Shown here one piece after another: positions 1 through 64,000 of a stretch of DNA of 64,000 bases. Origin of the DNA: Bartonella sp. HY038 (GTDB lineage Bacteria > Pseudomonadota > Alphaproteobacteria > Rhizobiales > Rhizobiaceae); assembly GCF_014117425.1 (NCBI RefSeq), contig NZ_CP059725.1, forward strand, positions 1,612,001 to 1,676,000. Direction: 5' to 3'. Each line of letters begins with the position of its first letter. Position 1 is the first letter of the stretch. Below the pieces are notes generated by a model, which saw only the letters and a program-made list of their open reading frames with translations, made no database searches and had not been told where the DNA came from. The position numbers and the translations under genes are program-made.

Positions 1-270
1 TTCAAAGCTCGCTTTTTATGTTCACGCGGTCATTTTCTTTCAATCGGCACGCCTGATAAAATTGCTGACGACATGCAAAAATGGTTTGATGAAGAAGGAG
101 CCGATGGCTTTAACGTTATTTTTCCAACATTGCCCGACGAACTGGACCTGTTTGGCAAAACCGTAATTCCCATCCTTGAAAAACGCCGATTACGTACACC
201 ACCCATTGCAGGCGAAACTTTGCGGCAACGATACAATCTGCCTGACTATGAGTTAACAAGGGCTGCATAA
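1..270 (+). CDS. LLM-class flavin-dependent monooxygenase, NtaA/SnaA/DszA type (3' end only)
   Basis: The reading frame is open from the first base and ends in a stop at 268-270, so only the last 89 residues are present. They match the C-terminus of the two-component FMN-dependent monooxygenases (nitrilotriacetate, sulfone or alkanesulfonate type): a G-T-P-x-x-I-A-D-x-M-Q segment, then an A-D-G-F-N-V motif, then a P-x-L-x-R-R-x-L-R-T tail leading to R-Q-R-Y-N-L-P. Family members oxidise small organic substrates using FMNH2 from a partner reductase. The substrate cannot be told from the fragment. An internal ATG at 73 is not the start. The gene is convergent with feuQ. Confidence 0.8.
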   Translation, partial: FKARFLCSRGHFLSIGTPDKIADDMQKWFDEEGADGFNVIFPTLPDELDLFGKTVIPILEKRRLRTPPIAGETLRQRYNLPDYELTRAA

Positions 271-407
271 TAGGACAATATTTATATTACGTTCTATTGA
301 GAAAGACTGTGCTCACTATCTAGACGTAATTTTCCCTGTCATTTGACTGGAGCCTTTTCAAGGCAGCCCCCATAAAATTTGTCAATTTATACTTCAATAA
401 AGAGAGA

Positions 408-1793
408 TTAATCTTCGGCCACTGGTAAATAAATGCGAATACGCAAGCCCCCCAATTGAGAGCGATCAAGTTTAAGTTCGCCACCATATTCTCGCACCGT
501 ATCAACGACAATAGACAAGCCCAATCCGGTACCCGGAACAGTTTCATCTAACCGCCTACCCCGCTTTAAAGCTTCATTGACGTCATCGTCCTTTAGCCCT
601 GGTCCATCATCTTCAATGCAAATTAAAAACCTTTTTTGGGATTTATCATCACGATGTAATGGAGCTACTTCAATTTTTATAAAATCCATCGCCCATTTGG
701 CAGCATTTTCCAAAAGATTACCAATAATTTCTTCAATATCTTCTTTTTCACCGGCAAAAATAATTTGCTCTTCTGGAAAATAACTTTCAATTTTCTTATC
801 GGGATTAAGTTTACGCATAACTCGAATAATCGGCTCTAACGTAGGCACAATGGCGGTGCGATAAACAACACTATCACGTTGAGCAGCAATTCTTGCTCGT
901 TCAAGATAATGTCTAATCTGTGTTTGCATTGCCAAGCTTTGCTCCCGAATTATCTTACCCTGTTGACCGCCAATTTTTTCTGATTCATTACTTAAAACAG
1001 CTAATGGGGTCTTAAGTGAATGAGCAAGATTACCAACTTGGGTGCGAAAACGCTCCACAATACGTTGATTATTATCGATGAGCGCATTCATCTCACGCGC
1101 AAGAGGTGCAATTTCTAGCGGCAAATTTGTATCAAGCCGATCTGCTTTACCCGTACGAATAGCCTTTAAGGTTTTACGCACCCTAAAGAGCGGTGAAAGA
1201 CCAAGCAATATAACAATAACATTGATAATGATACTGGCGATACAAAGGCCAACAAGATAAAAACTCATTGTATCACGGAATTTTATAAATTGTTTTTCAA
1301 CTTCATAAAGATTGCCAATGATGCGAAACCTTGCCACTCGATCTTCCTGATCAAGTAGCACATCGCCTTCTACAACCAATACATCCTGCCCTTGAAAGCC
1401 TTTGGCAGTGTAAGAGCGCATAAAGTGGCTATCAAAAGGCACGTCACTTTCAGAAGGTGACAATACACGCCCAGCCCCACTACTATAGGACTGTAACCTG
1501 CCACGCAAATTAGAAGAAACAGCTGTTACTTCCCAAAACCAACCCGAATTTGCATCGGTATATCTTATATCGCCAAGCTCTGGCTTACCACGCAAAACAC
1601 CTTGCGGCGAAACATCTACAAAACCGATAAGTGAGTATAAATGGGCAGATAACAAATCTTCAAAGCTTTGTTCATTTGCTTCACGATAAAGGGCTGATGC
1701 AGTAAAGGCGACAATTATCAAAGCCACCATCACCCAAAGGGTTGAGAACAACCCCAAGCGTAAGGTAAAAGATCTTCTGGAAAAAAAATTCAA
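408..1793 (-). CDS. feuQ: Sensor histidine kinase FeuQ
   Basis: A 461-residue membrane sensor kinase. Transmembrane helices lie at about residues 13-35 and 176-200, enclosing a periplasmic sensor domain of about 140 residues. The phospho-acceptor region follows, with His258 in L-A-H-S-L-K-T-P-L, then an ATPase domain with N box (G-N-L-L-E-N-A-A), G1 (D-D-G-P-G-L) and G2 (G-T-G-L-G-L). The start is TTG at 1793 with an AAAGG ribosome site 8 bases upstream; no ATG fits the hydrophobic N-terminus better. It lies 67 bp after feuP with feuN in front, the order known for the rhizobial FeuNPQ osmosensory system, which controls cyclic glucan export in Sinorhizobium. The name rests on this gene order and the domain layout; another PhoQ-like kinase is the alternative. 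Confidence 0.8.
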   Translation of the reverse strand: MNFFSRRSFTLRLGLFSTLWVMVALIIVAFTASALYREANEQSFEDLLSAHLYSLIGFVDVSPQGVLRGKPELGDIRYTDANSGWFWEVTAVSSNLRGRLQSYSSGAGRVLSPSESDVPFDSHFMRSYTAKGFQGQDVLVVEGDVLLDQEDRVARFRIIGNLYEVEKQFIKFRDTMSFYLVGLCIASIIINVIVILLGLSPLFRVRKTLKAIRTGKADRLDTNLPLEIAPLAREMNALIDNNQRIVERFRTQVGNLAHSLKTPLAVLSNESEKIGGQQGKIIREQSLAMQTQIRHYLERARIAAQRDSVVYRTAIVPTLEPIIRVMRKLNPDKKIESYFPEEQIIFAGEKEDIEEIIGNLLENAAKWAMDFIKIEVAPLHRDDKSQKRFLICIEDDGPGLKDDDVNEALKRGRRLDETVPGTGLGLSIVVDTVREYGGELKLDRSQLGGLRIRIYLPVAED

Positions 1794-1860
1794 AACAGCG
1801 CCTTTGGTGATTTTTACCTCGATAAAAAAGCAAATGGAAAGATTAGATAAAAGCTACTTA

Positions 1861-2529
1861 CTATACAGCAGATGGCTTCTTTAACCGATAGCCCATACCA
1901 CGAATAGTCTCAATAACATCAACACCGAGCTTTTTACGCAAACGCCCAACAAAAACCTCAATAGTATTGGAATCGCGATCAAAATCTTGATCATATAAAT
2001 GCTCAACCAATTCAGTACGCGAGATCACCTCACCTTCATGATGCATAAGGTAAGCAAGCAAGCGATATTCATGTGAGGTAAGTTTTATAATTTGGTTATC
2101 AACTGTCACTTTGGAAGTCTTAGTATCCAATAAAACTGGGCCACAATGAAACTCGCTCGATGCGTGACCGCTAGAGCGCCTGATTAAAGCGCGCAACCTA
2201 GCTAAAACCTCTTCCATATGAAATGGCTTGGCAACGTAATCATCAGCGCCAGCATCAATACCAGCAACTTTATCAGACCATCTATCACGTGCCGTCAACA
2301 ATAAAACCGGCATGCGATGCCCGTCTTTTCGCCACTCTTCCAAAACCTTGATGCCGTCCTTGATTGGTAAACCAATATCAAGAATAACGGCATCATAGGG
2401 CTCTGTATCACCAAGGAAGTGCCCTTCCTCACCGTCAAAAGCACAATCAGCAACATAGCCAGCCTCAGTCACTGCCTCCACAAGCTGGCGGTTCAATTCC
2501 CGATCATCTTCAACAATTAAAATACGCAT
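1861..2529 (-). CDS. feuP: Response regulator FeuP, OmpR/PhoB family
   Basis: A 222-residue two-domain response regulator. The receiver domain carries the acidic pair Asp8/Asp9, the phosphorylation site Asp51 (V-I-L-D-I-G-L-P), a Thr in L-L-T-A-R and Lys in A-K-P-F. The winged-helix output domain ends in G-R-L-R-K-K-L followed by G-M-G-Y-R-L, as in PhoB/OmpR. The start is ATG at 2529, giving M-R-I-L-I-V-E-D-D; an in-frame TTG at 2559 would add ten residues that receiver domains lack. It sits between feuN and feuQ on the same strand and is the expected target of FeuQ phosphorylation. Confidence 0.85.
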   Translation of the reverse strand: MRILIVEDDRELNRQLVEAVTEAGYVADCAFDGEEGHFLGDTEPYDAVILDIGLPIKDGIKVLEEWRKDGHRMPVLLLTARDRWSDKVAGIDAGADDYVAKPFHMEEVLARLRALIRRSSGHASSEFHCGPVLLDTKTSKVTVDNQIIKLTSHEYRLLAYLMHHEGEVISRTELVEHLYDQDFDRDSNTIEVFVGRLRKKLGVDVIETIRGMGYRLKKPSAV

Positions 2530-2594
2530 TAAAAAATCCGATTTCAGAGAAAATAGCAACCAAACTAAAATTCAAATGGCTTAATAAATAAATT

Positions 2595-2834
2595 TTAATT
2601 AGCTGGTACTGCAACTTCTACACGGCGTGGCTGCTCTCCATCCTTACCTCGAATGATAACCACCACGACGCAAACATCTTTACCATTTTGAACGGTTGGC
2701 GTCGCCTTAGAAAGCTGACCACCTTGTTCATCGGCAATTTTTTGACCCACAGCGTTGCAATCTGCTGCCAAAGCAGGAGAAATGCAAATGCTAGTTAAAC
2801 CAAGTGCGATAATTGAATATGTAAGTTTTTTCAT
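2595..2834 (-). CDS. feuN: FeuN-like small periplasmic regulator
   Basis: A 79-residue secreted protein with a signal peptide of about 23 residues ending in P-A-L-A-A. The mature part holds two cysteines (in D-C-N-A-V-G and D-V-C-V-V-V-V) that could form a disulfide, and ends in R-R-V-E-V-A-V-P-A-N. Two ATG codons are adjacent; the second (2834) has better spacing from the GAGGG ribosome site. In Sinorhizobium a periplasmic protein of this size, FeuN, is encoded directly upstream of feuP-feuQ and restrains FeuQ signalling. Size, export signal and position all fit. The name is inferred from context because no alignment could be run. Confidence 0.7.
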   Translation of the reverse strand: MKKLTYSIIALGLTSICISPALAADCNAVGQKIADEQGGQLSKATPTVQNGKDVCVVVVIIRGKDGEQPRRVEVAVPAN

Positions 2835-2837
2835 CAT

Positions 2838-3324
2838 GACCCTCTTTTAATATAGTTTACCTGAATATTGCATGAACAACGACCAACTGCCCTTTATAAA
2901 TATTCAGCATAGAAAAACGCTTAGCCTTCAGACATTGAAACTACTTAATAATATTTTTGCAAGTAGAATCACTTTTCGAAAAATGACATTAATGAATTGA
3001 TTTAACCATTTACACTTTTTGTGCAAGATCTGACTGGCTAAAGCTTAAAATCCATTTATTTTGTTTGTTCCGTCAAGGTTAAGCAACGCCAACCACAAAA
3101 AAGCATTATAAAATTGCACGAATTATATTAGCTTCTACTATAATTAGCATTAACCAAATTGCGATTTTTTTAAGTCTCAATCAGCAATTTTTAACGATAA
3201 TGATTGTAATGGACACGGTGAAAGGTTACAAACTTTTACAGAAAGTTTAATTAAAGAATATAAGAATATAGCGGATTTTAATCAATATAATTACTCTATC
3301 TAACCCATGGGCAGGGACAGCACA
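2838..3324. other. Divergent intergenic region, feuN / penicillin-binding protein
   Basis: About 490 bp of AT-rich DNA between two divergent genes. It should hold the promoters of both the feuNPQ operon and the penicillin-binding protein gene. I see no convincing ORF, strong hairpin or clear paired promoter boxes in it. Confidence 0.5.
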
Positions 3325-5490
3325 ATGTTCGGTCGGAAAGAAAAGTCAAAGAGTACAAAAACCGGTAAAGGCTTTCGCAGTCCTTTATTTATCGGTTTAG
3401 ACGCTTGGGTCGATAATGCATTATATAAATTTGCTTATTCGTTCGGTCGAATTTGGGATCGCCTTTCAATATTTTCAAATAAATTCAGAGTTCGTGGTAC
3501 AAAACGGTTTTTCGTTGAACTTGCTGACGAAGCAATGACACTTGGTCTCATTGGTTTGACATTATTTGTTGTTTTAGGGCTTTCCGTCTATAAAGCCACC
3601 GATGGCGACTGGCGCGCACCAGATGAATTTGCCATGACAATGCTTGATCGCCATAATAATATAATTGGGCAACGTGGCGCAATGCATGCAGAAAATGTTG
3701 CGATTGGTGACATGCCAGATTTCGTTATAAAGGCAGTTCTTGCCACAGAAGATCGCCGTTTTTTCGAGCATTGGGGCATAGATTTTTATGGCCTTTCGCG
3801 TGCACTTAGCCAAAATATGCGAGCAAATGGTGTAGTTCAGGGCGGCTCCACCCTCACCCAACAATTGGCCAAAAATGTATTTCTATCCAATGAGCGGACC
3901 TTCAAACGCAAAGTTAAAGAAGCTTATTTAGCGCTTTGGCTAGAAGCTAATCTGAGCAAGAACGAAATATTACAGCTTTATCTTGATCGCGCCTATATGG
4001 GCGGTGGCAATTTTGGTATTGCATCAGCAGCAAAATATTATTTTGGTAAAGATATAAGAGATGTAACCCTTTCAGAAGCTGCAATGCTTGCTGGGCTTTT
4101 CAAGGCGCCAGGAAAATACGCCCCGCATATTAATTTGCCAGCCGCCCGTGCCCGTGCCAATGTCGTTTTATCCAATTTAGTAGATGCTGGCTTTATGGGT
4201 GATGGTGAGGTAGCAGCGGCGCGTCTTCACCCTGCAACAGTAGTTGCTAGCCTTAACAATGATTCACCAGACTATTTCCTTGATTGGATCTATGACGAAG
4301 TGCAAAAAATGGGTGATAAATTATCAACCCGCATGCTTGTTGTGCGCACGACCCTTGATCTTGGCTTACAAAAAGCTGCAGAAGAATCAGTCGAATATCA
4401 CATTGCTCAATATGGTAAACAGTATCGCGCGACACAAGCATCAACAGTCATCATTGAAAATGATGGCTCTGTGCGAGCAATGGTTGGCGGCATTGACTAT
4501 GCCAAAAGCCAGTTTAACCGTGCTGCCCATGCGCAGCGCCAAGCTGGTTCATCCTTCAAGCCTTATGTTTATGCAATAGCTATGGAGCATGGTCTTACGC
4601 CACAAACAGTAATATCAGACGCGCCAATAAATTGGGCAGGATGGCAGCCACGCAATTATGGCCGCGGTTATGCTGGGCGCGTAGATCTTGCAACAGCGCT
4701 AGTCAAGTCTTTAAACACTGTACCGGTGCGCATTACCTATCAATACCTTAATCGTTCCACTAAGGAAATTGTTGATCTTGTTGAAGCGATGGGAATTGAA
4801 TCCCCCATTAGCTCGCATAAAACCATGGTTCTTGGCACCTCTGGCATGACACCGCTTGATCAAGCCACTGGCTTTAATGTTTTTGCCAATGGCGGCATGG
4901 CAGGCAACCGTCATGGCTTTACCCAAATCATGACTGAAGACGGCCGCATTTTATGGGATTGGCAACGCGATGGCGAAAAACCTCACCGCGTTATGAGTGA
5001 AAAAGCCACCCAAGCAATAAATTCGATGCTCGTACAAGTACCAGAACGGGGAACCGGTCGCCGTGCCGCCCTACCGATGACGCGGGTTGCGGGCAAAACC
5101 GGTACATCACAAAATTATCGCGATGCATGGTTTGTCGGCTATACGGGAAATTATTCCGCCGCGGTTTGGATGGGGAATGATAATTTTACACCGATGAGCA
5201 GATTAACTGGCGGCGTGGTGCCGGCTATGATTTGGCAGCGCATGATGCTATATGCCCATCACAATATTGAATTAAAGCCTCTTTATGGCGTTGAAACCAA
5301 TATTTCGTCCAATCAGAATATCGCGACGAATACTGAACAACCATCGCCATCAGCTAACCTACCACAGGTTTTGGCACCTGCTTCTATTGCAGTATTAAAA
5401 GAAATTAATGGCCTTTTATCATCGCCTCCATCATTTAATAGTATGGACCGTACGCGTCTTGTTTCATCAGATATCAAGCAAATACGATAA
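3325..5490 (+). CDS. Bifunctional class A penicillin-binding protein (PBP1 type)
   Basis: A 721-residue bifunctional peptidoglycan synthase: transglycosylase (GT51) plus transpeptidase. A cytoplasmic N-terminus of about 75 residues precedes one transmembrane anchor. GT51 motifs follow: E-D-R-R-F-F-E-H at about residue 141, G-G-S-T-L-T-Q-Q-L-A-K-N, and the E-I-L-Q-L-Y-L-D block. The transpeptidase has the SxxK serine at about residue 409 (S-S-F-K), the S-L-N motif and K-T-G-T-S. The C-terminal 60 residues are low-complexity. ATG at 3325 is preferred over ATG 3307 because AGGGA lies 7 bases in front of it, while 3307 has no ribosome site. It acts in the inner membrane with lipid II as substrate. 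It is shorter than typical MrcA, so it may be a second PBP1 paralogue. Confidence 0.88.
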   Translation: MFGRKEKSKSTKTGKGFRSPLFIGLDAWVDNALYKFAYSFGRIWDRLSIFSNKFRVRGTKRFFVELADEAMTLGLIGLTLFVVLGLSVYKATDGDWRAPDEFAMTMLDRHNNIIGQRGAMHAENVAIGDMPDFVIKAVLATEDRRFFEHWGIDFYGLSRALSQNMRANGVVQGGSTLTQQLAKNVFLSNERTFKRKVKEAYLALWLEANLSKNEILQLYLDRAYMGGGNFGIASAAKYYFGKDIRDVTLSEAAMLAGLFKAPGKYAPHINLPAARARANVVLSNLVDAGFMGDGEVAAARLHPATVVASLNNDSPDYFLDWIYDEVQKMGDKLSTRMLVVRTTLDLGLQKAAEESVEYHIAQYGKQYRATQASTVIIENDGSVRAMVGGIDYAKSQFNRAAHAQRQAGSSFKPYVYAIAMEHGLTPQTVISDAPINWAGWQPRNYGRGYAGRVDLATALVKSLNTVPVRITYQYLNRSTKEIVDLVEAMGIESPISSHKTMVLGTSGMTPLDQATGFNVFANGGMAGNRHGFTQIMTEDGRILWDWQRDGEKPHRVMSEKATQAINSMLVQVPERGTGRRAALPMTRVAGKTGTSQNYRDAWFVGYTGNYSAAVWMGNDNFTPMSRLTGGVVPAMIWQRMMLYAHHNIELKPLYGVETNISSNQNIATNTEQPSPSANLPQVLAPASIAVLKEINGLLSSPPSFNSMDRTRLVSSDIKQIR

Positions 5491-5660
5491 AATACTTTAT
5501 AAAATAATTTTATTTTTGATAGTTAATCTTAAATTATGGTATTTGCGTTTTTTATGATGCAAGGATTTATGGTATGATCTGTTAAACTTGTTAAAAACTT
5601 ATAGCAGTATTTTTTAATTTCGACTATTTTGCAAGCCTTTTATTCAAACCATTGGTATTC

Positions 5661-6251
5661 ATGTTACGCTATATTATTTCGGTTTTCATTGCCCTTATAA
5701 TCGCCATTCCAAGCGGCTTTTATGGCAGCGAATATATATTCAAAAACTTTGGTGGATTTTCACAATTTTCAATTGGTAGCTGGCATGCGGCACCACTTGC
5801 AGGAACCATTGAAGCGGACGCTTATGCCAAAGCACATCGCTTAGCGCTAAACAACCTTACACTTGGAAGAGCTGGAGGGCTGACCTTTCATGCTTGGCGC
5901 GACGACAATGACCAACCACTTAATTCTAATTGTCATTATAGGATTATTGGTCAATTGCCTTCCTTGCGGTTCTTTACCCTTTATGCGATTGATGAAAATG
6001 CACAGCCACTCAATGCGTCACCACCTTATTTGGCCGAATTAAATTCCGATGCGCTTATTTTTGAAAGTAATGGCGATATAGATATTGCAATCTCGTCAAC
6101 AGCAAAGGCCGGTAATTGGCTATATGTGGCACGAAATAAGCGCTATGGCCTTGTGATGACACTTTACGATACTCCGGTGGCTTCCGAAACAGGGTTAGTC
6201 AATCCAATATTGCCAAAAATTGAACGCATACAGGACGGGCGCTGTGGTTAG
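5661..6251 (+). CDS. DUF1214-type membrane-anchored protein
   Basis: A 196-residue protein with one N-terminal membrane helix (about residues 3-24) and an extracytoplasmic domain. The Y-A-K-A-H-R-L-A-L-N-N-L stretch, the N-C-H-Y-R-I-I-G block and the final G-N-W-L-Y-V-A-R-N-K-R-Y-G segment followed by a predicted L-Y-D-T-P strand fit the DUF1214 domain. ATG at 5661 is taken as start because it places the membrane helix at the very N-terminus; neither it nor TTG at 5652 has a clear ribosome site. Its last 8 bases overlap the next gene, a DUF1254-type protein, and the two families often occur as a pair. Function is not known for either. Confidence 0.7.
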   Translation: MLRYIISVFIALIIAIPSGFYGSEYIFKNFGGFSQFSIGSWHAAPLAGTIEADAYAKAHRLALNNLTLGRAGGLTFHAWRDDNDQPLNSNCHYRIIGQLPSLRFFTLYAIDENAQPLNASPPYLAELNSDALIFESNGDIDIAISSTAKAGNWLYVARNKRYGLVMTLYDTPVASETGLVNPILPKIERIQDGRCG

Positions 6252-6783
6252 AGTTTTTTATATTGCGCTTATGGCAATATTGGGTACAATTATTGTCCAT
6301 ATTACTCTTTTATTTTTATATCCGGCATTGGAGCAGGATGCTTTTTGGAATGAAATAAAACAATTGGCACCAACCAACCAGTTTATTGCATTATCTAACC
6401 AAAACTCTATCGTACAAGGTGCAGATCCAATTGCAAAGCTACGCCTATGTCATTTTGATTTAACGAATAATCCCGTTCACTTTCAAGCAAAAGGTGTTGT
6501 GGCCTTTTGGTCACTTTCGATCTATAATGACAAAGGTGATAATCTTTACAGCATCAATGATCGGACCTCTCCCAACCAAATATTGGATCTTGTTCTTGGT
6601 GATCCAATTCAAATTATGGACTATAGGCAAACAATAGCTGACAAGCCAAAAAAGCCAGTCCTTACTCAACAAAATTTAGATCATGGATTTGCAATTCTGC
6701 GTGTTTTACAGCCAAGTGAAGATTGGCAAAAAAATATCGACATATTTTTAGGCTCGGCTAGCTGTAATGAAATAATAAATTAG
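6244..6783 (+). CDS. DUF1254-type membrane-anchored protein
   Basis: A 179-residue protein with one N-terminal membrane helix (about residues 5-25) and an outside domain. It has the P-I-A-K-L-R-L-C-H-F-D-L, F-W-S-L-S-I-Y-N-D-K-G-D-N-L-Y-S-I-N-D-R and G-F-A-I-L-R-V-L-Q-P segments typical of the partner of DUF1214 proteins in Rhizobiales. The start is GTG at 6244, inside the 3' end of the upstream gene and in another frame, so the two are translationally coupled. The role is unknown; co-occurrence and co-translation suggest the two products act together in the envelope. Confidence 0.65.
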   Translation: MVRVFYIALMAILGTIIVHITLLFLYPALEQDAFWNEIKQLAPTNQFIALSNQNSIVQGADPIAKLRLCHFDLTNNPVHFQAKGVVAFWSLSIYNDKGDNLYSINDRTSPNQILDLVLGDPIQIMDYRQTIADKPKKPVLTQQNLDHGFAILRVLQPSEDWQKNIDIFLGSASCNEIIN

Positions 6784-7079
6784 CCGTCACTCTAACTGCT
6801 TTGGGCTACACGTAGAGATGTGAAAAACGCCATTATATTTTGACTATATGTTCCTTATTGATAAGCGATGATGTTGAACAAAAGTAAGATGCGCTCTATA
6901 TAGCAATATTAGTATTGAAAATAATTGAAGCCATGGCCAGAACCAATTTATCGATGGTCAATTAGCTGTTTTATGATGTTATCACGCTATATTGGAGATT
7001 TTTTATTTTCATAAAAAACAATGAAAACATATGATTAAAAAATATTTATAAACTTATAAGTGAAAGAGATTGACACTTG

Positions 7080-7841
7080 ATGAATAATAGCCAACCCGTG
7101 GCACTCATTACCGGTGGCGCTAAACGCCTTGGGGCTGCAATAGCAGAAGATCTTGCGCGTCATGGTTTTCAAGTTGCAATACACTGCAATGGATCTCAAG
7201 AACAAGCTGCAAGTTTCGTCAACAAGTTACGTCATGAAGGGTTTCAAGCCAAATCATTTCAGTGCGATCTTTTAACTGCCAATTTAGATATATTCATGCA
7301 GTCAATTAATGATCAAATGGGGCCGGTCACCTTATTGGTTAATAACTCTTCAATTTTTTTAGAAGACAGTATTGGTAATTTTAACGAAAAAATCTGGAAC
7401 GATCATTTTAATCTACATGTCAAGGTGCCGGTTATGCTAGCCAATGCAATGCATAATTTGCTCACGGATGAGCAAAAGGGACTAATTATTAACATGATCG
7501 ATCAAAGGGTATTAAAACTCAACCCCAATTTTATTTCCTATACCCTATCTAAAGCAGCATTATGGACAGCAACCCAAACCTTAGCGCAAGCACTTGCACC
7601 GCGTATTAGAGTCAATGCCATTGGCCCTGGACCCAGCGTCAAAAGTCCACGTCAAAGCGAAGAAGACTTTGACAAGCAATGCCATTCCCTTTTGTTAGAG
7701 CATGGGCCGAAAATATCTGAATTTGGTGCAACCGTACGTTATTTGTGGCAAAATCATTCGATTACAGGGCAAATGATTGCTCTTGACGGCGGCCAGCATC
7801 TTGCTTGGCAAACTCCTGATATAATTGGCCAAATTGAATGA
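7080..7841 (+). CDS. SDR-family oxidoreductase
   Basis: A 253-residue short-chain dehydrogenase/reductase. The Rossmann motif is T-G-G-A-K-R-L-G near the N-terminus, an N-N-S-S segment replaces the usual N-N-A-G, and the catalytic pair is in Y-T-L-S-K (Tyr and Lys). The end has the [10 protein letters not shown] stretch common in SDRs. The T-G-G-A-K-R-L-G form and N-N-S-S are seen in pteridine/dihydrofolate reductase-like SDRs (FolM/PTR1), which is a guess at the substrate. ATG at 7080 is used instead of TTG 7077. The gene overlaps uvrC by ATGA, an arrangement often seen in Brucella and relatives; a direct role in repair is not implied. Confidence 0.8.
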
Positions 7842-9913
7842 ACGAGCTAAAAAAGCAACCTCATGGCGATATAGAGTCGTTAAGACTTCAGGACCCTGCC
7901 GATAATGATCTTGCAGGGCAAGATTATGCACAAGTTAACAATAATGATGCAAACACAACCGATATGCAATTGCTTGAAGAACAAGACGGATCAATCCAAG
8001 CTATAGAATGGGAAAACTCTGGCGAGGAACGCGATAGCGATGGTCTAACAGGCGCGGAGCTTATTGCTGCTTTCGTTAAACGCTTACCCAACAAGGCAGG
8101 TGTTTATCGTATGTTTGATAAAAATAATGAGGTACTTTACGTTGGGAAAGCCCGCAATTTAAAAAAACGCGTCTCCAATTATACACGCCCGACAGGTCAT
8201 TCTAATCGTATTAGCCGCATGATCCGCGCGACCTGCAATATGGAATTTGTGGTCACGAATACAGAGACGGAGGCACTTTTATTAGAAGCTAACCTTATCA
8301 AAAGGTTACGTCCAAGATATAATGTTTTACTTCGAGATGATAAGTCCTTTCCTTATATTGTTCTCACTAAAAATCATCGAGCCCCTGGCTTATTTAAGCA
8401 TCGCGGTGCACGCAGCCAAAAGGGCGATTATTTTGGACCTTTTGCCTCCGCAGGAGCGGTAAACCATACAATAAACAGTTTACAGCGTGCTTTTTTACTA
8501 CGTACTTGCACTGATTCAGTATTAGAGACGCGCACTCGCCCTTGCCTGTTATATCAAATCAAACGCTGTTCTGGCCCATGTACCCATGAAATATCTGAAA
8601 GTGATTATGCGCTTTTAGTCAAAGAGGCCAAGGATTTTCTCTCAGGTAAAAGCCATGCCGTTAAAGAAGATATGCTGAAATCAATGCAGCAAGCCTCACA
8701 AATGTTGGATTTTGAGCATGCTGCTGTTTATCGCGACCGCCTTGCTGCCCTTGCCCATATTCAAGGCCATCAAGGTATTAATCCGCAAGGGGTTGATGAA
8801 GCTGATGTATTTGCCTTACACTTTGAAGGTGGGCAAAGCTGTATTCAAGTATTTTTCTTCCGAACCGGCCAAAATTGGGGTAACCGCGCCTATTTTCCAA
8901 AAGCTGATCCATCCATTTCCACAAGTGAAATATTATCAGCTTTTATCGCACAATTTTATGACGACAAGCCTATTCCATCCCTTATTTTAACCAGTGAAGT
9001 GATCGAAGAGGAAGATCTTCTCTCCCAAGCCCTAAGCCTTAAAGCAAATCGAAAAATCACGATAGCCCAACCACAGCGCGGCGAAAAAAAAGATCTGGTA
9101 GATCATGCGTTAACCAATGCCCGTGAAGCACTAGGGCGGCGATTAGCAGAAACATCAACGCAAGCGCGATTGTTACAAGGCTTTGCTGAGACATTTAAAC
9201 TAGACCATGTGCCAAAACGCATCGAGGTATATGATAATTCACATATTATGGGCACCAACGCCGTTGGCGGCATGATTGTTGCTAGCCCTGAAGGTTTCGT
9301 TAAAAATCAATATCGTAAATTCAACATCAAATCGCAAGACATCACGCCAGGCGATGATTACGGAATGATGCGTGAAGTGATGGAACGCCGGTTTTCTCGA
9401 CTATTGAAGGAAAAGGGACTACCTGTGGAGAATACCACACAGGATGATGATAGTTTTCCGCAATGGCCAGATGTTATTTTGATTGATGGTGGACAAGGTC
9501 AAATGAAAGTTGTGCATGAAGTATTGCGCGAACTAGAAATAAATGACGCGGTGATTGCTATCGGCGTTGCTAAAGGTATGGATCGAGAAGCTGGCCGTGA
9601 ACGTTTTTTTGTGGAAGGCAAGCCATCATTTACACTACCACCGCGTGATCCGGTTTTATATTTTGTACAAAGACTACGAGACGAAGCCCACCGTTTTGCT
9701 ATTGGTAGCCATCGCGCCAAACGTAAAAAGGAAATGATTAAAAATCCACTTGATGAGATTGAAGGTATTGGGCCTGCCCGCAAACGCGCACTACTCAGCC
9801 ATTTTGGCACCGCAAAAGCAGTATCACGTGCCGCGATTGAAGATCTTATGCGGGTTGAAGGAATTTCTCAATCCATGGCAAAACTGATCAATGATCATTT
9901 TAATGAAAAATAA
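7838..9913 (+). CDS. uvrC: Excinuclease ABC subunit C (UvrC)
   Basis: A 691-residue nucleotide-excision-repair endonuclease that makes the two cuts beside a lesion after UvrAB loading. The GIY-YIG nuclease starts near residue 85 (K-A-G-V-Y-R-M-F then [14 protein letters not shown]). The cysteine-rich region ([12 protein letters not shown]), the UVR motif ([12 protein letters not shown]), the RNase H-like UvrC domain ([10 protein letters not shown] and I-D-G-G-Q-G-Q) and C-terminal helix-hairpin-helix repeats follow. About 75 acidic residues precede the nuclease and have no counterpart in E. coli UvrC. Start ATG overlaps the SDR stop. Confidence 0.95.
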
Positions 9914-10022
9914 TATTTATTGTTTTGTAAAAATTTTTTCTATCACCTACAGGCTATCTCACTCTTAATAAAATACTTATGTTTTTAAAGTGAAGTACTT
10001 ATTCTTAAAGGTAATATTAATC

Positions 10023-10577
10023 ATGGAAATGCAGATACAGATTATTATTGGCAGTGTGAGAAAAGGGCGTATCGGCCCCCAAATTGCAAGCTGGGTAAAA
10101 GATGAAATAAGTGCCAATTTTTCAGCTGAGGTTATTGATTTGAAAGATTGGAATTTGCCAATGGATGACGAACCTAATTTGCCCGCTGAGGGCATTTATC
10201 TCAATTGCCATACACGTTTATGGAGTGAAAAAATATCAAGTGGTGATGCTTATATATTTGTATTTCCGCAATATAATTGGGGCTATCCAGCAGCATTGAA
10301 AAATGCGATAGACCACCTTTACCATGAATGGGGTAATAAGCCTGCGCTTATAATCAGTTATGCCAATAAAGGCGGCGGCAAGGCAGCAACCCAATTAAGA
10401 CAAGTATTGCAAGGCGTGCACATGAACGTTGCAATGAATAATATTGAAATTAAATTATCAGAAATTGACTTTAGCAAAGAACTTGGCAACAATGCTTACC
10501 CGCAAGATCTAGCTAATTATAGAGAAAAACTTGCAGCAGCAATGAACGAAATAAACAAAATCTATAGCAAAGCATAG
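10023..10577 (+). CDS. NADPH-dependent FMN reductase family protein
   Basis: A 184-residue flavodoxin-fold protein. The flavin-phosphate loop is the G-S-V-R-K-G-R segment after the first strand. The F-P-Q-Y-N-W-G-Y-P-A-A-L-K-N-A-I-D block, which contacts the isoalloxazine ring, identifies the FMN_red/NADPH-dependent reductase family. ATG at 10023 follows AAAGG by 10 bases; an upstream in-frame ATG at 9990 would add an unlikely hydrophobic tail. It probably reduces FMN, quinones or azo compounds, but the partner is unknown. It stands alone; in several relatives pgsA follows uvrC, and it is absent here. Confidence 0.8.
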   Translation: MEMQIQIIIGSVRKGRIGPQIASWVKDEISANFSAEVIDLKDWNLPMDDEPNLPAEGIYLNCHTRLWSEKISSGDAYIFVFPQYNWGYPAALKNAIDHLYHEWGNKPALIISYANKGGGKAATQLRQVLQGVHMNVAMNNIEIKLSEIDFSKELGNNAYPQDLANYREKLAAAMNEINKIYSKA

Positions 10578-10664
10578 CTCTAGCCATTTATTTCTATATA
10601 GATCTATTAAATTAGGTTTCAGTCGTGGCGTTAGGTAATTATTAATAAAGCACTTACTTTAGTC

Positions 10665-11147
10665 CTAATCTGAACCATTTGGAATTAACTTCTTTTCTAA
10701 TCGTTTAACATAGAAAGAAACGCCGTTCTCACTCTCTATCTTTTTATGCACATTATTAATGAGAACAAATAGATGGTGGCGATCCTTAGCAGATATTTGC
10801 TTATTAACTAGCATTGATGCTTCATCAATGACCAATAACCGATCATTAAGTTTAAGATAGATATTTTCGGCTACAACCAAGGAGGAACGGGCGTTTACTT
10901 TATCGGTTAACTGCAATAATATATCGCTTTCAATCATATTACCCAATTCATTATCGCCACCTTTATAAGACAAGCTTGCTAAACATAGCAGTGCAGCTAA
11001 AACAGTAGGCTCATCTTGGACCGATAAAAGCGAAGATAGCTTATCTTCAATTGGTTGGCGAGGAAGAGAAGGCTTATTTTTATTTTTGTTATAATGATAA
11101 GCACCGAACAAAATTCCTAATAAAAGAACCAATAATAATAACGGCAT
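10665..11147 (-). CDS. Single-helix membrane protein of unknown function (TerB-like?)
   Basis: A 160-residue protein: one membrane helix (residues 2-18), a K/N/P-rich linker, then a mostly helical cytoplasmic domain from about residue 35. The helical pattern L-A-A-L-L-C-L-A-S-L-S-Y followed by acidic turns is somewhat like TerB-type domains, but I do not see a diagnostic motif. It is flanked by non-coding DNA on both sides and shows no operon partner. Treated as a real gene because the codon pattern and helical periodicity persist throughout; function not recognised. Confidence 0.55.
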   Translation of the reverse strand: MPLLLLVLLLGILFGAYHYNKNKNKPSLPRQPIEDKLSSLLSVQDEPTVLAALLCLASLSYKGGDNELGNMIESDILLQLTDKVNARSSLVVAENIYLKLNDRLLVIDEASMLVNKQISAKDRHHLFVLINNVHKKIESENGVSFYVKRLEKKLIPNGSD

Positions 11148-11442
11148 AACACCCCTATACGCTAAAACGCTTTACACATATTATATTTTTTCAATATATA
11201 TATTATTATTTCACAACTTAATAAATGTTATATTCAATTTCAAGCCTTTTTATTACTGAATATAAAATATAGATTATAATCATACTCAATATTTAAAGAT
11301 GTACCAATATTTTAGCCAATATCGGCAAGGTGAGTAGCTCACCAAATTACATGATCATAATATATCTCAGCAACAAATTTTGGGCGGTCACTTATAAAAG
11401 ACTATATGTTTTGAACCTTTAAATGCAGTTACACAATCTCAG

Positions 11443-12354
11443 TCAGCAGTGTTTCAAAGGTGTAATATTTTCTAAAAAACGTAGCATAGCAGGACTTTGA
11501 TAACGAGCCTTATTGCACAAAATTGAAAAAGGTCGCTTCTGCAATTTAAACGGAAGAACTTCCAAACTATTAGTTTTAATATAATGTTGAACTACCAATT
11601 GTGATAAAGGGGCTGCATAATTACCCGACAAGACAGCGCTAAGCACCGCCTCATTTGATGGCAAGGTGAATTTCACCCTAATTCTACTAGCATCTAAGCC
11701 GGCCGCCTCAATAGCTTGATAAAAACTACTTCTTGTACCAGAGCCCTCCTCGCGCATAATCCAGTTTAACTCATAAAGTTTATAGTTGATATCCCTACTA
11801 CTATTATCAAATTTAAAATTAAATACACTGGCAAGGCGCGGAGATGTTACAACTAATAATTGATCATCCATGATCTGTTTACGTTGTAAGCCACTAAATT
11901 GTAGATCGGTTTCAATAAACCCAATATCACAAATGCCTTCTTGCACAGCGCGAGCAACCTTATCGCTATTAACAATAGTAAGATCAATCGTAACAGCAGG
12001 ATATTCATCATTGAAAGAAGATAATATTGATGGCAACCAATAATTAGCAATTGTATGACTGGCATAAAGCGTCAAACTACCACGGCTCAAACCAGATAGC
12101 TCTTCTAATATTCGTTCAGTCATAGCGGCACGCTGCAAAGTTGCGCGCGCCTCCTCTAGAAAAACCTTACCAGCTTCAGATAGTTTAATTTGCCTACCTA
12201 CACGATAAAACAACGCTAGATTAAAATTGTCTTCCAAATTGTGGATAGAGGTTGATAAGGCCGACGGCGTTAACCGCAATGAAGTTGCAGCTTGGGTTAA
12301 ATGCTCTCGTTCGGCAACAGCTACAAAAATGCGTAATTGCTCTAATGTTATCAT
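11443..12354 (-). CDS. LysR-type regulator, probable controller of the yeiH-like gene
   Basis: A 303-residue LysR-family protein. The winged helix-turn-helix covers residues 1-60 (E-Q-L-R-I-F-V-A-V-A-E, L-T-Q-A-A, L-T-P-S-A-L-S, L-F-Y-R-V-G-R). The inducer-binding domain from about residue 90 has the G-S-G-T-R-S-S segment seen in CbbR/CysB-like and YeiE members. It is transcribed away from the YeiH-type transporter gene, 111 bp apart, the same arrangement as YeiE and YeiH in enterobacteria. Autorepression and activation of the transporter from the shared gap is the likely mode. Confidence 0.85.
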   Translation of the reverse strand: MITLEQLRIFVAVAEREHLTQAATSLRLTPSALSTSIHNLEDNFNLALFYRVGRQIKLSEAGKVFLEEARATLQRAAMTERILEELSGLSRGSLTLYASHTIANYWLPSILSSFNDEYPAVTIDLTIVNSDKVARAVQEGICDIGFIETDLQFSGLQRKQIMDDQLLVVTSPRLASVFNFKFDNSSRDINYKLYELNWIMREEGSGTRSSFYQAIEAAGLDASRIRVKFTLPSNEAVLSAVLSGNYAAPLSQLVVQHYIKTNSLEVLPFKLQKRPFSILCNKARYQSPAMLRFLENITPLKHC

Positions 12355-12465
12355 GACAACCGTTCAATTAAATTTAACAATCTATACTATATTTTAAAAT
12401 GGACGAAATGATTATTTTCTATATTGATAGGAATAAATAAAAAATTTTTAAAAGCAGTATCTATC
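12355..12465. promoter_or_regulatory. Divergent promoter region lysR / yeiH-like
   Basis: This 111-bp AT-rich gap between two divergent start codons must carry both promoters and the LysR binding site. A-T-T-T-A-A-type tracts are present, but I cannot point to a single T-N11-A operator with confidence. Confidence 0.4.
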
Positions 12466-13491
12466 ATGAAAAATTCACCTACGGACTTATTATTCCGTTT
12501 TTTCCCCGGCATTGCATTATGCGGCGTTATTTCTGCTGCAAGCTTTGGCCTTCAAGCTGTTGGACAATTATTTTTTGGCCATTACTTTCCAGAAGCACTG
12601 GTATTGGCAATTATTTTAGGCGTTATTTGCCGTAGCATATTTGGTTCGGTGCAGTTTCCTGCCTTTAGGCGCTTTGATGAAGGCATCGGTTTTTCGGCTC
12701 ATTTTTTGCTTGAACTTGCGGTGATGCTATTAGGGGCTTCTATTTCGACCACCATTATCATGCAAAGCGGATTACCGGTCCTTGCTAGCGTTGCCATTGT
12801 TGTTTTCTTGTCCATTTGTATTTCATATTGTATTGCCCGTGCACTAAAACTGTCATCAACCATATCACTTTTACTCGCTTGCGGTAATTCCATCTGCGGT
12901 AACTCTGCAATTGCGGCTGTTGCACCAGTTATCGGGGCTAAAAGTGATGATGTTGCCCCTTCTATTGCATTTACCGCTGTGCTTGGTGTTATAGCTGTCT
13001 TGTGCCTACCTTTACTCGTACCAATTTTTGGCTTTAATAACTATCAATATGGTATTTTTGCTGGCATGACTGTTTATGCCGTACCACAGGTCCTCGCAGC
13101 AACAGCACCGATTTCTGCTGTTTCCGTACAAACCGGTACTATTGTAAAGCTTATTCGTGTGCTTATGCTTGGACCTGTTATTTTTATAATCAGCCTTATT
13201 AAGGGCAGCAGCCAAGCTAAGAAAACTCCCTTATCCCGCATGGTGCCATGGTTCATTATTGGCTTTATAGCGCTCGCCATTTTTCGCTCATTAGGATTCA
13301 TACCAAATGCTGCCCTTACACCTATCAATATGACAACCGTCATCTTGACTAATATTTCAATGGCTGCCTTGGGCCTTGGTGTGGACATTCGTGCCCTCGC
13401 CCGTTCTGGTGCGCGTGTTATTTTCGCAGCATTTTTATCGCTTATCGCGCTTTGCACCTTGGCAATGATCTTTATATTTTATGTTTTATGA
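12466..13491 (+). CDS. yeiH: YeiH/UPF0324 family inner-membrane transporter
   Basis: A 341-residue polytopic membrane protein with about ten hydrophobic helices. Family marks include the P-E-A-L-V-L-A-I-I-L-G segment, L-E-L-A-V-M-L-L-G-A-S-I, the A-C-G-N-S-I-C-G-N-S-A-I-A-A-V loop and the V-Y-A-V-P-Q-V-L-A-A motif. These are typical of the UPF0324 family, sometimes described as putative sulfate exporters on thin evidence. ATG at 12466 is chosen; a TTG at 12424 would add 14 polar residues. It is paired with a divergent LysR gene. The substrate is uncertain. Confidence 0.8.
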   Translation: MKNSPTDLLFRFFPGIALCGVISAASFGLQAVGQLFFGHYFPEALVLAIILGVICRSIFGSVQFPAFRRFDEGIGFSAHFLLELAVMLLGASISTTIIMQSGLPVLASVAIVVFLSICISYCIARALKLSSTISLLLACGNSICGNSAIAAVAPVIGAKSDDVAPSIAFTAVLGVIAVLCLPLLVPIFGFNNYQYGIFAGMTVYAVPQVLAATAPISAVSVQTGTIVKLIRVLMLGPVIFIISLIKGSSQAKKTPLSRMVPWFIIGFIALAIFRSLGFIPNAALTPINMTTVILTNISMAALGLGVDIRALARSGARVIFAAFLSLIALCTLAMIFIFYVL

Positions 13492-13509
13492 AACGCACTT
13501 TATAATGAA

Positions 13510-13546
13510 GTTAGAGCTTTTCTAACAAAGGTTAGATCAACCTTTG
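13510..13546 (+). other. Two adjacent stem-loops after the yeiH-like gene
   Basis: Two perfect hairpins share their boundary: GTTAGA/TCTAAC (13510-13526) and CAAAGGTT/AACCTTTG (13526-13546). No U-run follows, so they look like mRNA 3'-end protecting structures in the yeiH-like transcript rather than a terminator. Confidence 0.4.
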
Positions 13547-13608
13547 CATCTGGACAATGCAACAAAATAAAAAATTTAGAGCACGTCACGGCTTTAACAT
13601 TCAGAATA

Positions 13609-13628
13609 CGCGCTTAAGCGCTTTTTTT
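13609..13628 (+). terminator. Possible intrinsic terminator of the yeiH-like gene
   Basis: A short palindrome GCGCTTAAGCGC is followed directly by seven T on the plus strand. The stem is only 4-5 pairs, so the call is moderate. It lies 118 bp after the stop codon. Confidence 0.45.
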
Positions 13629-13647
13629 AGCAGATATTGCATTACCT

Positions 13648-13953
13648 TTATTCAAAATAAATCCGCAAACAAAATCTATAAATCATGAATATAAAAATTA
13701 AGACTAAAGCAGTAAAATGATAAATTTTAATTTTTTTCCTAAAAATTACTATTAACAGCAAAAACAATGAGCAGAAAAAGATCATCAGTTCTCTAGAAAT
13801 ATCATCAGTTAAAGGCAAAGCTCGAAACGATTGAACCTCCCCTTGGGCTAACATCCACTCATAATCATGAACGGATGAAAAATAAACGAATAAAAAAACA
13901 ACGATAGATAATAAGTAATAAATAATATAAGCAGGGCTAAATATATTACGCAA
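13648..13953 (-). CDS. Small three-helix membrane protein, unknown function
   Basis: About 101 residues with three hydrophobic segments (near residues 8-26, 55-72 and 79-96) separated by a polar loop. TTG at 13953 has a perfect GGAGG 5 bases upstream, which supports a real gene; TTG at 13956 is too close to it. No family is recognised. It sits in the gene-poor stretch between the yeiH-like gene and the ribosomal block. Confidence 0.5.
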   Translation of the reverse strand: MRNIFSPAYIIYYLLSIVVFLFVYFSSVHDYEWMLAQGEVQSFRALPLTDDISRELMIFFCSLFLLLIVIFRKKIKIYHFTALVLIFIFMIYRFCLRIYFE

Positions 13954-13956
13954 CAA

Positions 13957-14593
13957 AACCTCCGCAATAAAATTGATTTTTAAAAAATAAAATTACTACC
14001 GATCTCATTTCTAAGCTACAATGAAAATCTCATCATTAATTTTTTCCTTTAATCATCAATTAAAGCTAAGGATATTAAAATAGCGGCGGCAGGCAAATCA
14101 TCCCCTCGTCAACAAAGCCTAATTATATAACACAACAGATAATAAGATATGCAGAGATTGCAAATGCTGCATTGACAGCCGCGATTACTGTTTCCCCGCA
14201 AAGAACGTTCACAAGAAATTTCTGAAATAGGGTAATTTTTTATGTGACGCTCTTTCAAACATATCACTAATCCCGCAAGGCTTATAAGGCTCATATCTAT
14301 AACAACTATATGTTGGAGCAATATATTGCCCAAAGATTGCCTTAAACCAAATTTTGCTCAATACAAACATTATCTATAACAATATTTCTTATACGAAAAT
14401 CTTTCGAACAATAAGCTAATTCACTAAAACGAACTTTTATAATGAATTTTGCAACGTGAAACTTATGTTAGGATAAAAGCATTGTAACATAAGGTAATCA
14501 GACTGGCTTGTGATACCTAGCCTAACAGACTTGCGAAAACTCACAATTAATCAAGTATTTGCGCTCTAAACTTCAGATCCAACAATCGGCGAC
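13957..14593. other. Gene-poor AT-rich region
   Basis: About 640 bp with no supported gene. A 74-codon minus-strand frame at 14109-14333 has an atypical Cys-rich composition and no ribosome site. Decayed sequence is possible, but nothing can be recognised. Confidence 0.4.
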
Positions 14594-15364
14594 CTATTGC
14601 TTCGTAAATCCGGTGGACCAAAGAATTTCAAAGCTTTCGGGGGGTAGGTAATCAGTTTTTAGCATTTCAAATTTTGTAGGCGAAATCTTTTTTACATTTT
14701 CACCACAAAAACTAATCAAAGAGTTTGCATCTCCCTTATCTACAACCAAGCGAAAATTTTTCACTTTACCTAAATTGTTTGCAGGTGAAAAAGTTAAAAA
14801 ATGATCCATCCAAAACGTAAACCCATTTTGATGTCTCTTTTTAATTGCCGGTAGATAATCGTCTTTTACGCAATACTCATTTTCAGTATCATTAAATCCA
14901 CCGAACTCGCCCGCAACTGCAGGTTCATATTGTAAAGTGATTTTCACCTCTTTACCTGGTCTAAAACGATGAGACCAAAAATAAGTGGTCTGCTCTAAGC
15001 AATCATCATTGCCATCCACACAAGCCCCTTCAGCTTCATCAACGTTGATAGTTGTAAAAGACGGAAAAATTTCAGTATTATTATGAAAAAAACGAAAATT
15101 ACCGGGGTGACTTTCATCAAGATCAGGATATTGATCTACAGATGGTAAAATAAATTTAACATCAGTCAAAACATCATTATTTCCCGTGTTCTTAAATATA
15201 TAGTCGCTCTTTACCAATCCTAAAGACAAATAAAGATCTTGCGATACAACCTCTATATTTTTTTTGTCGGTTATTGTTAAGCCTCCGACAGCATAACCAC
15301 CCCACGCCAAAACAATAGAAGGCTGAATTAAAAGCAATAAAATGCCAAAAATTAACGACTTCAA
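14594..15364 (-). CDS. DUF4424-type secreted protein
   Basis: A 256-residue exported protein. The signal peptide is residues 1-20 (M-K-S-L-I-F-G-I-L-L-L-L then ...I-V-L-A). The mature part opens with G-G-L-T-I-T-D-K-K-N-I-E-V-V-S-Q-D-L-Y, a D-Y-I-F-K-N-T-G strand and F-I-L-P-S-V-D, the usual DUF4424 beginning; later W-S-H-R-F-R-P-G-K-E-V, an E-Y-C-V-K-D-D segment with a likely disulfide partner in I-S-F-C-G, and P-P-E-S-F-E-I-L-W also fit. TTG at 15364 is preferred: it is 8 bases from GGAG and starts the signal peptide, while GTG 15373 overlaps the ribosome site. Its role in the periplasm is unknown. Confidence 0.7.
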   Translation of the reverse strand: MKSLIFGILLLLIQPSIVLAWGGYAVGGLTITDKKNIEVVSQDLYLSLGLVKSDYIFKNTGNNDVLTDVKFILPSVDQYPDLDESHPGNFRFFHNNTEIFPSFTTINVDEAEGACVDGNDDCLEQTTYFWSHRFRPGKEVKITLQYEPAVAGEFGGFNDTENEYCVKDDYLPAIKKRHQNGFTFWMDHFLTFSPANNLGKVKNFRLVVDKGDANSLISFCGENVKKISPTKFEMLKTDYLPPESFEILWSTGFTKQ

Positions 15365-16011
15365 ATCCCCCACTCCAATTTTACTTAATAATTAAAATTA
15401 AAATACGTATCTAATCATAAAAAAAACAATTCGCCGCTAATTGCTAAAAAAGCCAACATAGATCATTTTTAAACAGTAGCAAACCAATTGCCAACAGCAA
15501 AACTAATCGTTCAAAAAGTATAAGCCTTTTTCACATAGTTAAAAAGCAAAAAATCTTGTAAGTCTGATCAAACTGCGATGATAACTTTTTGTTGCAAATC
15601 CGCCAAAATTAAATTCTACACCCCTAATTTCATTTAAGTGAATTTATAATATTTTCGGCGAAGATAGATCAACAATCTTAGACGTTAGATAAAATCAATG
15701 ACAATGGGTTTTACTGATAAACAAAGTAAAAATTATTTTCCAAGCACATACCAGATATACGGCAGAAAAGTTTCAGAGACCGAGTTTAAATAATTTAGGT
15801 TTTGTAAAATTTCTTTGATTTAAAATATTATCAATTATTACCGGCGGTAAACCGCTCGGCAACAACATAAATAAAAGAACACATCTATCCAAACTAGAAA
15901 AAGTACGGATTTAATGACTATAAATAGTTTAAGCGTTATTCTAATAAATTCTATTAATCACTGCCTAAACTTAGTAATCTAAAAGAACGACTTTATAGCG
16001 CTAACGATAAC
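15365..16011. other. Gene-poor region downstream of the ribosomal block
   Basis: About 650 bp of AT-rich DNA between the DUF4424 gene and the terminator of the ribosomal operon. The only coding hint is a 31-codon plus-strand frame at 15698-15793 with normal-looking composition but no ribosome site. In most relatives secY would begin near here; no trace of it is seen. Confidence 0.4.
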
Positions 16012-16042
16012 GAAAAAAGCCGGGAGAAAAACACCCGGCTTT
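16012..16042 (-). terminator. Intrinsic terminator after rplO
   Basis: A perfect 9-bp GC-rich stem (AAAGCCGGG / CCCGGCTTT, arms 16034-16042 and 16016-16024) with a 9-base loop is followed on the minus strand by six U. It lies 22 bp after the rplO stop and ends the ribosomal transcript. Confidence 0.9.
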
Positions 16043-16063
16043 CAAAAATTATATTTATAAAGT

Positions 16064-16534
16064 TTACTCAGCAACTGCTGATAATAGCTTAACGGAACCG
16101 CCAGCCTTTTCAACTTTTTCAATAGCGGATTTAGAAGCACCAGCAATTTCAAAAGCAACTTTGCCAGTCAATTCACCATCAGCAACAAGACGAACACCGT
16201 CTTTAACGCGGCGAAGAACACCGGCAGCTTTTAAAGCTTCTACAGTTACAGCTTGCTTGCCATCAAGTTTGCCTGCATCAATCGCAGTTTGAACGCGACC
16301 AAGTGAAACAACATTGAAGTCTTTAGCAAAAATATTATTAAAACCGCGCTTTGGTAAACGACGGTAAATAGGCATCTGACCGCCTTCAAAACCATTGATC
16401 GCTACACCTGAGCGCGACTTTTGACCTTTAACACCGCGTCCAGCTGTTTTACCAGAACCAGAACCGATACCACGGCCAAGGCGCTTACGGGCTTTAGTCG
16501 CGCCATCTACGTCGCGTAATTCATTAAGTTTCAT
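16064..16534 (-). CDS. rplO: 50S ribosomal protein uL15 (L15)
   Basis: A 156-residue protein with the glycine-rich N-terminus of L15 ([19 protein letters not shown]), which threads through 23S rRNA, and the [18 protein letters not shown] motif. It is the last gene of the block: an intrinsic terminator follows within 22 bp, and secY, its usual neighbour in the spc operon, is missing. Start ATG has the AGGAGAT ribosome site at normal spacing. Confidence 0.97.
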
Positions 16535-16555
16535 AACTATCTCCTGCCCTTGTTA

Positions 16556-16762
16556 TCAAGCCTCATCCACTACGCGGACGAGATGTTGAACCTTGGCAAT
16601 CATACCACGTACTGCAGGGGTATCCTGCAATGTACGACGACGGTGCATTTTATTAAGACCAAGACCAATCAACGTTGCACGTTGTTCAGCCGGACGGCGG
16701 ATTGGGCTACCAGTTTGTTCAACCGTTACCGTCTTGCCGTTCTGAGATTTTTTCTCAGCCAT
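16556..16762 (-). CDS. rpmD: 50S ribosomal protein uL30 (L30)
   Basis: A 68-residue protein with the short L30 fold: [13 protein letters not shown] at the start and [19 protein letters not shown] in the middle, a signature of L30. ATG at 16762 gives the conserved M-A-E-K start; the frame extends seven codons upstream without support. It lies between rpsE and rplO as in the spc operon. Confidence 0.96.
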
Positions 16763-16795
16763 TGTACTATTCCTTTTTATCAAGCCGTAAGGCTA

Positions 16796-17341
16796 TTATT
16801 CTTCTGTACCAACAAGACTTTGGCGACGTGCTTGCAAAGTCGAATACTTAACGCCGCGCTGCGCAGCTACATCCTTAGGATGCATCTGGCGCTTCAAAGC
16901 ATCAAATGTCGCACGAACCATGTTGTATGGATTTGAAGAACCAAGCGACTTAGCAACAACGTCTTGCATGCCAAGTGTTTCAAACACTGCACGCATTGGA
17001 CCACCTGCAATGATACCAGTACCAGCTGATGCACTGCGCAACAATACTTTACCTGCGCCATGACGACCTTCAACATCGTGATGAAGGGTACGACCTGAGC
17101 GAAGTGGAACAAAAATCATTTCACGCTTTGCAGCTTCTGTTGCTTTGCGAATTGCTTCAGGTACTTCGCGAGCTTTACCATGGCCAAAGCCTACGCGGCC
17201 CTTTTGATCGCCAACAACAACAAGCGCGGCAAAACCAAAACGACGACCACCTTTAACAACTTTAGCAACACGATTAATGTGAACGAGCTTATCAACAAAC
17301 TCGCTATCACGTTCTTCGCGATTACGTTCTTTCTGTGCCAT
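16796..17341 (-). CDS. rpsE: 30S ribosomal protein uS5 (S5)
   Basis: A 181-residue S5 protein, important for decoding accuracy. It has the double-stranded RNA-binding N-domain ([18 protein letters not shown]) and the C-terminal [14 protein letters not shown] motif. ATG at 17341 (M-A-Q-K-E-R-N) has AGGA directly upstream. A 157-bp gap with a strong hairpin separates it from rplR, far more than elsewhere in the block, so it may have its own leader or promoter. Confidence 0.97.
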
Positions 17342-17379
17342 TCCTAATTCCTTTTTCTTTTCCGGAAGCACTATACAAA

Positions 17380-17397
17380 CCTTGTAATTTAACAAGG
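17380..17397 (-). other. Inverted repeat in the rpsE leader
   Basis: Perfect 6-bp arms CCTTGT / ACAAGG around AATTTA lie about 40-55 bases upstream of the rpsE start. They could form a small leader hairpin or a protein site; no function is shown. Confidence 0.3.
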
Positions 17398-17464
17398 AAC
17401 TAAAATCACACTGTAAGCTTTATAAGTGGGAAATCCCAATAAGCTAACAATATGAACAAATCTA

Positions 17465-17491
17465 AGGCGCCTAGCAAAAAGCAAGGCGCCT
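17465..17491 (-). other. Hairpin between rplR and rpsE
   Basis: Two copies of the self-complementary octamer AGGCGCCT (17465-17472, 17484-17491) pair with each other across an 11-base spacer, with two more G-C pairs inside after a mismatch. It begins 8 bp after the rplR stop. Only a poor U-run follows, so it may be a partial terminator or an mRNA-stabilising element. Confidence 0.55.
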
Positions 17492-17498
17492 CGAATTA

Positions 17499-17861
17499 TT
17501 AGAAGCTTAAACCACCTTCGCGGGCAGCTTCAGCAAGAGCCTTAATACGACCATGATAAATATAAGCACCACGATCAAAGACAACTTCCTTAACACCAGC
17601 TTTTGCAGCACGTTCAGCAATCAATTTGCCTACTGCACTCGCTGCGCTGCAATCTGCACCACCTTTGATAGTGCCTTTTAAGTCACCATCAAGTGTAGAT
17701 GCCGCAGCAACTGTATGTCCGCGCACATCATCAATGATCTGCGCATAAATATTCTGATTCGAGCGATGCACACTCAACCGTAAGCGGCCATTAGCGACCA
17801 ATTTAATCTGACGGCGAATGCGATAAGCACGACGCTGTAGAACTTCTTTACGCGAAGCCAT
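17499..17861 (-). CDS. rplR: 50S ribosomal protein uL18 (L18)
   Basis: A 120-residue 5S rRNA-binding protein. The basic N-terminus ([11 protein letters not shown]), [14 protein letters not shown], and the [16 protein letters not shown] motif near the end are those of L18. It follows rplF by 12 bp and is followed by a hairpin. Confidence 0.97.
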
Positions 17862-17873
17862 AACGCAGATTCC

Positions 17874-18407
17874 TTATTTCTTCTTGCCTTCTTTACGGAC
17901 GATACGCTCACCAGCATATTTGATGCCTTTACCTTTATAAGGTTCTGGACCGCGATATTCACGGATCTCAGCAGCAACTTGTCCAACCTTTTGTTTATCA
18001 ATACCAACAACAACAATTTCCGTTGGCTTAGGAACGCTCACCGTAATATCGGCGGGCACTTCATAAACAACTTCATGGCTGAAGCCGAGAGAAAGCTGAA
18101 GGTTTTTGCCCTGCATAGCAGCACGATAACCAACACCATTTATTTCTAGCTTCTTTTCGAAGCCGTCCTTAACACCCTGCAAGATATTTACAAGCATTGT
18201 GCGGGACATACCCCATTTTGATCGGGCATCCTTGGACGCATCACGCGGTGTTACAGTTAAAGCATTATCTTCAAGCTTAACTAGAACTTCGTCGTTAACA
18301 ACAAATGATAATTCGCCTTTAGCGCCTTTTGCTTTAACAACTTGTCCATCGACCGTCGCGGTTACACCAGCAGGAACCTGAACGGGTTTTTTTCCAATAC
18401 GAGACAT
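17874..18407 (-). CDS. rplF: 50S ribosomal protein uL6 (L6)
   Basis: A 177-residue protein beginning M-S-R-I-G-K-K-P-V, with the tandem L6 domains and the C-terminal signature [11 protein letters not shown] near residue 155. It binds helix 97 of 23S rRNA near the factor-binding site. Positioned between rpsH and rplR as expected. Confidence 0.97.
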
Positions 18408-18446
18408 TGTTCAACCTGTCTTTCCTGGGTTAAAGCTAATACCACA

Positions 18447-18845
18447 TCAGAAGATGCGGCAAAGAAGCTCTCCACCTACATTCTGTTCACGAGCTTCATG
18501 ATCGGCCATCACACCTTTTGGCGTTGAAAGGATATTAATACCCAATCCATTTGCCACATGAGGAATAGACTTAACCGAAACATAAACGCGGCGACCTGGT
18601 CTTGATACGCGTGAAATTTCACGAATCACAGGCATACCTTCGTAATACTTCAATTCGATTTCGATTTCAGATTTACCGTTATCAAAATCGCTTTGGGTAT
18701 AACCACGAATGTAACCTTCTGACTGAAGAACATCAAGAACGCGAGCGCGAAGCCTTGAAGCAGGAGTTACAACTTTCGTTTTACGGCGGCCGATCGCATT
18801 GCGAATGCGTGTCAACATATCACCGAGAGGATCTGATACAGACAT
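18447..18845 (-). CDS. rpsH: 30S ribosomal protein uS8 (S8)
   Basis: A 132-residue S8 protein: [13 protein letters not shown] at the N-terminus and the C-terminal signature with [14 protein letters not shown]. In E. coli S8 is the translational repressor of the spc operon, acting on the rplE mRNA; the same may hold here, but no matching mRNA site was identified. Confidence 0.97.
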
Positions 18846-18859
18846 ATCTTATCTCCTTC

Positions 18860-19165
18860 TTACCAGCTAGACTTGACAATACCTGGCACTAAACCAAGTG
18901 AGCCAAGTTCACGCAATGCGATACGTGACATTTGCAATTTACGATAATAAGCGCGTGGACGACCTGTCACTTCACAACGATTGCGAACACGAACTTTCGC
19001 TGAATTGCGTGGAAGCTCTGCAAGCTGAATAGTCGCTTTAAAACGCTCATCAAGCGAAACAGACTGATCCATAACAACAGCTTTAAGCTTTGCACGACGA
19101 TCAGCGTATTGCTTAGCCATCTTCTGACGACGCTTATTTTTCTCTACGGCACTAACTTTGGCCAT
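18860..19165 (-). CDS. rpsN: 30S ribosomal protein uS14 (S14), zinc-free form
   Basis: A 101-residue S14. It has the [13 protein letters not shown] motif but no C-x-x-C pairs, so it is the longer C-minus type that does not bind zinc. It starts with [10 protein letters not shown]. Position between rplE and rpsH is canonical. Confidence 0.97.
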
Positions 19166-19189
19166 TTCTATACCTCGCTACGCTTGCCG

Positions 19190-19747
19190 TTACGACCGGA
19201 ATGGGAAGTTGAATGCGCGTAACAACTCACGTGCTTCATCATCCGTATTAGCCGTCGTACAAACGATAATATCCATGCCCCAAATTTGATCTACTTTATC
19301 GTAGTTGATCTCTGGGAACACAATGTGCTCCTTGATACCCATAGCGAAGTTGCCACGACCATCAAAGCTTTTCGGATTGAGACCACGAAAGTCGCGAACA
19401 CGCGGCAATGCGATAGTCACAAGACGATCTAGGAATTCAAACATGCGATCTTTACGCAAAGTAACCTTTGCACCTAAAGGCATATCTTCACGAACCTTAA
19501 AGGTCGCAATAGAATTGCGAGCACGTGTAACAACAGCGCGCTGACCAGCAATGAGAGTTAGATCTTCAGCAGCAATACCAGGCTTTTTAGAATCGCCAGT
19601 AGCCTCACCGACACCCATATTCAAGACAACCTTGTCTATGCGTGGAATCTGCATTTCATTTGCATATTTGAATTTTTCGAGAAGCTCCTTACGGATCTCT
19701 TCACGATATTGCTTTTTCAAGCGCGGTTCAATTTTAGTATCAGCCAT
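19190..19747 (-). CDS. rplE: 50S ribosomal protein uL5 (L5)
   Basis: A 185-residue 5S rRNA-binding protein. L5 marks are [23 protein letters not shown], and [15 protein letters not shown]. The start overlaps the 3' end of rplX by 8 bp, so the two are likely translationally coupled. Confidence 0.97.
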
Positions 19748-20054
19748 CGATCAGATCTCCAGAACGCTTAGCAACACGGACTTTACGACCATCAGCTTCC
19801 ACACGGAAACCAACACGAGTAGGCTTACCGTCACTTGGATCAGCAATAGCGATATTCGACAAATTAATCGGCGCTTCCTTAGAAACAATACCGGCTTCCT
19901 GAGTCTGCGTCTGACGCTGATGACGCTTCACCATATTAATACCGCGAACAAGCGCCGTATTTTCCTTAGGGCTTACTTTGATAACTTCGCCACTTTGACC
20001 TTTATCTTTTCCGGTCAAAACTACGACTTTATCCCCTTTACGAATTTTCTGCAT
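19740..20054 (-). CDS. rplX: 50S ribosomal protein uL24 (L24)
   Basis: A 104-residue assembly-initiating protein with the KOW motif: [14 protein letters not shown] near the N-terminus, then R-G-I-N-M-V-K-R-H. Overlaps rplE by 8 bp and follows rplN by 12 bp. Confidence 0.97.
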
Positions 20055-20066
20055 TTGTACCGCTCC

Positions 20067-20435
20067 TTAAAGCACTTCGGGAGCAAGCGAAATGATTTTC
20101 ATATGGTTCTTCGCGCGAAGTTCGCGTGGAACCGGTCCGAAAATACGCGTACCGATTGGCTCTTTTTTGTTATCAATGATAACAGCAGCATTTTTATCAA
20201 AACGAATAACGCTGCCATCGGCGCGACGAATATCCTTAGCGGTACGAACCACTACTGCCTTCATCACGTCACCTTTTTTAACGCGGCCGCGCGGAATAGC
20301 TTCCTTAATAGAAACGACAATAATGTCGCCCACAGAAGCATATCTCCGCTTCGAACCGCCCAGCACCTTGATGCACATGACACGACGGGCACCGGAATTG
20401 TCCGCAACGTCGAGGTTTGTTTGCATCTGAATCAT
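20067..20435 (-). CDS. rplN: 50S ribosomal protein uL14 (L14)
   Basis: A 122-residue protein beginning [17 protein letters not shown], the invariant start of L14. It makes an inter-subunit bridge. It follows a 150-bp gap with a terminator-like hairpin, which matches the S10/spc operon boundary in E. coli, so it may be the first gene of a separate spc transcript. Confidence 0.97.
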
Positions 20436-20530
20436 GACTGGCCGCCTTCTTTTATGTTGTAGTCCCGGACGCCATACAGCATCCTGACTAGCCTGTCAAA
20501 CCACGATTTAAACATTTTCATGAATAAGCG

Positions 20531-20560
20531 AAAAAAGGTTGCGTATAACGCACCCTTTTT
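20531..20560 (-). terminator. Intrinsic terminator between rpsQ and rplN
   Basis: On the minus strand AAAAAGGGTGCG pairs with CGCAACCTTTTTT around a five-base loop, with one mismatch, and the 3' arm ends in a run of six U. It begins 26 bp after the rpsQ stop and 96 bp before rplN, where the E. coli S10 operon ends. Confidence 0.75.
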
Positions 20561-20585
20561 ACACTTCTCACAATAAATGCGCTAA

Positions 20586-20828
20586 TTATTTTGTTGCGCT
20601 GCTGTTAACAACGACCCAACATTTATCTTTTGAAATTGGCGCTGATTCTTGAATTGAAACAAAATCACCAATTTTGTACTGATTGTTTTCATCATGCGCT
20701 TTATACTTCTTAGACTGACGAATAGTCTTTTGAAGAAGCGGATGAGAATAACGGCGTTCGACCTTGACTACAATAGTCTTGTCGCTCTTGTCGCTAACGA
20801 CAACGCCCTGCAGAATGCGTTTCGGCAT
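20586..20828 (-). CDS. rpsQ: 30S ribosomal protein uS17 (S17)
   Basis: An 80-residue S17: [20 protein letters not shown] at the start and [13 protein letters not shown] in the middle are diagnostic of this OB-fold rRNA-binding protein. It is the last gene before the terminator-like hairpin that marks the S10/spc boundary. Confidence 0.97.
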
Positions 20829-20838
20829 GATCTATTCC

Positions 20839-21039
20839 TTATGCCTTGCTATCGGCCGCCTTCTGGCGGGCAATTGTTTTAATACGCGCGATGTCACGGC
20901 GAACCTCTTTCACGCGCGCGGTCTTTTCTAACTGGCCTACTGCTTTTTGAAAGCGCAGGTTAAACTGCTCTTTCTTAAGCGAAGCCAATTCTTGATTAAG
21001 CTGGTCGAGCGTCTTGGCCCGAAAATCAGCGGCTGTCAT
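20839..21039 (-). CDS. rpmC: 50S ribosomal protein uL29 (L29)
   Basis: A 66-residue two-helix protein with the L29 signature [17 protein letters not shown] in the second half. It lies at the peptide exit. Spaced by 10-11 bp from rplP and rpsQ. Confidence 0.96.
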
Positions 21040-21050
21040 CGCAAAACCCT

Positions 21051-21464
21051 TTACTCAGCAATACGCTGGATGAAACGTGTCTTAATTGGAAGCTTTGCAG
21101 CTCCCAAACGAAGAGCTTCACGTGCGATTTCTTCAGATACGCCATCAAGCTCAAACATGATACGACCAGGGGCAACGCGAGCTGCCCAATAGTCTACACT
21201 ACCTTTACCTTTACCCATACGAACTTCGGTTGGCTTAGAAGTAACCGGAAGATCTGGGAAAATACGGATCCATACGCGACCAGCACGCTTCATATGACGC
21301 GTGATGGCACGACGGGCGGCTTCAATCTGACGCGCAGTTACGCGCTCAGGCTCAACTGCCTTCAGACCGAAAGCACCAAAATTCAATTCCGTTCCGCCTT
21401 TTGAATTGCCGTGAATACGACCTTTAAACTGCTTACGGAACTTTGTGCGCTTGGGCTGCAACAT
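21051..21464 (-). CDS. rplP: 50S ribosomal protein uL16 (L16)
   Basis: A 137-residue L16 protein, near the A-site and needed for peptidyl transfer. It starts [11 protein letters not shown] and carries [11 protein letters not shown] and the [10 protein letters not shown] segment. Position after rpsC is canonical. Confidence 0.97.
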
Positions 21465-21500
21465 TGTTCTTTACTCCAAAAATCTCTGTTTTACCGTCAA

Positions 21501-22211
21501 TCAAGCGTTGTCGCGACGACGGTTCGACGGAGCACCTTGACTATCGCTTTCAAGAGCGCGGCGTTCAGAAGCCATTGGGTCATGTTCAAGAATTTCGCCC
21601 TTGAATACCCAAACTTTAACACCACAAATACCATAAGCGGTTTCGGCTTCAGCTGTACCATAATCGATATCTGCACGCAATGTATGCAAAGGCACACGAC
21701 CTTCACGATACCATTCCATACGAGCGATTTCAGCACCACCTAAACGACCGGAACAGTTGATACGAATACCTTCTGCACCCAAACGCATAGCTGACTGAAC
21801 AGCACGCTTCATAGCACGACGAAATGCAACGCGGCGTTCTAACTGCTGAGCAATTGATTGAGCGATCAAAGTCGCATCAACTTCTGGCTTACGAACTTCA
21901 ACGATATTCAATGACGCATCAGCGTTAGTCATATCGCTTAACTTACGGCGAAAACGCTCAATATCTGCGCCTTTTTTACCGATAATTAAACCAGGACGTG
22001 CAGCATGAATGGTTACGCGGCATTTTTTATGAGGACGTTCAATAACAATCTTGGCAATACCAGCTGTTTTGAGCTCATTCATCAAATACTTACGGATAGC
22101 TAGATCTTCATGCAATAGTTTACCATACTCACCAGTATTTGCAAACCAACGTGAATTCCATGTGCGATTGATACCGAGACGAAGCCCGATGGGGTTAATC
22201 TTCTGACCCAT
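21501..22211 (-). CDS. rpsC: 30S ribosomal protein uS3 (S3)
   Basis: A 236-residue S3 with the KH domain ([12 protein letters not shown]) and the C-terminal [12 protein letters not shown] block. It lines the mRNA entry channel and has helicase activity. The start codon overlaps the rplV stop by one base. The last 20 residues are a charged tail. Confidence 0.97.
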
Positions 22212-22600
22212 TATGCGGCCTCCCCTGTTGCAGCGACTTCACGCACCACAATGGTAAGATGCGAGTATGGCTTTTCTACACGGCTTGCACGACCGCGACC
22301 GCGAACGTGAAAGCGCTTCATTACGATTGACTTACCTACATGTGCTTCAGCGACAATCAACGAATCTACATCAAGATCATGATTGTTTTCTGCATTTGCA
22401 ATAGCAGACTCAAGAGTCTTTTTTACAGTTGCAGCGATACGCTTACGCGAGAAGGTCAAATCCGCCAGTGCCGTATTGACGTTTTTTCCGCGGATCATGG
22501 CAGCAACCAAATTTAACTTTTGGGGACTGACACGGATTGTACGAGTAACTGCTTTAGCCTCGTTATCTTTGAGCTGGCGCGGAGCCTTGGCTTTGCCCAT
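22211..22600 (-). CDS. rplV: 50S ribosomal protein uL22 (L22)
   Basis: A 129-residue L22 whose long beta hairpin lines the exit tunnel. Marks are [16 protein letters not shown] and [10 protein letters not shown] at the hairpin. It overlaps rpsC by one base and follows rpsS by 2 bp. Confidence 0.97.
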
Positions 22601-22602
22601 TC

Positions 22603-22881
22603 TTATTTCCTCTTCGCTTTTTTGTCCGCACCATGACCATAATAGGTCCGGGTCGGAGCGAATTCGCCGAATTTTTGTCCGACCATTTCCTCGGATACGG
22701 AAACAGGAACGTGCTTGTTACCGTTATATACACCAAAGGTCAAGCCCACAAATTGCGGCAAAATAGTGGAGCGACGGCTCCACATTTTGATAACTTCATT
22801 ACGACCACTCGCGCGTACCTTCTCAGCTTTCTTGAGAAGATAGCCATCGACAAACGGTCCTTTCCAAACTGAACGAGCCAC
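22603..22881 (-). CDS. rpsS: 30S ribosomal protein uS19 (S19)
   Basis: A 92-residue S19: [12 protein letters not shown] at the start and the signature [19 protein letters not shown] near residue 60. Sits in the head of the 30S subunit with S13. Follows rplB by 15 bp. Confidence 0.97.
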
Positions 22882-22896
22882 TTTAGACTACCTCTC

Positions 22897-23730
22897 TTAT
22901 TTCTTACGCTGATGACGTGAGCGCATGATAAACTTATCAGTCGCTTTATTCGAACGCGTACGTTTACCTTTTGTTGGCTTACCCCAAGGTGAAACTGGAT
23001 GACGGCCACCAGAAGTACGACCTTCACCACCACCGTGTGGATGGTCAACAGGGTTCATAGCAACACCGCGTACATGAGGACGCTTACCGCGCCAACGTGA
23101 ACGACCAGCCTTACCATCATTGATATTACCATGATCGGCATTAGATACTGCGCCAACTGTTGCAAAACAGCTACCTGAAACCAAGCGTTGTTCACCTGAA
23201 TTCAAACGCAAAATAGCCATGCCTTGATCGCGACCAACGAGCTGGGCGTAAGTACCAGCAGAACGGGCAATTTGACCGCCCTTGCCTGGCTTCATTTCCA
23301 CATTGTGGATAATTGTACCAACTGGCATCGCGCTAAGTGGCATTGCATTACCAGGCTTTACGTCAACGCTAGCGCCGGCAATAACCTGATCTCCAACAGC
23401 TAAACGCTGTGGTGCAATGATGTAGCTTAACTCACCATCCTGATAACGGATAAGTGCGATAAAGGCTGTACGATTAGGATCATATTCTAAACGCTCAACT
23501 GTTGCTGGAACTTCGCGCTTTAAACGCTTAAAGTCCACAAAACGATATGTACGCTTATGACCACCACCTTGGAAACGAACGGTTACCCGTCCAGTATTAT
23601 TACGACCGCCTTTAGAGGAAAGACCTTGGGTCAAAGCCTTCACAGGCTTTCCCTTATAAAGACCTGACCGGTCAACAATAACAAGCTGACGCTGGCCTGG
23701 CGTGGTCGGATTGAAATGCTTAAGTGCCAT
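22897..23730 (-). CDS. rplB: 50S ribosomal protein uL2 (L2)
   Basis: A 277-residue L2, required for subunit association and near the peptidyl-transferase centre. It shows [28 protein letters not shown], and the conserved His in [13 protein letters not shown]. Length is normal for the family. Confidence 0.98.
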
Positions 23731-23750
23731 TATTCCTACTCCACGGCCTC

Positions 23751-24044
23751 TTATAGACCGGTCGATACGTCAATTGTCTGACCTTCAGCCAATGTGACAA
23801 TCGCTTTTTTGACATCGCTCTGGCGCCCGACAATGCCACGGAACCGCTTAACCTTACCCTTACGGACAAGAGTATTAACAGCTACTACTTTAACGCCAAA
23901 TAGCGCTTCAATTGCAGCCTTAATTTCTGGTTTCGTAGCCTTAGGGGCAACGTTGAATACAACCTGATTATTTTCTGAAATCAGGTTGGACTTCTCGGTA
24001 ATAACCGGACTGACGATCACGTCATAGTGTCTAAGATCCGTCAT
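23751..24044 (-). CDS. rplW: 50S ribosomal protein uL23 (L23)
   Basis: A 97-residue L23, the docking site for trigger factor and SRP at the exit tunnel. [13 protein letters not shown] and [10 protein letters not shown] are typical. It overlaps the end of rplD by 4 bp (ATGA). Confidence 0.97.
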
Positions 24045-24661
24045 TTAAACCGCTCCTCAAGGGCTTCAACTGCAGCCTTGGAAAGAACAAGCTTACCACG
24101 ACGCAGAATGTCATAAACATTAATGCCCTGAACCGGCAACACATCAACATTAGGAATGTTAGATGCAGCGCGGCTGAAATTAACATCGATTTCAGATCCA
24201 CCGATGAGCAAAGCGTTTTGAAGACCTAAATTTGCAAATAAGCCGGTCAAAACTTTAGTCTTTGCATCTTTAACTGCAAGCTCGTCAATAATGATAAGAT
24301 CATTATTTTTTGCCTTAGCCGAAAGAGCATGTTTCAAACCAAGCGCACGAACCTTTTTAGGAAGATCATGAGCATGAGAACGCATAACTGGGCCATGCGC
24401 TTTACCACCGCCACGAAACTGTGGAGCACGAGCGGAATGGTGACGAGCGCGACCTGTACCTTTTTGTTTGTACATTTTCGCGCCAGTACGGGAAACATCA
24501 GCGCGGGTTTGCGCTTGATGAGTACCTTGTTGACGACGAGCAAGCTGCCAACGAACAACACGCTGAAGAAGATCTTCGCGTGGCTCAAGACCGAATACTA
24601 AATCCGATACATTGAGCTTGCCGGCTTCGCTGCCCTCAAGTGTAGTAATATTGAGATCCAT
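24041..24661 (-). CDS. rplD: 50S ribosomal protein uL4 (L4)
   Basis: A 206-residue L4 with its tunnel loop: Q-K-G-T-G-R-A-R-H and [10 protein letters not shown]. In E. coli L4 represses the S10 operon by acting on the leader; a comparable leader was not seen upstream of rpsJ here. It overlaps the rplC stop by one base and rplW by four. Confidence 0.97.
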
Positions 24662-25386
24662 TATTCGGCTCCCTCAGCTGCGGGTGCGGCAACTTCAGCT
24701 GCTGCGTTACCTGACTGGCGTAGAGCTGCAGGCTTTGGTGCATTAGCAGGAAGAGCATGCTTTACGGCATCACGAACAAGAATCCATGCGCCCTTTGAAC
24801 CAGGAACTGCACCACGAACAAGAATAAGTCCGCGAGCAAGATCTGTAGACACAACTTCAATATTCTGAGTGGTGATACGTGTCTGGCCCATATGACCAGC
24901 CATTTTCTTACCCTTAAAAACTTTACCCGGATCTTGACGCTGACCAGTAGAACCATGTGCACGGTGGGTGATGGAGTTACCATGCGATGCACGATGACCA
25001 CCAAAATTGTGGCGCTTCATAACACCAGCAAAACCCTTACCGATCGAGGTACCGGTTACGTCAACTTTTTGACCCGGAACGAAATGTTCTGCAGTAATTT
25101 CCGCACCAACATCCAGAAGGTTTTCTGGAGTTACGCGGAACTCTGCCAATTTTGCTTTAGGTTCAACCGAAGCTTTGGCAAAATGACCACGCAATGGCTG
25201 CGTTGTATTTTTAACCTTAGCAAGGCCTACACCTAATTGGACAGCGGTATAGCCGTTTTTATCGACTGTACGCTGTGCGATAACCTGACAATTCTCCATA
25301 CGAAGAACAGTAACAGGTACATGCTCACCTGCATCATTATAAATGCGGGTCATGCCCAGCTTTTGTGCAATTACACCTGAACGCAT
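24661..25386 (-). CDS. rplC: 50S ribosomal protein uL3 (L3)
   Basis: A 241-residue L3 protein. ATG at 25386 gives the conserved [14 protein letters not shown] start and has GGAAGGA upstream; the longer frame to 25437 runs back into rpsJ and adds unsupported residues. The [13 protein letters not shown] block and H-R-A-H-G-S-T-G-Q are diagnostic. The C-terminal 25 residues are Ala/Glu-rich, as often in alphaproteobacteria. Confidence 0.97.
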
Positions 25387-25411
25387 TGGATTTAATCCTT
25401 CCGTCCCAAGC

Positions 25412-25720
25412 TTAAAGCTTGATCTCGACATCAACACCAGCAGAAAGATCGAGCTTCATAAGAGCATCAACTGTCTGTGGAGTTGGGTCAACAATATCAA
25501 GAAGACGCTTATGGGTGCGCATTTCAAACTGCTCACGGCTCTTCTTATCGATGTGTGGCGACCGGTTAACCGTGAATTTCTCGATCCGTGTTGGAAGAGG
25601 AATAGGTCCACGTACATTGGCGCCGGTACGCTTGGCTGTCGAGACGATCTCTCGTGTCGACGCGTCAAGGATCCGATGATCAAACGCCTTAAGGCGAATG
25701 CGGATGTTCTGACCGTTCAT
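25412..25720 (-). CDS. rpsJ: 30S ribosomal protein uS10 (S10) / NusE
   Basis: A 102-residue S10: [16 protein letters not shown] at the start and the signature [16 protein letters not shown] near residue 55. It also serves as NusE in antitermination. It follows tuf after 64 bp containing a perfect hairpin. Confidence 0.97.
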
Positions 25721-25741
25721 TATTATAGTTCCTTGTTATGC

Positions 25742-25766
25742 GGAACACTTCACAAGGAAGTGTTCC
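25742..25766 (-). other. Perfect hairpin between tuf and rpsJ
   Basis: Nine-base arms GGAACACTT / AAGTGTTCC enclose a seven-base loop, starting 19 bp after the tuf stop. No U-run follows, so it is not an intrinsic terminator. It may be an mRNA processing or stability site separating the tuf and S10 parts of the message. Confidence 0.55.
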
Positions 25767-25784
25767 TCAACGAAATTTTGCCAA

Positions 25785-26960
25785 TTATTCAATGATTTTC
25801 GCTACAACGCCCGCACCAACGGTACGACCACCTTCACGAATAGCGAAGCGGAGCTTCTCTTCCATTGCGATTGGAACGATCAAAGCTACATTCACAGAAA
25901 TATTATCACCAGGCATAACCATTTCTGTACCTTCAGGAAGCGTAACAATACCTGTCACGTCTGTCGTACGGAAATAGAACTGAGGACGATAATTTGTGAA
26001 GAATGGAGTATGGCGACCGCCTTCTTCCTTCGTCAAGATGTAAGCCTCAGCTTGGAATTTTGTATGAGGTGTTACTGAACCTGGCTTTGCCAAGATCTGA
26101 CCACGCTCGATACCTTCACGATCAACACCGCGAAGCAACGCACCAATGTTATCGCCAGCCAAACCTTGATCAAGAAGCTTGCGGAACATTTCAACGCCAG
26201 TAACAGTGGTTTTTGAAGTTGGACGAATACCAATGATTTCAACTTCTTCACCAACCTTAACAATACCACGCTCAACACGGCCAGTTACAACAGTACCACG
26301 ACCTGAAATTGAGAACACGTCTTCAATTGGCATCAAGAAAGGCTGATCGATTGGACGCTCTGGAGTTGGAATATAAGCATCAACTTCGCTCATGAGAAGA
26401 CGGATTGCATCTTCACCAATGGTCTTATTGCTGTCTTCAAGTGCTGCAAGAGCTGAACCCTTAACGATAGGAATTTCATCGCCTGGGAAATCATATTTTG
26501 AAAGAAGCTCACGAACTTCCAATTCAACGAGCTCAAGAAGCTCTTCATCATCAACCTGATCAACCTTATTAAGGAAAACCACGATTGCAGGAACACCAAC
26601 CTGACGAGCAAGAAGAATGTGCTCGCGGGTCTGTGGCATTGGACCATCTGCTGCAGAAACAACAAGAATAGCACCATCCATCTGAGCCGCACCGGTGATC
26701 ATGTTCTTAACATAGTCAGCGTGGCCTGGGCAGTCAACGTGAGCATAGTGACGATTTTCTGTCTCATACTCTACGTGTGCAGTTGAAATGGTGATACCGC
26801 GTGCCTTTTCTTCAGGTGCAGCATCAATCTGGTCATAAGCGCGAAACTCACCAAAATACTTGGTGATCGCAGCCGTCAAACTGGTTTTACCATGGTCAAC
26901 GTGACCAATTGTGCCGATATTAACATGCGGCTTATTACGTTCAAATTTGCTCTTAGCCAT
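25785..26960 (-). CDS. tuf: Elongation factor Tu
   Basis: A 391-residue GTPase that delivers aminoacyl-tRNA to the ribosome. G motifs: G-H-V-D-H-G-K-T-S (P-loop), D-C-P-G-H-A-D, and N-K-V-D. Switch I ends in R-G-I-T-I. Domains 2 and 3 follow with G-R-G-T-V-V-T-G-R and the C-terminal V-G-A-G-V-V-A-K-I. It lies between fusA and rpsJ. Many alphaproteobacteria have a second tuf copy elsewhere. Confidence 0.98.
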
Positions 26961-27017
26961 TTGAGCTCTCCGTATAATGCCCTAAGGCAATGTTTAAAAC
27001 TGTAACGCAATCAGCGA

Positions 27018-29105
27018 TTACGCATATTTCTTTTGAATTTCCTGAGCGACAGCTGCAGGAACAGGCTCGTAATGATCGAACTGCATAGTATATTGTGCAC
27101 GACCCTGACTCATTGAACGGAGTGAATTAACATAACCGAACATATTTGCCAATGGCACATTTGCATTAACAACTGTTGCAATACCACGAGCTTCAGTACC
27201 TGAAATCTGACCACGACGGGAATTCAGATCGCCGATAACATCACCAACGTAATCCTCGGGAGTTACAACTTCTACCTTCATGATTGGTTCAAGAAGCTGA
27301 GCACCTGTTTTCTGCGCACCCTCGCGGAATGCTGCACGAGCAGCAATTTCGAAGGCAAGAACAGAAGAGTCAACATCGTGATAAGCACCATCAATGAGTG
27401 TTGCTTTAACACCAAGCATAGGGAAGCCAGCAAGCGGACCTGCACCCATGACGCTATCAATACCTTTTTGAACACCAGGAATATATTCCTTAGGAACAGC
27501 ACCACCAACGATCTTTGATTCGAAGATGAAGTCGTCACCATCATGAGGTTCAAAAATAATCTTAACGCGAGCAAACTGACCAGAACCACCAGACTGTTTT
27601 TTATGAGTATAGTCAATTTCAGCTGCACGAGTGATTGTTTCACGATATGCAACCTGCGGTTGACCAATATTTGCTTCAACTTTAAACTCGCGACGCATAC
27701 GGTCAACAAGAATATCAAGATGAAGTTCACCCATACCAGCGATGATTGTTTGACCTGATTCTTCATCCGACTTAACGCGGAATGATGGATCTTCAGCTGC
27801 AAGACGATTAAGTGCAAGACCCATCTTTTCTTGGTCAGCCTTAGTTTTAGGCTCAATTGCAATTTCAATAACTGGCTCTGGGAATTCCATACGTTCAAGA
27901 ATAACAGGCTTCAATGGATCACAAAGAGTGTCACCAGTTGTTGTTTCCTTAAGACCAGCCAAAGATACGATATCACCAGCATAGGCTTCTTCGATATCTT
28001 CACGAGAATTGGAGTGCATTTGCAACATACGGCCAATACGCTCACGTTTACCTTTAACGGTATTCTCAAGAGAAACACCCTTGGTCAACTTACCGGAATA
28101 AATGCGGCAGAAAGTCAAAGAGCCAACGAATGGATCATTCATGATTTTGAAAGCAAGCATAGAAAGCGGAGCTTCATCTGAAGATTCACGAGTTGTTTCA
28201 GTTTCAGTCTTAGGATCAATACCCTTAATCGCAGGAACATCAAGCGGTGAAGGAAGAAAATCAACAACACCATCAAGAAGTGGTTGCACACCCTTATTTT
28301 TAAAGGCGGAACCACAGAAAACAGGATGGAATTCAACAGCACAGGTACCACGACGAATAAGCGAACGAAGCTCGTCATTTGTAGGCATCTTGCCTTCAAG
28401 ATAGGCTTCCATTGCAGCTTCATCAACTTCAACAGCAGCTTCAATCAATGCTTCACGATATTCAACAGCACGATCTTTAAGATCATCAGGAATCTCAACC
28501 ACATCCCAAGCAGCACCAAGCTGTTCGTTCTGCCAAATAAGAGCCTTCATTTCAATAAGATCAACAACGCCTGCAAATTCACTCTCAGCACCAACAGGCA
28601 ACTGCATAACAACAGCCTTTGCACCAAGACGAGTCTTTACCATATCTACCGAACGATAGAAATCTGCACCGATCTTATCCATCTTATTAACAAAGATCAT
28701 GCGAGGAACATTGTACTTTTCAGCCTGACGCCAAACAGTTTCAGTCTGCGGCTCAACACCAGCATTCGCATCAAGAAGAGCAATAGCACCATCTAGAACA
28801 CGCAATGAGCGCTCAACTTCAATGGTAAAGTCAACGTGACCTGGCGTATCAATGATATTAAAGCGACGCTTCTTACCATCACGACCTTCCCAGAAAGTAG
28901 TTGTAGCAGCAGAAGTAATGGTAATACCACGCTCTTGCTCTTGCTCCATCCAATCCATGGTCGCAGCACCATCGTGCACTTCACCAATTTTGTGCGACTT
29001 ACCGGTATAGTACAAAATGCGCTCAGTGGTAGTTGTCTTACCAGCATCAATATGCGCCATAATACCAAAATTACGATAGTCTTCAATTTTAAATTCGCGG
29101 GCCAT
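27018..29105 (-). CDS. fusA: Elongation factor G
   Basis: A 695-residue translocation GTPase. P-loop A-H-I-D-A-G-K-T-T, switch [16 protein letters not shown], and N-K-M-D are all present. Domains II-V follow, with G-M-G-E-L-H-L-D in domain III and the R-R-G-Q-I-S-G segment in domain V. Full length for EF-G1, so this is the housekeeping copy. Confidence 0.98.
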
Positions 29106-29134
29106 TTTCTTTGCCTTTGATTAGAAATGCCGAA

Positions 29135-29617
<483 letters not shown>

Positions 29618-29623
29618 TCAATC

Positions 29624-29995
29624 TTACTTCGGACGCTTCGCGCCATACTTGGAACGGCGCTGCTTACGATTCTTAACACCCTGCGTATCAAGAACACCAC
29701 GAATGATGTGATAACGCACACCCGGAAGATCCTTAACACGACCCCCACGAATCATCACAACAGAGTGCTCCTGAAGATTATGCCCCTCACCAGGGATATA
29801 ACCGATAACCTCAAATCCATTCGTTAGACGCACCTTAGCAACCTTACGAAGAGCCGAGTTAGGCTTCTTTGGGGTCGTTGTATAAACACGTGTACAAACG
29901 CCACGCTTTTGCGGATTGGCCTGCAAAGCAGGAACCTTATTACGCTTCACCGACGCTACACGCGGCTTGCGGATCAACTGGTTTACGGTAGGCAT
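29624..29995 (-). CDS. rpsL: 30S ribosomal protein uS12 (S12)
   Basis: A 123-residue S12 of the decoding centre. [10 protein letters not shown] is the standard start. Lys43 (T-P-K-K-P-N-S) and the Lys in R-V-K-D-L-P-G-V carry the wild-type residues linked to streptomycin sensitivity in other bacteria. It is the first gene of the block, preceded by a leader of about 220 nt and a good promoter. Confidence 0.98.
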
Positions 29996-30225
29996 TGAAC
30001 CTTCCTCTACTAAAAACTCTTCAAATAACCCAAAAGGGCTGCTTCACACATGCAAAAAAACCGGACAGAACCACAAAAGTAGCTTGCCCGACAAAAACAG
30101 AGGAAGCCAAAGGCCTCATGCAATGCATGCACATATACAAATTATGTAAAACCAACCCTGTTTGAAGCTAACTTCTTAGCGAGACGCCTAGAAAAATGCC
30201 GCTTCACATTGGTTTAGATGGGCTT
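29996..30225 (-). other. Long leader of the str-S10-spc transcript
   Basis: From the predicted promoter to the rpsL start the transcript would have an untranslated leader of about 220 nt. It contains a 37-codon frame (30021-30134, minus) rich in hydrophobic residues but without a ribosome site. No riboswitch or known r-protein site is recognised. Confidence 0.4.
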
Positions 30226-30254
30226 CTGATACATGGATTATCGCATCGCGTCAA
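30226..30254 (-). promoter_or_regulatory. Predicted sigma-70-type promoter of the ribosomal block
   Basis: On the minus strand TTGACG (30249-30254) is separated by exactly 17 bases from TATCAG (30226-30231). TTGACG matches the -35 consensus at five of six positions. It faces rpsL and is the best promoter-like pair in the 587-bp gap between rpsL and xthA. Confidence 0.65.
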
Positions 30255-30582
30255 GTGCAATATGTGTAAAACTCGGCTTTTTTTGCGGTTTTTCTCGTTT
30301 TTTTTCAGCTTTTATCACAAAACTGAAACATGGTTAACACGGAGTTAAGGTTATTTATGTTTTTTGAATAGAATATCGTAATAGCGAGTCGATTTTTACA
30401 AAAACAGGAAAACAAGTAAGTATTATAATTAAGACAATAGACATAATTTTATACTGCAAAACACGATTTACATTGTCAATGATAAATGGCTTGAAGTGAC
30501 AGATTTGCCTTGCTCTTTTCCGAATATACGCTTTAAAATGCAAGCACAATAATATACAGCCCCACAAAATGGTAAGGACGCT

Positions 30583-31362
30583 ATGAAAATCGCAACTTGG
30601 AATATTAATGGCGTAAAAGCACGAATTGAGAACTTGCTTGTTTGGCTTAAGCAAGATGCACCTGATATTGTGTGCTTACAAGAAATAAAGAGCATTGACG
30701 AGGCTTTTCCACGTTCCCAGATTGAAGCTCTTGGCTACCATGTCGAAACTCATGGGCAAAAAAGCTTTAATGGCGTGGCTTTATTATCCAAAAAATCCCC
30801 AGATGAAGTTCTACGCGGACTACCAGGCGATGAAAGCGACGAACAGGCACGATTTATTGAGGGGGTATTTTCGACCTCTACAGGTTCTATTCGTATTGCT
30901 AGCCTATATTTACCCAATGGTAATCCTGTTGATACAGAGAAATATCCTTATAAATTAGCTTGGATGGAACGTCTTGCAAACCTAACAAAAGACCGACTTA
31001 CCTTTGAAGAACCTTTCATCCTTGCTGGCGACTACAATGTTATAACTAACCCTATTGACGCTAAATCGCCTGAAAAATGGACAGATGACGCCTTGTACCT
31101 ACCACAAACAAAGGCCGCCTTTCGTAAAATTATCAATTTAGGCATGCAAGACGTTATTAGACTGGCAACCAATGATAAGGTTTTTAGTTTTTGGGACTAC
31201 CAAGCTGGTGCATGGCCGAAAAATGAAGGTATCCGCATTGATCATTTCCTAGCATCACCCGAAGCGATTGATAAAATAACGGCCTGCGGAATAAGCAAAA
31301 GCCTTCGCGGTTGGGACAAGCCGTCCGATCACGTTCCGGTATGGATTGATATCAAAGACTGA
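30583..31362 (+). CDS. xthA: Exodeoxyribonuclease III (AP endonuclease)
   Basis: A 259-residue metal-dependent nuclease of base-excision repair. The EEP-fold marks are W-N-I-N-G-V-K-A-R near the N-terminus, Q-E-I-K (metal-binding Glu), L-A-G-D-Y-N (Asp/Asn pair), R-I-D-H-F-L and the catalytic S-D-H-V-P-V at the end. ATG at 30583 has AAGGA upstream. It is transcribed away from rpsL; in many relatives rpoC would be on this side of rpsL. Confidence 0.95.
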   Translation: MKIATWNINGVKARIENLLVWLKQDAPDIVCLQEIKSIDEAFPRSQIEALGYHVETHGQKSFNGVALLSKKSPDEVLRGLPGDESDEQARFIEGVFSTSTGSIRIASLYLPNGNPVDTEKYPYKLAWMERLANLTKDRLTFEEPFILAGDYNVITNPIDAKSPEKWTDDALYLPQTKAAFRKIINLGMQDVIRLATNDKVFSFWDYQAGAWPKNEGIRIDHFLASPEAIDKITACGISKSLRGWDKPSDHVPVWIDIKD

Positions 31363-31469
31363 TAAAAGCAGACAATGTCTTGCTTAACGTCAAAACGGTT
31401 AAATAACTGGCTTCCATAAAAATTGCACTACCGTCGCAACGTAAATACTAAAAACACAAAGGAATTACA

Positions 31470-32147
31470 GTGCGCAGATCAGAAGTAGTTTTAGAGTTTG
31501 GCTTATTTGACAACCCAATTTCACCCAAAGAAATATCAGAACGGCTTGACATAAAACCTTACACAGAAATGGAAAAGGGCGGGAAAAATCCGAAAAATGT
31601 TGTTCCAAGAACAAATTTATGGATTTATCAAACAAGCGCCCTTCCCACACTTGAAGATGAGTATATCGAATTTATTTCAATATTTAAAAGTAAATGGCGG
31701 CTATTAAAAGAAATTACAAATGAAGGTGGCAATGTTGAGATATCGATAATTGTAAATATATTGGATGAATATCCCAGCATAATAATACCAAAAGCATTAA
31801 TACAAACAGCCAGTGAATTTAGGTCATGCATAGATATAGCATTTTATGACTATATTAATGATGATGATGAAGTCTCAAAAGTAAAACTAGACTTTATAGA
31901 TATTCAAAAATCGTCCCAATTAAATATCAATTCGGCCATATCTTCGGGTTGGCTTGAAGATATAGGCAAAGCGTGGGATAAATTAAAATTAGTACCAATA
32001 AATTCCAACACACATAAGAACAAACTTATAATAAATGTGAATAAGAAAGTTAGATTGCCATCGGGTTACATCACCAATGAAATTGTCAATGAATTAGCAA
32101 ACTTAAATCTAGATATTGAGTTAAAATATGTTGATCTATATGAATAA
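31470..32147 (+). CDS. DUF4279-like protein
   Basis: A 225-residue soluble protein. The start is GTG with AAGGA 6 bases upstream. The first 125 residues fit DUF4279: a strand L-E-F-G-L-F-D, P-K-E-I-S-E-R-L-D-I-K-P, then R-T-N-L-W-I-Y-Q-T, a helical region, and a strand pair ending in I-D-I-A-F-Y-D. The last 50 residues (S-G-Y-I-T-N-E-I-V-N-E-L-A then D-I-E-L-K-Y-V-D) resemble the end of the same domain again, so this could be an incomplete tandem. Function is not known; such proteins are often single genes in accessory positions. Confidence 0.65.
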   Translation: MRRSEVVLEFGLFDNPISPKEISERLDIKPYTEMEKGGKNPKNVVPRTNLWIYQTSALPTLEDEYIEFISIFKSKWRLLKEITNEGGNVEISIIVNILDEYPSIIIPKALIQTASEFRSCIDIAFYDYINDDDEVSKVKLDFIDIQKSSQLNINSAISSGWLEDIGKAWDKLKLVPINSNTHKNKLIINVNKKVRLPSGYITNEIVNELANLNLDIELKYVDLYE

Positions 32148-32632
32148 AACTTTGACATAAATTTATAAGATTAGCAGTAGTATAGATAATCAAATTCAAA
32201 CGCCACGCCAAACACCCAATGCAAGACAAGTGAAAAAACCTTACAGAAAAAAACGGCAGTCTATCACTGTTTCTACAAAGGTTTATTAGGCAGGCCATTT
32301 CTGACAATTACCATTGGCAGATAAATTTACACAGTACAACAAAAAAGCAACCACTCTTACACTTCATGGTTTATGCTCCATTGGTTATAACCTGTTTAAA
32401 ATAAAAGGATTCGATAGTTAAAAAAATATAGCTATATTGCGGCTATCCACCGCACTTATATCAACAAGTTATAATGTATTTAATCTTATTTAATCCCTGA
32501 TATTTAGCGCTAGGGCATATTTATTTTTTTTAAAGGGCTTATTTTTCTTTCACAAATGTGCCACTATTTTTCTAAGGCTATACGTCTTTAAACAAAATGA
32601 ACACTTTGATCGTCATATTTAGGAGGAAATTC
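32148..32632. other. Intergenic region upstream of gltI
   Basis: About 485 bp, AT-rich, with no supported gene. It should hold the gltI promoter, but I cannot place its boxes with confidence. Confidence 0.4.
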
Positions 32633-33538
32633 ATGAAAAAGGCACTTATCGCCTTCGCAGCTACAACCCTATTAGGTCTTAGCACTGCGGCACAGGCACA
32701 AACTGCTGACACTCTTGAAAAGCTTAAGCAAACAGGTGAAGTCACTTTAGGTGTGCGCGAATCTTCTGGTCTTGCCTATACATTAGGCAATGGTAAATAT
32801 GTCGGCTTTCATACCGAAATGGCAGAACGTATCATTGACGACATCTCAAAAAAAATTGGCAAGCCCTTAAAAATTAATTATTTACCAATTACTTCAGCCA
32901 ATCGTATTCCGCTTGTACAAAATGGTACTTATGATTTTGAATGTGGCTCAACCACCAATAATCGTTCACGCGCAGACGAAGCTTCTTTTGCCTATACCAC
33001 CTATGTAGAAGAAGTAAGAATTGCAGTTAAGAAAGAATCTGGAATTAACTCGATTAACGACCTTAACGGTAAAACCGTTGCTACCACTACTGGAACGACC
33101 TCCGTGCAAACCTTGCGCCGTAACCAACGAGCTGAAAATATTCGCTTCAAAGAAATGCAAGGTAAAGATCACGCCAACAGTTTCCTTTTGTTAGAAAGCG
33201 ATAGAGCGGATGCATTTGTTATGGATGGCTCCATTCTAGCTGCCAATATCTCCAAAGCTAAAAATCCTGCCGACTTTAAAATTCTAGATGAAGTTTTGTC
33301 AGTTGAGCCTATAGCGTGTATGCTGCGCAAGGGTGACGATAATCTTAAAAAGGAAATTGATGAAAGTATTGTGCGCCAAATTACAGATGGTTCACTTGAA
33401 AAGCTTTACAACAAGTGGTTTCTTGAGCCAATTCCACCAGCAAATGTTATTGTGAATCTCCCACTTTCTGCAAGCACGCGTAATGCGTGGGAGCATCCTA
33501 ACGATAAGCCTATGGAAGATTATCCAGAAAATAAGTAA
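32633..33538 (+). CDS. gltI: Glutamate/aspartate-type ABC transporter substrate-binding protein
   Basis: A 301-residue periplasmic binding protein of the polar amino acid type. The signal peptide M-K-K-A-L-I-A-F... is cleaved after A-Q-A near residue 22. The mature domain has G-V-R-E-S-S-G-L-A-Y, F-E-C-G-S-T-T-N-N-R and K-T-V-A-T-T-T-G-T-T, as in GltI. ATG at 32633 has a strong AGGAGG ribosome site; the longer frame to 32597 is rejected. The membrane and ATPase genes follow in the same direction after an unusual 928-bp gap. Glutamate/aspartate is inferred from overall similarity. Confidence 0.85.
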   Translation: MKKALIAFAATTLLGLSTAAQAQTADTLEKLKQTGEVTLGVRESSGLAYTLGNGKYVGFHTEMAERIIDDISKKIGKPLKINYLPITSANRIPLVQNGTYDFECGSTTNNRSRADEASFAYTTYVEEVRIAVKKESGINSINDLNGKTVATTTGTTSVQTLRRNQRAENIRFKEMQGKDHANSFLLLESDRADAFVMDGSILAANISKAKNPADFKILDEVLSVEPIACMLRKGDDNLKKEIDESIVRQITDGSLEKLYNKWFLEPIPPANVIVNLPLSASTRNAWEHPNDKPMEDYPENK

Positions 33539-33549
33539 AATTAATTCCT

Positions 33550-33581
33550 TGCTAAAAGGCAGTTTACGCTGCCTTTTAGCA
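33550..33581 (+). other. Perfect stem-loop after gltI
   Basis: Thirteen-base arms TGCTAAAAGGCAG / CTGCCTTTTAGCA around a six-base loop, 11 bp after the gltI stop. A run of A rather than U follows, so it is more likely a 3'-end protecting or partial-termination element that keeps gltI mRNA in excess over gltJKL. Confidence 0.7.
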
Positions 33582-34466
33582 AAACACTAAGAAACAGCCA
33601 TATCTAACTGTATTATATAACAATATTAACCTAAAGCTTGCCAGTAATTATTAAAGCTGATGCGAAGCTAAAAGGGGCTATATTAGTTAACTGTTGTATG
33701 ATTAAAATTAATAAAATCAATTAATAACATAGACTTAATCAGCCAACTTAACCTTAGAAATATTAAACTTGAAAATTTAGCACTCATATTATATAAGGTT
33801 CAATGTTCTAATGAGGATAAGGAACTGTTCTTTCAAATGAAATGATATAAAAATAACTCGGTGAAAGCTGATGCTGCATCAAGAATGATGCTCAGAATAT
33901 CTGACTTAATTGGTCTTTGTAGAGCCATTACTATAATTTTATAATGATTTTCAAAGCTATTAAGTTATTTCTAATTGAACAGGCAAAAGTTTTCCTACAT
34001 TGTTGGTTCTCTTAAGGTAGTACCGCAATTTATTGTGTAGTTTTATTTCAATTAATAGTCCCTGCATCAAAGCATTTTAACATTGTAATTAGTATGTTTT
34101 GAATTGTACTTTTTAATCCTGCCAACCATTAAATGTTGAAACAGATAAATAGCATAAGGGATATTGATAGACCATACTACAATGAATTTATAAGTGCTAG
34201 CCATAGGTGAATTTTATTCTCCACTGGCAACCTATTGGCACTTTTTAGCTTAAATATGTCGTTGAATTTTATGGCTTTGTGTAACCGATTTCACCCTTTA
34301 AAGCAGTTAGATATTGCTTTTATGACAGAGGTCACTCCAATTTTAGTTAAACTAAAATTGATAAACCCCATAAAATCAAAGAAATATAATGTTTTTTTCC
34401 TTTAAAACATTATGAAATATCAAAGTTAAAAATGAAGTTTCGTTTTTAACACAGTGGAGCAGCTCA
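33582..34466. other. Unusually long gap between gltI and gltJ
   Basis: About 885 bp without a supported gene on either strand; all frames are broken by stops. It contains an inverted repeat (34338-34360) about 105 bp before gltJ. A second promoter for gltJKL within it is likely. Confidence 0.5.
34338..34360. repeat. Inverted repeat upstream of gltJ
   Basis: Perfect 10-base arms CAATTTTAGT / ACTAAAATTG with a three-base spacer TAA. It may be an operator or small hairpin upstream of gltJ. It is too AT-rich to be a good terminator. Confidence 0.45.
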
Positions 34467-35258
34467 ATGGCGCTTGATTTTAGTTTTTTGTGCAAGGATA
34501 CAGCCGATCCGATATCTTCTGCATCAACCATACCAGGATGCTTTGGTAATCCTAATGACTTCACACAGACCTATATGGATCTGCTTGTAACTGGCTTTAT
34601 TAATACGGCCATTCTATCTGTTAGCGCCCTCTTGGTTGCTATCGCATTGGGCTTTGTTATAGGCACGATGCGAACGCTTCCCAATAATCCCGTATTGAAG
34701 TTTTTAGCTACTTGCTGGGTAGAAATATTTAGAAATATTCCTATCCTTGTCATGGTTTTTCTTTGTTATTTTGTTTTGCCTGATATTATCTTGCCATTAA
34801 AAGATTTTGCCAAGTCCCACGATAATTTCGGCCTATTTTTGGTAGTGATCGCCCTTGGATTATTTACCTCGGCACGTATTGCCGAGCAGGTAAGGGCTGG
34901 TATTATGTCCATTTCCACCGGTCAACGCTATGCAGCTCAAGCTTTGGGCTTTACGACATTTCAAACATATCGCTACATATTACTGCCACGCACTCTACGT
35001 ACCATTATGCCACCTCTTACGTCTGAATCTATGGGTATCGTCAAAAATTCGGCGGCGGCAATCGGTGTCTCAATCGCAGAGTTAATGGCTTTTTTAAATA
35101 ATACCGTAGAACAAACCAATCGTAGCTATGAAGTATTTATTATCGTAACAATCCTTTACGTGTTGTTAGCCCTCATTATCTTTTTTGTTATGACCTTAAT
35201 ACAACGCTCACTCCGTATTCCCGACAATAACAGTTCTGCCAAAGCGGAGGAGGCTTAA
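34467..35258 (+). CDS. gltJ: ABC transporter permease GltJ-like
   Basis: A 263-residue inner-membrane permease of the His/Glu/Gln/Arg/opine type. About five helices; the EAA loop that contacts the ATPase is in A-A-Q-A-L-G-F-T-T-F-Q-T-Y-R-Y-I-L-L-P. The N-terminus has a 35-residue polar segment before the first helix. ATG at 34467 has GGAG 9 bases upstream. The next gene starts 4 bp after its stop. Confidence 0.85.
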   Translation: MALDFSFLCKDTADPISSASTIPGCFGNPNDFTQTYMDLLVTGFINTAILSVSALLVAIALGFVIGTMRTLPNNPVLKFLATCWVEIFRNIPILVMVFLCYFVLPDIILPLKDFAKSHDNFGLFLVVIALGLFTSARIAEQVRAGIMSISTGQRYAAQALGFTTFQTYRYILLPRTLRTIMPPLTSESMGIVKNSAAAIGVSIAELMAFLNNTVEQTNRSYEVFIIVTILYVLLALIIFFVMTLIQRSLRIPDNNSSAKAEEA

Positions 35259-35262
35259 TATT

Positions 35263-35967
35263 ATGACTTTCCTCGATTTTCTTTATGATCACGGTATCAA
35301 TTTACGCTTTAATTTTTCTTTCGTAAGTTGGGACTTTTTTAGCAATTATCTTTTAAGAGGCTTACAATTTAGTGTTACAATGACAATTGTTGCAACACTA
35401 TTTGGCGTAATTTTTGGCACATTACTTGCCCTAGCCCGCCTATCTCGTTTTGCACCATTATCTATGTTAGCAACCTTTTATATCACTGTAATGCGATCAA
35501 TTCCGCTGGTTTTGGTTATTTTATGGTTTTTCTTAATTATTCCGGCCATTATAGGTACGAGTATCGATGTCTACTGGTCGGCACTCATAACCTTTTCCGC
35601 GTTTGAAGCTGCATATTTTGCTGAAATTATGAGAGCTGGTATTCAATCCATTTCGCGGGGACAGTTTCAGGCTGGCGAAGCACTTGGCATGACCTATTGG
35701 CAAAGAATGAAAATTGTTATCCTACCTCAAGCATTCCGTAACATGCTGCCAGTATTGTTAACGCAAGTTATCATTCTTTTCCAAGACACTTCTCTTGTTT
35801 TTGCCATAGGCGGCTATGATTTATTAAAAGGCTTTACCATTGCTGGCCAAATCTATAATCGGCAAACAGAAACTTATATTTTAGCCGCCCTCACCTATTT
35901 CGTTATTTGCTTCACACTTTCACTTTGTGTCAAGCAACTACAAAGAAGAATTGCAATTATTCGCTAA
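35263..35967 (+). CDS. gltK: ABC transporter permease GltK-like
   Basis: A 234-residue second permease subunit with the EAA motif in G-E-A-L-G-M-T-Y-W-Q-R-M-K-I-V-I-L-P-Q-A and the pore segment F-Q-D-T-S-L-V. It forms a heterodimer with the upstream permease. Packed between gltJ and gltL with almost no spacing. Confidence 0.85.
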   Translation: MTFLDFLYDHGINLRFNFSFVSWDFFSNYLLRGLQFSVTMTIVATLFGVIFGTLLALARLSRFAPLSMLATFYITVMRSIPLVLVILWFFLIIPAIIGTSIDVYWSALITFSAFEAAYFAEIMRAGIQSISRGQFQAGEALGMTYWQRMKIVILPQAFRNMLPVLLTQVIILFQDTSLVFAIGGYDLLKGFTIAGQIYNRQTETYILAALTYFVICFTLSLCVKQLQRRIAIIR

Positions 35968-35982
35968 TTGAAGGAAAAACTA

Positions 35983-36738
35983 ATGTCCTCTACTCATTCC
36001 CATATGATTGAGATGAAAAATGTCTCTAAATGGTACGGGCCATTCAACGTCTTAAAAGACTGCTCAATGAATATTGACAAAGGCGAGGTTGTGGTTGTTT
36101 GCGGTCCATCAGGCTCTGGTAAATCAACATTGATTAAGACTATCAACGCTCTTGAGCCCTTCCAAAAAGGTGAAATTTGGATTAACGGCACTGCTGTTCA
36201 CAGTAAGCAAACAGACTTACCCAAATTGCGTAGCCGCGTTGGCATGGTCTTCCAGCATTTTGAGCTGTTTCCGCATTTGTCAGTTTTAGATAACCTTACC
36301 ATCGCGCAGATTAAGGTTTTAAAGCGCAATAAGGCCGAGGCCGAAAAAAAAGCATTAATTTATCTTGATCGTGTTGGCTTAATCGAACATAAAAACAAGT
36401 TTCCTGGTCAACTTTCAGGTGGACAACAACAGCGCGTTGCTATCGCTCGTGCTTTGACCATGGACCCAATTGTTATGCTGTTTGATGAACCAACATCGGC
36501 ATTGGACCCTGAAATGGTTGGTGAAGTGCTTGATGTTATGATTAGCCTTGCCAAAGAAGGTATGACCATGATTTGCGTCACCCACGAAATGGGTTTTGCC
36601 CGCAAAGTATCAAACCGCGTCGTTTTTATGGATAAGGGTCAAATCTTAGAAGATTGCAGCAGTCAAGAGTTTTTTGATGATGCAAGCGCAAGAACACCGC
36701 GCGCCCAAGACTTTTTATCAAAAATTCTTAATCATTAA
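35983..36738 (+). CDS. gltL: Amino-acid ABC transporter ATPase GltL-like
   Basis: A 251-residue ATPase of the polar amino acid importer. Walker [11 protein letters not shown]-loop in V-F-Q-H-F-E-L-F-P, signature L-S-G-G-Q-Q-Q-R, Walker [10 protein letters not shown], and the switch His in V-T-H-E-M. ATG at 35983 has AAGGA upstream; TTG 35968 is rejected. A strong terminator follows 28 bp after the stop. Confidence 0.92.
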
Positions 36739-36766
36739 CGTCCATAATAATATTCCCATTTTCTAC

Positions 36767-36804
36767 AAAACGCCGTTTATGATTTACTTCATAAACGGCG
36801 TTTT
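36767..36804 (+). terminator. Terminator of gltJKL
   Basis: A perfect 16-bp stem AAAACGCCGTTTATGA / TCATAAACGGCGTTTT with a six-base loop, whose 3' arm ends in four U. It lies 28 bp after gltL. The A-run on the 5' arm means it could also work in reverse. Confidence 0.85.
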
Positions 36805-37225
36805 CTATCTATAGAAATCGTAATAGCTTTTTTTTGAAACTTGATGCAAATCGTCGAAAAAACAATTGAAACACCATCATAACTTAGGCAAATATTAGGG
36901 CTGTTAATTATTATCCAATTCAATACGCTCTTATTAAACAAATAGCTATAATACTAATTTTTGATGTTACATAATATCATAAAGTCAATTTGAAGTCTGT
37001 CCGATAACGTCATATTAAATAGCTATTATTCCAAATATGTTTTTATTTATTGCTTGCCTATTACCACAACGTCTTCATAGTATTACTATAATCACATGAC
37101 TGACTATAATCATGACTATATTAAACCGCCGCAAAAATTATTCATTTTCAAACTTTTGAATACATCGAAAAATGTCATTTTAAAATAGTATTTATGGCAA
37201 GAATATAAATCATAAAGGATATAAT
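36805..37225. other. AT-rich intergenic region
   Basis: About 420 bp with no gene, hairpin or repeat that I can support. It precedes two unrecognised genes. Confidence 0.4.
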
Positions 37226-37762
37226 ATGAAATATAAATTAGCAAATATTGACGATGATTTTGATGAAATTGTATTTAGAAATGCTATTGCAAATGACCTT
37301 AGAAAGTTTGATGAAGAAGCAAGCTATTCATTTACAGATATTCAGATAATTTTTGTAGCTATGATTATAGATTTATCATCTTTGTTTCCCAATAACTTAT
37401 TAGAATATCTCGATGTAGCGATTAAAAATCGCTTAGGAGAAGTAAGTGATGACATCAGAGCTGAAAAACGTAATGAATTAAAAAAAATTATAGATTCCAA
37501 AAACTGCCCGCGAGATATCTATATACGCGGTTGGCTCATATATTTATATTTAAATGAATATAGCCAAATATGCGGCAGTGACATATGTATGTATTTAGAC
37601 CATATAGAATATTTTGAGGAGCTTGATCCTGACATCTATATTGATTTAGACCAAATATGCTTTTCATATTATTATGACAAAAAAAATAAAATCAATCCGT
37701 TGATCAAATTGAGCCACAAACTTACAGGACGAATGGAAGCGCAAACCACACCTCGCAATTAA
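37226..37762 (+). CDS. Unrecognised acidic, helical protein
   Basis: A 178-residue soluble protein without signal peptide or membrane helix. AAAGGA lies 8 bases before the ATG, a good ribosome site. It is rich in Asp, Ile and Tyr, with helices likely in residues 20-65 and 75-115 and an acidic Y-L-D-H-I-E-Y-F-E-E-L-D-P-D-I-Y stretch. No domain is recognised. Size and acidity are like polymorphic-toxin immunity proteins, but no toxin gene is adjacent, so this is only a guess. It lies 64 bp before another unknown gene in the same direction. Confidence 0.55.
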   Translation: MKYKLANIDDDFDEIVFRNAIANDLRKFDEEASYSFTDIQIIFVAMIIDLSSLFPNNLLEYLDVAIKNRLGEVSDDIRAEKRNELKKIIDSKNCPRDIYIRGWLIYLYLNEYSQICGSDICMYLDHIEYFEELDPDIYIDLDQICFSYYYDKKNKINPLIKLSHKLTGRMEAQTTPRN

Positions 37763-37826
37763 TGATATAAGAGTAAATTAAAACGAATAAAAAATTTATT
37801 TTTTTGTATTTCTTGAAAGAATAGTC

Positions 37827-38483
37827 ATGGAAAGTAACATTTTAACACTTAAAGCTACTTTGATGCAACCCATAGATGAATTCTTAAAGATTAATAATCT
37901 ACCTGACAGGTTTATATTAGATAGATATCTTTTATGGGGTGGGAATGAAGGTGAATTTAATACGAAGCCTTTTCATGTTTCATATAATGCTATCGGTTGG
38001 AATGAAAATCCTCCTTTTGGCTATACCATTGAATTACTAGATCTAAATTCTTTAACTTTGCCTATGGCCAAAAGCATTACGTTAAGTGTTGAAGATAATT
38101 GCCTTACAGAAATCATACTTCGATTATGCTATAACAACTACTTAGATGACATCAAAGCTATGACCAATATGATTGACATTTCCTTTCGAAAAGCTGGCTA
38201 TCAGCTTAAAGAAAGCCAAAAAAAAATGACTGAGGATAGCTTTGCGGCTGATCGCTCCGAAGGAAGCCTTACTTATAGCAAGTGGGAAATTGCTGGCAAG
38301 CAAGATAAATGCCGTTATATCTTACAAGTTAACGAAACTGATAGCTATAGTGACCCCAAAAAATATAGCCTTGTTTTTAAAGCACAAGTTATAACAGAAA
38401 CAATGCGACAAACTTTTGAAGCACGAAAAGCATATAGGCTAGAAATGCAAAAAAAGATGAACGAAAATTTATCTAAAAATTAA
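37827..38483 (+). CDS. Unrecognised soluble protein
   Basis: A 218-residue soluble protein without membrane segments. Aromatic and Gly-rich region at residues 30-65 (L-L-W-G-G-N-E-G-E-F then A-I-G-W-N-E-N-P-P-F-G-Y), a mixed alpha/beta middle, and a charged helical tail rich in Arg, Lys and Glu. The ribosome site is weak. No family recognised. It may form a pair with the preceding gene; both are AT-rich relative to the transporter genes beside them. Confidence 0.55.
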   Translation: MESNILTLKATLMQPIDEFLKINNLPDRFILDRYLLWGGNEGEFNTKPFHVSYNAIGWNENPPFGYTIELLDLNSLTLPMAKSITLSVEDNCLTEIILRLCYNNYLDDIKAMTNMIDISFRKAGYQLKESQKKMTEDSFAADRSEGSLTYSKWEIAGKQDKCRYILQVNETDSYSDPKKYSLVFKAQVITETMRQTFEARKAYRLEMQKKMNENLSKN

Positions 38484-38959
38484 AAGCAATTGATCTATTA
38501 ATACTTTGACTTCGATTATGTTTTAATATTCAAGACCAAGTTTTAATCTGCGGCTGCAGAAAGCTTGCCAAGGTACCTATTGCAAGGTCAAAAAACGGTG
38601 AAATATTTTTAAAAAATGCCCCTTACCTATTCGCCACTCATGAAAATCGCCGATGAGTATAATTGGCATATCTAAGTAATTTAAAGAAAGTGGCGGATGG
38701 AATACGATAATTTTTTTGAAAAATTGTAGCTATTGCACACCCTATTACAAATAAGATCAGCGTTGCTAGCGATATTATAATGCAATTGCAAGCAAGCTCT
38801 AAAACCTTGCCAATAGGTTTTCTTGTCTTACAATGCGAATTTATTCAACCGATTTTTTGTTGCTTTGCGCTGCATATTTAATGATAAGTCTAATTTCATA
38901 TCAAGCTACGCCTAGACCAAACTTAACGAAAGCGCCATTATTATAAACACCGATTAGCA
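38484..38959. other. Intergenic region
   Basis: About 475 bp without a supported gene. A small hairpin AAAACCT / AGGTTTT is at 38801-38821. Nothing else stands out. Confidence 0.4.
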
Positions 38960-39007
38960 AGAGTGCTATTTGTTGATATGACAAAAAATAGCACTCTCTG
39001 TTTTTTT
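38960..39007 (+). terminator. Stem-loop with U-run
   Basis: Perfect 12-bp stem AGAGTGCTATTT / AAATAGCACTCT (38960-38971, 38986-38997), then CTG and seven T on the plus strand. The direction suits a plus-strand transcript, but it also lies just past the minus-strand LLM gene and may separate both. Confidence 0.65.
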
Positions 39008-39019
39008 GACAAATTACCG

Positions 39020-40036
39020 TCAGCCAAGCTCTGGTGCAATATAACGCAAGATAGATTCAATCACATGGGTATTATACGCCACCCCCAATTGATTGGGAAT
39101 GGTCAGCAATAAAGTATCGGCTTCCTTAAGTGCTTCATCTTGTGCCAATTGCTTAATAAGTGCTTCTGGCTCATCAGCATAGCTTCTACCAAAGACAGCG
39201 CGAGTGCTTTCACCAAGATAGCCAAATCTATCACTATCATCGCGTGTACGACCAAAATAAAGCCGATCTTCATCACTTACCAATGGGAAAATACTGCGGC
39301 TTACCGACACGCGCGGTGTAAAACCATGCCCAGCCTCAGCCCATGCAGCCTTATAGGTGCGTATTTGCTCCGCCTGCTGAACATGAAATGGCTTACCATT
39401 TTCATCATCTTTCAAGGTAGAACTTTGTAAATTAAAGCCCATTTTCGCCGCCCAAACCGCGGTTGAATTGGAACCTGCTCCCCACCAAATACGGCGTTTC
39501 AAGCCTTCTGAATGAGGCTCCAATCGCAATAATCCTGGCGGATTTGGAAACATTGGCTGCGGATTGGGCTTGGCAAAACCAACTCCATCAAGTAAATTGA
39601 AAAACTCCACACCATGACGGCGCCCCATATCGGCATCGCTTTCACCTTCACGTGGTTGATAGCCAAAATAACGCCAACCATCAATGACTTGCTCTGGTGA
39701 ACCACGGCTAAGACCAAGCTGTAAACGACCACCAGAAATAAGATCAGCCGCACTAGCATCTTCCACCATATAATGGGGATTTTCATAGCGCATATCAATA
39801 ACCGCTGTACCTATCTCGATACGTGATGTTTTAGCCGCAATTGCACTTAAGAGTGGAAATGGTGATCCTAATTGATGCGCAAAATGGTGAACGCGTGAAT
39901 AAGCACCGTCCGCCCCAATTTCCTCAGCCGCAACGGCAAGGTCTATGGTTTGTAACAAAACGTCAGAAGCGTTGCGTGTACCCGAATGTGGATCATCGCG
40001 CCAATGGCCAAAGGATAAAAAACCGATCTTTTTCAT
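39020..40036 (-). CDS. LLM-class flavin-dependent oxidoreductase
   Basis: A 338-residue luciferase-like TIM-barrel enzyme. The N-terminus G-F-L-S-F-G-H-W then A-E-E-I-G-A-D-G-A-Y-S-R-V-H-H-F, the T-S-R-I-E-I-G-T-A-V strand and the G-G-R-L-Q-L-G-L-S-R-G-S-P flavin-binding segment are typical of the single-component luciferase-like family. ATG at 40036 has AGGAG 7 bases upstream. Substrate unknown. It is not obviously in an operon. Confidence 0.88.
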   Translation of the reverse strand: MKKIGFLSFGHWRDDPHSGTRNASDVLLQTIDLAVAAEEIGADGAYSRVHHFAHQLGSPFPLLSAIAAKTSRIEIGTAVIDMRYENPHYMVEDASAADLISGGRLQLGLSRGSPEQVIDGWRYFGYQPREGESDADMGRRHGVEFFNLLDGVGFAKPNPQPMFPNPPGLLRLEPHSEGLKRRIWWGAGSNSTAVWAAKMGFNLQSSTLKDDENGKPFHVQQAEQIRTYKAAWAEAGHGFTPRVSVSRSIFPLVSDEDRLYFGRTRDDSDRFGYLGESTRAVFGRSYADEPEALIKQLAQDEALKEADTLLLTIPNQLGVAYNTHVIESILRYIAPELG

Positions 40037-40180
40037 ATTATATACTCCTAAAGAGCATAGGCTCTTGTTGACTATAGAATAATGGCGCTAACACTTAGAA
40101 ACAAGAGCGTTAACATCGGAAAACTCCAGACAGATTGTTCACAAAACGGCAACAATTGGTAAAACTATAAAGCATAGCTC

Positions 40181-40229
40181 TAAATAAAAAATCCAGCAAT
40201 AACCGCATTTACGCCGTTTATTACTGGAT
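40181..40229 (-). terminator. Terminator of the padR-methyltransferase operon
   Basis: ATCCAG / CTGGAT and AATAA / TTATT arms form a stem with one mismatch (40191-40229), followed on the minus strand by TTTTTTATTT. It lies 36 bp after the methyltransferase stop. Confidence 0.8.
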
Positions 40230-40265
40230 CAATATTAACTATAAGCACGAAAGACGAGCTATCAA

Positions 40266-40958
40266 TTACAAAAGCGATTTATACACACTCACCTCAATGC
40301 CAGTACCAACGGGCAATAATAGGCTTGTAAGATCAGCTTTCTGTTTTAATGCGGCACTATAACGGGCAATTTCTTCACCACCCGGCTTAATCATATTATC
40401 AGCGACAATGATGGCACTGTCGTTTAATTTTGGATAAAAAAGATCAAGACACGGTGTATACAAATCTTTCCAAAGGTCTAAAAAAACAAAATCAAATTTA
40501 CCATCTGTCTTTTCTAAAAAATCAAGCGCATCAGTCACCCGATAATCGACATATGCATCAAGTCCTGCCTTCACAGCCATTTCTTTTGCATATTGCGATT
40601 TATAATCATGATATTCCAATGTGGTAACCTTGCCCCCAGTTGCCCTTGCCGCATCTGCTAGCCAAAGGGTTGAATAGCCAAAAGATGTACCAATTTCTAA
40701 AATATTGGGGTTGCGCAAACTACGGATCATAATATTAAGCAATTGACCAGTTTGCGGACCAATTGCCCGCATTCTTTGATCTTGCCCACCATCTCGGCCA
40801 CCAACAATTTCGCGTCTCATTTCCTGCCGCTCGTGCCGCATGCGATCATGATATTGGTCTAACACTGCAGATAATTGCAAGTCAGGATTGACCAGAGAAA
40901 AATCCTGTAATGGTCGCTCTTTATTGCCTTTGCCAGATTCTAAATTTTCATTATTCAT
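40266..40958 (-). CDS. SAM-dependent O-methyltransferase
   Basis: A 230-residue class I methyltransferase of the catechol-/caffeoyl-CoA-type family 3. SAM motif I is I-L-E-I-G-T-S-F-G-Y-S-T, with the acidic T-L-E-Y-H following, D-F-V-F-L-D-L-W-K at motif post-I/metal site, and I-I-V-A-D-N-M. The N-terminal 60 residues are polar and helical. ATG at 40958 is preferred over 40961 because of its 6-base spacing from AGGAG inside padR. It overlaps padR by 8 bp and is thus translationally coupled, so its substrate may relate to the PadR signal. Confidence 0.82.
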   Translation of the reverse strand: MNNENLESGKGNKERPLQDFSLVNPDLQLSAVLDQYHDRMRHERQEMRREIVGGRDGGQDQRMRAIGPQTGQLLNIMIRSLRNPNILEIGTSFGYSTLWLADAARATGGKVTTLEYHDYKSQYAKEMAVKAGLDAYVDYRVTDALDFLEKTDGKFDFVFLDLWKDLYTPCLDLFYPKLNDSAIIVADNMIKPGGEEIARYSAALKQKADLTSLLLPVGTGIEVSVYKSLL

Positions 40959-41664
40959 CATGTTCTCCTGCGGTGATTGGAAATTCTATTTCAATACGGG
41001 TAATGGTTTCATTGACAATCTGCAAAATTTTTGCTGATACGTCTTCATCGCCTTGGTGACGAATTTTGGATTTAATCACATGTCGCAAATGATCAAAAGC
41101 CTCGCGCAATTGCGGGTTACCGCGCCTTGTCTTTGGTCTTTCATCTTCGTTAAAGGTTCGAATGAGCAGTTCATCAGCCAATTGGCGATTTGCTTGCAAA
41201 AATGCGTTACCTTCACCGGTTAAGCTATATTGCTTTTTACCATTTTCCGCCACAGCAATTTCAGTATATCCCATGTCTTCCGTCCACGCCAAAGTAGGAT
41301 ACATAACGCCCGGGCTTGGAACATATTGTCCAGCAAAACGCTCCTCAATCTGGCGCATTAATTCATAACCATGAGCCGGCTTTTCACATATCATCGCCAA
41401 TAATAATATACGCAGTTCACCATAATCAAAAAGACGGTTACGACGATGACCTTCACCACGAGGCCTGCCACCCCGATGACCACCTTTATGGTGATCACCT
41501 TGATGATGACCACCTTGATGATGACCACTTCTATGATGTCCGCGTTCCCCACGGCGCTCCGCACCTCGCCCGCCACGTTTCTCGCGGCGACCATAACTCT
41601 CCTCATTCAACTCTTGCTCAACAAATTTATGCTCATACTCTAAATTAGATTGATCGTTATTCAT
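40951..41664 (-). CDS. PadR-family regulator with His/Gly-rich N-terminal extension
   Basis: A 237-residue protein. Residues 78-165 form the PadR winged helix (E-L-R-I-L-L-L-A-M-I, A-H-G-Y-E-L-M-R-Q-I-E, P-S-P-G-V-M-Y-P-T-L, K-K-Q-Y-S-L-T-G-E-G) and the rest a helical dimerisation tail. Before it, residues 28-75 are Arg/Gly-rich and hold five near-repeats of the H-H-x-G-G type between His43 and His63. Such clusters bind Ni, Zn, Co or heme in other proteins; that is an inference here. GAGGT lies before ATG 41664. It is first in an operon with the methyltransferase. Palindromic candidate operators are 82-122 bp upstream. Confidence 0.88.
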   Translation of the reverse strand: MNNDQSNLEYEHKFVEQELNEESYGRREKRGGRGAERRGERGHHRSGHHQGGHHQGDHHKGGHRGGRPRGEGHRRNRLFDYGELRILLLAMICEKPAHGYELMRQIEERFAGQYVPSPGVMYPTLAWTEDMGYTEIAVAENGKKQYSLTGEGNAFLQANRQLADELLIRTFNEDERPKTRRGNPQLREAFDHLRHVIKSKIRHQGDEDVSAKILQIVNETITRIEIEFPITAGEHDE

Positions 41665-41745
41665 TACTACCTCAATATTATTTGATTGTTATTTTATGGA
41701 TAGAACGACTTATGTTTTTCGTTCAGATTTTATTTTCCACAAAGC

Positions 41746-41785
41746 AGATATATTACGATACATATCTAAAATCAAGATATATATC
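41746..41785. promoter_or_regulatory. Candidate PadR operator palindromes
   Basis: A 22-bp dyad AGATAT(N10)ATATCT at 41746-41767, symmetric also at inner positions, is followed by the palindrome GATATATATC at 41776-41785. PadR proteins often bind AT-rich dyads of this kind upstream of their own gene. A further AGATATATCT palindrome is at 41930-41939. Confidence 0.45.
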
Positions 41786-41869
41786 GAAATATTCCATTAC
41801 AAATAATTAAGCTAATAAAAACCTACAAGAAAACATAAAAACTCTGACACAACCTATTGTTTTAAAATG

Positions 41870-41903
41870 AAAAAACGCGACCTATAAAAATAAGCCGCGC
41901 TTT
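41870..41903 (-). terminator. Probable terminator of the aldehyde dehydrogenase gene
   Basis: On the minus strand a CGCGGC / GTCGCG stem with flanking A/T pairs and one bulge is followed by six U. It lies 88 bp after the stop of the upstream gene. Confidence 0.5.
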
Positions 41904-41991
41904 ATTAAAAACTAAATTTTTAGCATATGAGATATATCTTAGATATGAAATTGGTTCATAAAACCAATGTAATATCCCACCGTATTTAACA

Positions 41992-43500
41992 TTAAAAGAA
42001 ACCCTGCGGATTAACCGAATAGCTTACCAAAATATTTTTTGTTTGCTGATAGGCTTCGAGGGTCGTCTTATACATTTCGCGACCAATACCAGATTTTTTA
42101 TAGCCACCAAAGGCGGAATGGGCCGGATAGACGTGATAACAATTTGTCCATACACGACCAGCTTGTATTTTACGACCAAAACGGTAAGCTTTATTGACAT
42201 CACGTGTCCAAATACCCGACCCCAAGCCATACATAGAGTCATTGGCTATCGCTAATGCTTCTTCATCGGTTTTAAAAGTTGCAACCGCTAATACAGGGCC
42301 AAAGATTTCCTCTTGGAAAATGCGCATCGTATTGGTGCCCTTAAACACCGTTGGCTCAATATAGCAGCCATTGGCAAGATCGCCGTCCAATGATGATTTT
42401 TGCCCACCAATTAGCAATTGCGCACCTTCTTGCTTGCCGATGTCGATATAGCGCAAAATCTTATCCATTTGTTCTTGCGAGGCTTGGGCACCAATCATAG
42501 TTTGCGGATCAAGCGGATTACCGCGTTTTATATCAGCAACCCGTTTTAATGCCCGTTCCATAAAGCGGTCATAAATGCTTTCATGAATAAGAGCACGGCT
42601 TGGACAGGTACAAACTTCGCCTTGGTTTAAGGCAAACATCACCAACCCTTCAATCGCCTTATCGATAAAGGAATCTTCAAAATCCATGATATCGCCAAAG
42701 AAAATATTGGGCGATTTACCACCAAGCTCCAAGGTTACCGGTATGATATTTGCAGCTGCGGCTTCCATAATCTTCCGCCCAGTGCCTGTTTCACCCGTAA
42801 AGGCAATTTTAGCAATACGTGGACTGGTTGAAAGTGCCGCGCCGGCCTCTTCACCAAAGCCGTTGACAATATTAATCACCCCGGCAGGCAATAGGTCAGC
42901 AATTAATTCCATCACATATAAAATAGACGCTGGTGTTTGTTCTGCAGGTTTTAAAACAATGCAATTACCTGCCGCCAAGGCTGGCGCTAGCTTCCATGCC
43001 GCCATAAGAATAGGGAAATTCCATGGAATAATTTGCCCCACAACACCAAGCGGCTCATGAAAATGATAGGCAACAGTGTCATCGTCAATTTGTGATATGC
43101 CACCTTCTTGGGCGCGCAATAGACCAGCGAAATAGCGGAAATGGTCAACGGATAATGGAATGTCAGCAGCCATAGTTTCGCGTATGGGCTTGCCATTATC
43201 GAAAGTTTCAGCAATTGCTATTTTTTCTAAATTTTGCTCAATGCGATCAGCTATGCGCAATAGCACCATGCTGCGTTCAGTAGGGCTTGTCGTCCCCCAT
43301 TTTTCTTTTGCTGAATGCGCCGCATCAAGCGCCGCCTCCACATCTACGGCCTGTGAGCGTGGCACTTCACATAATAATTTACCATCTACCGGTGAATGAT
43401 TATTAAAATATCGGCCATCTTTTGGCGCAACCCATTGCCCACCGATGAAATTTTCATAACGCTTTTTAAAAGGTGATATAGGATGTGTGGTAGTATTCAT
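41992..43500 (-). CDS. NAD(P)-dependent aldehyde dehydrogenase, AldB/ExaC type
   Basis: A 502-residue aldehyde dehydrogenase. P-W-N-F-P and the Rossmann F-T-G-E-T-G-T-G motif bind the cofactor. Glu in L-E-L-G-G-K-S-P-N is the general base and Cys297 in N-Q-G-E-V-C-T-C-P the nucleophile; the N-Q-G-E-V-C-T-C form is that of acetaldehyde dehydrogenases AldB/AcoD/ExaC. ATG at 43500 has GGAGGAG 5-8 bases upstream; the frame extends 14 codons further without support. It likely oxidises acetaldehyde or related short aldehydes. Confidence 0.9.
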
Positions 43501-44190
43501 ATTAACTCCTCCCAAAGGACTAAAAAATACATAAGCACCCATAGTTCAAATTTACTCGTGATATTATAGTGTTCAATCAAACTATGGCGGTTATATCAAA
43601 AATCTCATCTCCCACGCATGAAAGGCATTTATTGGCTAAGCATTTCACTGCTATTAAAACCATCTTGTCATGCGAAAATTTATGATAGGTCTGCCGGTGG
43701 AAGCGGTCAAGGCTTTTAAAAACGCAACTTTTATAATACCTGAAAAAACAACTAAAGTTAGCAACTCGACTTAAATCTCAGAGCCTTTTGGTAAAAAGCA
43801 AACGCGACTAAATGCCGCTTTAGCGCATAATAACTTATCTATTTAGTCCAATACTGGCGATAATAATAGTTTAGCCAACACATCTAAACTATTTAATTTT
43901 AGCCATTAAAATCAGTTTATTAATGACTTATGCACACAGCGAAAACCAACCATATCCATGCAAAGAATCAAAAAACATTGAAAAATTCTAATTTTCGTGT
44001 ATTTTTCCCACAGTCTAGCGCTATTTAATAAAAAGTAACAAATATTGAACACTGTGTTATTTTTATCATGTTATAGTAATTATTGCCTGTAGTTAAAGTA
44101 CCTATTAACCATTCACTGCAATAATAGGTTAGCAATTAGGGCAAGGCAACGTTTGGCATTTAATGCTACACGACAACAAGGCTGTTATAA
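43501..44190. other. Divergent intergenic region
   Basis: About 690 bp between the aldehyde dehydrogenase gene and the DUF882 gene, which are divergent. It must hold both promoters. No gene, strong hairpin or operator stands out. Confidence 0.4.
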
Positions 44191-45912
44191 ATGTTTAGCA
44201 AAGCGCATAAAAAAACACATAATAAGGCGATTTTTATGTTTAAAAATATCCTCGCAATGATTATTGCTTCTTGTGGATTTTTATTATCAGTTCAAGCTGC
44301 AAGCAGTGAAACCAGATCGCTGAAGCTTTATTATATCCATACTCGTGAAAAAGCCGAAATTGTTTTTAAGAAAAACGGTAAATATGTAGATAGCGGCTTA
44401 AAGCAACTTAACGTATTTCTGCGCGATTGGCGCCGCAATGAGCCAACCAAAATGGATCCACGCCTTTTTGACCTTATTTGGCAAGTTTATAAGCTTAGCG
44501 GTTCTCGTGATTACATCCATGTTGTTTCTGCCTATCGCTCGCCTACCACTAACAATATGCTACGCTCACGCTCTGCTTCTAGCGGCGTTGCGAAAAATAG
44601 CCAACATACTTTAGGGCGCGCAATGGATTTTTACATCCCTGATGCAAATTTATCAAAATTGCGTCAGATCGGCTTAAAACAAGAAGTTGGCGGCGTCGGA
44701 TATTACCCAAGATCAGGCTCGCCATTTGTTCATATGGATGTTGGTAATGTGCGCCACTGGCCACGTATGAGCCGCAGTGAGCTAATGGCACTATTTCCAG
44801 ATGGTAAGACCATTCATGTTCCAAGTGATGGTAAGCCACTTGCACGTTATCAGCAAGCCATGGCGGAATATAATGCGCGCAAGGGGCGCCCTGCCCAAAC
44901 TGTTATAGTAAAGGATGAAGGCAACTCAAGTGGCAGTCTATTTGCACGACTTTTTGGTGGCAAAAAGAAAGAACCAGTTCCACAAAGACAAACAGTTATA
45001 GCTTCCCGTCCGCAAAATATGCGCCCACAGACACCACAAGTTTTACCGCAAGAAGTTGAGCAAGAAGCAATTGATGATATGTTTGATTTGCCAGATGGTG
45101 GCGAAGCACCAATTCCATTAGCCTCCCCTGCTCGCACGCCTGAATTACCAACACCAAATGCACCGATGGATAATAATCCTGCGCCACAAGACAACGTAAG
45201 CAATTTAATAGCCAGTGCAAATTCTATTCCAGTACCAGGCTTTAAGCCCGGCGATGTTCCTGTATTGGCAGTAGCTGCGCAACCTGCTGCAACTGGTAGC
45301 AATGATGCTATCAATGCGGTAAATGACGTAATTGGTGACACCATAAATGCCCAAACAAACCAACCAGGAACTTTAACGCCTTCTACTGATATGGCGACAG
45401 CATACAATATTCCTATTCCAACACTACGTCATCAAAAACCTGAAATTACCCAAAAAGGCGATGAAATTGCTGCAGCAATTGCACGAACGAGCGTAAATCC
45501 GCCAAAGGCTGAATCTACACCAAATAAAGCCCCTATTCGTGCTGATGAAGTGCATAATATTATTAATAATACCAGTGAGCTAATCCCGCTACCTGATGAA
45601 GATTTAATTGATAATAATGGCGCTACATCACAAGCCAGCAACACAACAAAAAGCCCAGAGATTGATAATAGCCTGTTTGTAGCATCGGTTCCTTCACGAC
45701 AAAACACTAAAACAAATAGGGTTACAAGTCAGCCCCAAAGTGTCGAGCAATTAATCAACAACAATGAAGACAAGGGCGCAACGCAGGAGCTTCACAAAAT
45801 TCCTGCATTAGTTTTTGCATCGGGTCTAAAGAAAGAAAAAGCTCAGCCACAAAATGCAAAATTAACCGGACGCGCTATCAACTTTCAAGCTATAGCTCGT
45901 ATTAACAACTAA
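44191..45912 (+). CDS. DUF882 (YcbK-like) protein with long disordered tail
   Basis: A 573-residue exported protein. A hydrophobic signal segment ends near V-Q-A-A-S at residues 30-37. Residues 40-215 are the DUF882/peptidase M15-like domain: V-V-S-A-Y-R-S-P-T-T-N, S-Q-H-T-L-G-R-A-M-D-F-Y, F-V-H-M-D-V-G-N-V-R-H-W, which supply the His/Asp/His zinc ligands of M15 peptidases. The remaining 350 residues are low-complexity, rich in Pro, Asn, Ala and Gln. ATG 44191 and ATG 44236 both have AAGG upstream; the second gives a more typical signal peptide. It likely acts on the cell wall. Confidence 0.85.
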   Translation: MFSKAHKKTHNKAIFMFKNILAMIIASCGFLLSVQAASSETRSLKLYYIHTREKAEIVFKKNGKYVDSGLKQLNVFLRDWRRNEPTKMDPRLFDLIWQVYKLSGSRDYIHVVSAYRSPTTNNMLRSRSASSGVAKNSQHTLGRAMDFYIPDANLSKLRQIGLKQEVGGVGYYPRSGSPFVHMDVGNVRHWPRMSRSELMALFPDGKTIHVPSDGKPLARYQQAMAEYNARKGRPAQTVIVKDEGNSSGSLFARLFGGKKKEPVPQRQTVIASRPQNMRPQTPQVLPQEVEQEAIDDMFDLPDGGEAPIPLASPARTPELPTPNAPMDNNPAPQDNVSNLIASANSIPVPGFKPGDVPVLAVAAQPAATGSNDAINAVNDVIGDTINAQTNQPGTLTPSTDMATAYNIPIPTLRHQKPEITQKGDEIAAAIARTSVNPPKAESTPNKAPIRADEVHNIINNTSELIPLPDEDLIDNNGATSQASNTTKSPEIDNSLFVASVPSRQNTKTNRVTSQPQSVEQLINNNEDKGATQELHKIPALVFASGLKKEKAQPQNAKLTGRAINFQAIARINN

Positions 45913-45948
45913 AACGAGTATATAACTTATAAAGAATAATGTTCTTAG

Positions 45949-45984
45949 CGGATCAGATTTTTATCTGGTCCGTTTTTATTTTTA
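45949..45984 (+). terminator. Intrinsic terminator after the DUF882 gene
   Basis: CGGATCAGAT pairs with ATCTGGTCCG (one G-U pair) around TTTT, followed by TTTTTATTTTT. It lies 37 bp after the stop. Confidence 0.9.
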
Positions 45985-46030
45985 CAAGACCAAATTGAAT
46001 GATAAAAAGCGATATTTGTTAAAACTCTTC

Positions 46031-46061
46031 TTGACCTTCCCATGATAGTAAGCCCTATCTT
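46031..46061 (+). promoter_or_regulatory. MerR-type (CueR/HmrR-like) copper promoter of copA
   Basis: TTGACC (46031-46036) and TATCTT (46056-46061) are separated by 19 bases, the over-long spacer typical of MerR-family promoters. The spacer carries an imperfect dyad, CTTCC(N7)GTAAG, like the ACCTTCC...GGAAGGT sites of CueR/HmrR. It lies 25 bp before the copA start. Confidence 0.7.
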
Positions 46062-46086
46062 ATCACTAAGATGAAAGGGATATAAC

Positions 46087-48573
46087 ATGTCCGAAACAAA
46101 ATCAGGCTCTTTACAACCGCAAAATACATCAGATCAATTTACCACCAATTTGCCAATTGATGGCATGACCTGTGCAAGTTGCGTGCGCCACGTTGAAAAA
46201 GCAATTGGCAAATTGCCAGATATTGATGAAGTGAGTGTAAACCTTGCCACTAATATGGCGACAGTCAAATCGCGCCAAACGCCAGATATTGCTGCAATCA
46301 AGAACGCCGTAGAAAAGGCTGGTTACAACATAGATGAAAAAACACTGGACTTTGATATTGAAGGTATGACCTGCGCAAGCTGTGTGCGCCATGTTGAAAA
46401 AGCCTTTAAAAATACCGCTGGTGTGAGCGATGCGAGCGTTAACCTTGCAACAAACCGCGCCCATATTGTCTATATTGGTGACGACAATACGATCGCATCT
46501 ATGGAAAAGGCGGTAGAAAAGGCAGGCTATAAGGCAACCCCAATATCAGACAAAACACCGCAAATAGACAGACAAGAAGTTGAATCAAAAAGCCTTTGGC
46601 GCTCATTTATTACTGCCATTGCTCTAACCTTGCCAGTTTTTATTGTTGAAATGGGTGGCCATATGGTTCCGTCATTTCATCATTGGCTATTGATGACTTT
46701 TGGCGAAATGCCAATTCGACTATTTCAATTCCTATTAACAACCCTTGTGGTTTTTGGTCCGGGTTTACGTTTCTTTAAAGCTGGTATTCCTGCACTTTTA
46801 CACGGTGCCCCCAATATGAATTCATTGGTTGCAGTTGGCTCGTTTACCGCATGGGGCTATTCAACCCTTGCAACCTTTGCTAGTCAAATATTGCCTGAAG
46901 GCGCAAACCACGTTTATTTTGAAGCCGCAGCGGTTATTGTTACCCTTATTCTTCTTGGCCGTTGGCTTGAGGCAGGCGCGCGGGGACGCACTAGCCAAGC
47001 CATTCGCGCTTTAGCTGGACTAAAACCTAAAACCGCACGAATTGATGTCAACGGCACACCTAAAGATATTGCACTTGAGGATGTGGCCATCGGCGATCTC
47101 GTCATTATCCGCCCTGGTGAAAAGCTAGCCGTTGATGGCGTTATTGTTGATGGCGCAACGCATATTGATGAATCAATGATGACTGGGGAGCCGATTGCCG
47201 TTGCTAAAAATATTGGCGACCAAGTATTTGGTGGCACGGTAAATGGTCAAGGTGCCTTTACCTATCGCGCTGAAAAAGTTGGCGCAGATATGCTTATTTC
47301 GCAAATTCAAAAAATGGTTGAAGATGCGCAAAGCTCAAAGCTTCCTATTCAAGCCATGGTTGATAAGGTGACAGCCATATTCGTGCCAGCCGTTTTTGCG
47401 GCGGCTTTTTGTACCTTTTTAATCTGGCTATTTGTTGGCGGCACCAGCCATTTAGGACAAGCTATTGTTGCGGCAGTATCGGTTCTTATTATTGCCTGCC
47501 CTTGTGCTATGGGCTTGGCCACACCAACCTCAATCATGGTTGGTACAGGGCGCGGCGCACGCCTTGGTGTTTTATTTCGCAAGGGCGATGCGCTACAGTC
47601 TTTAAGTGAAACCAAATTGGTAGCTTTTGATAAAACTGGAACACTAACCCTTGGTAAGCCAGAACTCATTCACTTTGAAACGGCAGAGCCATTTAATAAG
47701 GACGAAGTTCTTGCGATGGTTGCCTCGATCGAGGCAAAATCAGAGCATCCACTTGGTAACGCGATTATTGACGCTGCAAAACAAAAGCAATTGTCACTTT
47801 TAAACGTTGATGAATTTGCGTCCAAATCGGGTTATGGATTAAGTGGCACGGTTGAGGCTAAAAATATTGCTATTGGCAATGCTCACTATATGGAAACATT
47901 AGCCGTGAATATAGCACCATTTACAGAGCTTGCACAAAGCTATGGCAAGGAAGGCATGACCCCATTTTATGCAGCAATAGATGGCAAGGTTGCCGCTATA
48001 TTTGGTGTAGCAGACCCAATCAAACCACGCGCAGTTGAAACAATCAATGCCTTGAGCCACATGGATATTGATGTTGCAATGATAACCGGTGATAACCGCC
48101 TTACAGCGCAAGCAATTGGCCAAAAACTCAATATTAAGCATATCGAAGCCGAAGTTTTGCCTGAAGGCAAATTGGATGCCGTCAAACACCTGCAAGAAAA
48201 AGCCAAAAAAGTCGCTTTTGTTGGTGATGGCATTAATGATGCGCCTGCCCTTGCTACAGCCGATACGGGTATTGCTATTGGCACGGGCACCGATGTTGCG
48301 ATTGAAAGTGCGGATGTAGTTTTGATGTCTGGTGATCCAGCAGGCGTCATTAATGCCATTGCTTTATCACGCGCAACAATTAAAAATATTAAGGAAAATC
48401 TATTTTGGGCCTTTATCTATAATATTGCCCTTATTCCAATTGCAGCTGGTATTTTATACCCACTATGGGGCATTTTATTATCGCCAATGCTAGCCGCAGG
48501 CGCGATGGCATTATCAAGCATATTTGTTTTAACCAATGCATTGCGGCTTAAAAACTTTAAACCGGTCATTTAA
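46087..48573 (+). CDS. copA: Copper-exporting P1B-type ATPase CopA
   Basis: An 828-residue Cu(I) efflux pump of the inner membrane. Two N-terminal heavy-metal-associated domains each carry G-M-T-C-A-S-C (near residues 27 and 96). Eight membrane helices include the A-C-P-C-A-M-G-L metal site near residue 470. The catalytic D-K-T-G-T-L-T is near residue 515, S-E-H-P-L in the nucleotide domain, and G-D-G-I-N-D-A-P-A-L closes the P-domain. AGGGA lies upstream of ATG. A MerR-type promoter precedes it, but no cueR-like gene is in the window. A hairpin terminator follows. Confidence 0.95.
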   Translation: MSETKSGSLQPQNTSDQFTTNLPIDGMTCASCVRHVEKAIGKLPDIDEVSVNLATNMATVKSRQTPDIAAIKNAVEKAGYNIDEKTLDFDIEGMTCASCVRHVEKAFKNTAGVSDASVNLATNRAHIVYIGDDNTIASMEKAVEKAGYKATPISDKTPQIDRQEVESKSLWRSFITAIALTLPVFIVEMGGHMVPSFHHWLLMTFGEMPIRLFQFLLTTLVVFGPGLRFFKAGIPALLHGAPNMNSLVAVGSFTAWGYSTLATFASQILPEGANHVYFEAAAVIVTLILLGRWLEAGARGRTSQAIRALAGLKPKTARIDVNGTPKDIALEDVAIGDLVIIRPGEKLAVDGVIVDGATHIDESMMTGEPIAVAKNIGDQVFGGTVNGQGAFTYRAEKVGADMLISQIQKMVEDAQSSKLPIQAMVDKVTAIFVPAVFAAAFCTFLIWLFVGGTSHLGQAIVAAVSVLIIACPCAMGLATPTSIMVGTGRGARLGVLFRKGDALQSLSETKLVAFDKTGTLTLGKPELIHFETAEPFNKDEVLAMVASIEAKSEHPLGNAIIDAAKQKQLSLLNVDEFASKSGYGLSGTVEAKNIAIGNAHYMETLAVNIAPFTELAQSYGKEGMTPFYAAIDGKVAAIFGVADPIKPRAVETINALSHMDIDVAMITGDNRLTAQAIGQKLNIKHIEAEVLPEGKLDAVKHLQEKAKKVAFVGDGINDAPALATADTGIAIGTGTDVAIESADVVLMSGDPAGVINAIALSRATIKNIKENLFWAFIYNIALIPIAAGILYPLWGILLSPMLAAGAMALSSIFVLTNALRLKNFKPVI

Positions 48574-48587
48574 TCGTATTTATCTTT

Positions 48588-48614
48588 AAAATAGAGGCGC
48601 AATGCCTCTATTTT
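48588..48614 (+). terminator. Terminator of copA
   Basis: Perfect 11-bp stem AAAATAGAGGC / GCCTCTATTTT with a five-base loop, 14 bp after copA. The U-run is part of the 3' arm, and the shape is symmetric. Confidence 0.75.
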
Positions 48615-49584
48615 ACAATATGTGTTTATAACCAACTCACTGTAATTGACAATTGCCTCAAGATTATTCGAAATTAACAATATTAAGGGGATATATCATG
48701 GCATTGCATTTAGTTGATAAAGTCGCAGAATTTTTAACAAATAATCCGAATCAAAAATTCACTGCACGTGAAATTGCTCAATGGATTTACGATACCTATC
48801 CAGATGAATGCAAAACAAAGCAAAAAAATCAAAAGCAAAGGTTGTCGTTCTAGATAACGCAGCTGCCTTGATACAGCAATTAGCAGGTGAAATTGGTGCA
48901 CGTCGCCCGCAAATAAGTAAGCTTATTCCATTAAAAACTACGGAAGATCGTCCTCGTTACTATTATTATAGTAAAAAGAGCGACAGTGATGAAGTTAATG
49001 AAGCTGAAAAAGAAGATAAAGCACTTATCATCGAGAAAAAAATAAAAACGGCTTTAAAAGGCGAACATGCCCTTTATCCGTTGTTAGCAGAATATCTAAC
49101 CCAAGAATTTCAACTTTATAGCAAAAGAGTAAATGAACAAACATCTTCGAATAAACATGGATCTAATGGCAATAAATGGCTTCACCCTGACCTTGTAGCA
49201 ATGGAAGATTTAAGCAACGATTGGGATCAGGAAATTAAAGCCTGCGTAAAAGAATACTCTCAACAAAAAACGCGCCTTTGGTCATTTGAAGTCAAAATTC
49301 TTATTAATAGATCTAATGTTCGCGAAGTCTTTTTTCAAACGGTTAGCAATTCATCATGGGCTAACTTTGCCTATCTCGTTACCAGTGAAATTAATAGCGA
49401 TGCTCTTAAAGAAATAAGAATATTATCGAGCCTACATGGCATTGGTCTTATAATTTTAGATAAAGATAACGTCAGCGAAAGCCAAATTTTGATACCAGCG
49501 CGCGAAAAAATTGAAGTTGACTGGAACAGCGTTAATAGGCTTGTTATTGAAAACAAAGATTTCCGTCAATTTGTCACACAGGTA

Positions 49585-49592
49585 AAACATTT
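49585..49592. repeat. Left target-site duplication of the IS
   Basis: AAACATTT directly before the left inverted repeat; identical copy at 50308-50315. Eight bases is the usual duplication of IS1595-family elements. Confidence 0.9.
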
Positions 49593-50307
49593 GGGGCTGT
49601 ACCAGATAACTGAGAAAGTTTACTGGTATAAGTATGAGAAAGAGTCGCTTATCGAAAGCTAAACAAGATCGATTGATGGAGCATTTTGTAGCATGCACAA
49701 CTGCACGATGCGCAGCTGATTTAGTTGGCGTCAATTTCAAGACATCTGCCTATTATTATCAAAGACTTCGCGAGCTGATTGCCTATCAAACAGAGCAAGA
49801 AGCGAGTGAGGTTTTTGACGGTGAGATTGAGGTCGATGAGAGTTATTTTGGCGGTCACCGCAAGGGCAATCGTGGACGTGGAGCAGGTGGTAAATTTCCA
49901 GTATTTGGCCTTCTCAAGCGCGGTGGACGTGTATATACGAAGATTATTCCAGATGCATCAAGTGCCAGTTTATTGCCCATCATTAAACGCAAAGTTGTGC
50001 CCGATAGTATTGTCTATAGCGACTGTTGGCGTGGATATAATGCTTTGGATGTATCAGAGTTTAAACATTATCGCATCAACCATTCAAACTTGTTTGCAGA
50101 CAAGGGAAATCACATCAACGGCATTGAGAATTTTTGGAACCAAGCCAAGCGCCATATGCGCAAATTTAATGGTATACCAAAACAGAATTTTGGACTATTT
50201 TTAAAGGAGTGTGAGTGGCGTTTCAATAACCCATCGGCCCAATCGCAATTAAGACAAATTAAACAATGGGTTAAGCAATTTATGGGTTAATTAAATGGTA
50301 CAGCCCC
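49593..50307 (+). mobile_element. IS1595-family insertion sequence (IS1016-like), complete
   Basis: A 715-bp element bounded by 12-bp perfect inverted repeats (GGGGCTGTACCA at the left end, its complement at the right end, with further partial match) and flanked by the 8-bp direct repeat AAACATTT. It holds one intact transposase gene. Size and gene length match the IS1016 group. Intact ends, matching target copies and an open transposase show a recent insertion. It lies inside the C-terminal coding part of the gene described at 48698-50376. Confidence 0.92.
49634..50290 (+). CDS. IS1595-family transposase
   Basis: A 218-residue DDE-type transposase. A short Cys-containing helical N-terminus is followed by the catalytic domain: E-V-D-E-S-Y-F-G-G-H-R-K-G (first Asp), V-Y-S-D-C-W-R-G-Y-N-A-L (second Asp) and H-I-N-G-I-E-N-F-W-N-Q-A-K (third position), ending in the E-W-R-F-N-N-P motif of IS1595/ISXO2-like transposases. 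The gene is uninterrupted and lies wholly inside the IS ends. Confidence 0.93.
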   Translation: MRKSRLSKAKQDRLMEHFVACTTARCAADLVGVNFKTSAYYYQRLRELIAYQTEQEASEVFDGEIEVDESYFGGHRKGNRGRGAGGKFPVFGLLKRGGRVYTKIIPDASSASLLPIIKRKVVPDSIVYSDCWRGYNALDVSEFKHYRINHSNLFADKGNHINGIENFWNQAKRHMRKFNGIPKQNFGLFLKECEWRFNNPSAQSQLRQIKQWVKQFMG

Positions 50308-50315
50308 AAACATTT
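50308..50315. repeat. Right target-site duplication of the IS
   Basis: AAACATTT directly after the right inverted repeat; identical to 49585-49592. Confidence 0.9.
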
Positions 50316-50393
50316 TTATCAAACTGGCTATATTAATAAAAATGACTGGATTAAACCCATAGTTTATGAAGACTAATAATGCACTCCAATTAC

Positions 50394-53300
50394 TTATAAG
50401 TCACGTAGTGTTTCAGCTGTACGCAAATCAACCGATACCAATTGCGATACACCCTGCTCTCCCATTGTCACACCGAAAAGTCGATCCATACGCGCCATGG
50501 TGATTGGATTATGGGTAATGATAACAAAACGTGTATCGGTTAATTTGGTCATTTCATCCATTAGGTTGCAGTAACGCTCGACATTATGGTCGTCTAATGG
50601 CGCATCAATTTCATCAAGCACGCAAATTGGCGCAGGATTGGTTAAAAACACTGCAAAAATTAGTGCCATTGCCGTCAATGCCTGTTCACCGCCAGATAAA
50701 AGCGTCATGGTTTGCGGCTTTTTACCAGGGGGACGCGCTAAAATCTCAAGCCCTGCATCCAATGGATCGTCAGACTCAATCAATTGCAATTCCGCTGTAC
50801 CTCCGCCAAACAAATGGGTAAATAATCTTTGAAACTCGCTATTTACTTTAGTGAAAGCTGCAAGCAGGCGTTCTCTCCCCTCACGGTTTAGAGCATGAAT
50901 GGCTTGGCGTAGTTTTTTAACTGCTTCAATCACGTCATCGCGTTCGACCGTCATTGAAGCATAGCGTTCTTGCAATTCGCTACTTTCTTCTTCTGCCCGT
51001 AGATTAACTGCACCTAAGCGCTCGCGCTCAATACGGGCACGATCAAGATCACGCTCCAAATCAGCAATATCTGGCATTGTATCAGACGGGTTAAAACCAG
51101 CCATTTTTAGCGTTTCAATGGGCTCAACATTAAGCGTTTCCAAAATACGTGCTTCAATATCTTTACGCCGGTCAATCGCGGCATTAAAACGCTCTTCATT
51201 ACGGGCGCGTACCTCACGCGCATGAGAAAGGGCTTGAATGGCATTGGTTGCCTGAAGATCCAATCGATTTTGAGTATTTTCAGCAAGTGCCAACGCATCA
51301 CTAACCGACTTTACCTCATCTTCCGCTTTAGCAATAAGTTGGAATAATCTATCACGCCGTTCGTCAAAATCATCTGGTGCACTGGCAAGATCCTCCATTT
51401 CCATCATGGCTTCACTTACCCGCTCTTGCAAATCTGCAAATTGCTGATTACTAGCGCTTAAACGCGCTTGCCAAGTTTTACGCTCTGGCGCAATAGCCTC
51501 CAAGCGCCGTTGTCTTTGTAAATTATCCCTTTGCCAAGTTTCAAGGCTAGAACGCAACTGAGCAAGCATTGCCCGCTCGCTTTGCAACAGCGCATGAAGT
51601 GCGGCAATTTTAGCATCCAATTCATCAAGTGGTGCTAATTCTTCCAGCTTAATTGCCGTCTCTTCATTTAAAACAGCGTTTTCTTCAAGTTCGAGTTCAA
51701 GGCGCTGATAATTTTCTTGTAAATGGTTTAAACTGCTCAGGCGCGCATTAAGACTAATTTCAAGTTCCTTTAGCGCTGTCTGCTTTTGGCTATGGCTATC
51801 ACGCATTTGGCGCAAAGCTGCACGGCATTCTTTTTCTTGACTTAATAATTCTTCCAATTGCTGATAAGCAATTGCTTCATCGCTTTTTGCACGCTCTCCT
51901 TGCTGATGGCTCTTTAAAATAAACTCCTGTACTTCAGCAAGCCGATTTTTTTGTGCCAAACGTTGCGCACTAGCCGTTGGTGCATCTGCCTTAGCAACCA
52001 AACCATCCCAGCGCCAACATGCTCCTTCACGGCTTACTAAAACTTGGCCTAATTGCAAATCTCTTTGCAAGCCATCGCCCTCATCTGCTTTCACCAAGCC
52101 GATTTGCTTTAAGCGGCGCATCATATTATCTGGTGCTTTAATATAATCTGCAAGGGGTTCACAGCCAATTGGCAATTGTGGATCTGCACCACTAAACTTT
52201 AAATCGCGCCAAAATAGCAAAGCATCTTCATCAAGGGCGGCTTGCAAATCATCACCAAGTGCTGCGCCCAATGCTGCTTCATAGCCTTTTTCAACGCTTA
52301 AATGCTCAACAACAGTATCGCCGACATTTAATGAAGATGCGGCTATAATTTGTTCAAGCGTTCGTGCTTCTGCTTCAAACCCGCTTAATTGCCGCTTTAA
52401 TTCATCATGAGTTTTGCGGCACTGATCATAATTATTTCTCTTTACCCCTATTTCATCTTCAATTTGCGGCAACTGCTTTTCAAGGCTATTTAATTGCTCA
52501 ACTATTGCTTCTAACGCCTCGTTTAACTCATCAGCTTGCTGTTGACTTTCAGTCTCTTTTTCCAAAGCCGCAATCGAACTTGCCAATGCTTGCAAGTCTT
52601 GGTTTAATTTATCACGACGACGACCAAGATCAGATAATAGACGTTGCAATTGCTGCTCGCCTGCATTTAACTCGGCACGTTCCGTATTAAGCTTGGCAAG
52701 ATCCGCCTCTTTGTTTTGGGTAACTGATTGTAAATCTTCATATTGGATGCGCAGTTCTTCTTCCTCTGCACCGCCATCACTTTGAATATCTTTTAGCTTT
52801 TGCTCTTCATTATCAAGGCGGTTGATAAACTGCTTATATTCAGCAATTAACCCTTCTTCGCGTATAACATCGCGTTGTAATTGCTCTATACGCCGCATTA
52901 ACTCCGATTGTCGATGGAGGCTTCTTGATTTTTCATCTTCCAGTGCTTGCACTTCCAAAGTAATGCGTTGGTGCCCTGCCCTCGCCTTGGCCATATTATC
53001 ACGCAATGGCGCTAGAAGAGTTTTATTTTCCGCCTGCTCGCGTGCAAAGCGCATTTGCGCTTCCGCTTCTGAGCCAACTTTCAAAGTGGCTTTAGTTAAA
53101 GCCGCTTCCATTTCAGCTTCTTGGCTTTTGGCTTGCGACCAGCGCAAATAGAATAGGCCGGCTTCTAACTGCCTTATCTCAGCCGACAAAGTTTTAAAAC
53201 GATTGGCTTGCCGCGCTTGACGCTTTAGGCTTTCAATGCGGCTGCTTACATCCGCAACCACATCATCAAGCCGCTCAAGATTGGTTTCTGCGGCACGCAG

Positions 53301-53849
53301 ACGCAATTCAGCCTCATGGCGGCGGCTATGAAGCCCAGAAATGCCAGCAGCCTCTTCCAACAAAGCACGACGTGCTTGTGGCTTTGCTTGGATAAGCTCG
53401 CCAACGCGCCCTTGTCCCACCATGGACGGTGAACGCGCACCGGTAGATTGGTCCGCAAATAGCAATTGCACATCTTTAGCACGCACTTCTTTGCCATTAA
53501 CCCGATAGGTAGAGCCTGCACCGCGTTCAATACGGCGCGAAACCTGCAACTCATCGGCATCATTAAAACCGCTTGGTGCGCTATGATCGCGATTATCAAG
53601 ATATAACGTGACTTCAGCAAAATTTCTTGGTGGGCGTGTGTTATTACCAGAAAAAATAACATCATCCATGCCTGAGGCACGCATGTTCTTATAGGAATTT
53701 TCACCCATAACCCAGCGCAGCGCCTCGACAAGATTAGATTTGCCACAGCCATTCGGGCCAACGACACCTGTTAGCCCGCCCTCGATGAAAAACTCCATCG
53801 GTTCGACAAATGATTTAAATCCAACCAGTCGCAGCTTGCTAAACTGCAT
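50394..53849 (-). CDS. smc: Chromosome segregation protein SMC
   Basis: A 1151-residue condensin ATPase. Walker A G-P-N-G-C-G-K-S-N is near residue 33. Two long coiled coils (about 170-490 and 650-1000) flank the hinge domain (about 500-650, V-G-D-T-V-V-E-H-L ... A-L-G-A-A-L-G-D-D-L). The C-terminal head has the signature L-S-G-G-E-Q-A-L-T-A and Walker B V-L-D-E-I-D-A-P-L-D-D. ATG at 53849 (M-Q-F-S-K-L-R-L) is chosen over GTG 53858. It is convergent with the broken gene and its IS, whose old stop is 18 bp away. Confidence 0.95.
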   Translation of the reverse strand: MQFSKLRLVGFKSFVEPMEFFIEGGLTGVVGPNGCGKSNLVEALRWVMGENSYKNMRASGMDDVIFSGNNTRPPRNFAEVTLYLDNRDHSAPSGFNDADELQVSRRIERGAGSTYRVNGKEVRAKDVQLLFADQSTGARSPSMVGQGRVGELIQAKPQARRALLEEAAGISGLHSRRHEAELRLRAAETNLERLDDVVADVSSRIESLKRQARQANRFKTLSAEIRQLEAGLFYLRWSQAKSQEAEMEAALTKATLKVGSEAEAQMRFAREQAENKTLLAPLRDNMAKARAGHQRITLEVQALEDEKSRSLHRQSELMRRIEQLQRDVIREEGLIAEYKQFINRLDNEEQKLKDIQSDGGAEEEELRIQYEDLQSVTQNKEADLAKLNTERAELNAGEQQLQRLLSDLGRRRDKLNQDLQALASSIAALEKETESQQQADELNEALEAIVEQLNSLEKQLPQIEDEIGVKRNNYDQCRKTHDELKRQLSGFEAEARTLEQIIAASSLNVGDTVVEHLSVEKGYEAALGAALGDDLQAALDEDALLFWRDLKFSGADPQLPIGCEPLADYIKAPDNMMRRLKQIGLVKADEGDGLQRDLQLGQVLVSREGACWRWDGLVAKADAPTASAQRLAQKNRLAEVQEFILKSHQQGERAKSDEAIAYQQLEELLSQEKECRAALRQMRDSHSQKQTALKELEISLNARLSSLNHLQENYQRLELELEENAVLNEETAIKLEELAPLDELDAKIAALHALLQSERAMLAQLRSSLETWQRDNLQRQRRLEAIAPERKTWQARLSASNQQFADLQERVSEAMMEMEDLASAPDDFDERRDRLFQLIAKAEDEVKSVSDALALAENTQNRLDLQATNAIQALSHAREVRARNEERFNAAIDRRKDIEARILETLNVEPIETLKMAGFNPSDTMPDIADLERDLDRARIERERLGAVNLRAEEESSELQERYASMTVERDDVIEAVKKLRQAIHALNREGRERLLAAFTKVNSEFQRLFTHLFGGGTAELQLIESDDPLDAGLEILARPPGKKPQTMTLLSGGEQALTAMALIFAVFLTNPAPICVLDEIDAPLDDHNVERYCNLMDEMTKLTDTRFVIITHNPITMARMDRLFGVTMGEQGVSQLVSVDLRTAETLRDL

Positions 53850-53993
53850 ATAGCGCACCCACCATGCTTATCCTGCTTACGTATTTCTTGTTTGTTTATT
53901 TTTATAGCTGCTACACTATTTAGTAGTAAAATGTAACTTAAATAGTGTGGGTTATTGGCTGTTAACCGTTAAACAAGCAGCTATAAACAAAAA

Positions 53994-54854
53994 TTACACA
54001 ACAAATTCTAAAATTGCACCATTGGCATATTGTGGATCTATATATATTGTTTGATATGGCGTTTCATGCCAAACAATATTTTGCGCTTCCAATAGCTGCT
54101 TTACCTTGCCAAGATTATCAACCACAACAGCAAAACCTGCATAGGCCTGTTGCGGTAAATCATCAAAATTAATATGGCCAAAAATACGGCTTAGCACATG
54201 AGGGGGGAAGAAAACCAACTGCGCTGAATTTTCCCCTGTTGTAAGCTTAAACAGATCACCTTCTTGCACAATACTACTATTTGCAAATAATGAAGCATAA
54301 GCCTGTGCGGTATGATGGGGATCTTTAGATACAATATAAATTTTTCCTAGCGCCTTTGCGCCATTTTCATGCTGCATCAAATGAGGTTGCCAAACTGTAT
54401 TTTTAGTTTTTTGCTCACATAAAAAGAAAATACCATTGGGGACATGTTTTGGATCGACCGTTACGGTTTCAAAGGCAGCAATATCTTCCTCGCCATTCGC
54501 CATAACAACTGGTCTTGAAAAACTTTGTACATCGCCAACATCAATACCAAGCGCGATTAGAGCGTCATGGGCGCGTTGTGCATTGTCAATACGCCCAACA
54601 ACAGCGTGTAAACCTTCGCCTTGGCTGGAAAGCTTTCTGCTCTGCAAATCACTTAATGGTGTTTCACTCACCACACCTAGCAGCTCAAAATAATCATGGC
54701 TTAGCATAATTGTATAATTGGCAGTTCCCATATGGCTAGAGTGTAAACCACGCGGGCTTAATGTAAAGCCAAGTTTTTTGTAATCTTGCGCAGCCTTTTC
54801 GAGATCATTTACAAGAAGATAACAATGATCAATACCTTTAACCGGATGTGTCAT
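53994..54854 (-). CDS. VOC/glyoxalase-3-like protein
   Basis: A 286-residue protein of the vicinal-oxygen-chelate superfamily (Glyoxalase_3-like). G-I-D-H-C-Y-L-L-V-N-D-L-E-K-A near the N-terminus is the first beta-alpha unit with a metal-type His. Y-T-I-M-L-S-H-D-Y-F-E-L-L-G-V holds the matching Glu. A second, weaker repeat is in the C-terminal half (L-G-K-I-Y-I-V-S-K-D-P then A-I-L-E-F-V-V). ATG at 54854 is chosen; the frame extends 37 hydrophobic codons upstream without support. Substrate unknown. A terminator separates it from the DsbA-like gene upstream. Confidence 0.75.
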   Translation of the reverse strand: MTHPVKGIDHCYLLVNDLEKAAQDYKKLGFTLSPRGLHSSHMGTANYTIMLSHDYFELLGVVSETPLSDLQSRKLSSQGEGLHAVVGRIDNAQRAHDALIALGIDVGDVQSFSRPVVMANGEEDIAAFETVTVDPKHVPNGIFFLCEQKTKNTVWQPHLMQHENGAKALGKIYIVSKDPHHTAQAYASLFANSSIVQEGDLFKLTTGENSAQLVFFPPHVLSRIFGHINFDDLPQQAYAGFAVVVDNLGKVKQLLEAQNIVWHETPYQTIYIDPQYANGAILEFVV

Positions 54855-54920
54855 ACTCAAAAACCCTTTAAACAAGATTGTAATAGCTAACGCCATTATA
54901 TAGCGTATAGATATTTTTAG

Positions 54921-54962
54921 TAAAATAAAAATCCCGCCATAAGCAGTGTTATAGCGGGATTT
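54921..54962 (-). terminator. Terminator of the DsbA-like gene
   Basis: Arms AAATCCCGC / GCGGGATTT (54929-54962) plus an inner ATAA/TTAT stem; on the minus strand the hairpin runs into TTTATTTTA. It lies 46 bp after the stop. Confidence 0.85.
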
Positions 54963-55008
54963 CAAATAGTATGCAGAATTATGCTTCAGCTAGCTTATTA
55001 CGTCGATA

Positions 55009-55728
55009 TTATTGTGCTTCACCCTTTGGTGCGTCATTCACACCAAGTTCTTGAAGTTTGGAATCTAAAAGAGCTGACATTTTGTCAAAGCTCAAACTTC
55101 CTTCAATTGGATCACCATTGATAAAGAATGTAGGCGTTGCCTTGACACCAAATTCTTGATTTCCACGTTTTAAATTCGCCTGCAAACCATCAAGCACTTT
55201 CTGATCGCTTAAACAGGCTTTGAACTTTTCATCATCAATACCAGCAAGCTTAGCAAGCTGCTTAAGTGGTGTTTCAGCGTCTTTAACAAATGCCCATTCG
55301 GCTTGCTTTTCAAACAATAATTGAATGAATGGGAAATAACGATCTTCAGGCACGCAACGTGCTAACAAGAAACCTGCTGCAGCACGTTCGTCAAAAGCAA
55401 ATTCGCGAAAAACGATACGTGCTTTACCAGTATTGATATATTTTTCGCGAATTTGTGGCAAAGTATTTACAACAAAATCCGCGCAATGGCTGCAAGTCAA
55501 CGATGCATATTCAACGATAGTGATTGGCGCATTTTCATCACCCTCAACCATATCCTTCATCGCACCTGGCTTTAGCAATTCTTCAGCAGCGACATGGATT
55601 AATGGCTTTTGCGCAGGTTGCTGATCTGTTGCACTTTGTGCAAAAGCAAAACCACTTACACCACCTAAAAAGATAGCTGTTGCAGCAACAAGTGAAAGGA
55701 GATGTTTTTTTGTGTTAATAATGGCCAT
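55009..55728 (-). CDS. DsbA-family thiol:disulfide oxidoreductase
   Basis: A 239-residue periplasmic protein. The signal peptide ends near F-A-F-A-Q at residue 30. The thioredoxin fold (about 50-225) has the C79-S-H-C82 active site after V-E-Y-A-S-L-T and the cis-proline in K-A-T-P-T-F-F-I-N-G. C-x-x-C with Ser-His is typical of the alphaproteobacterial DsbA/BdbD-like group. ATG with AAAGGGA upstream. It and the DUF721 gene regularly lie upstream of smc in Rhizobiales, as here. Confidence 0.88.
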   Translation of the reverse strand: MAIINTKKHLLSLVAATAIFLGGVSGFAFAQSATDQQPAQKPLIHVAAEELLKPGAMKDMVEGDENAPITIVEYASLTCSHCADFVVNTLPQIREKYINTGKARIVFREFAFDERAAAGFLLARCVPEDRYFPFIQLLFEKQAEWAFVKDAETPLKQLAKLAGIDDEKFKACLSDQKVLDGLQANLKRGNQEFGVKATPTFFINGDPIEGSLSFDKMSALLDSKLQELGVNDAPKGEAQ

Positions 55729-55991
55729 ATGACTTCCCTTTAAATATATTCAAAGCTTGTACCGATAATAATCTAAGCCTTGTAAAACGCAATTTAACTT
55801 GCTTGCCTATAGCGTCAAGCACTAGTTGATAAACTAACTGTCAAATAGAACAGGACAATAGAAAGCCATCAACCTAATAAGTGTCCCTAACTATTACCCA
55901 CCTTAGCAGTTTTATTCATTGTGTCACATGCTATTTTATTAAAAAAAATTTAGCAAAAAGCGACTGAAGTACGGTTAAGCGCTTATTGTGA

Positions 55992-56498
55992 CTATTTTGC
56001 GTTAGCACCCTTTGATAATATGTGGCAGCCAAGCTCGGTGAGGCATTTACGCAATCGGTCCGAACCAATATCCGCCGTATTTTTTTCCACTTTCGCAATA
56101 CAAGCCTTGTCAATAATTTTAGGAGGAAGCTGTCTCTTTTTAAAAGACGAAACCGGCTTTTGTTCAATTTTCAAACGATCTATCGCATGAAAGCCAAAGA
56201 AAGCATTGACCTTTTGGATAATTTCCATGCTTTGGTGTTGAATGGACATTGCAGAAAAGCCTTCACAAGCTACCAATAGCGTTGCAGGCTCATAAGAATC
56301 ATATTGGGAAACACGCCGCCGCCAATTAATTTTTAATGGCAAGCAGTTATTTGCTATATCATCGCCAACAATTTGCGACCAGGCCTCAATCAGTTCTATA
56401 CCAATTCCTGCCCTTTTACGTAATAATGGGTCAATCAAAGGCGATGCAGTATCAGCAAGAGGTGTAAAACCAAACTTTTTATGTTTGTCAGGCTGCAC
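55992..56498 (-). CDS. DUF721 (DciA-like) protein
   Basis: A 168-residue basic protein. Residues 10-100 match DUF721: P-L-I-D-P-L-L-R-K-R-A-G then E-A-W-S-Q-I-V-G-D-D-I-A-N, and a T-L-L-V-A-C-E-G strand. DUF721 proteins include DciA, the ancestral loader of the DnaB helicase, so a replication role is possible. The C-terminal 70 residues are lysine-rich and variable. Start GTG at 56498 has AAGG at normal distance; GTG 56510 sits on the ribosome site. It precedes the DsbA-like gene and smc, as in many Rhizobiales. Confidence 0.72.
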   Translation of the reverse strand: MQPDKHKKFGFTPLADTASPLIDPLLRKRAGIGIELIEAWSQIVGDDIANNCLPLKINWRRRVSQYDSYEPATLLVACEGFSAMSIQHQSMEIIQKVNAFFGFHAIDRLKIEQKPVSSFKKRQLPPKIIDKACIAKVEKNTADIGSDRLRKCLTELGCHILSKGANAK

Positions 56499-56725
56499 TT
56501 TAAAAACCACCTTACTGCATTATAATAAATTAAAAACAAATGACATAACACGACTTACATCTGTTAAAGCCAATATTTCATATCATAAGTAAAAAAATAA
56601 GCATAGAATTTTAGTGCAAATGATATTTAAAATTACTCTTTATGGAGAGTAGCAATTGCCGGTTAACAAATGCTGTGCTTTTAAAAAAGCAAATAACATA
56701 AGCCAATGTAAAACAAAGAATTAAG

Positions 56726-56800
56726 TGGTACGCCCAAGGGGAATCGAACCCCTGTTTCCGCCGTGAAAGGGCGGCGTCCTAACCGCTAGACGATGGGCGC
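56726..56800 (-). tRNA. tRNA-Glu (UUC)
   Basis: A complete cloverleaf on the minus strand. The acceptor arm pairs GCGCCCA with TGGGCGT (the first pair is G-U), followed by discriminator A and encoded CCA. The anticodon stem CCGCC/GGCGG encloses loop CTTTCAC, giving anticodon TTC. The T arm has GGTTCGATTCC. The body follows the usual alphaproteobacterial tRNA-Glu sequence. Confidence 0.97.
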
Positions 56801-56974
56801 CCAAGCAGTGATTGCGCTTATAAACACAGATTTTAAAAACCGCAAGTCGTATTTTAGAAAAAATTCAATTTTTTTACAAAATGTGGATATCTTTTTTAAA
56901 TTTGCAAAAATTTTGTGCTAAAGCGCCAGATTTCAAGTCAGCATTTGCCATAAGCAGCATTTAAAATAACTTTA

Positions 56975-57793
56975 CTAGAAAATGCGCTCAGCTATTGCAA
57001 AATGCGATAGGGCAATAGCTGCTGCCGTTGCAACATTTAGGCTATCGAAATCAGCGGCCATTGGTATTCTTAACGTGTTAAATTGTTGCAATATTTGGTT
57101 AGGCAGCCCCTCGCCCTCGGTACCAAATAGCAAAGCAGTCCGCTTTGCCGGCTGACTATTTAATAATTTTTGATGAGATGATGGGCTAAAAGCAAAAACC
57201 TCAAAGCCAGCATTTTGCACCCGATCAATGATATTAAAAATATTACCGCTTTTAATATGTGGCACTTTAAGCGCAGCTCCAACCGACACTCGGATGGCCT
57301 TGCGATAAAGCGGATCACAACAAGTTTCATCTAAAACAACACCATCAGCTCCAAAGGCCGCGCTATTTCTAAAAATACCACCAATATTATCATGGTTAGA
57401 AATACCACATAAAAGCACCAGCAACGATTGTTCTGGTAAATTTTCCATAAATTCATCAAGTATTGCGGGGCGTTTTCGCTGTCCTATAGCTAAAATACCG
57501 CGATGAAGGTGAAAGCCTGCAATTGCATCAATAACATCTTGGCTTGCCACATAAATTGGACATTGAACTGTGTTGCTTTCTAATAAAGATATAAGCCCGT
57601 TTAAACGATTCTGCGCAATAAGAATTGATTGTGCCTCAAAAATCGGTGAGTTTAATAAAACATTTAAGACAACACGCCCCTCAGCAATAAAAAGATCATT
57701 GCGACCAACAAGATCCCTTTCTTTGATATTTGTATAGGAGGCGATACGAGCATCACTAGAGCTTTCGATTGCGATATAATTTATTTGCGTCAT
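56975..57793 (-). CDS. TrmH/SpoU-family RNA 2'-O-methyltransferase
   Basis: A 272-residue SPOUT methyltransferase. An N-terminal substrate-binding domain (about 20-120, with L-F-I-A-E-G-R-V-V-L) precedes the knotted catalytic domain: motif 1 N-H-D-N-I-G-G-I-F-R-N-S-A-A-F-G (Asn and Arg of the active site), motif 2 L-L-F-G-T-E-G-E-G-L-P, motif 3 I-P-M-A-A-D-F-D-S-L-N-V-A-T-A. It methylates a ribose in tRNA or rRNA; the site is not known. It lies 174 bp upstream of tRNA-Glu on the same strand. Confidence 0.88.
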   Translation of the reverse strand: MTQINYIAIESSSDARIASYTNIKERDLVGRNDLFIAEGRVVLNVLLNSPIFEAQSILIAQNRLNGLISLLESNTVQCPIYVASQDVIDAIAGFHLHRGILAIGQRKRPAILDEFMENLPEQSLLVLLCGISNHDNIGGIFRNSAAFGADGVVLDETCCDPLYRKAIRVSVGAALKVPHIKSGNIFNIIDRVQNAGFEVFAFSPSSHQKLLNSQPAKRTALLFGTEGEGLPNQILQQFNTLRIPMAADFDSLNVATAAAIALSHFAIAERIF

Positions 57794-58535
57794 ATTTAAA
57801 TCTTTTATTTTGCGAATTAAAAGCTAAGAAAGTAACGATATCTTTACGGCAGATCTATCACCTTTTTGCGGCAAATTGCGAGTCCTTGGAAATAGGAAGC
57901 ACTACGTAAAACATCAATGCTAACAAAAATAAACCATATATGAGCTATAGATAAAATTGCATTTATTTAATATTTAACATATTTTTGTGTTGTGGGAATC
58001 CAGCTTCTTCCAAAACAGGCTATTTACTTTTGGTATAGCAATATTATGAATTTTGCACCAAATAACTTTTGTGCAATTGAAAAGCATTTAATTATGCTCT
58101 TAGTGAAAATACGTCGATAAACACGACCTACATCCTTACCGCTCTTATCGTTAAGACCGCATTGAAATATTATAGAGGTGGATAGTAAAAGCGAAAAATC
58201 CTTATTTATCTATATTATCGCAAGATATTTGGTATAATTTTTTGCTCTTCAAATTTATATAAGACGAAGCTTAATCTATATGCGCGTCACTCTGTATATA
58301 CCCAATAGATAACTATTTTGAATTGCGGCAAAATCACGATCAAAAAGTGATTTTGGTATTTGCATATTGCCTCCTCCTATAACAAAATCTAGAAATTTTT
58401 GGGTTAATTATATTTAGATAAAAACTAAACCCAACTTGTATATTAAACAAACATGTAGCATCACCATGCAGAGGTAAAAGCCAAAAATTTAAATCTGCCG
58501 CTATTATGCTTTCTACCAAAATAAATTTTGCGCAT
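57794..58535. other. Gene-free AT-rich region
   Basis: About 740 bp between the RNA methyltransferase gene and the small RNA. No supported gene or strong structure. A minus-strand frame at 58340-58675 runs through the small RNA and is judged false. Confidence 0.4.
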
Positions 58536-58690
58536 AAAAAAACACCTGCTGCGGGAGGAGGTGCAGCAGGTGTTTGAATTGAAAACCGACTGGGAGGAGG
58601 AGGAGATGTCGGTCTTCCAAAATTTTCAGGGCTTGGGAGGAGGAGATAAGCCCTGAAAAAACTCTCAAACATCAATTTAATGTTTGTATT
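58536..58690 (-). ncRNA. Cuckoo/CcsR-type small RNA with three anti-Shine-Dalgarno hairpins
   Basis: Read on the minus strand, three perfect stems each present a CCTCCTCCC loop: TTTTCAGGGCTT / AAGCCCTGAAAA (58623-58659), ACCGAC / GTCGGT (58585-58613) and CACCTGCTGC / GCAGCAGGTG (58543-58572). The last is followed by seven U and is the terminator. A fourth stem CAAACAT / ATGTTTG (58666-58686) lies upstream. CCUCCUCCC loops define the cuckoo RNA class (CcsR in Rhodobacter, probably alpha-r14 in rhizobia), thought to bind mRNA ribosome sites or to titrate proteins. It starts about 55 bp after the DUF1127 gene, the same linkage as CcaF1-CcsR. The 5' end is not fixed; it may be processed from the DUF1127 mRNA. 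Confidence 0.88.
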
Positions 58691-58740
58691 GCATTTAACA
58701 AGCTCTCAACTCATAAGCGAGCGCTTTAATTAAACTTTAA

Positions 58741-58884
58741 TTAACGTGTTGCGCGACGAGCAATTGATGGAATCTCAGCGCGATTGATGCCAAGATCATT
58801 AAGCTCACGATTAGAAAGACGGCTTAACTCGTTAACCGTTGTGCGGTAACTACGCCAGTTATTGAAAGAGCGTACCAAATTCAT
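58741..58884 (-). CDS. DUF1127 small RNA-binding-type protein (47 residues)
   Basis: A 47-residue basic protein: M-N-L-V-R-S-F-N-N-W at the start, then L-S-R-L-S-N-R-E-L-N-D-L-G-I and the ending R-A-E-I-P-S-I-A-R-R-A, the standard DUF1127 motif. AGGTGA lies 6 bases upstream of ATG. Short arginine-rich DUF1127 proteins in alphaproteobacteria bind RNA (CcaF1 in Rhodobacter helps mature the CcsR RNAs). The cuckoo-type RNA directly downstream on the same strand makes the same relation likely here. Confidence 0.88.
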   Translation of the reverse strand: MNLVRSFNNWRSYRTTVNELSRLSNRELNDLGINRAEIPSIARRATR

Positions 58885-59010
58885 TTTTATCACCTAGATA
58901 TTGTTTATTATGCTTTATTGCTTTGTTAGGTAATATATAGGCCTATCGTTCAATTTTGAGTAGAGCTAAATTTGCATGGCTGCCCCACCGATTTGGCAAA
59001 GATAACGCAG

Positions 59011-59053
59011 TAAACAAGAAAAACCTCAAGCACCTTAATACAAGTGGAGGTTT
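59011..59053 (-). terminator. Stem-loop with U-rich tail between gltD and DUF1127
   Basis: AAACCTC / GAGGTTT with an inner CAC/GTG pairing (59021-59053); the minus-strand tail is TTCTTGTTTA. With the next hairpin it separates gltBD from the DUF1127 transcript. Confidence 0.55.
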
Positions 59054-59080
59054 AGCGCATAAAACGATCTATCATTTTCC

Positions 59081-59116
59081 AAAAGCGCATCTAAAAAGAC
59101 GGTTAGATGCGCTTTT
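59081..59116 (-). terminator. Terminator of gltBD
   Basis: Perfect 13-bp stem AAAAGCGCATCTA / TAGATGCGCTTTT with a ten-base loop, 9 bp after the gltD stop. It is symmetric and could stop transcription from both sides. Confidence 0.75.
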
Positions 59117-59124
59117 TTAGTCAC

Positions 59125-60579
59125 CTAACGAGGCAATAAAGTTGACCCCATAAGGTATTTATCAATTGCGTGGGCAGCTTGGCGCCCTTCACGAATAGCC
59201 CAAACCACCAAGGATTGACCACGGCGCACATCACCTGCAGCAAAAAGCTTATCAATACTTGTTTGATAATCGCGGTCATTCGCATTAACCGAACTACTGC
59301 CACGGCGGTCAACATTAATATTTAATGCATCACCAAATTCGTCAAGCACGCCTTTTTGATAAGGACCAGAAAAGCCAATAGCAATGAACGCAAGGTCAGC
59401 GCGGATAAAAAACTCGGTTCCAACAATGGGCTTGCGCTTTTCATCTACATGGCAGCATTTAACATGGGTTAAATTGCCTTCTTCACCAATAAATTCAAGC
59501 GTTGCCACCTGAAACTCGCGAATAGCTCCTTCAGACTGGCTAGTTGAGGTGCGCATTTTGGTTGCCCAATAAGGCCACACAGCTAGCTTATCCTCTTTTT
59601 CAGGAGGTTGCGGACGAATATCCAACTGCGTTACTTTAACTGCACCTTGGCGAAATGCAGTCCCAACGCAATCTGATGCGGTATCACCACCACCAACAAC
59701 AACCACATGCATACCGTCAGCGACAATAGCAGGCGATGGCCAGCCAACAGAATCGATATTTTCGCGACCAACACGGCGATTTTGTTGGACTAGATAATTC
59801 ATAGCATCATGAACGCCATAAAATTCTGAACCTGGAATACCTGCAGGGCGCGGCGTTTCAGAACCACCGCAATAAAGGACCGCATCATATTCATCGAGCA
59901 ACTCCTTAGCGGGCTTATTGACACCAATATTGACACCGCAATGAAAGGTTACCCCCTCGCCCTTTAATTGATCCAAACGGCGATCAATTAACGTTTTTTC
60001 CATCTTGAAATCAGGAATACCATAGCGCAGCAAGCCTCCTGGACGGCTTTCACGCTCATAAACATCAACATTGTGACCAGCGCGAGCCAATTGTTGAGCT
60101 GCTGCCATTCCTGATGGACCAGAACCGATAATAGCAACGCTTTTACCTGTCCGCATGGCCGCAGGTTGCGGATCTAAAAAGCCAAGTTCATAAGCCTTAT
60201 CAGCAAGCGCCTGTTCAATTGTTTTAATATTAACTGGCGCATCTTCCAAATTAAGCGTGCAAGATTCCTCGCATGGAGCGGGGCAAATACGGCCCGTAAA
60301 TTCTGGAAAATTATTGGTAGTGAGAAGATTGCGGATAGCTTCCTCCCAACGACCATTATAGGTTAGATCATTCCAATCTGGGATCTGGTTATGGACAGGG
60401 CAGCCTGTTGGCCCATGACAATAAGGCACGCCACAATCCATACAACGGGCAGCCTGTTTCTTTACTTCATCTGAACTTAATGGAATGGCAAATTCGCGAA
60501 AATGGCGAATACGATCCGCCGCTGGTTGATATTTTTGCGACTGGCGGTCAATTTCAAGAAAACCGGTAACTTTTCCCAT
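59125..60579 (-). CDS. gltD: Glutamate synthase (NADPH) small subunit
   Basis: A 484-residue FAD/NADPH subunit that passes electrons to GltB for making glutamate from glutamine and 2-oxoglutarate. The N-terminal Fe-S region has A-A-R-C-M-D-C-G-V-P-Y-C and G-R-I-C-P-A-P-C-E-E-S-C. The FAD site is G-S-G-P-S-G-M-A-A-A, the NADPH site G-G-G-D-T-A-S-D-C, and A-A-G-D-V-R-R-G closes the FAD domain. It follows gltB by 77 bp in the same direction, so the two are co-transcribed. Confidence 0.95.
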   Translation of the reverse strand: MGKVTGFLEIDRQSQKYQPAADRIRHFREFAIPLSSDEVKKQAARCMDCGVPYCHGPTGCPVHNQIPDWNDLTYNGRWEEAIRNLLTTNNFPEFTGRICPAPCEESCTLNLEDAPVNIKTIEQALADKAYELGFLDPQPAAMRTGKSVAIIGSGPSGMAAAQQLARAGHNVDVYERESRPGGLLRYGIPDFKMEKTLIDRRLDQLKGEGVTFHCGVNIGVNKPAKELLDEYDAVLYCGGSETPRPAGIPGSEFYGVHDAMNYLVQQNRRVGRENIDSVGWPSPAIVADGMHVVVVGGGDTASDCVGTAFRQGAVKVTQLDIRPQPPEKEDKLAVWPYWATKMRTSTSQSEGAIREFQVATLEFIGEEGNLTHVKCCHVDEKRKPIVGTEFFIRADLAFIAIGFSGPYQKGVLDEFGDALNINVDRRGSSSVNANDRDYQTSIDKLFAAGDVRRGQSLVVWAIREGRQAAHAIDKYLMGSTLLPR

Positions 60580-60656
60580 AATGTTTTATCTTTCTTTAAT
60601 CTGCATAAGGCGATGGGCTGCGCGATTATTTGCCGCGCAATCCCGTTAAAAGCAGT

Positions 60657-63600
60657 CTATTCGGCTGCTGTGCCCACACGCAAAATTTCCATTTCTTCCA
60701 ATGCACGGCGATATTCAACAGGCATAACTTTTACAAATTGGGGTCTAAAAATTTCCCAATTATCCAAAATTTGTTTTGCCCGCGTTGAGCCAGTATAATG
60801 GTGATGATTAGCTATCATTTGCATCAAACGCTCTTCGTCATGACGCGTCATATTAGCCGATACATCGACACGCCCCTTATGCATAAGGTCGCCACCGCGA
60901 TGATGCAGCTTTTCAAGCATATCATCTTCTTCTGGTACTGGTTCTAATTCAACCATCGCCATATTGCAGCGGCGTGAGAAATCTCCAGCCTCGTCAAGCA
61001 CATAAGCAACGCCGCCCGACATGCCAGCAGCAAAGTTACGCCCTGTTTGGCCAATAACAACCACAACACCGCCAGTCATATATTCACAGCCGTGATCACC
61101 AACGCCTTCAACAACAGCAGCAACACCAGAATTGCGCACCGCAAACCGCTCACCAGCAACACCGCGGAAATAGCATTCACCTTCAATGCCGCCATATAGA
61201 ACTGTATTGCCGACGATGATTGAATCCTCGGCTATGATTTTGGAATCATCTGATGGTCTGATGATAATGCGGCCGCCTGACAAGCCTTTACCCACATAAT
61301 CATTACCATCGCCAATAAGTTCAAATGTAATACCTTTGGATAAAAACGCACCAAATGATTGCCCAGCCGTGCCAAAAAAACGAGCCGTAATTGTATTATC
61401 TGGAAGACCGCGATGACGATAACGCTTTACCAACTCGCCTGAAAGCATAGCACCTGCGGAGCGATCAACATTGCGAATGATCGTTTCAATTTCGACCTTT
61501 TCGCGCCGTTCCAATGCAGGCTCGGCAAGCTTGATTAATTTACGGTCAAGAACATCATCAATCGGATGGTGCTGCAATTGCGTATGATAAGTATCTTCTT
61601 TCTTAGCTTCTGGCATATGGAACATTTTGGAAAAATCTAAGCCTTTAGCCTTCCAATGATCCACTAATGCTGTTTTATCCAATAGATCAGACTGGCCAAT
61701 AATATCATCTAAATGACGATACCCCATCGCAGCCAAGAAACCCCGTACTTCTTCAGCCAAGAAAAAGAAAAAGTTAATCACATGTTCAGGCGTGCCCTTA
61801 AAGCGCTTACGCAAAACCGGATCTTGGGTAGCAACACCAACTGGGCAGGTATTTAAATGGCACTTACGCATCATGACACAACCAGCAGCGATAAGTGGCG
61901 CAGTGGCAAAACCAAATTCGTCAGCACCAAGCAAAGCACCAATAATCACATCGCGCCCCGTACGCAAACCACCATCAACTTGCAAAGCAATGCGTGAACG
62001 AAGACCGTTTAAAATAAGGGTTTGCTGCGTTTCAGCAAGACCAATTTCCCAAGGGCTACCAGCATGTTTCAGCGATGTTAATGGTGCAGCACCTGTACCA
62101 CCATCATAGCCTGACACGGTAATATGATCCGCTCTTGCCTTAGCAACACCAGCAGCAACCGTACCAACCCCGACCTCAGACACCAATTTTACTGAAATAT
62201 CAGCCGCAGGATTAACGTTTTTAACGTCATAAATAAGCTGTGCCAAATCTTCAATCGAATAAATATCATGGTGCGGCGGCGGCGAAATAAGTCCAACGCG
62301 CGGGGTTGAGTGACGGGTTTTAGCAATGGTTGCATCAACCTTATGGCCAGGAAGCTGCCCGCCCTCGCCCGGCTTTGCACCTTGTGCCACCTTAATCTGG
62401 ATCATATCAGCATTGACAAGATATTCAGTAGTCACACCAAAGCGGCCAGATGCCACCTGCTTGATCGCAGAACGCTCAGGATTTGGCGTACCATCAGGCA
62501 ATGGATAAAGCCGATCTGGCTCCTCACCGCCCTCGCCAGTATTAGATTTGGCGCCAATGCGGTTCATGGCAATAGCAAGAGTAGTATGGGCTTCACGCGA
62601 AATAGAGCCAAAGGACATTGCACCGGTTGAAAAGCGTTTTACAATATCAATTGCAGGCTCAACCTCATCAAGAGCAACAGGTTCTAAACCGCGCTCGCTT
62701 GCGAGCTTAATATGGAAAAGACCGCGAATATTTCTGTTTCTTGCGCTTTCACCATCAATACGTTCGCAATAGGCTTTAAACAATTCTGGGCTAGTTGTGC
62801 GCACAGAGTGCTGCAATTCGGCAATTGCATCGGGTGTCCATGCATGTTCTTCACCGCGCATACGGTAAACATATTCACCGCCCACATCGAGAAAATTCTT
62901 CAACACTGGGTCATTGCCAAATGCCCCCTTATGGCGAAGCGCGCTTTCTTGGGCAACTTCCCCAAGATCAATGCCTTCAATAGTTGTTGCTGTACCAGTG
63001 AAAAAACGATCAACAAAGGATTGCTTTAGACCAATTGCATCAAAAATTTGTGCACCACAATAGGATTGATAAGTAGAAATGCCCATTTTTGACATAACTT
63101 TAAGCATGCCCTTACCAATAGACTTAATAAAACGATAAACAACTTCATCATCGCTTACTTCTACTGGAAATTCACCGCGCCGATACATATCAATGAGTGT
63201 ATCAAAAGCAAGGTAAGGATTAATTGCTTCAGCACCAAAACCCGCAAGACAGCAAAAATGATGAATTTCGCGCGGTTCACCCGATTCAACCACCAAACCA
63301 ACCGAGGTACGTAAACCACGGCGGATAAGATGATGATGCACCGATGCCGTTGCGAGCAGTGCTGGAATAGGAATACGATCTGGCCCAACTTGGCGATCAG
63401 AAAGAATAATGATGTTATAGCCACCATGCACCGCAGCCTCGGCACGTTCGCAAAGGCGGCTAACGGCACCCTCCATGCCATTTGCACCTTCTTCAGCCGC
63501 ATAGGTCATATCAAGTGTTTTGGTATCAAAACGGTCTTCCGTTTGGCCAATAGCGCGAATTTTTTCCAAATCGCCATTGGTCAAGATAGGCTGGCGCACT

Positions 63601-64000
63601 TCTAAACGCTTGCGGCGCGATGTGCCAACAAGATCAAAAATATTAGGACGCGGCCCTATGAAAGACACAAGGCTCATTACCAATTCTTCACGGATTGGAT
63701 CAATTGGCGGATTGGTCACTTGGGCAAAGTTTTGTTTAAAATAAGTATAAAGCAATTTTGACTTTTCCGACATGGCCGAAATTGGCGTATCGGTTCCCAT
63801 TGAACCAACAGCTTCTTGCCCCGTGGTTGCCATAGGCGACAATAATAGCTTGGTATCTTCTTGCGTATAGCCAAAAACCTGCTGGCGGTTAAGCAATGTC
63901 ACATCTTTGCGCAGTGAGCGCGGCTCAACCGGACTTAGCTCTTCCAGAATAAGCTGGGTGTTATCCAACCACTTTTGATAGGGGTGACGTGTTGCTATTT
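60657..64000 (-). CDS. gltB: Glutamate synthase (NADPH) large subunit, 5' end outside the window
   Basis: The frame is open through the right edge: residues ...H-P-Y-Q-K-W-L-D lie before the first in-frame TTG, so the gene starts beyond base 64000. The 1114 residues present cover the end of the glutaminase/central domain, the FMN-binding barrel ([20 protein letters not shown], the 3Fe-4S cysteines in [12 protein letters not shown]) and the C-terminal G-x-G-x-G helix domain ([17 protein letters not shown]). Full GltB is about 1500-1600 residues, so around 450 are missing. With GltD it performs the main ammonia assimilation step. Confidence 0.95.

Follow-up and report, generated by a model that had tools for sequence, protein, structure and literature searches.

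This locus raises the question of what kind of regulatory RNA is encoded behind its short DUF1127 gene, what activates the pair, and which mRNAs the RNA would act upon. The window, i.e. the whole 64-kb stretch of DNA that was analysed, carries on its minus strand a DUF1127 gene (PF06568; positions 58741-58884, 47 codons plus stop, 61 bits against a cut-off of 23.3). It is followed on the same strand, after a gap of 76 nt, by a small RNA with three hairpins, in the gene order of a CIN1 locus. Both had been described in an earlier reading of the sequence alone (the sequence-only reading), and both were recovered here. The interpretation that we consider probable is a CIN1-type unit of an LsrB/VtlR-activated DUF1127 gene and an αr14 sRNA that would repress transport and uptake mRNAs by means of anti-Shine-Dalgarno loops.

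Family identity and genomic copies of the RNA

Cuckoo-type sRNAs form a family whose loops imitate the mRNA-binding sequence of the ribosome. When the window was searched with Rfam covariance models (cmscan), a search that the sequence-only reading had proposed for the alpha-r14/cuckoo families, the RNA at 58537-58664 (minus strand) matched ar14 (RF02344) over the full length of the model (positions 1-123 of 123) at 95 bits against a cut-off of 58.8. It is a well-formed member of this known family, of the αr14/NfeR1 type, and a new example of it. The CcsR1 model (RF02791) reached 24.5 bits on the same RNA, below its cut-off of 65.3. The locus had earlier been likened to CcaF1-CcsR and related rhizobial RNAs; a DUF1127-linked cuckoo anti-Shine-Dalgarno RNA it is, but the family is αr14 instead of CcsR. 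Matches in the window to GlmZ, Pseudomon-1 and three further Rfam families were all under their cut-offs and were set aside, generic hairpins being the probable cause.

The sequence CCTCCTCCC was found three times in the window, at 58635-58643, 58592-58600 and 58553-58561 of the minus strand, all inside the RNA (0.13 copies expected in 64 kb; three copies were reached in 0 of 100 shuffles). For the 211 nt located 3' of the DUF1127 stop the predicted fold was -71.6 kcal/mol, against a shuffle mean of -40.3 (z = -7.87). Scanning the minus strand with generic sigma-70 promoter and terminator patterns gave no match; the probable terminator formed by hairpin 3 was missed because the scan permits loops of 3-8 nt only.

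The window genome (3.60 Mb, four contigs) contains four ar14 matches of 81-95 bits and three DUF1127 genes, and three of the four ar14 copies sit behind DUF1127. The further DUF1127-ar14 units are two in tandem at C1:3322707-3323554, and the copy without DUF1127, at C1:2769435-2769554, retains the three hairpins. The same set, with four ar14 copies of which three are DUF1127-linked, was found in the sister species (G001), the sole other species of the genus searched.

Hairpins, loops and their conservation

In the window copy CCUCCUCCC is unpaired in the loop of each of the three predicted hairpins. By predicted fold and genus alignment, hairpin 1 (58627-58655) has CUCCUCCUCCC in its loop and hairpin 2 (58581-58617) has CUCCUCCUCCUCCC; hairpin 3 (stem-loop 58542-58573) has CCUCCUCCC and together with its U7 tail (58536-58573) is a probable terminator. 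All are on the minus strand, and the three exposed motifs and seven-U tail of the sequence-only reading were thus all found.

The six DUF1127-linked copies from the two species of the genus (G000, the window genome, and G001) were aligned and folded with RNAalifold, which predicted hairpins 1-3 and a hairpin adjacent to the DUF1127 stop, with 3 both-sided changes among 43 pairs. The latter hairpin (58700-58726, minus strand), which lies between the stop and the sRNA, was predicted in all six copies; one of its pairs shows a both-sided change in two sequences and another is broken in two. It may be a processing element or an element of the mRNA 3' end. The fourth, 5' hairpin of the sequence-only reading exists as sequence at 58666-58686 (minus strand), but was seen in just two copies, that of the window and its ortholog in G001; in the ortholog, by eye, one A-U pair has become G-C and the end pair is lost, and it was absent from the consensus of the six DUF1127-linked copies.

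A broader alignment of 20 sequences joined the eight copies of the genus to 12 sequences from elsewhere in the family, picked by the analyst. In hairpin 3, 10 of the 12 stem pairs have changed on both sides and still pair. The stems of hairpins 1 and 2 align poorly here, and neither of these two hairpins was predicted. The loop letters of the ar14 sequences were almost invariant and the stems variable. Published descriptions of αr14 likewise give three hairpins in which CCUCCUCCC is unpaired and the stems are hypervariable (PMC7143759, PMC10746234; compare PMC3927594).

Persistence of the loops in close relatives had been singled out earlier. In the G001 ortholog loops 2 and 3 retain CCUCCUCCC, but the full motif is gone from loop 1, which reads UUUCUUCCUCCC, with 9 of the 10 pairs of hairpin 1 retained despite the loop change. 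The repeat number of the middle loop is not constant, copies as well as species differing by one CTC unit; for this reason the four CUCC repeats were rejected as a functional feature. The earlier idea that long loops might pair with several ribosome sites at once found no support either, since the loops of NfeR1 are reported to be redundant (PMC10746234) and loop length varies among copies. The stems of hairpins 2 and 3 are near-identical in all six copies linked to DUF1127, across both species (L049, 1515-2155; L047, 1622-2357; L045, 3624-3751; window, 58537-58664), and CTC repeat numbers look exchanged between the tandem copies of G000 and G001. Gene conversion or recent duplication among the six copies is possible.

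Candidate targets

The pattern GGAGGAGG-N3-9-ATG was found at 14 places in the window genome and its reversed-pattern control at 2. Three of the 14 are antisense to ar14, frames of 29 codons and 2 codons were also dropped, and nine start genes of 234-501 codons. According to Pfam these nine encode sigma-54 (rpoN), an ABC ATPase, a lactate permease, two MFS transporters, a DAO-type oxidoreductase, an ABC permease, an aminotransferase and an amino-acid permease. With transport classes assigned from Pfam by the analyst, transporters make up six of the nine GGAGGAGG starts vs 2 of 17 AAGGAGAA starts (one-sided Fisher P = 0.008). The AAGGAGAA control comprised 22 starts, five of which were dropped for frames below 60 codons; its two transport starts are a substrate-binding protein (L217) and MrpF (L221). 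Three of the GGAGGAGG starts (lactate permease, one MFS transporter and the oxidoreductase) are uncertain because the open frame extends further upstream. No more than two kinds of site are found again in G001, namely that of the lactate permease and that of a putative amino-acid permease counterpart.

Within the window the candidate target, by complementarity, is the ABC permease gene (PF00528; 35246-35967 with its ribosome site, plus strand), which has GGAGGAGG at 35246-35253 and its ATG at 35263 and encodes 234 aa. It (35263-35967) is the one normal-length gene of the window with GGAGGAGG ahead of its start. An ORF of 29 codons at 58276-58365 (minus strand), about 170 nt past the ar14 terminator, also has the ribosome site GGAGGAGG. 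It was rejected as a neighbouring target and is probably incidental, because it was not seen in the compared stretch of the G001 locus; near the equivalent locus G001 has no GGAGGAGG sites besides the ar14 antisense ones.

The rpoN start (C1:232417-232580, minus strand, locus L170) lies behind GGGAGGAGG, the full 9-base complement to the ar14 loops. As a conserved target rpoN was rejected: with 19 of 23 loci resolved and the start with the strongest duplex taken, GGAGGAGG was present in the window genome alone, G001 keeps GGGAGG only, and GGAGG is absent from the other 17 of the 19 starts scored.

The argument on targets rests on nine genes, and GGAGGAGG is equally a plain strong ribosome site. 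The seed of ar14 is the ribosome's own consensus. The loops could for that reason serve as a general brake on translation, competing with the 16S anti-Shine-Dalgarno for many mRNAs and having no defined target set, to which the four ar14 copies per genome and the loop redundancy published for NfeR1 (PMC10746234) would also be suited. We give this explanation a small chance, as starts with the eight-base GGAGGAGG are few (14 sites, 9 gene starts) and enriched in transport genes. Transport genes feature among the reported targets of NfeR1 (PMC10746234), and the enrichment seen here fits that published picture, although it is suggestive only.

Promoter and regulator

A VtlR/LsrB-like activator box, TGGGGCAGCCATGCA, is located at 58973-58987 (minus strand) upstream of the DUF1127 gene. 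It is identical to the published Brucella VtlR box (CAATGCAGCCATGCA; PMC12595884) in 11 of 15 letters, and by hand count it agrees with the A. tumefaciens form at 6 of the 7 positions which that form specifies; it is a putative binding site of the regulator, for which LsrB and VtlR are given in the literature as two names. The -10-like sequence CCTATAT at 58935-58941 (minus strand) follows 31 nt after the box and would place the transcription start near 58928.

Box-like sites precede all four ar14 copies in each of the two species, scoring 10-12 of 15 letters against the Brucella box at the eight copies. The -10-like sequence comes 31 nt after the box where a DUF1127 gene is linked (six copies) and 33 nt after it where none is (two copies). 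Searching for CAGCYATGCA-N2-4-TT gave 8 distinct sites in G000 and 7 in G001 (0 and 0 for the reversed-pattern control); four in each genome precede ar14 loci, and the other seven sites fall inside open frames of 100 codons or more.

Conservation in the bacterial family was scored at DUF1127 genes. A core derived from the loci, GCWGCYATGCA, occurred with at most one mismatch before 19 of 28 DUF1127 genes vs 0 of 28 controls, one site at L059 being counted twice. This core is partly circular, having been written after inspection of the loci, and the test was therefore repeated with the published box alone, which scored at least 11 of 15 before 18 of 22 family DUF1127 genes vs 2 of 44 control stretches. 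The 22 loci, a convenience set from 19 genomes, are what remained of the 28 genes once the second L059 gene and five DUF1127 genes from beyond the family had been dropped; at those five the best sites had 2 mismatches to the derived core. Four of the 22 family loci scored below 11, most clearly G025 and G013 (4 mismatches to the derived core). One of the 18 scoring loci, that of G014, has a score of 11 at the unusual position -287.

Two other LsrB- and NtrC-related patterns were looked for in the eight genus promoters. The S. meliloti LsrB motif as printed (TGCA-N6-GCAT) was found in none of them, and the NtrC pattern TGC-N11-GCA was found at three, overlapping the box, with none near the window copy.

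A candidate regulator is the LsrB/VtlR-like protein encoded at C1:2759980-2760372 of the window genome, which over 131 residues is 74% identical to the LysR protein found next to ar15 in a relative; the next best candidate showed 35% identity. About 9 kb separate this gene from the ar14 copy that lacks DUF1127 (C1:2759980-2769554). The single copy of ar15 (AbcR-type) is elsewhere, at C1:2528727-2528832. A LysR frame adjoins ar15 in 4 of 9 ar15 loci inspected, and does not in the window genus.

Given how often the published box scores at least 11 of 15 before DUF1127 genes of the family and how rarely in control stretches, the promoter input is probably LsrB/VtlR rather than a promoter of the Rhodobacter RpoH type. 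A Rhodobacter-type CcaF1-CcsR unit would be an RpoH-driven stress operon in which an RNA-binding DUF1127 protein matures the sRNA with RNase E. The gene order and the loop motif are the same, and CcaF1 is reported to promote the maturation of its own downstream CcsR RNAs (PMC10253847), yet we regard this explanation as improbable, in view of the sub-threshold CcsR1 score noted above and of the promoter. The RpoH-type CTTGA-N14-18-CY.AT, a simple pattern built on known RpoH promoters, was found at 0 of the 8 genus copies between -120 and +60 nt of the box start, where a VtlR/LsrB-like site stands instead. The reported roles of DUF1127 proteins also conflict: CcaF1 is described as binding RNA, the short Agrobacterium proteins as working by protein contact with PhoR, and for YjiS no RNA binding was found (PMC12501420). 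For the stress responsiveness proposed in the sequence-only reading, the sequence gives no support in the form of a Rhodobacter-type RpoH promoter; a stress role in a wider sense may remain, because NfeR1 is reported to be induced by nitrogen stress (PMC10746234).

Linkage of ar14 and DUF1127 among genomes

Matches to ar14 above the cut-off were found in 37 of the 61 genomes searched, 36 of them belonging to the family of the window genome, in which 36 of 37 genomes searched were positive. Linkage was counted with 125 DUF1127 matches, among the matches listed, so that all linkage counts are lower bounds. On the same strand a DUF1127 gene lies within 300 nt upstream of at least 45 of the 102 ar14 matches and within 800 nt of at least 5 more, and at least one such pair is present in at least 30 of the 37 ar14-bearing genomes. 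A DUF1127 gene lies within 300 nt downstream of at least 10 of the 102 matches, and on the opposite strand within 1 kb of at least 1; among the DUF1127 matches listed, 52 of the 102 have none within 800 nt upstream. Matches to the αr14 region and DUF1127 were also obtained in plasmid searches, mostly from Rhizobium. Synteny with gltD was considered and rejected, as no CCTCCTCC pair spaced 26-59 nt was found in any of 80 gltD loci examined.

That the hairpins serve mainly as a 3' UTR or terminator protecting the DUF1127 mRNA, their loops having little activity in trans, is very improbable: although three of four copies stand behind DUF1127 and the processing site is putative, the fourth keeps three hairpins and has box-like and -10-like sites of its own, loop letters are near-invariant while stems change, and NfeR1 is reported to act in trans (PMC10746234).

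Proposed mechanism

For the CIN1-type unit preferred here, co-transcription, activation by LsrB/VtlR, processing and repression are modelled on published relatives. The LysR regulator LsrB/VtlR, bound at 58973-58987, would activate one promoter near 58928, from which the 47-aa DUF1127 protein and an αr14/NfeR1-type trans-acting sRNA of about 128 nt would be transcribed together. The transcript, of some 390 nt, would terminate at hairpin 3 and its U7 (58536), and RNase E, the probable enzyme given its role in Rhodobacter, would free the sRNA by cutting between the stop of DUF1127 and hairpin 1. The three CCUCCUCCC loops would then be redundant seeds for pairing with extended purine-rich Shine-Dalgarno sequences (GGGAGGAGG or portions of it). 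This pairing would prevent translation, above all that of genes for transport and for nitrogen/carbon uptake.

Relation to known systems

The nearest relative is αr14/NfeR1 (RF02344), whose three hairpins with CCUCCUCCC loops, length of about 123 nt and several copies per genome are shared by the window RNA. NfeR1 (SmelC397), the S. meliloti founder of αr14, is reported to have a promoter that is bound and activated by LsrB and repressed by NtrC, and three redundant loop motifs with which it silences ntrBC and two tested ABC-transporter mRNAs in trans (PMC10746234). Judged from sequence only, the window RNA likewise has an LsrB-like promoter site and complementary transport-gene starts. NfeR1 is described as a transcript of 123 nt that has an NtrC site as well. 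The window copy differs in being linked to DUF1127, in having a box nearer the Brucella form than TGCA-N6-GCAT, and in having no TGC-N11-GCA nearby.

The CIN1 locus (Reinkensmeier and Giegerich 2015, as cited in PMC10253847) is described as a short DUF1127 gene with a CcsR-like cuckoo RNA. The window locus has the same make-up, a short DUF1127 gene and then anti-Shine-Dalgarno hairpins, and no difference of kind from CIN1 was found. It resembles CcaF1-CcsR1-4 of Rhodobacter sphaeroides (RF02791) in gene order and loop motif, but that system is reported to have four CcsR RNAs and an RpoHI/RpoHII promoter (PMC10253847), vs one three-hairpin RNA and a VtlR/LsrB-like site here. The CcsR homolog RS0680a is described with two stem-loops (PMC3927594).

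In A. tumefaciens VtlR is reported to activate directly atu1667, a short gene termed a putative sRNA and orthologous to Brucella BAB1_0914 and BAB2_0512 (PMC7486931), and in Brucella it is reported to activate short DUF1127 genes (PMC12595884). Atu1667 and BAB1_0914/BAB2_0512, as VtlR-activated short DUF1127 genes or an ortholog of these, resemble the window gene in the control proposed for it. A cuckoo RNA co-transcribed with these genes is not mentioned in the available portions of those accounts.

Significance

All parts of the locus are of known kinds. What is added is a clean CIN1 locus and a VtlR/LsrB-like promoter site common to the ar14 copies of both species. In a partial survey, limited to the accessible text of papers on VtlR/LsrB with cuckoo RNAs, αr14 or DUF1127, a shared input for CIN1 loci was not stated; the survey being partial, the link between LsrB/VtlR and CIN1 is not claimed as unpublished. 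Across the family the box-like site suggests one LysR input for cuckoo RNAs and short DUF1127 genes, and if the input is shared, mutants of these genes may confound the effects of protein and RNA. More tentatively, LsrB/VtlR might act through one promoter to produce both a short DUF1127 regulator, of the type reported to act on PhoR in Agrobacterium (PMC12501420), and an anti-Shine-Dalgarno RNA directed against transport genes, here also rpoN. Were this possibility true, the published phenotypes of vtlR and DUF1127 mutants would be due in part to cuckoo RNAs on the same transcripts.
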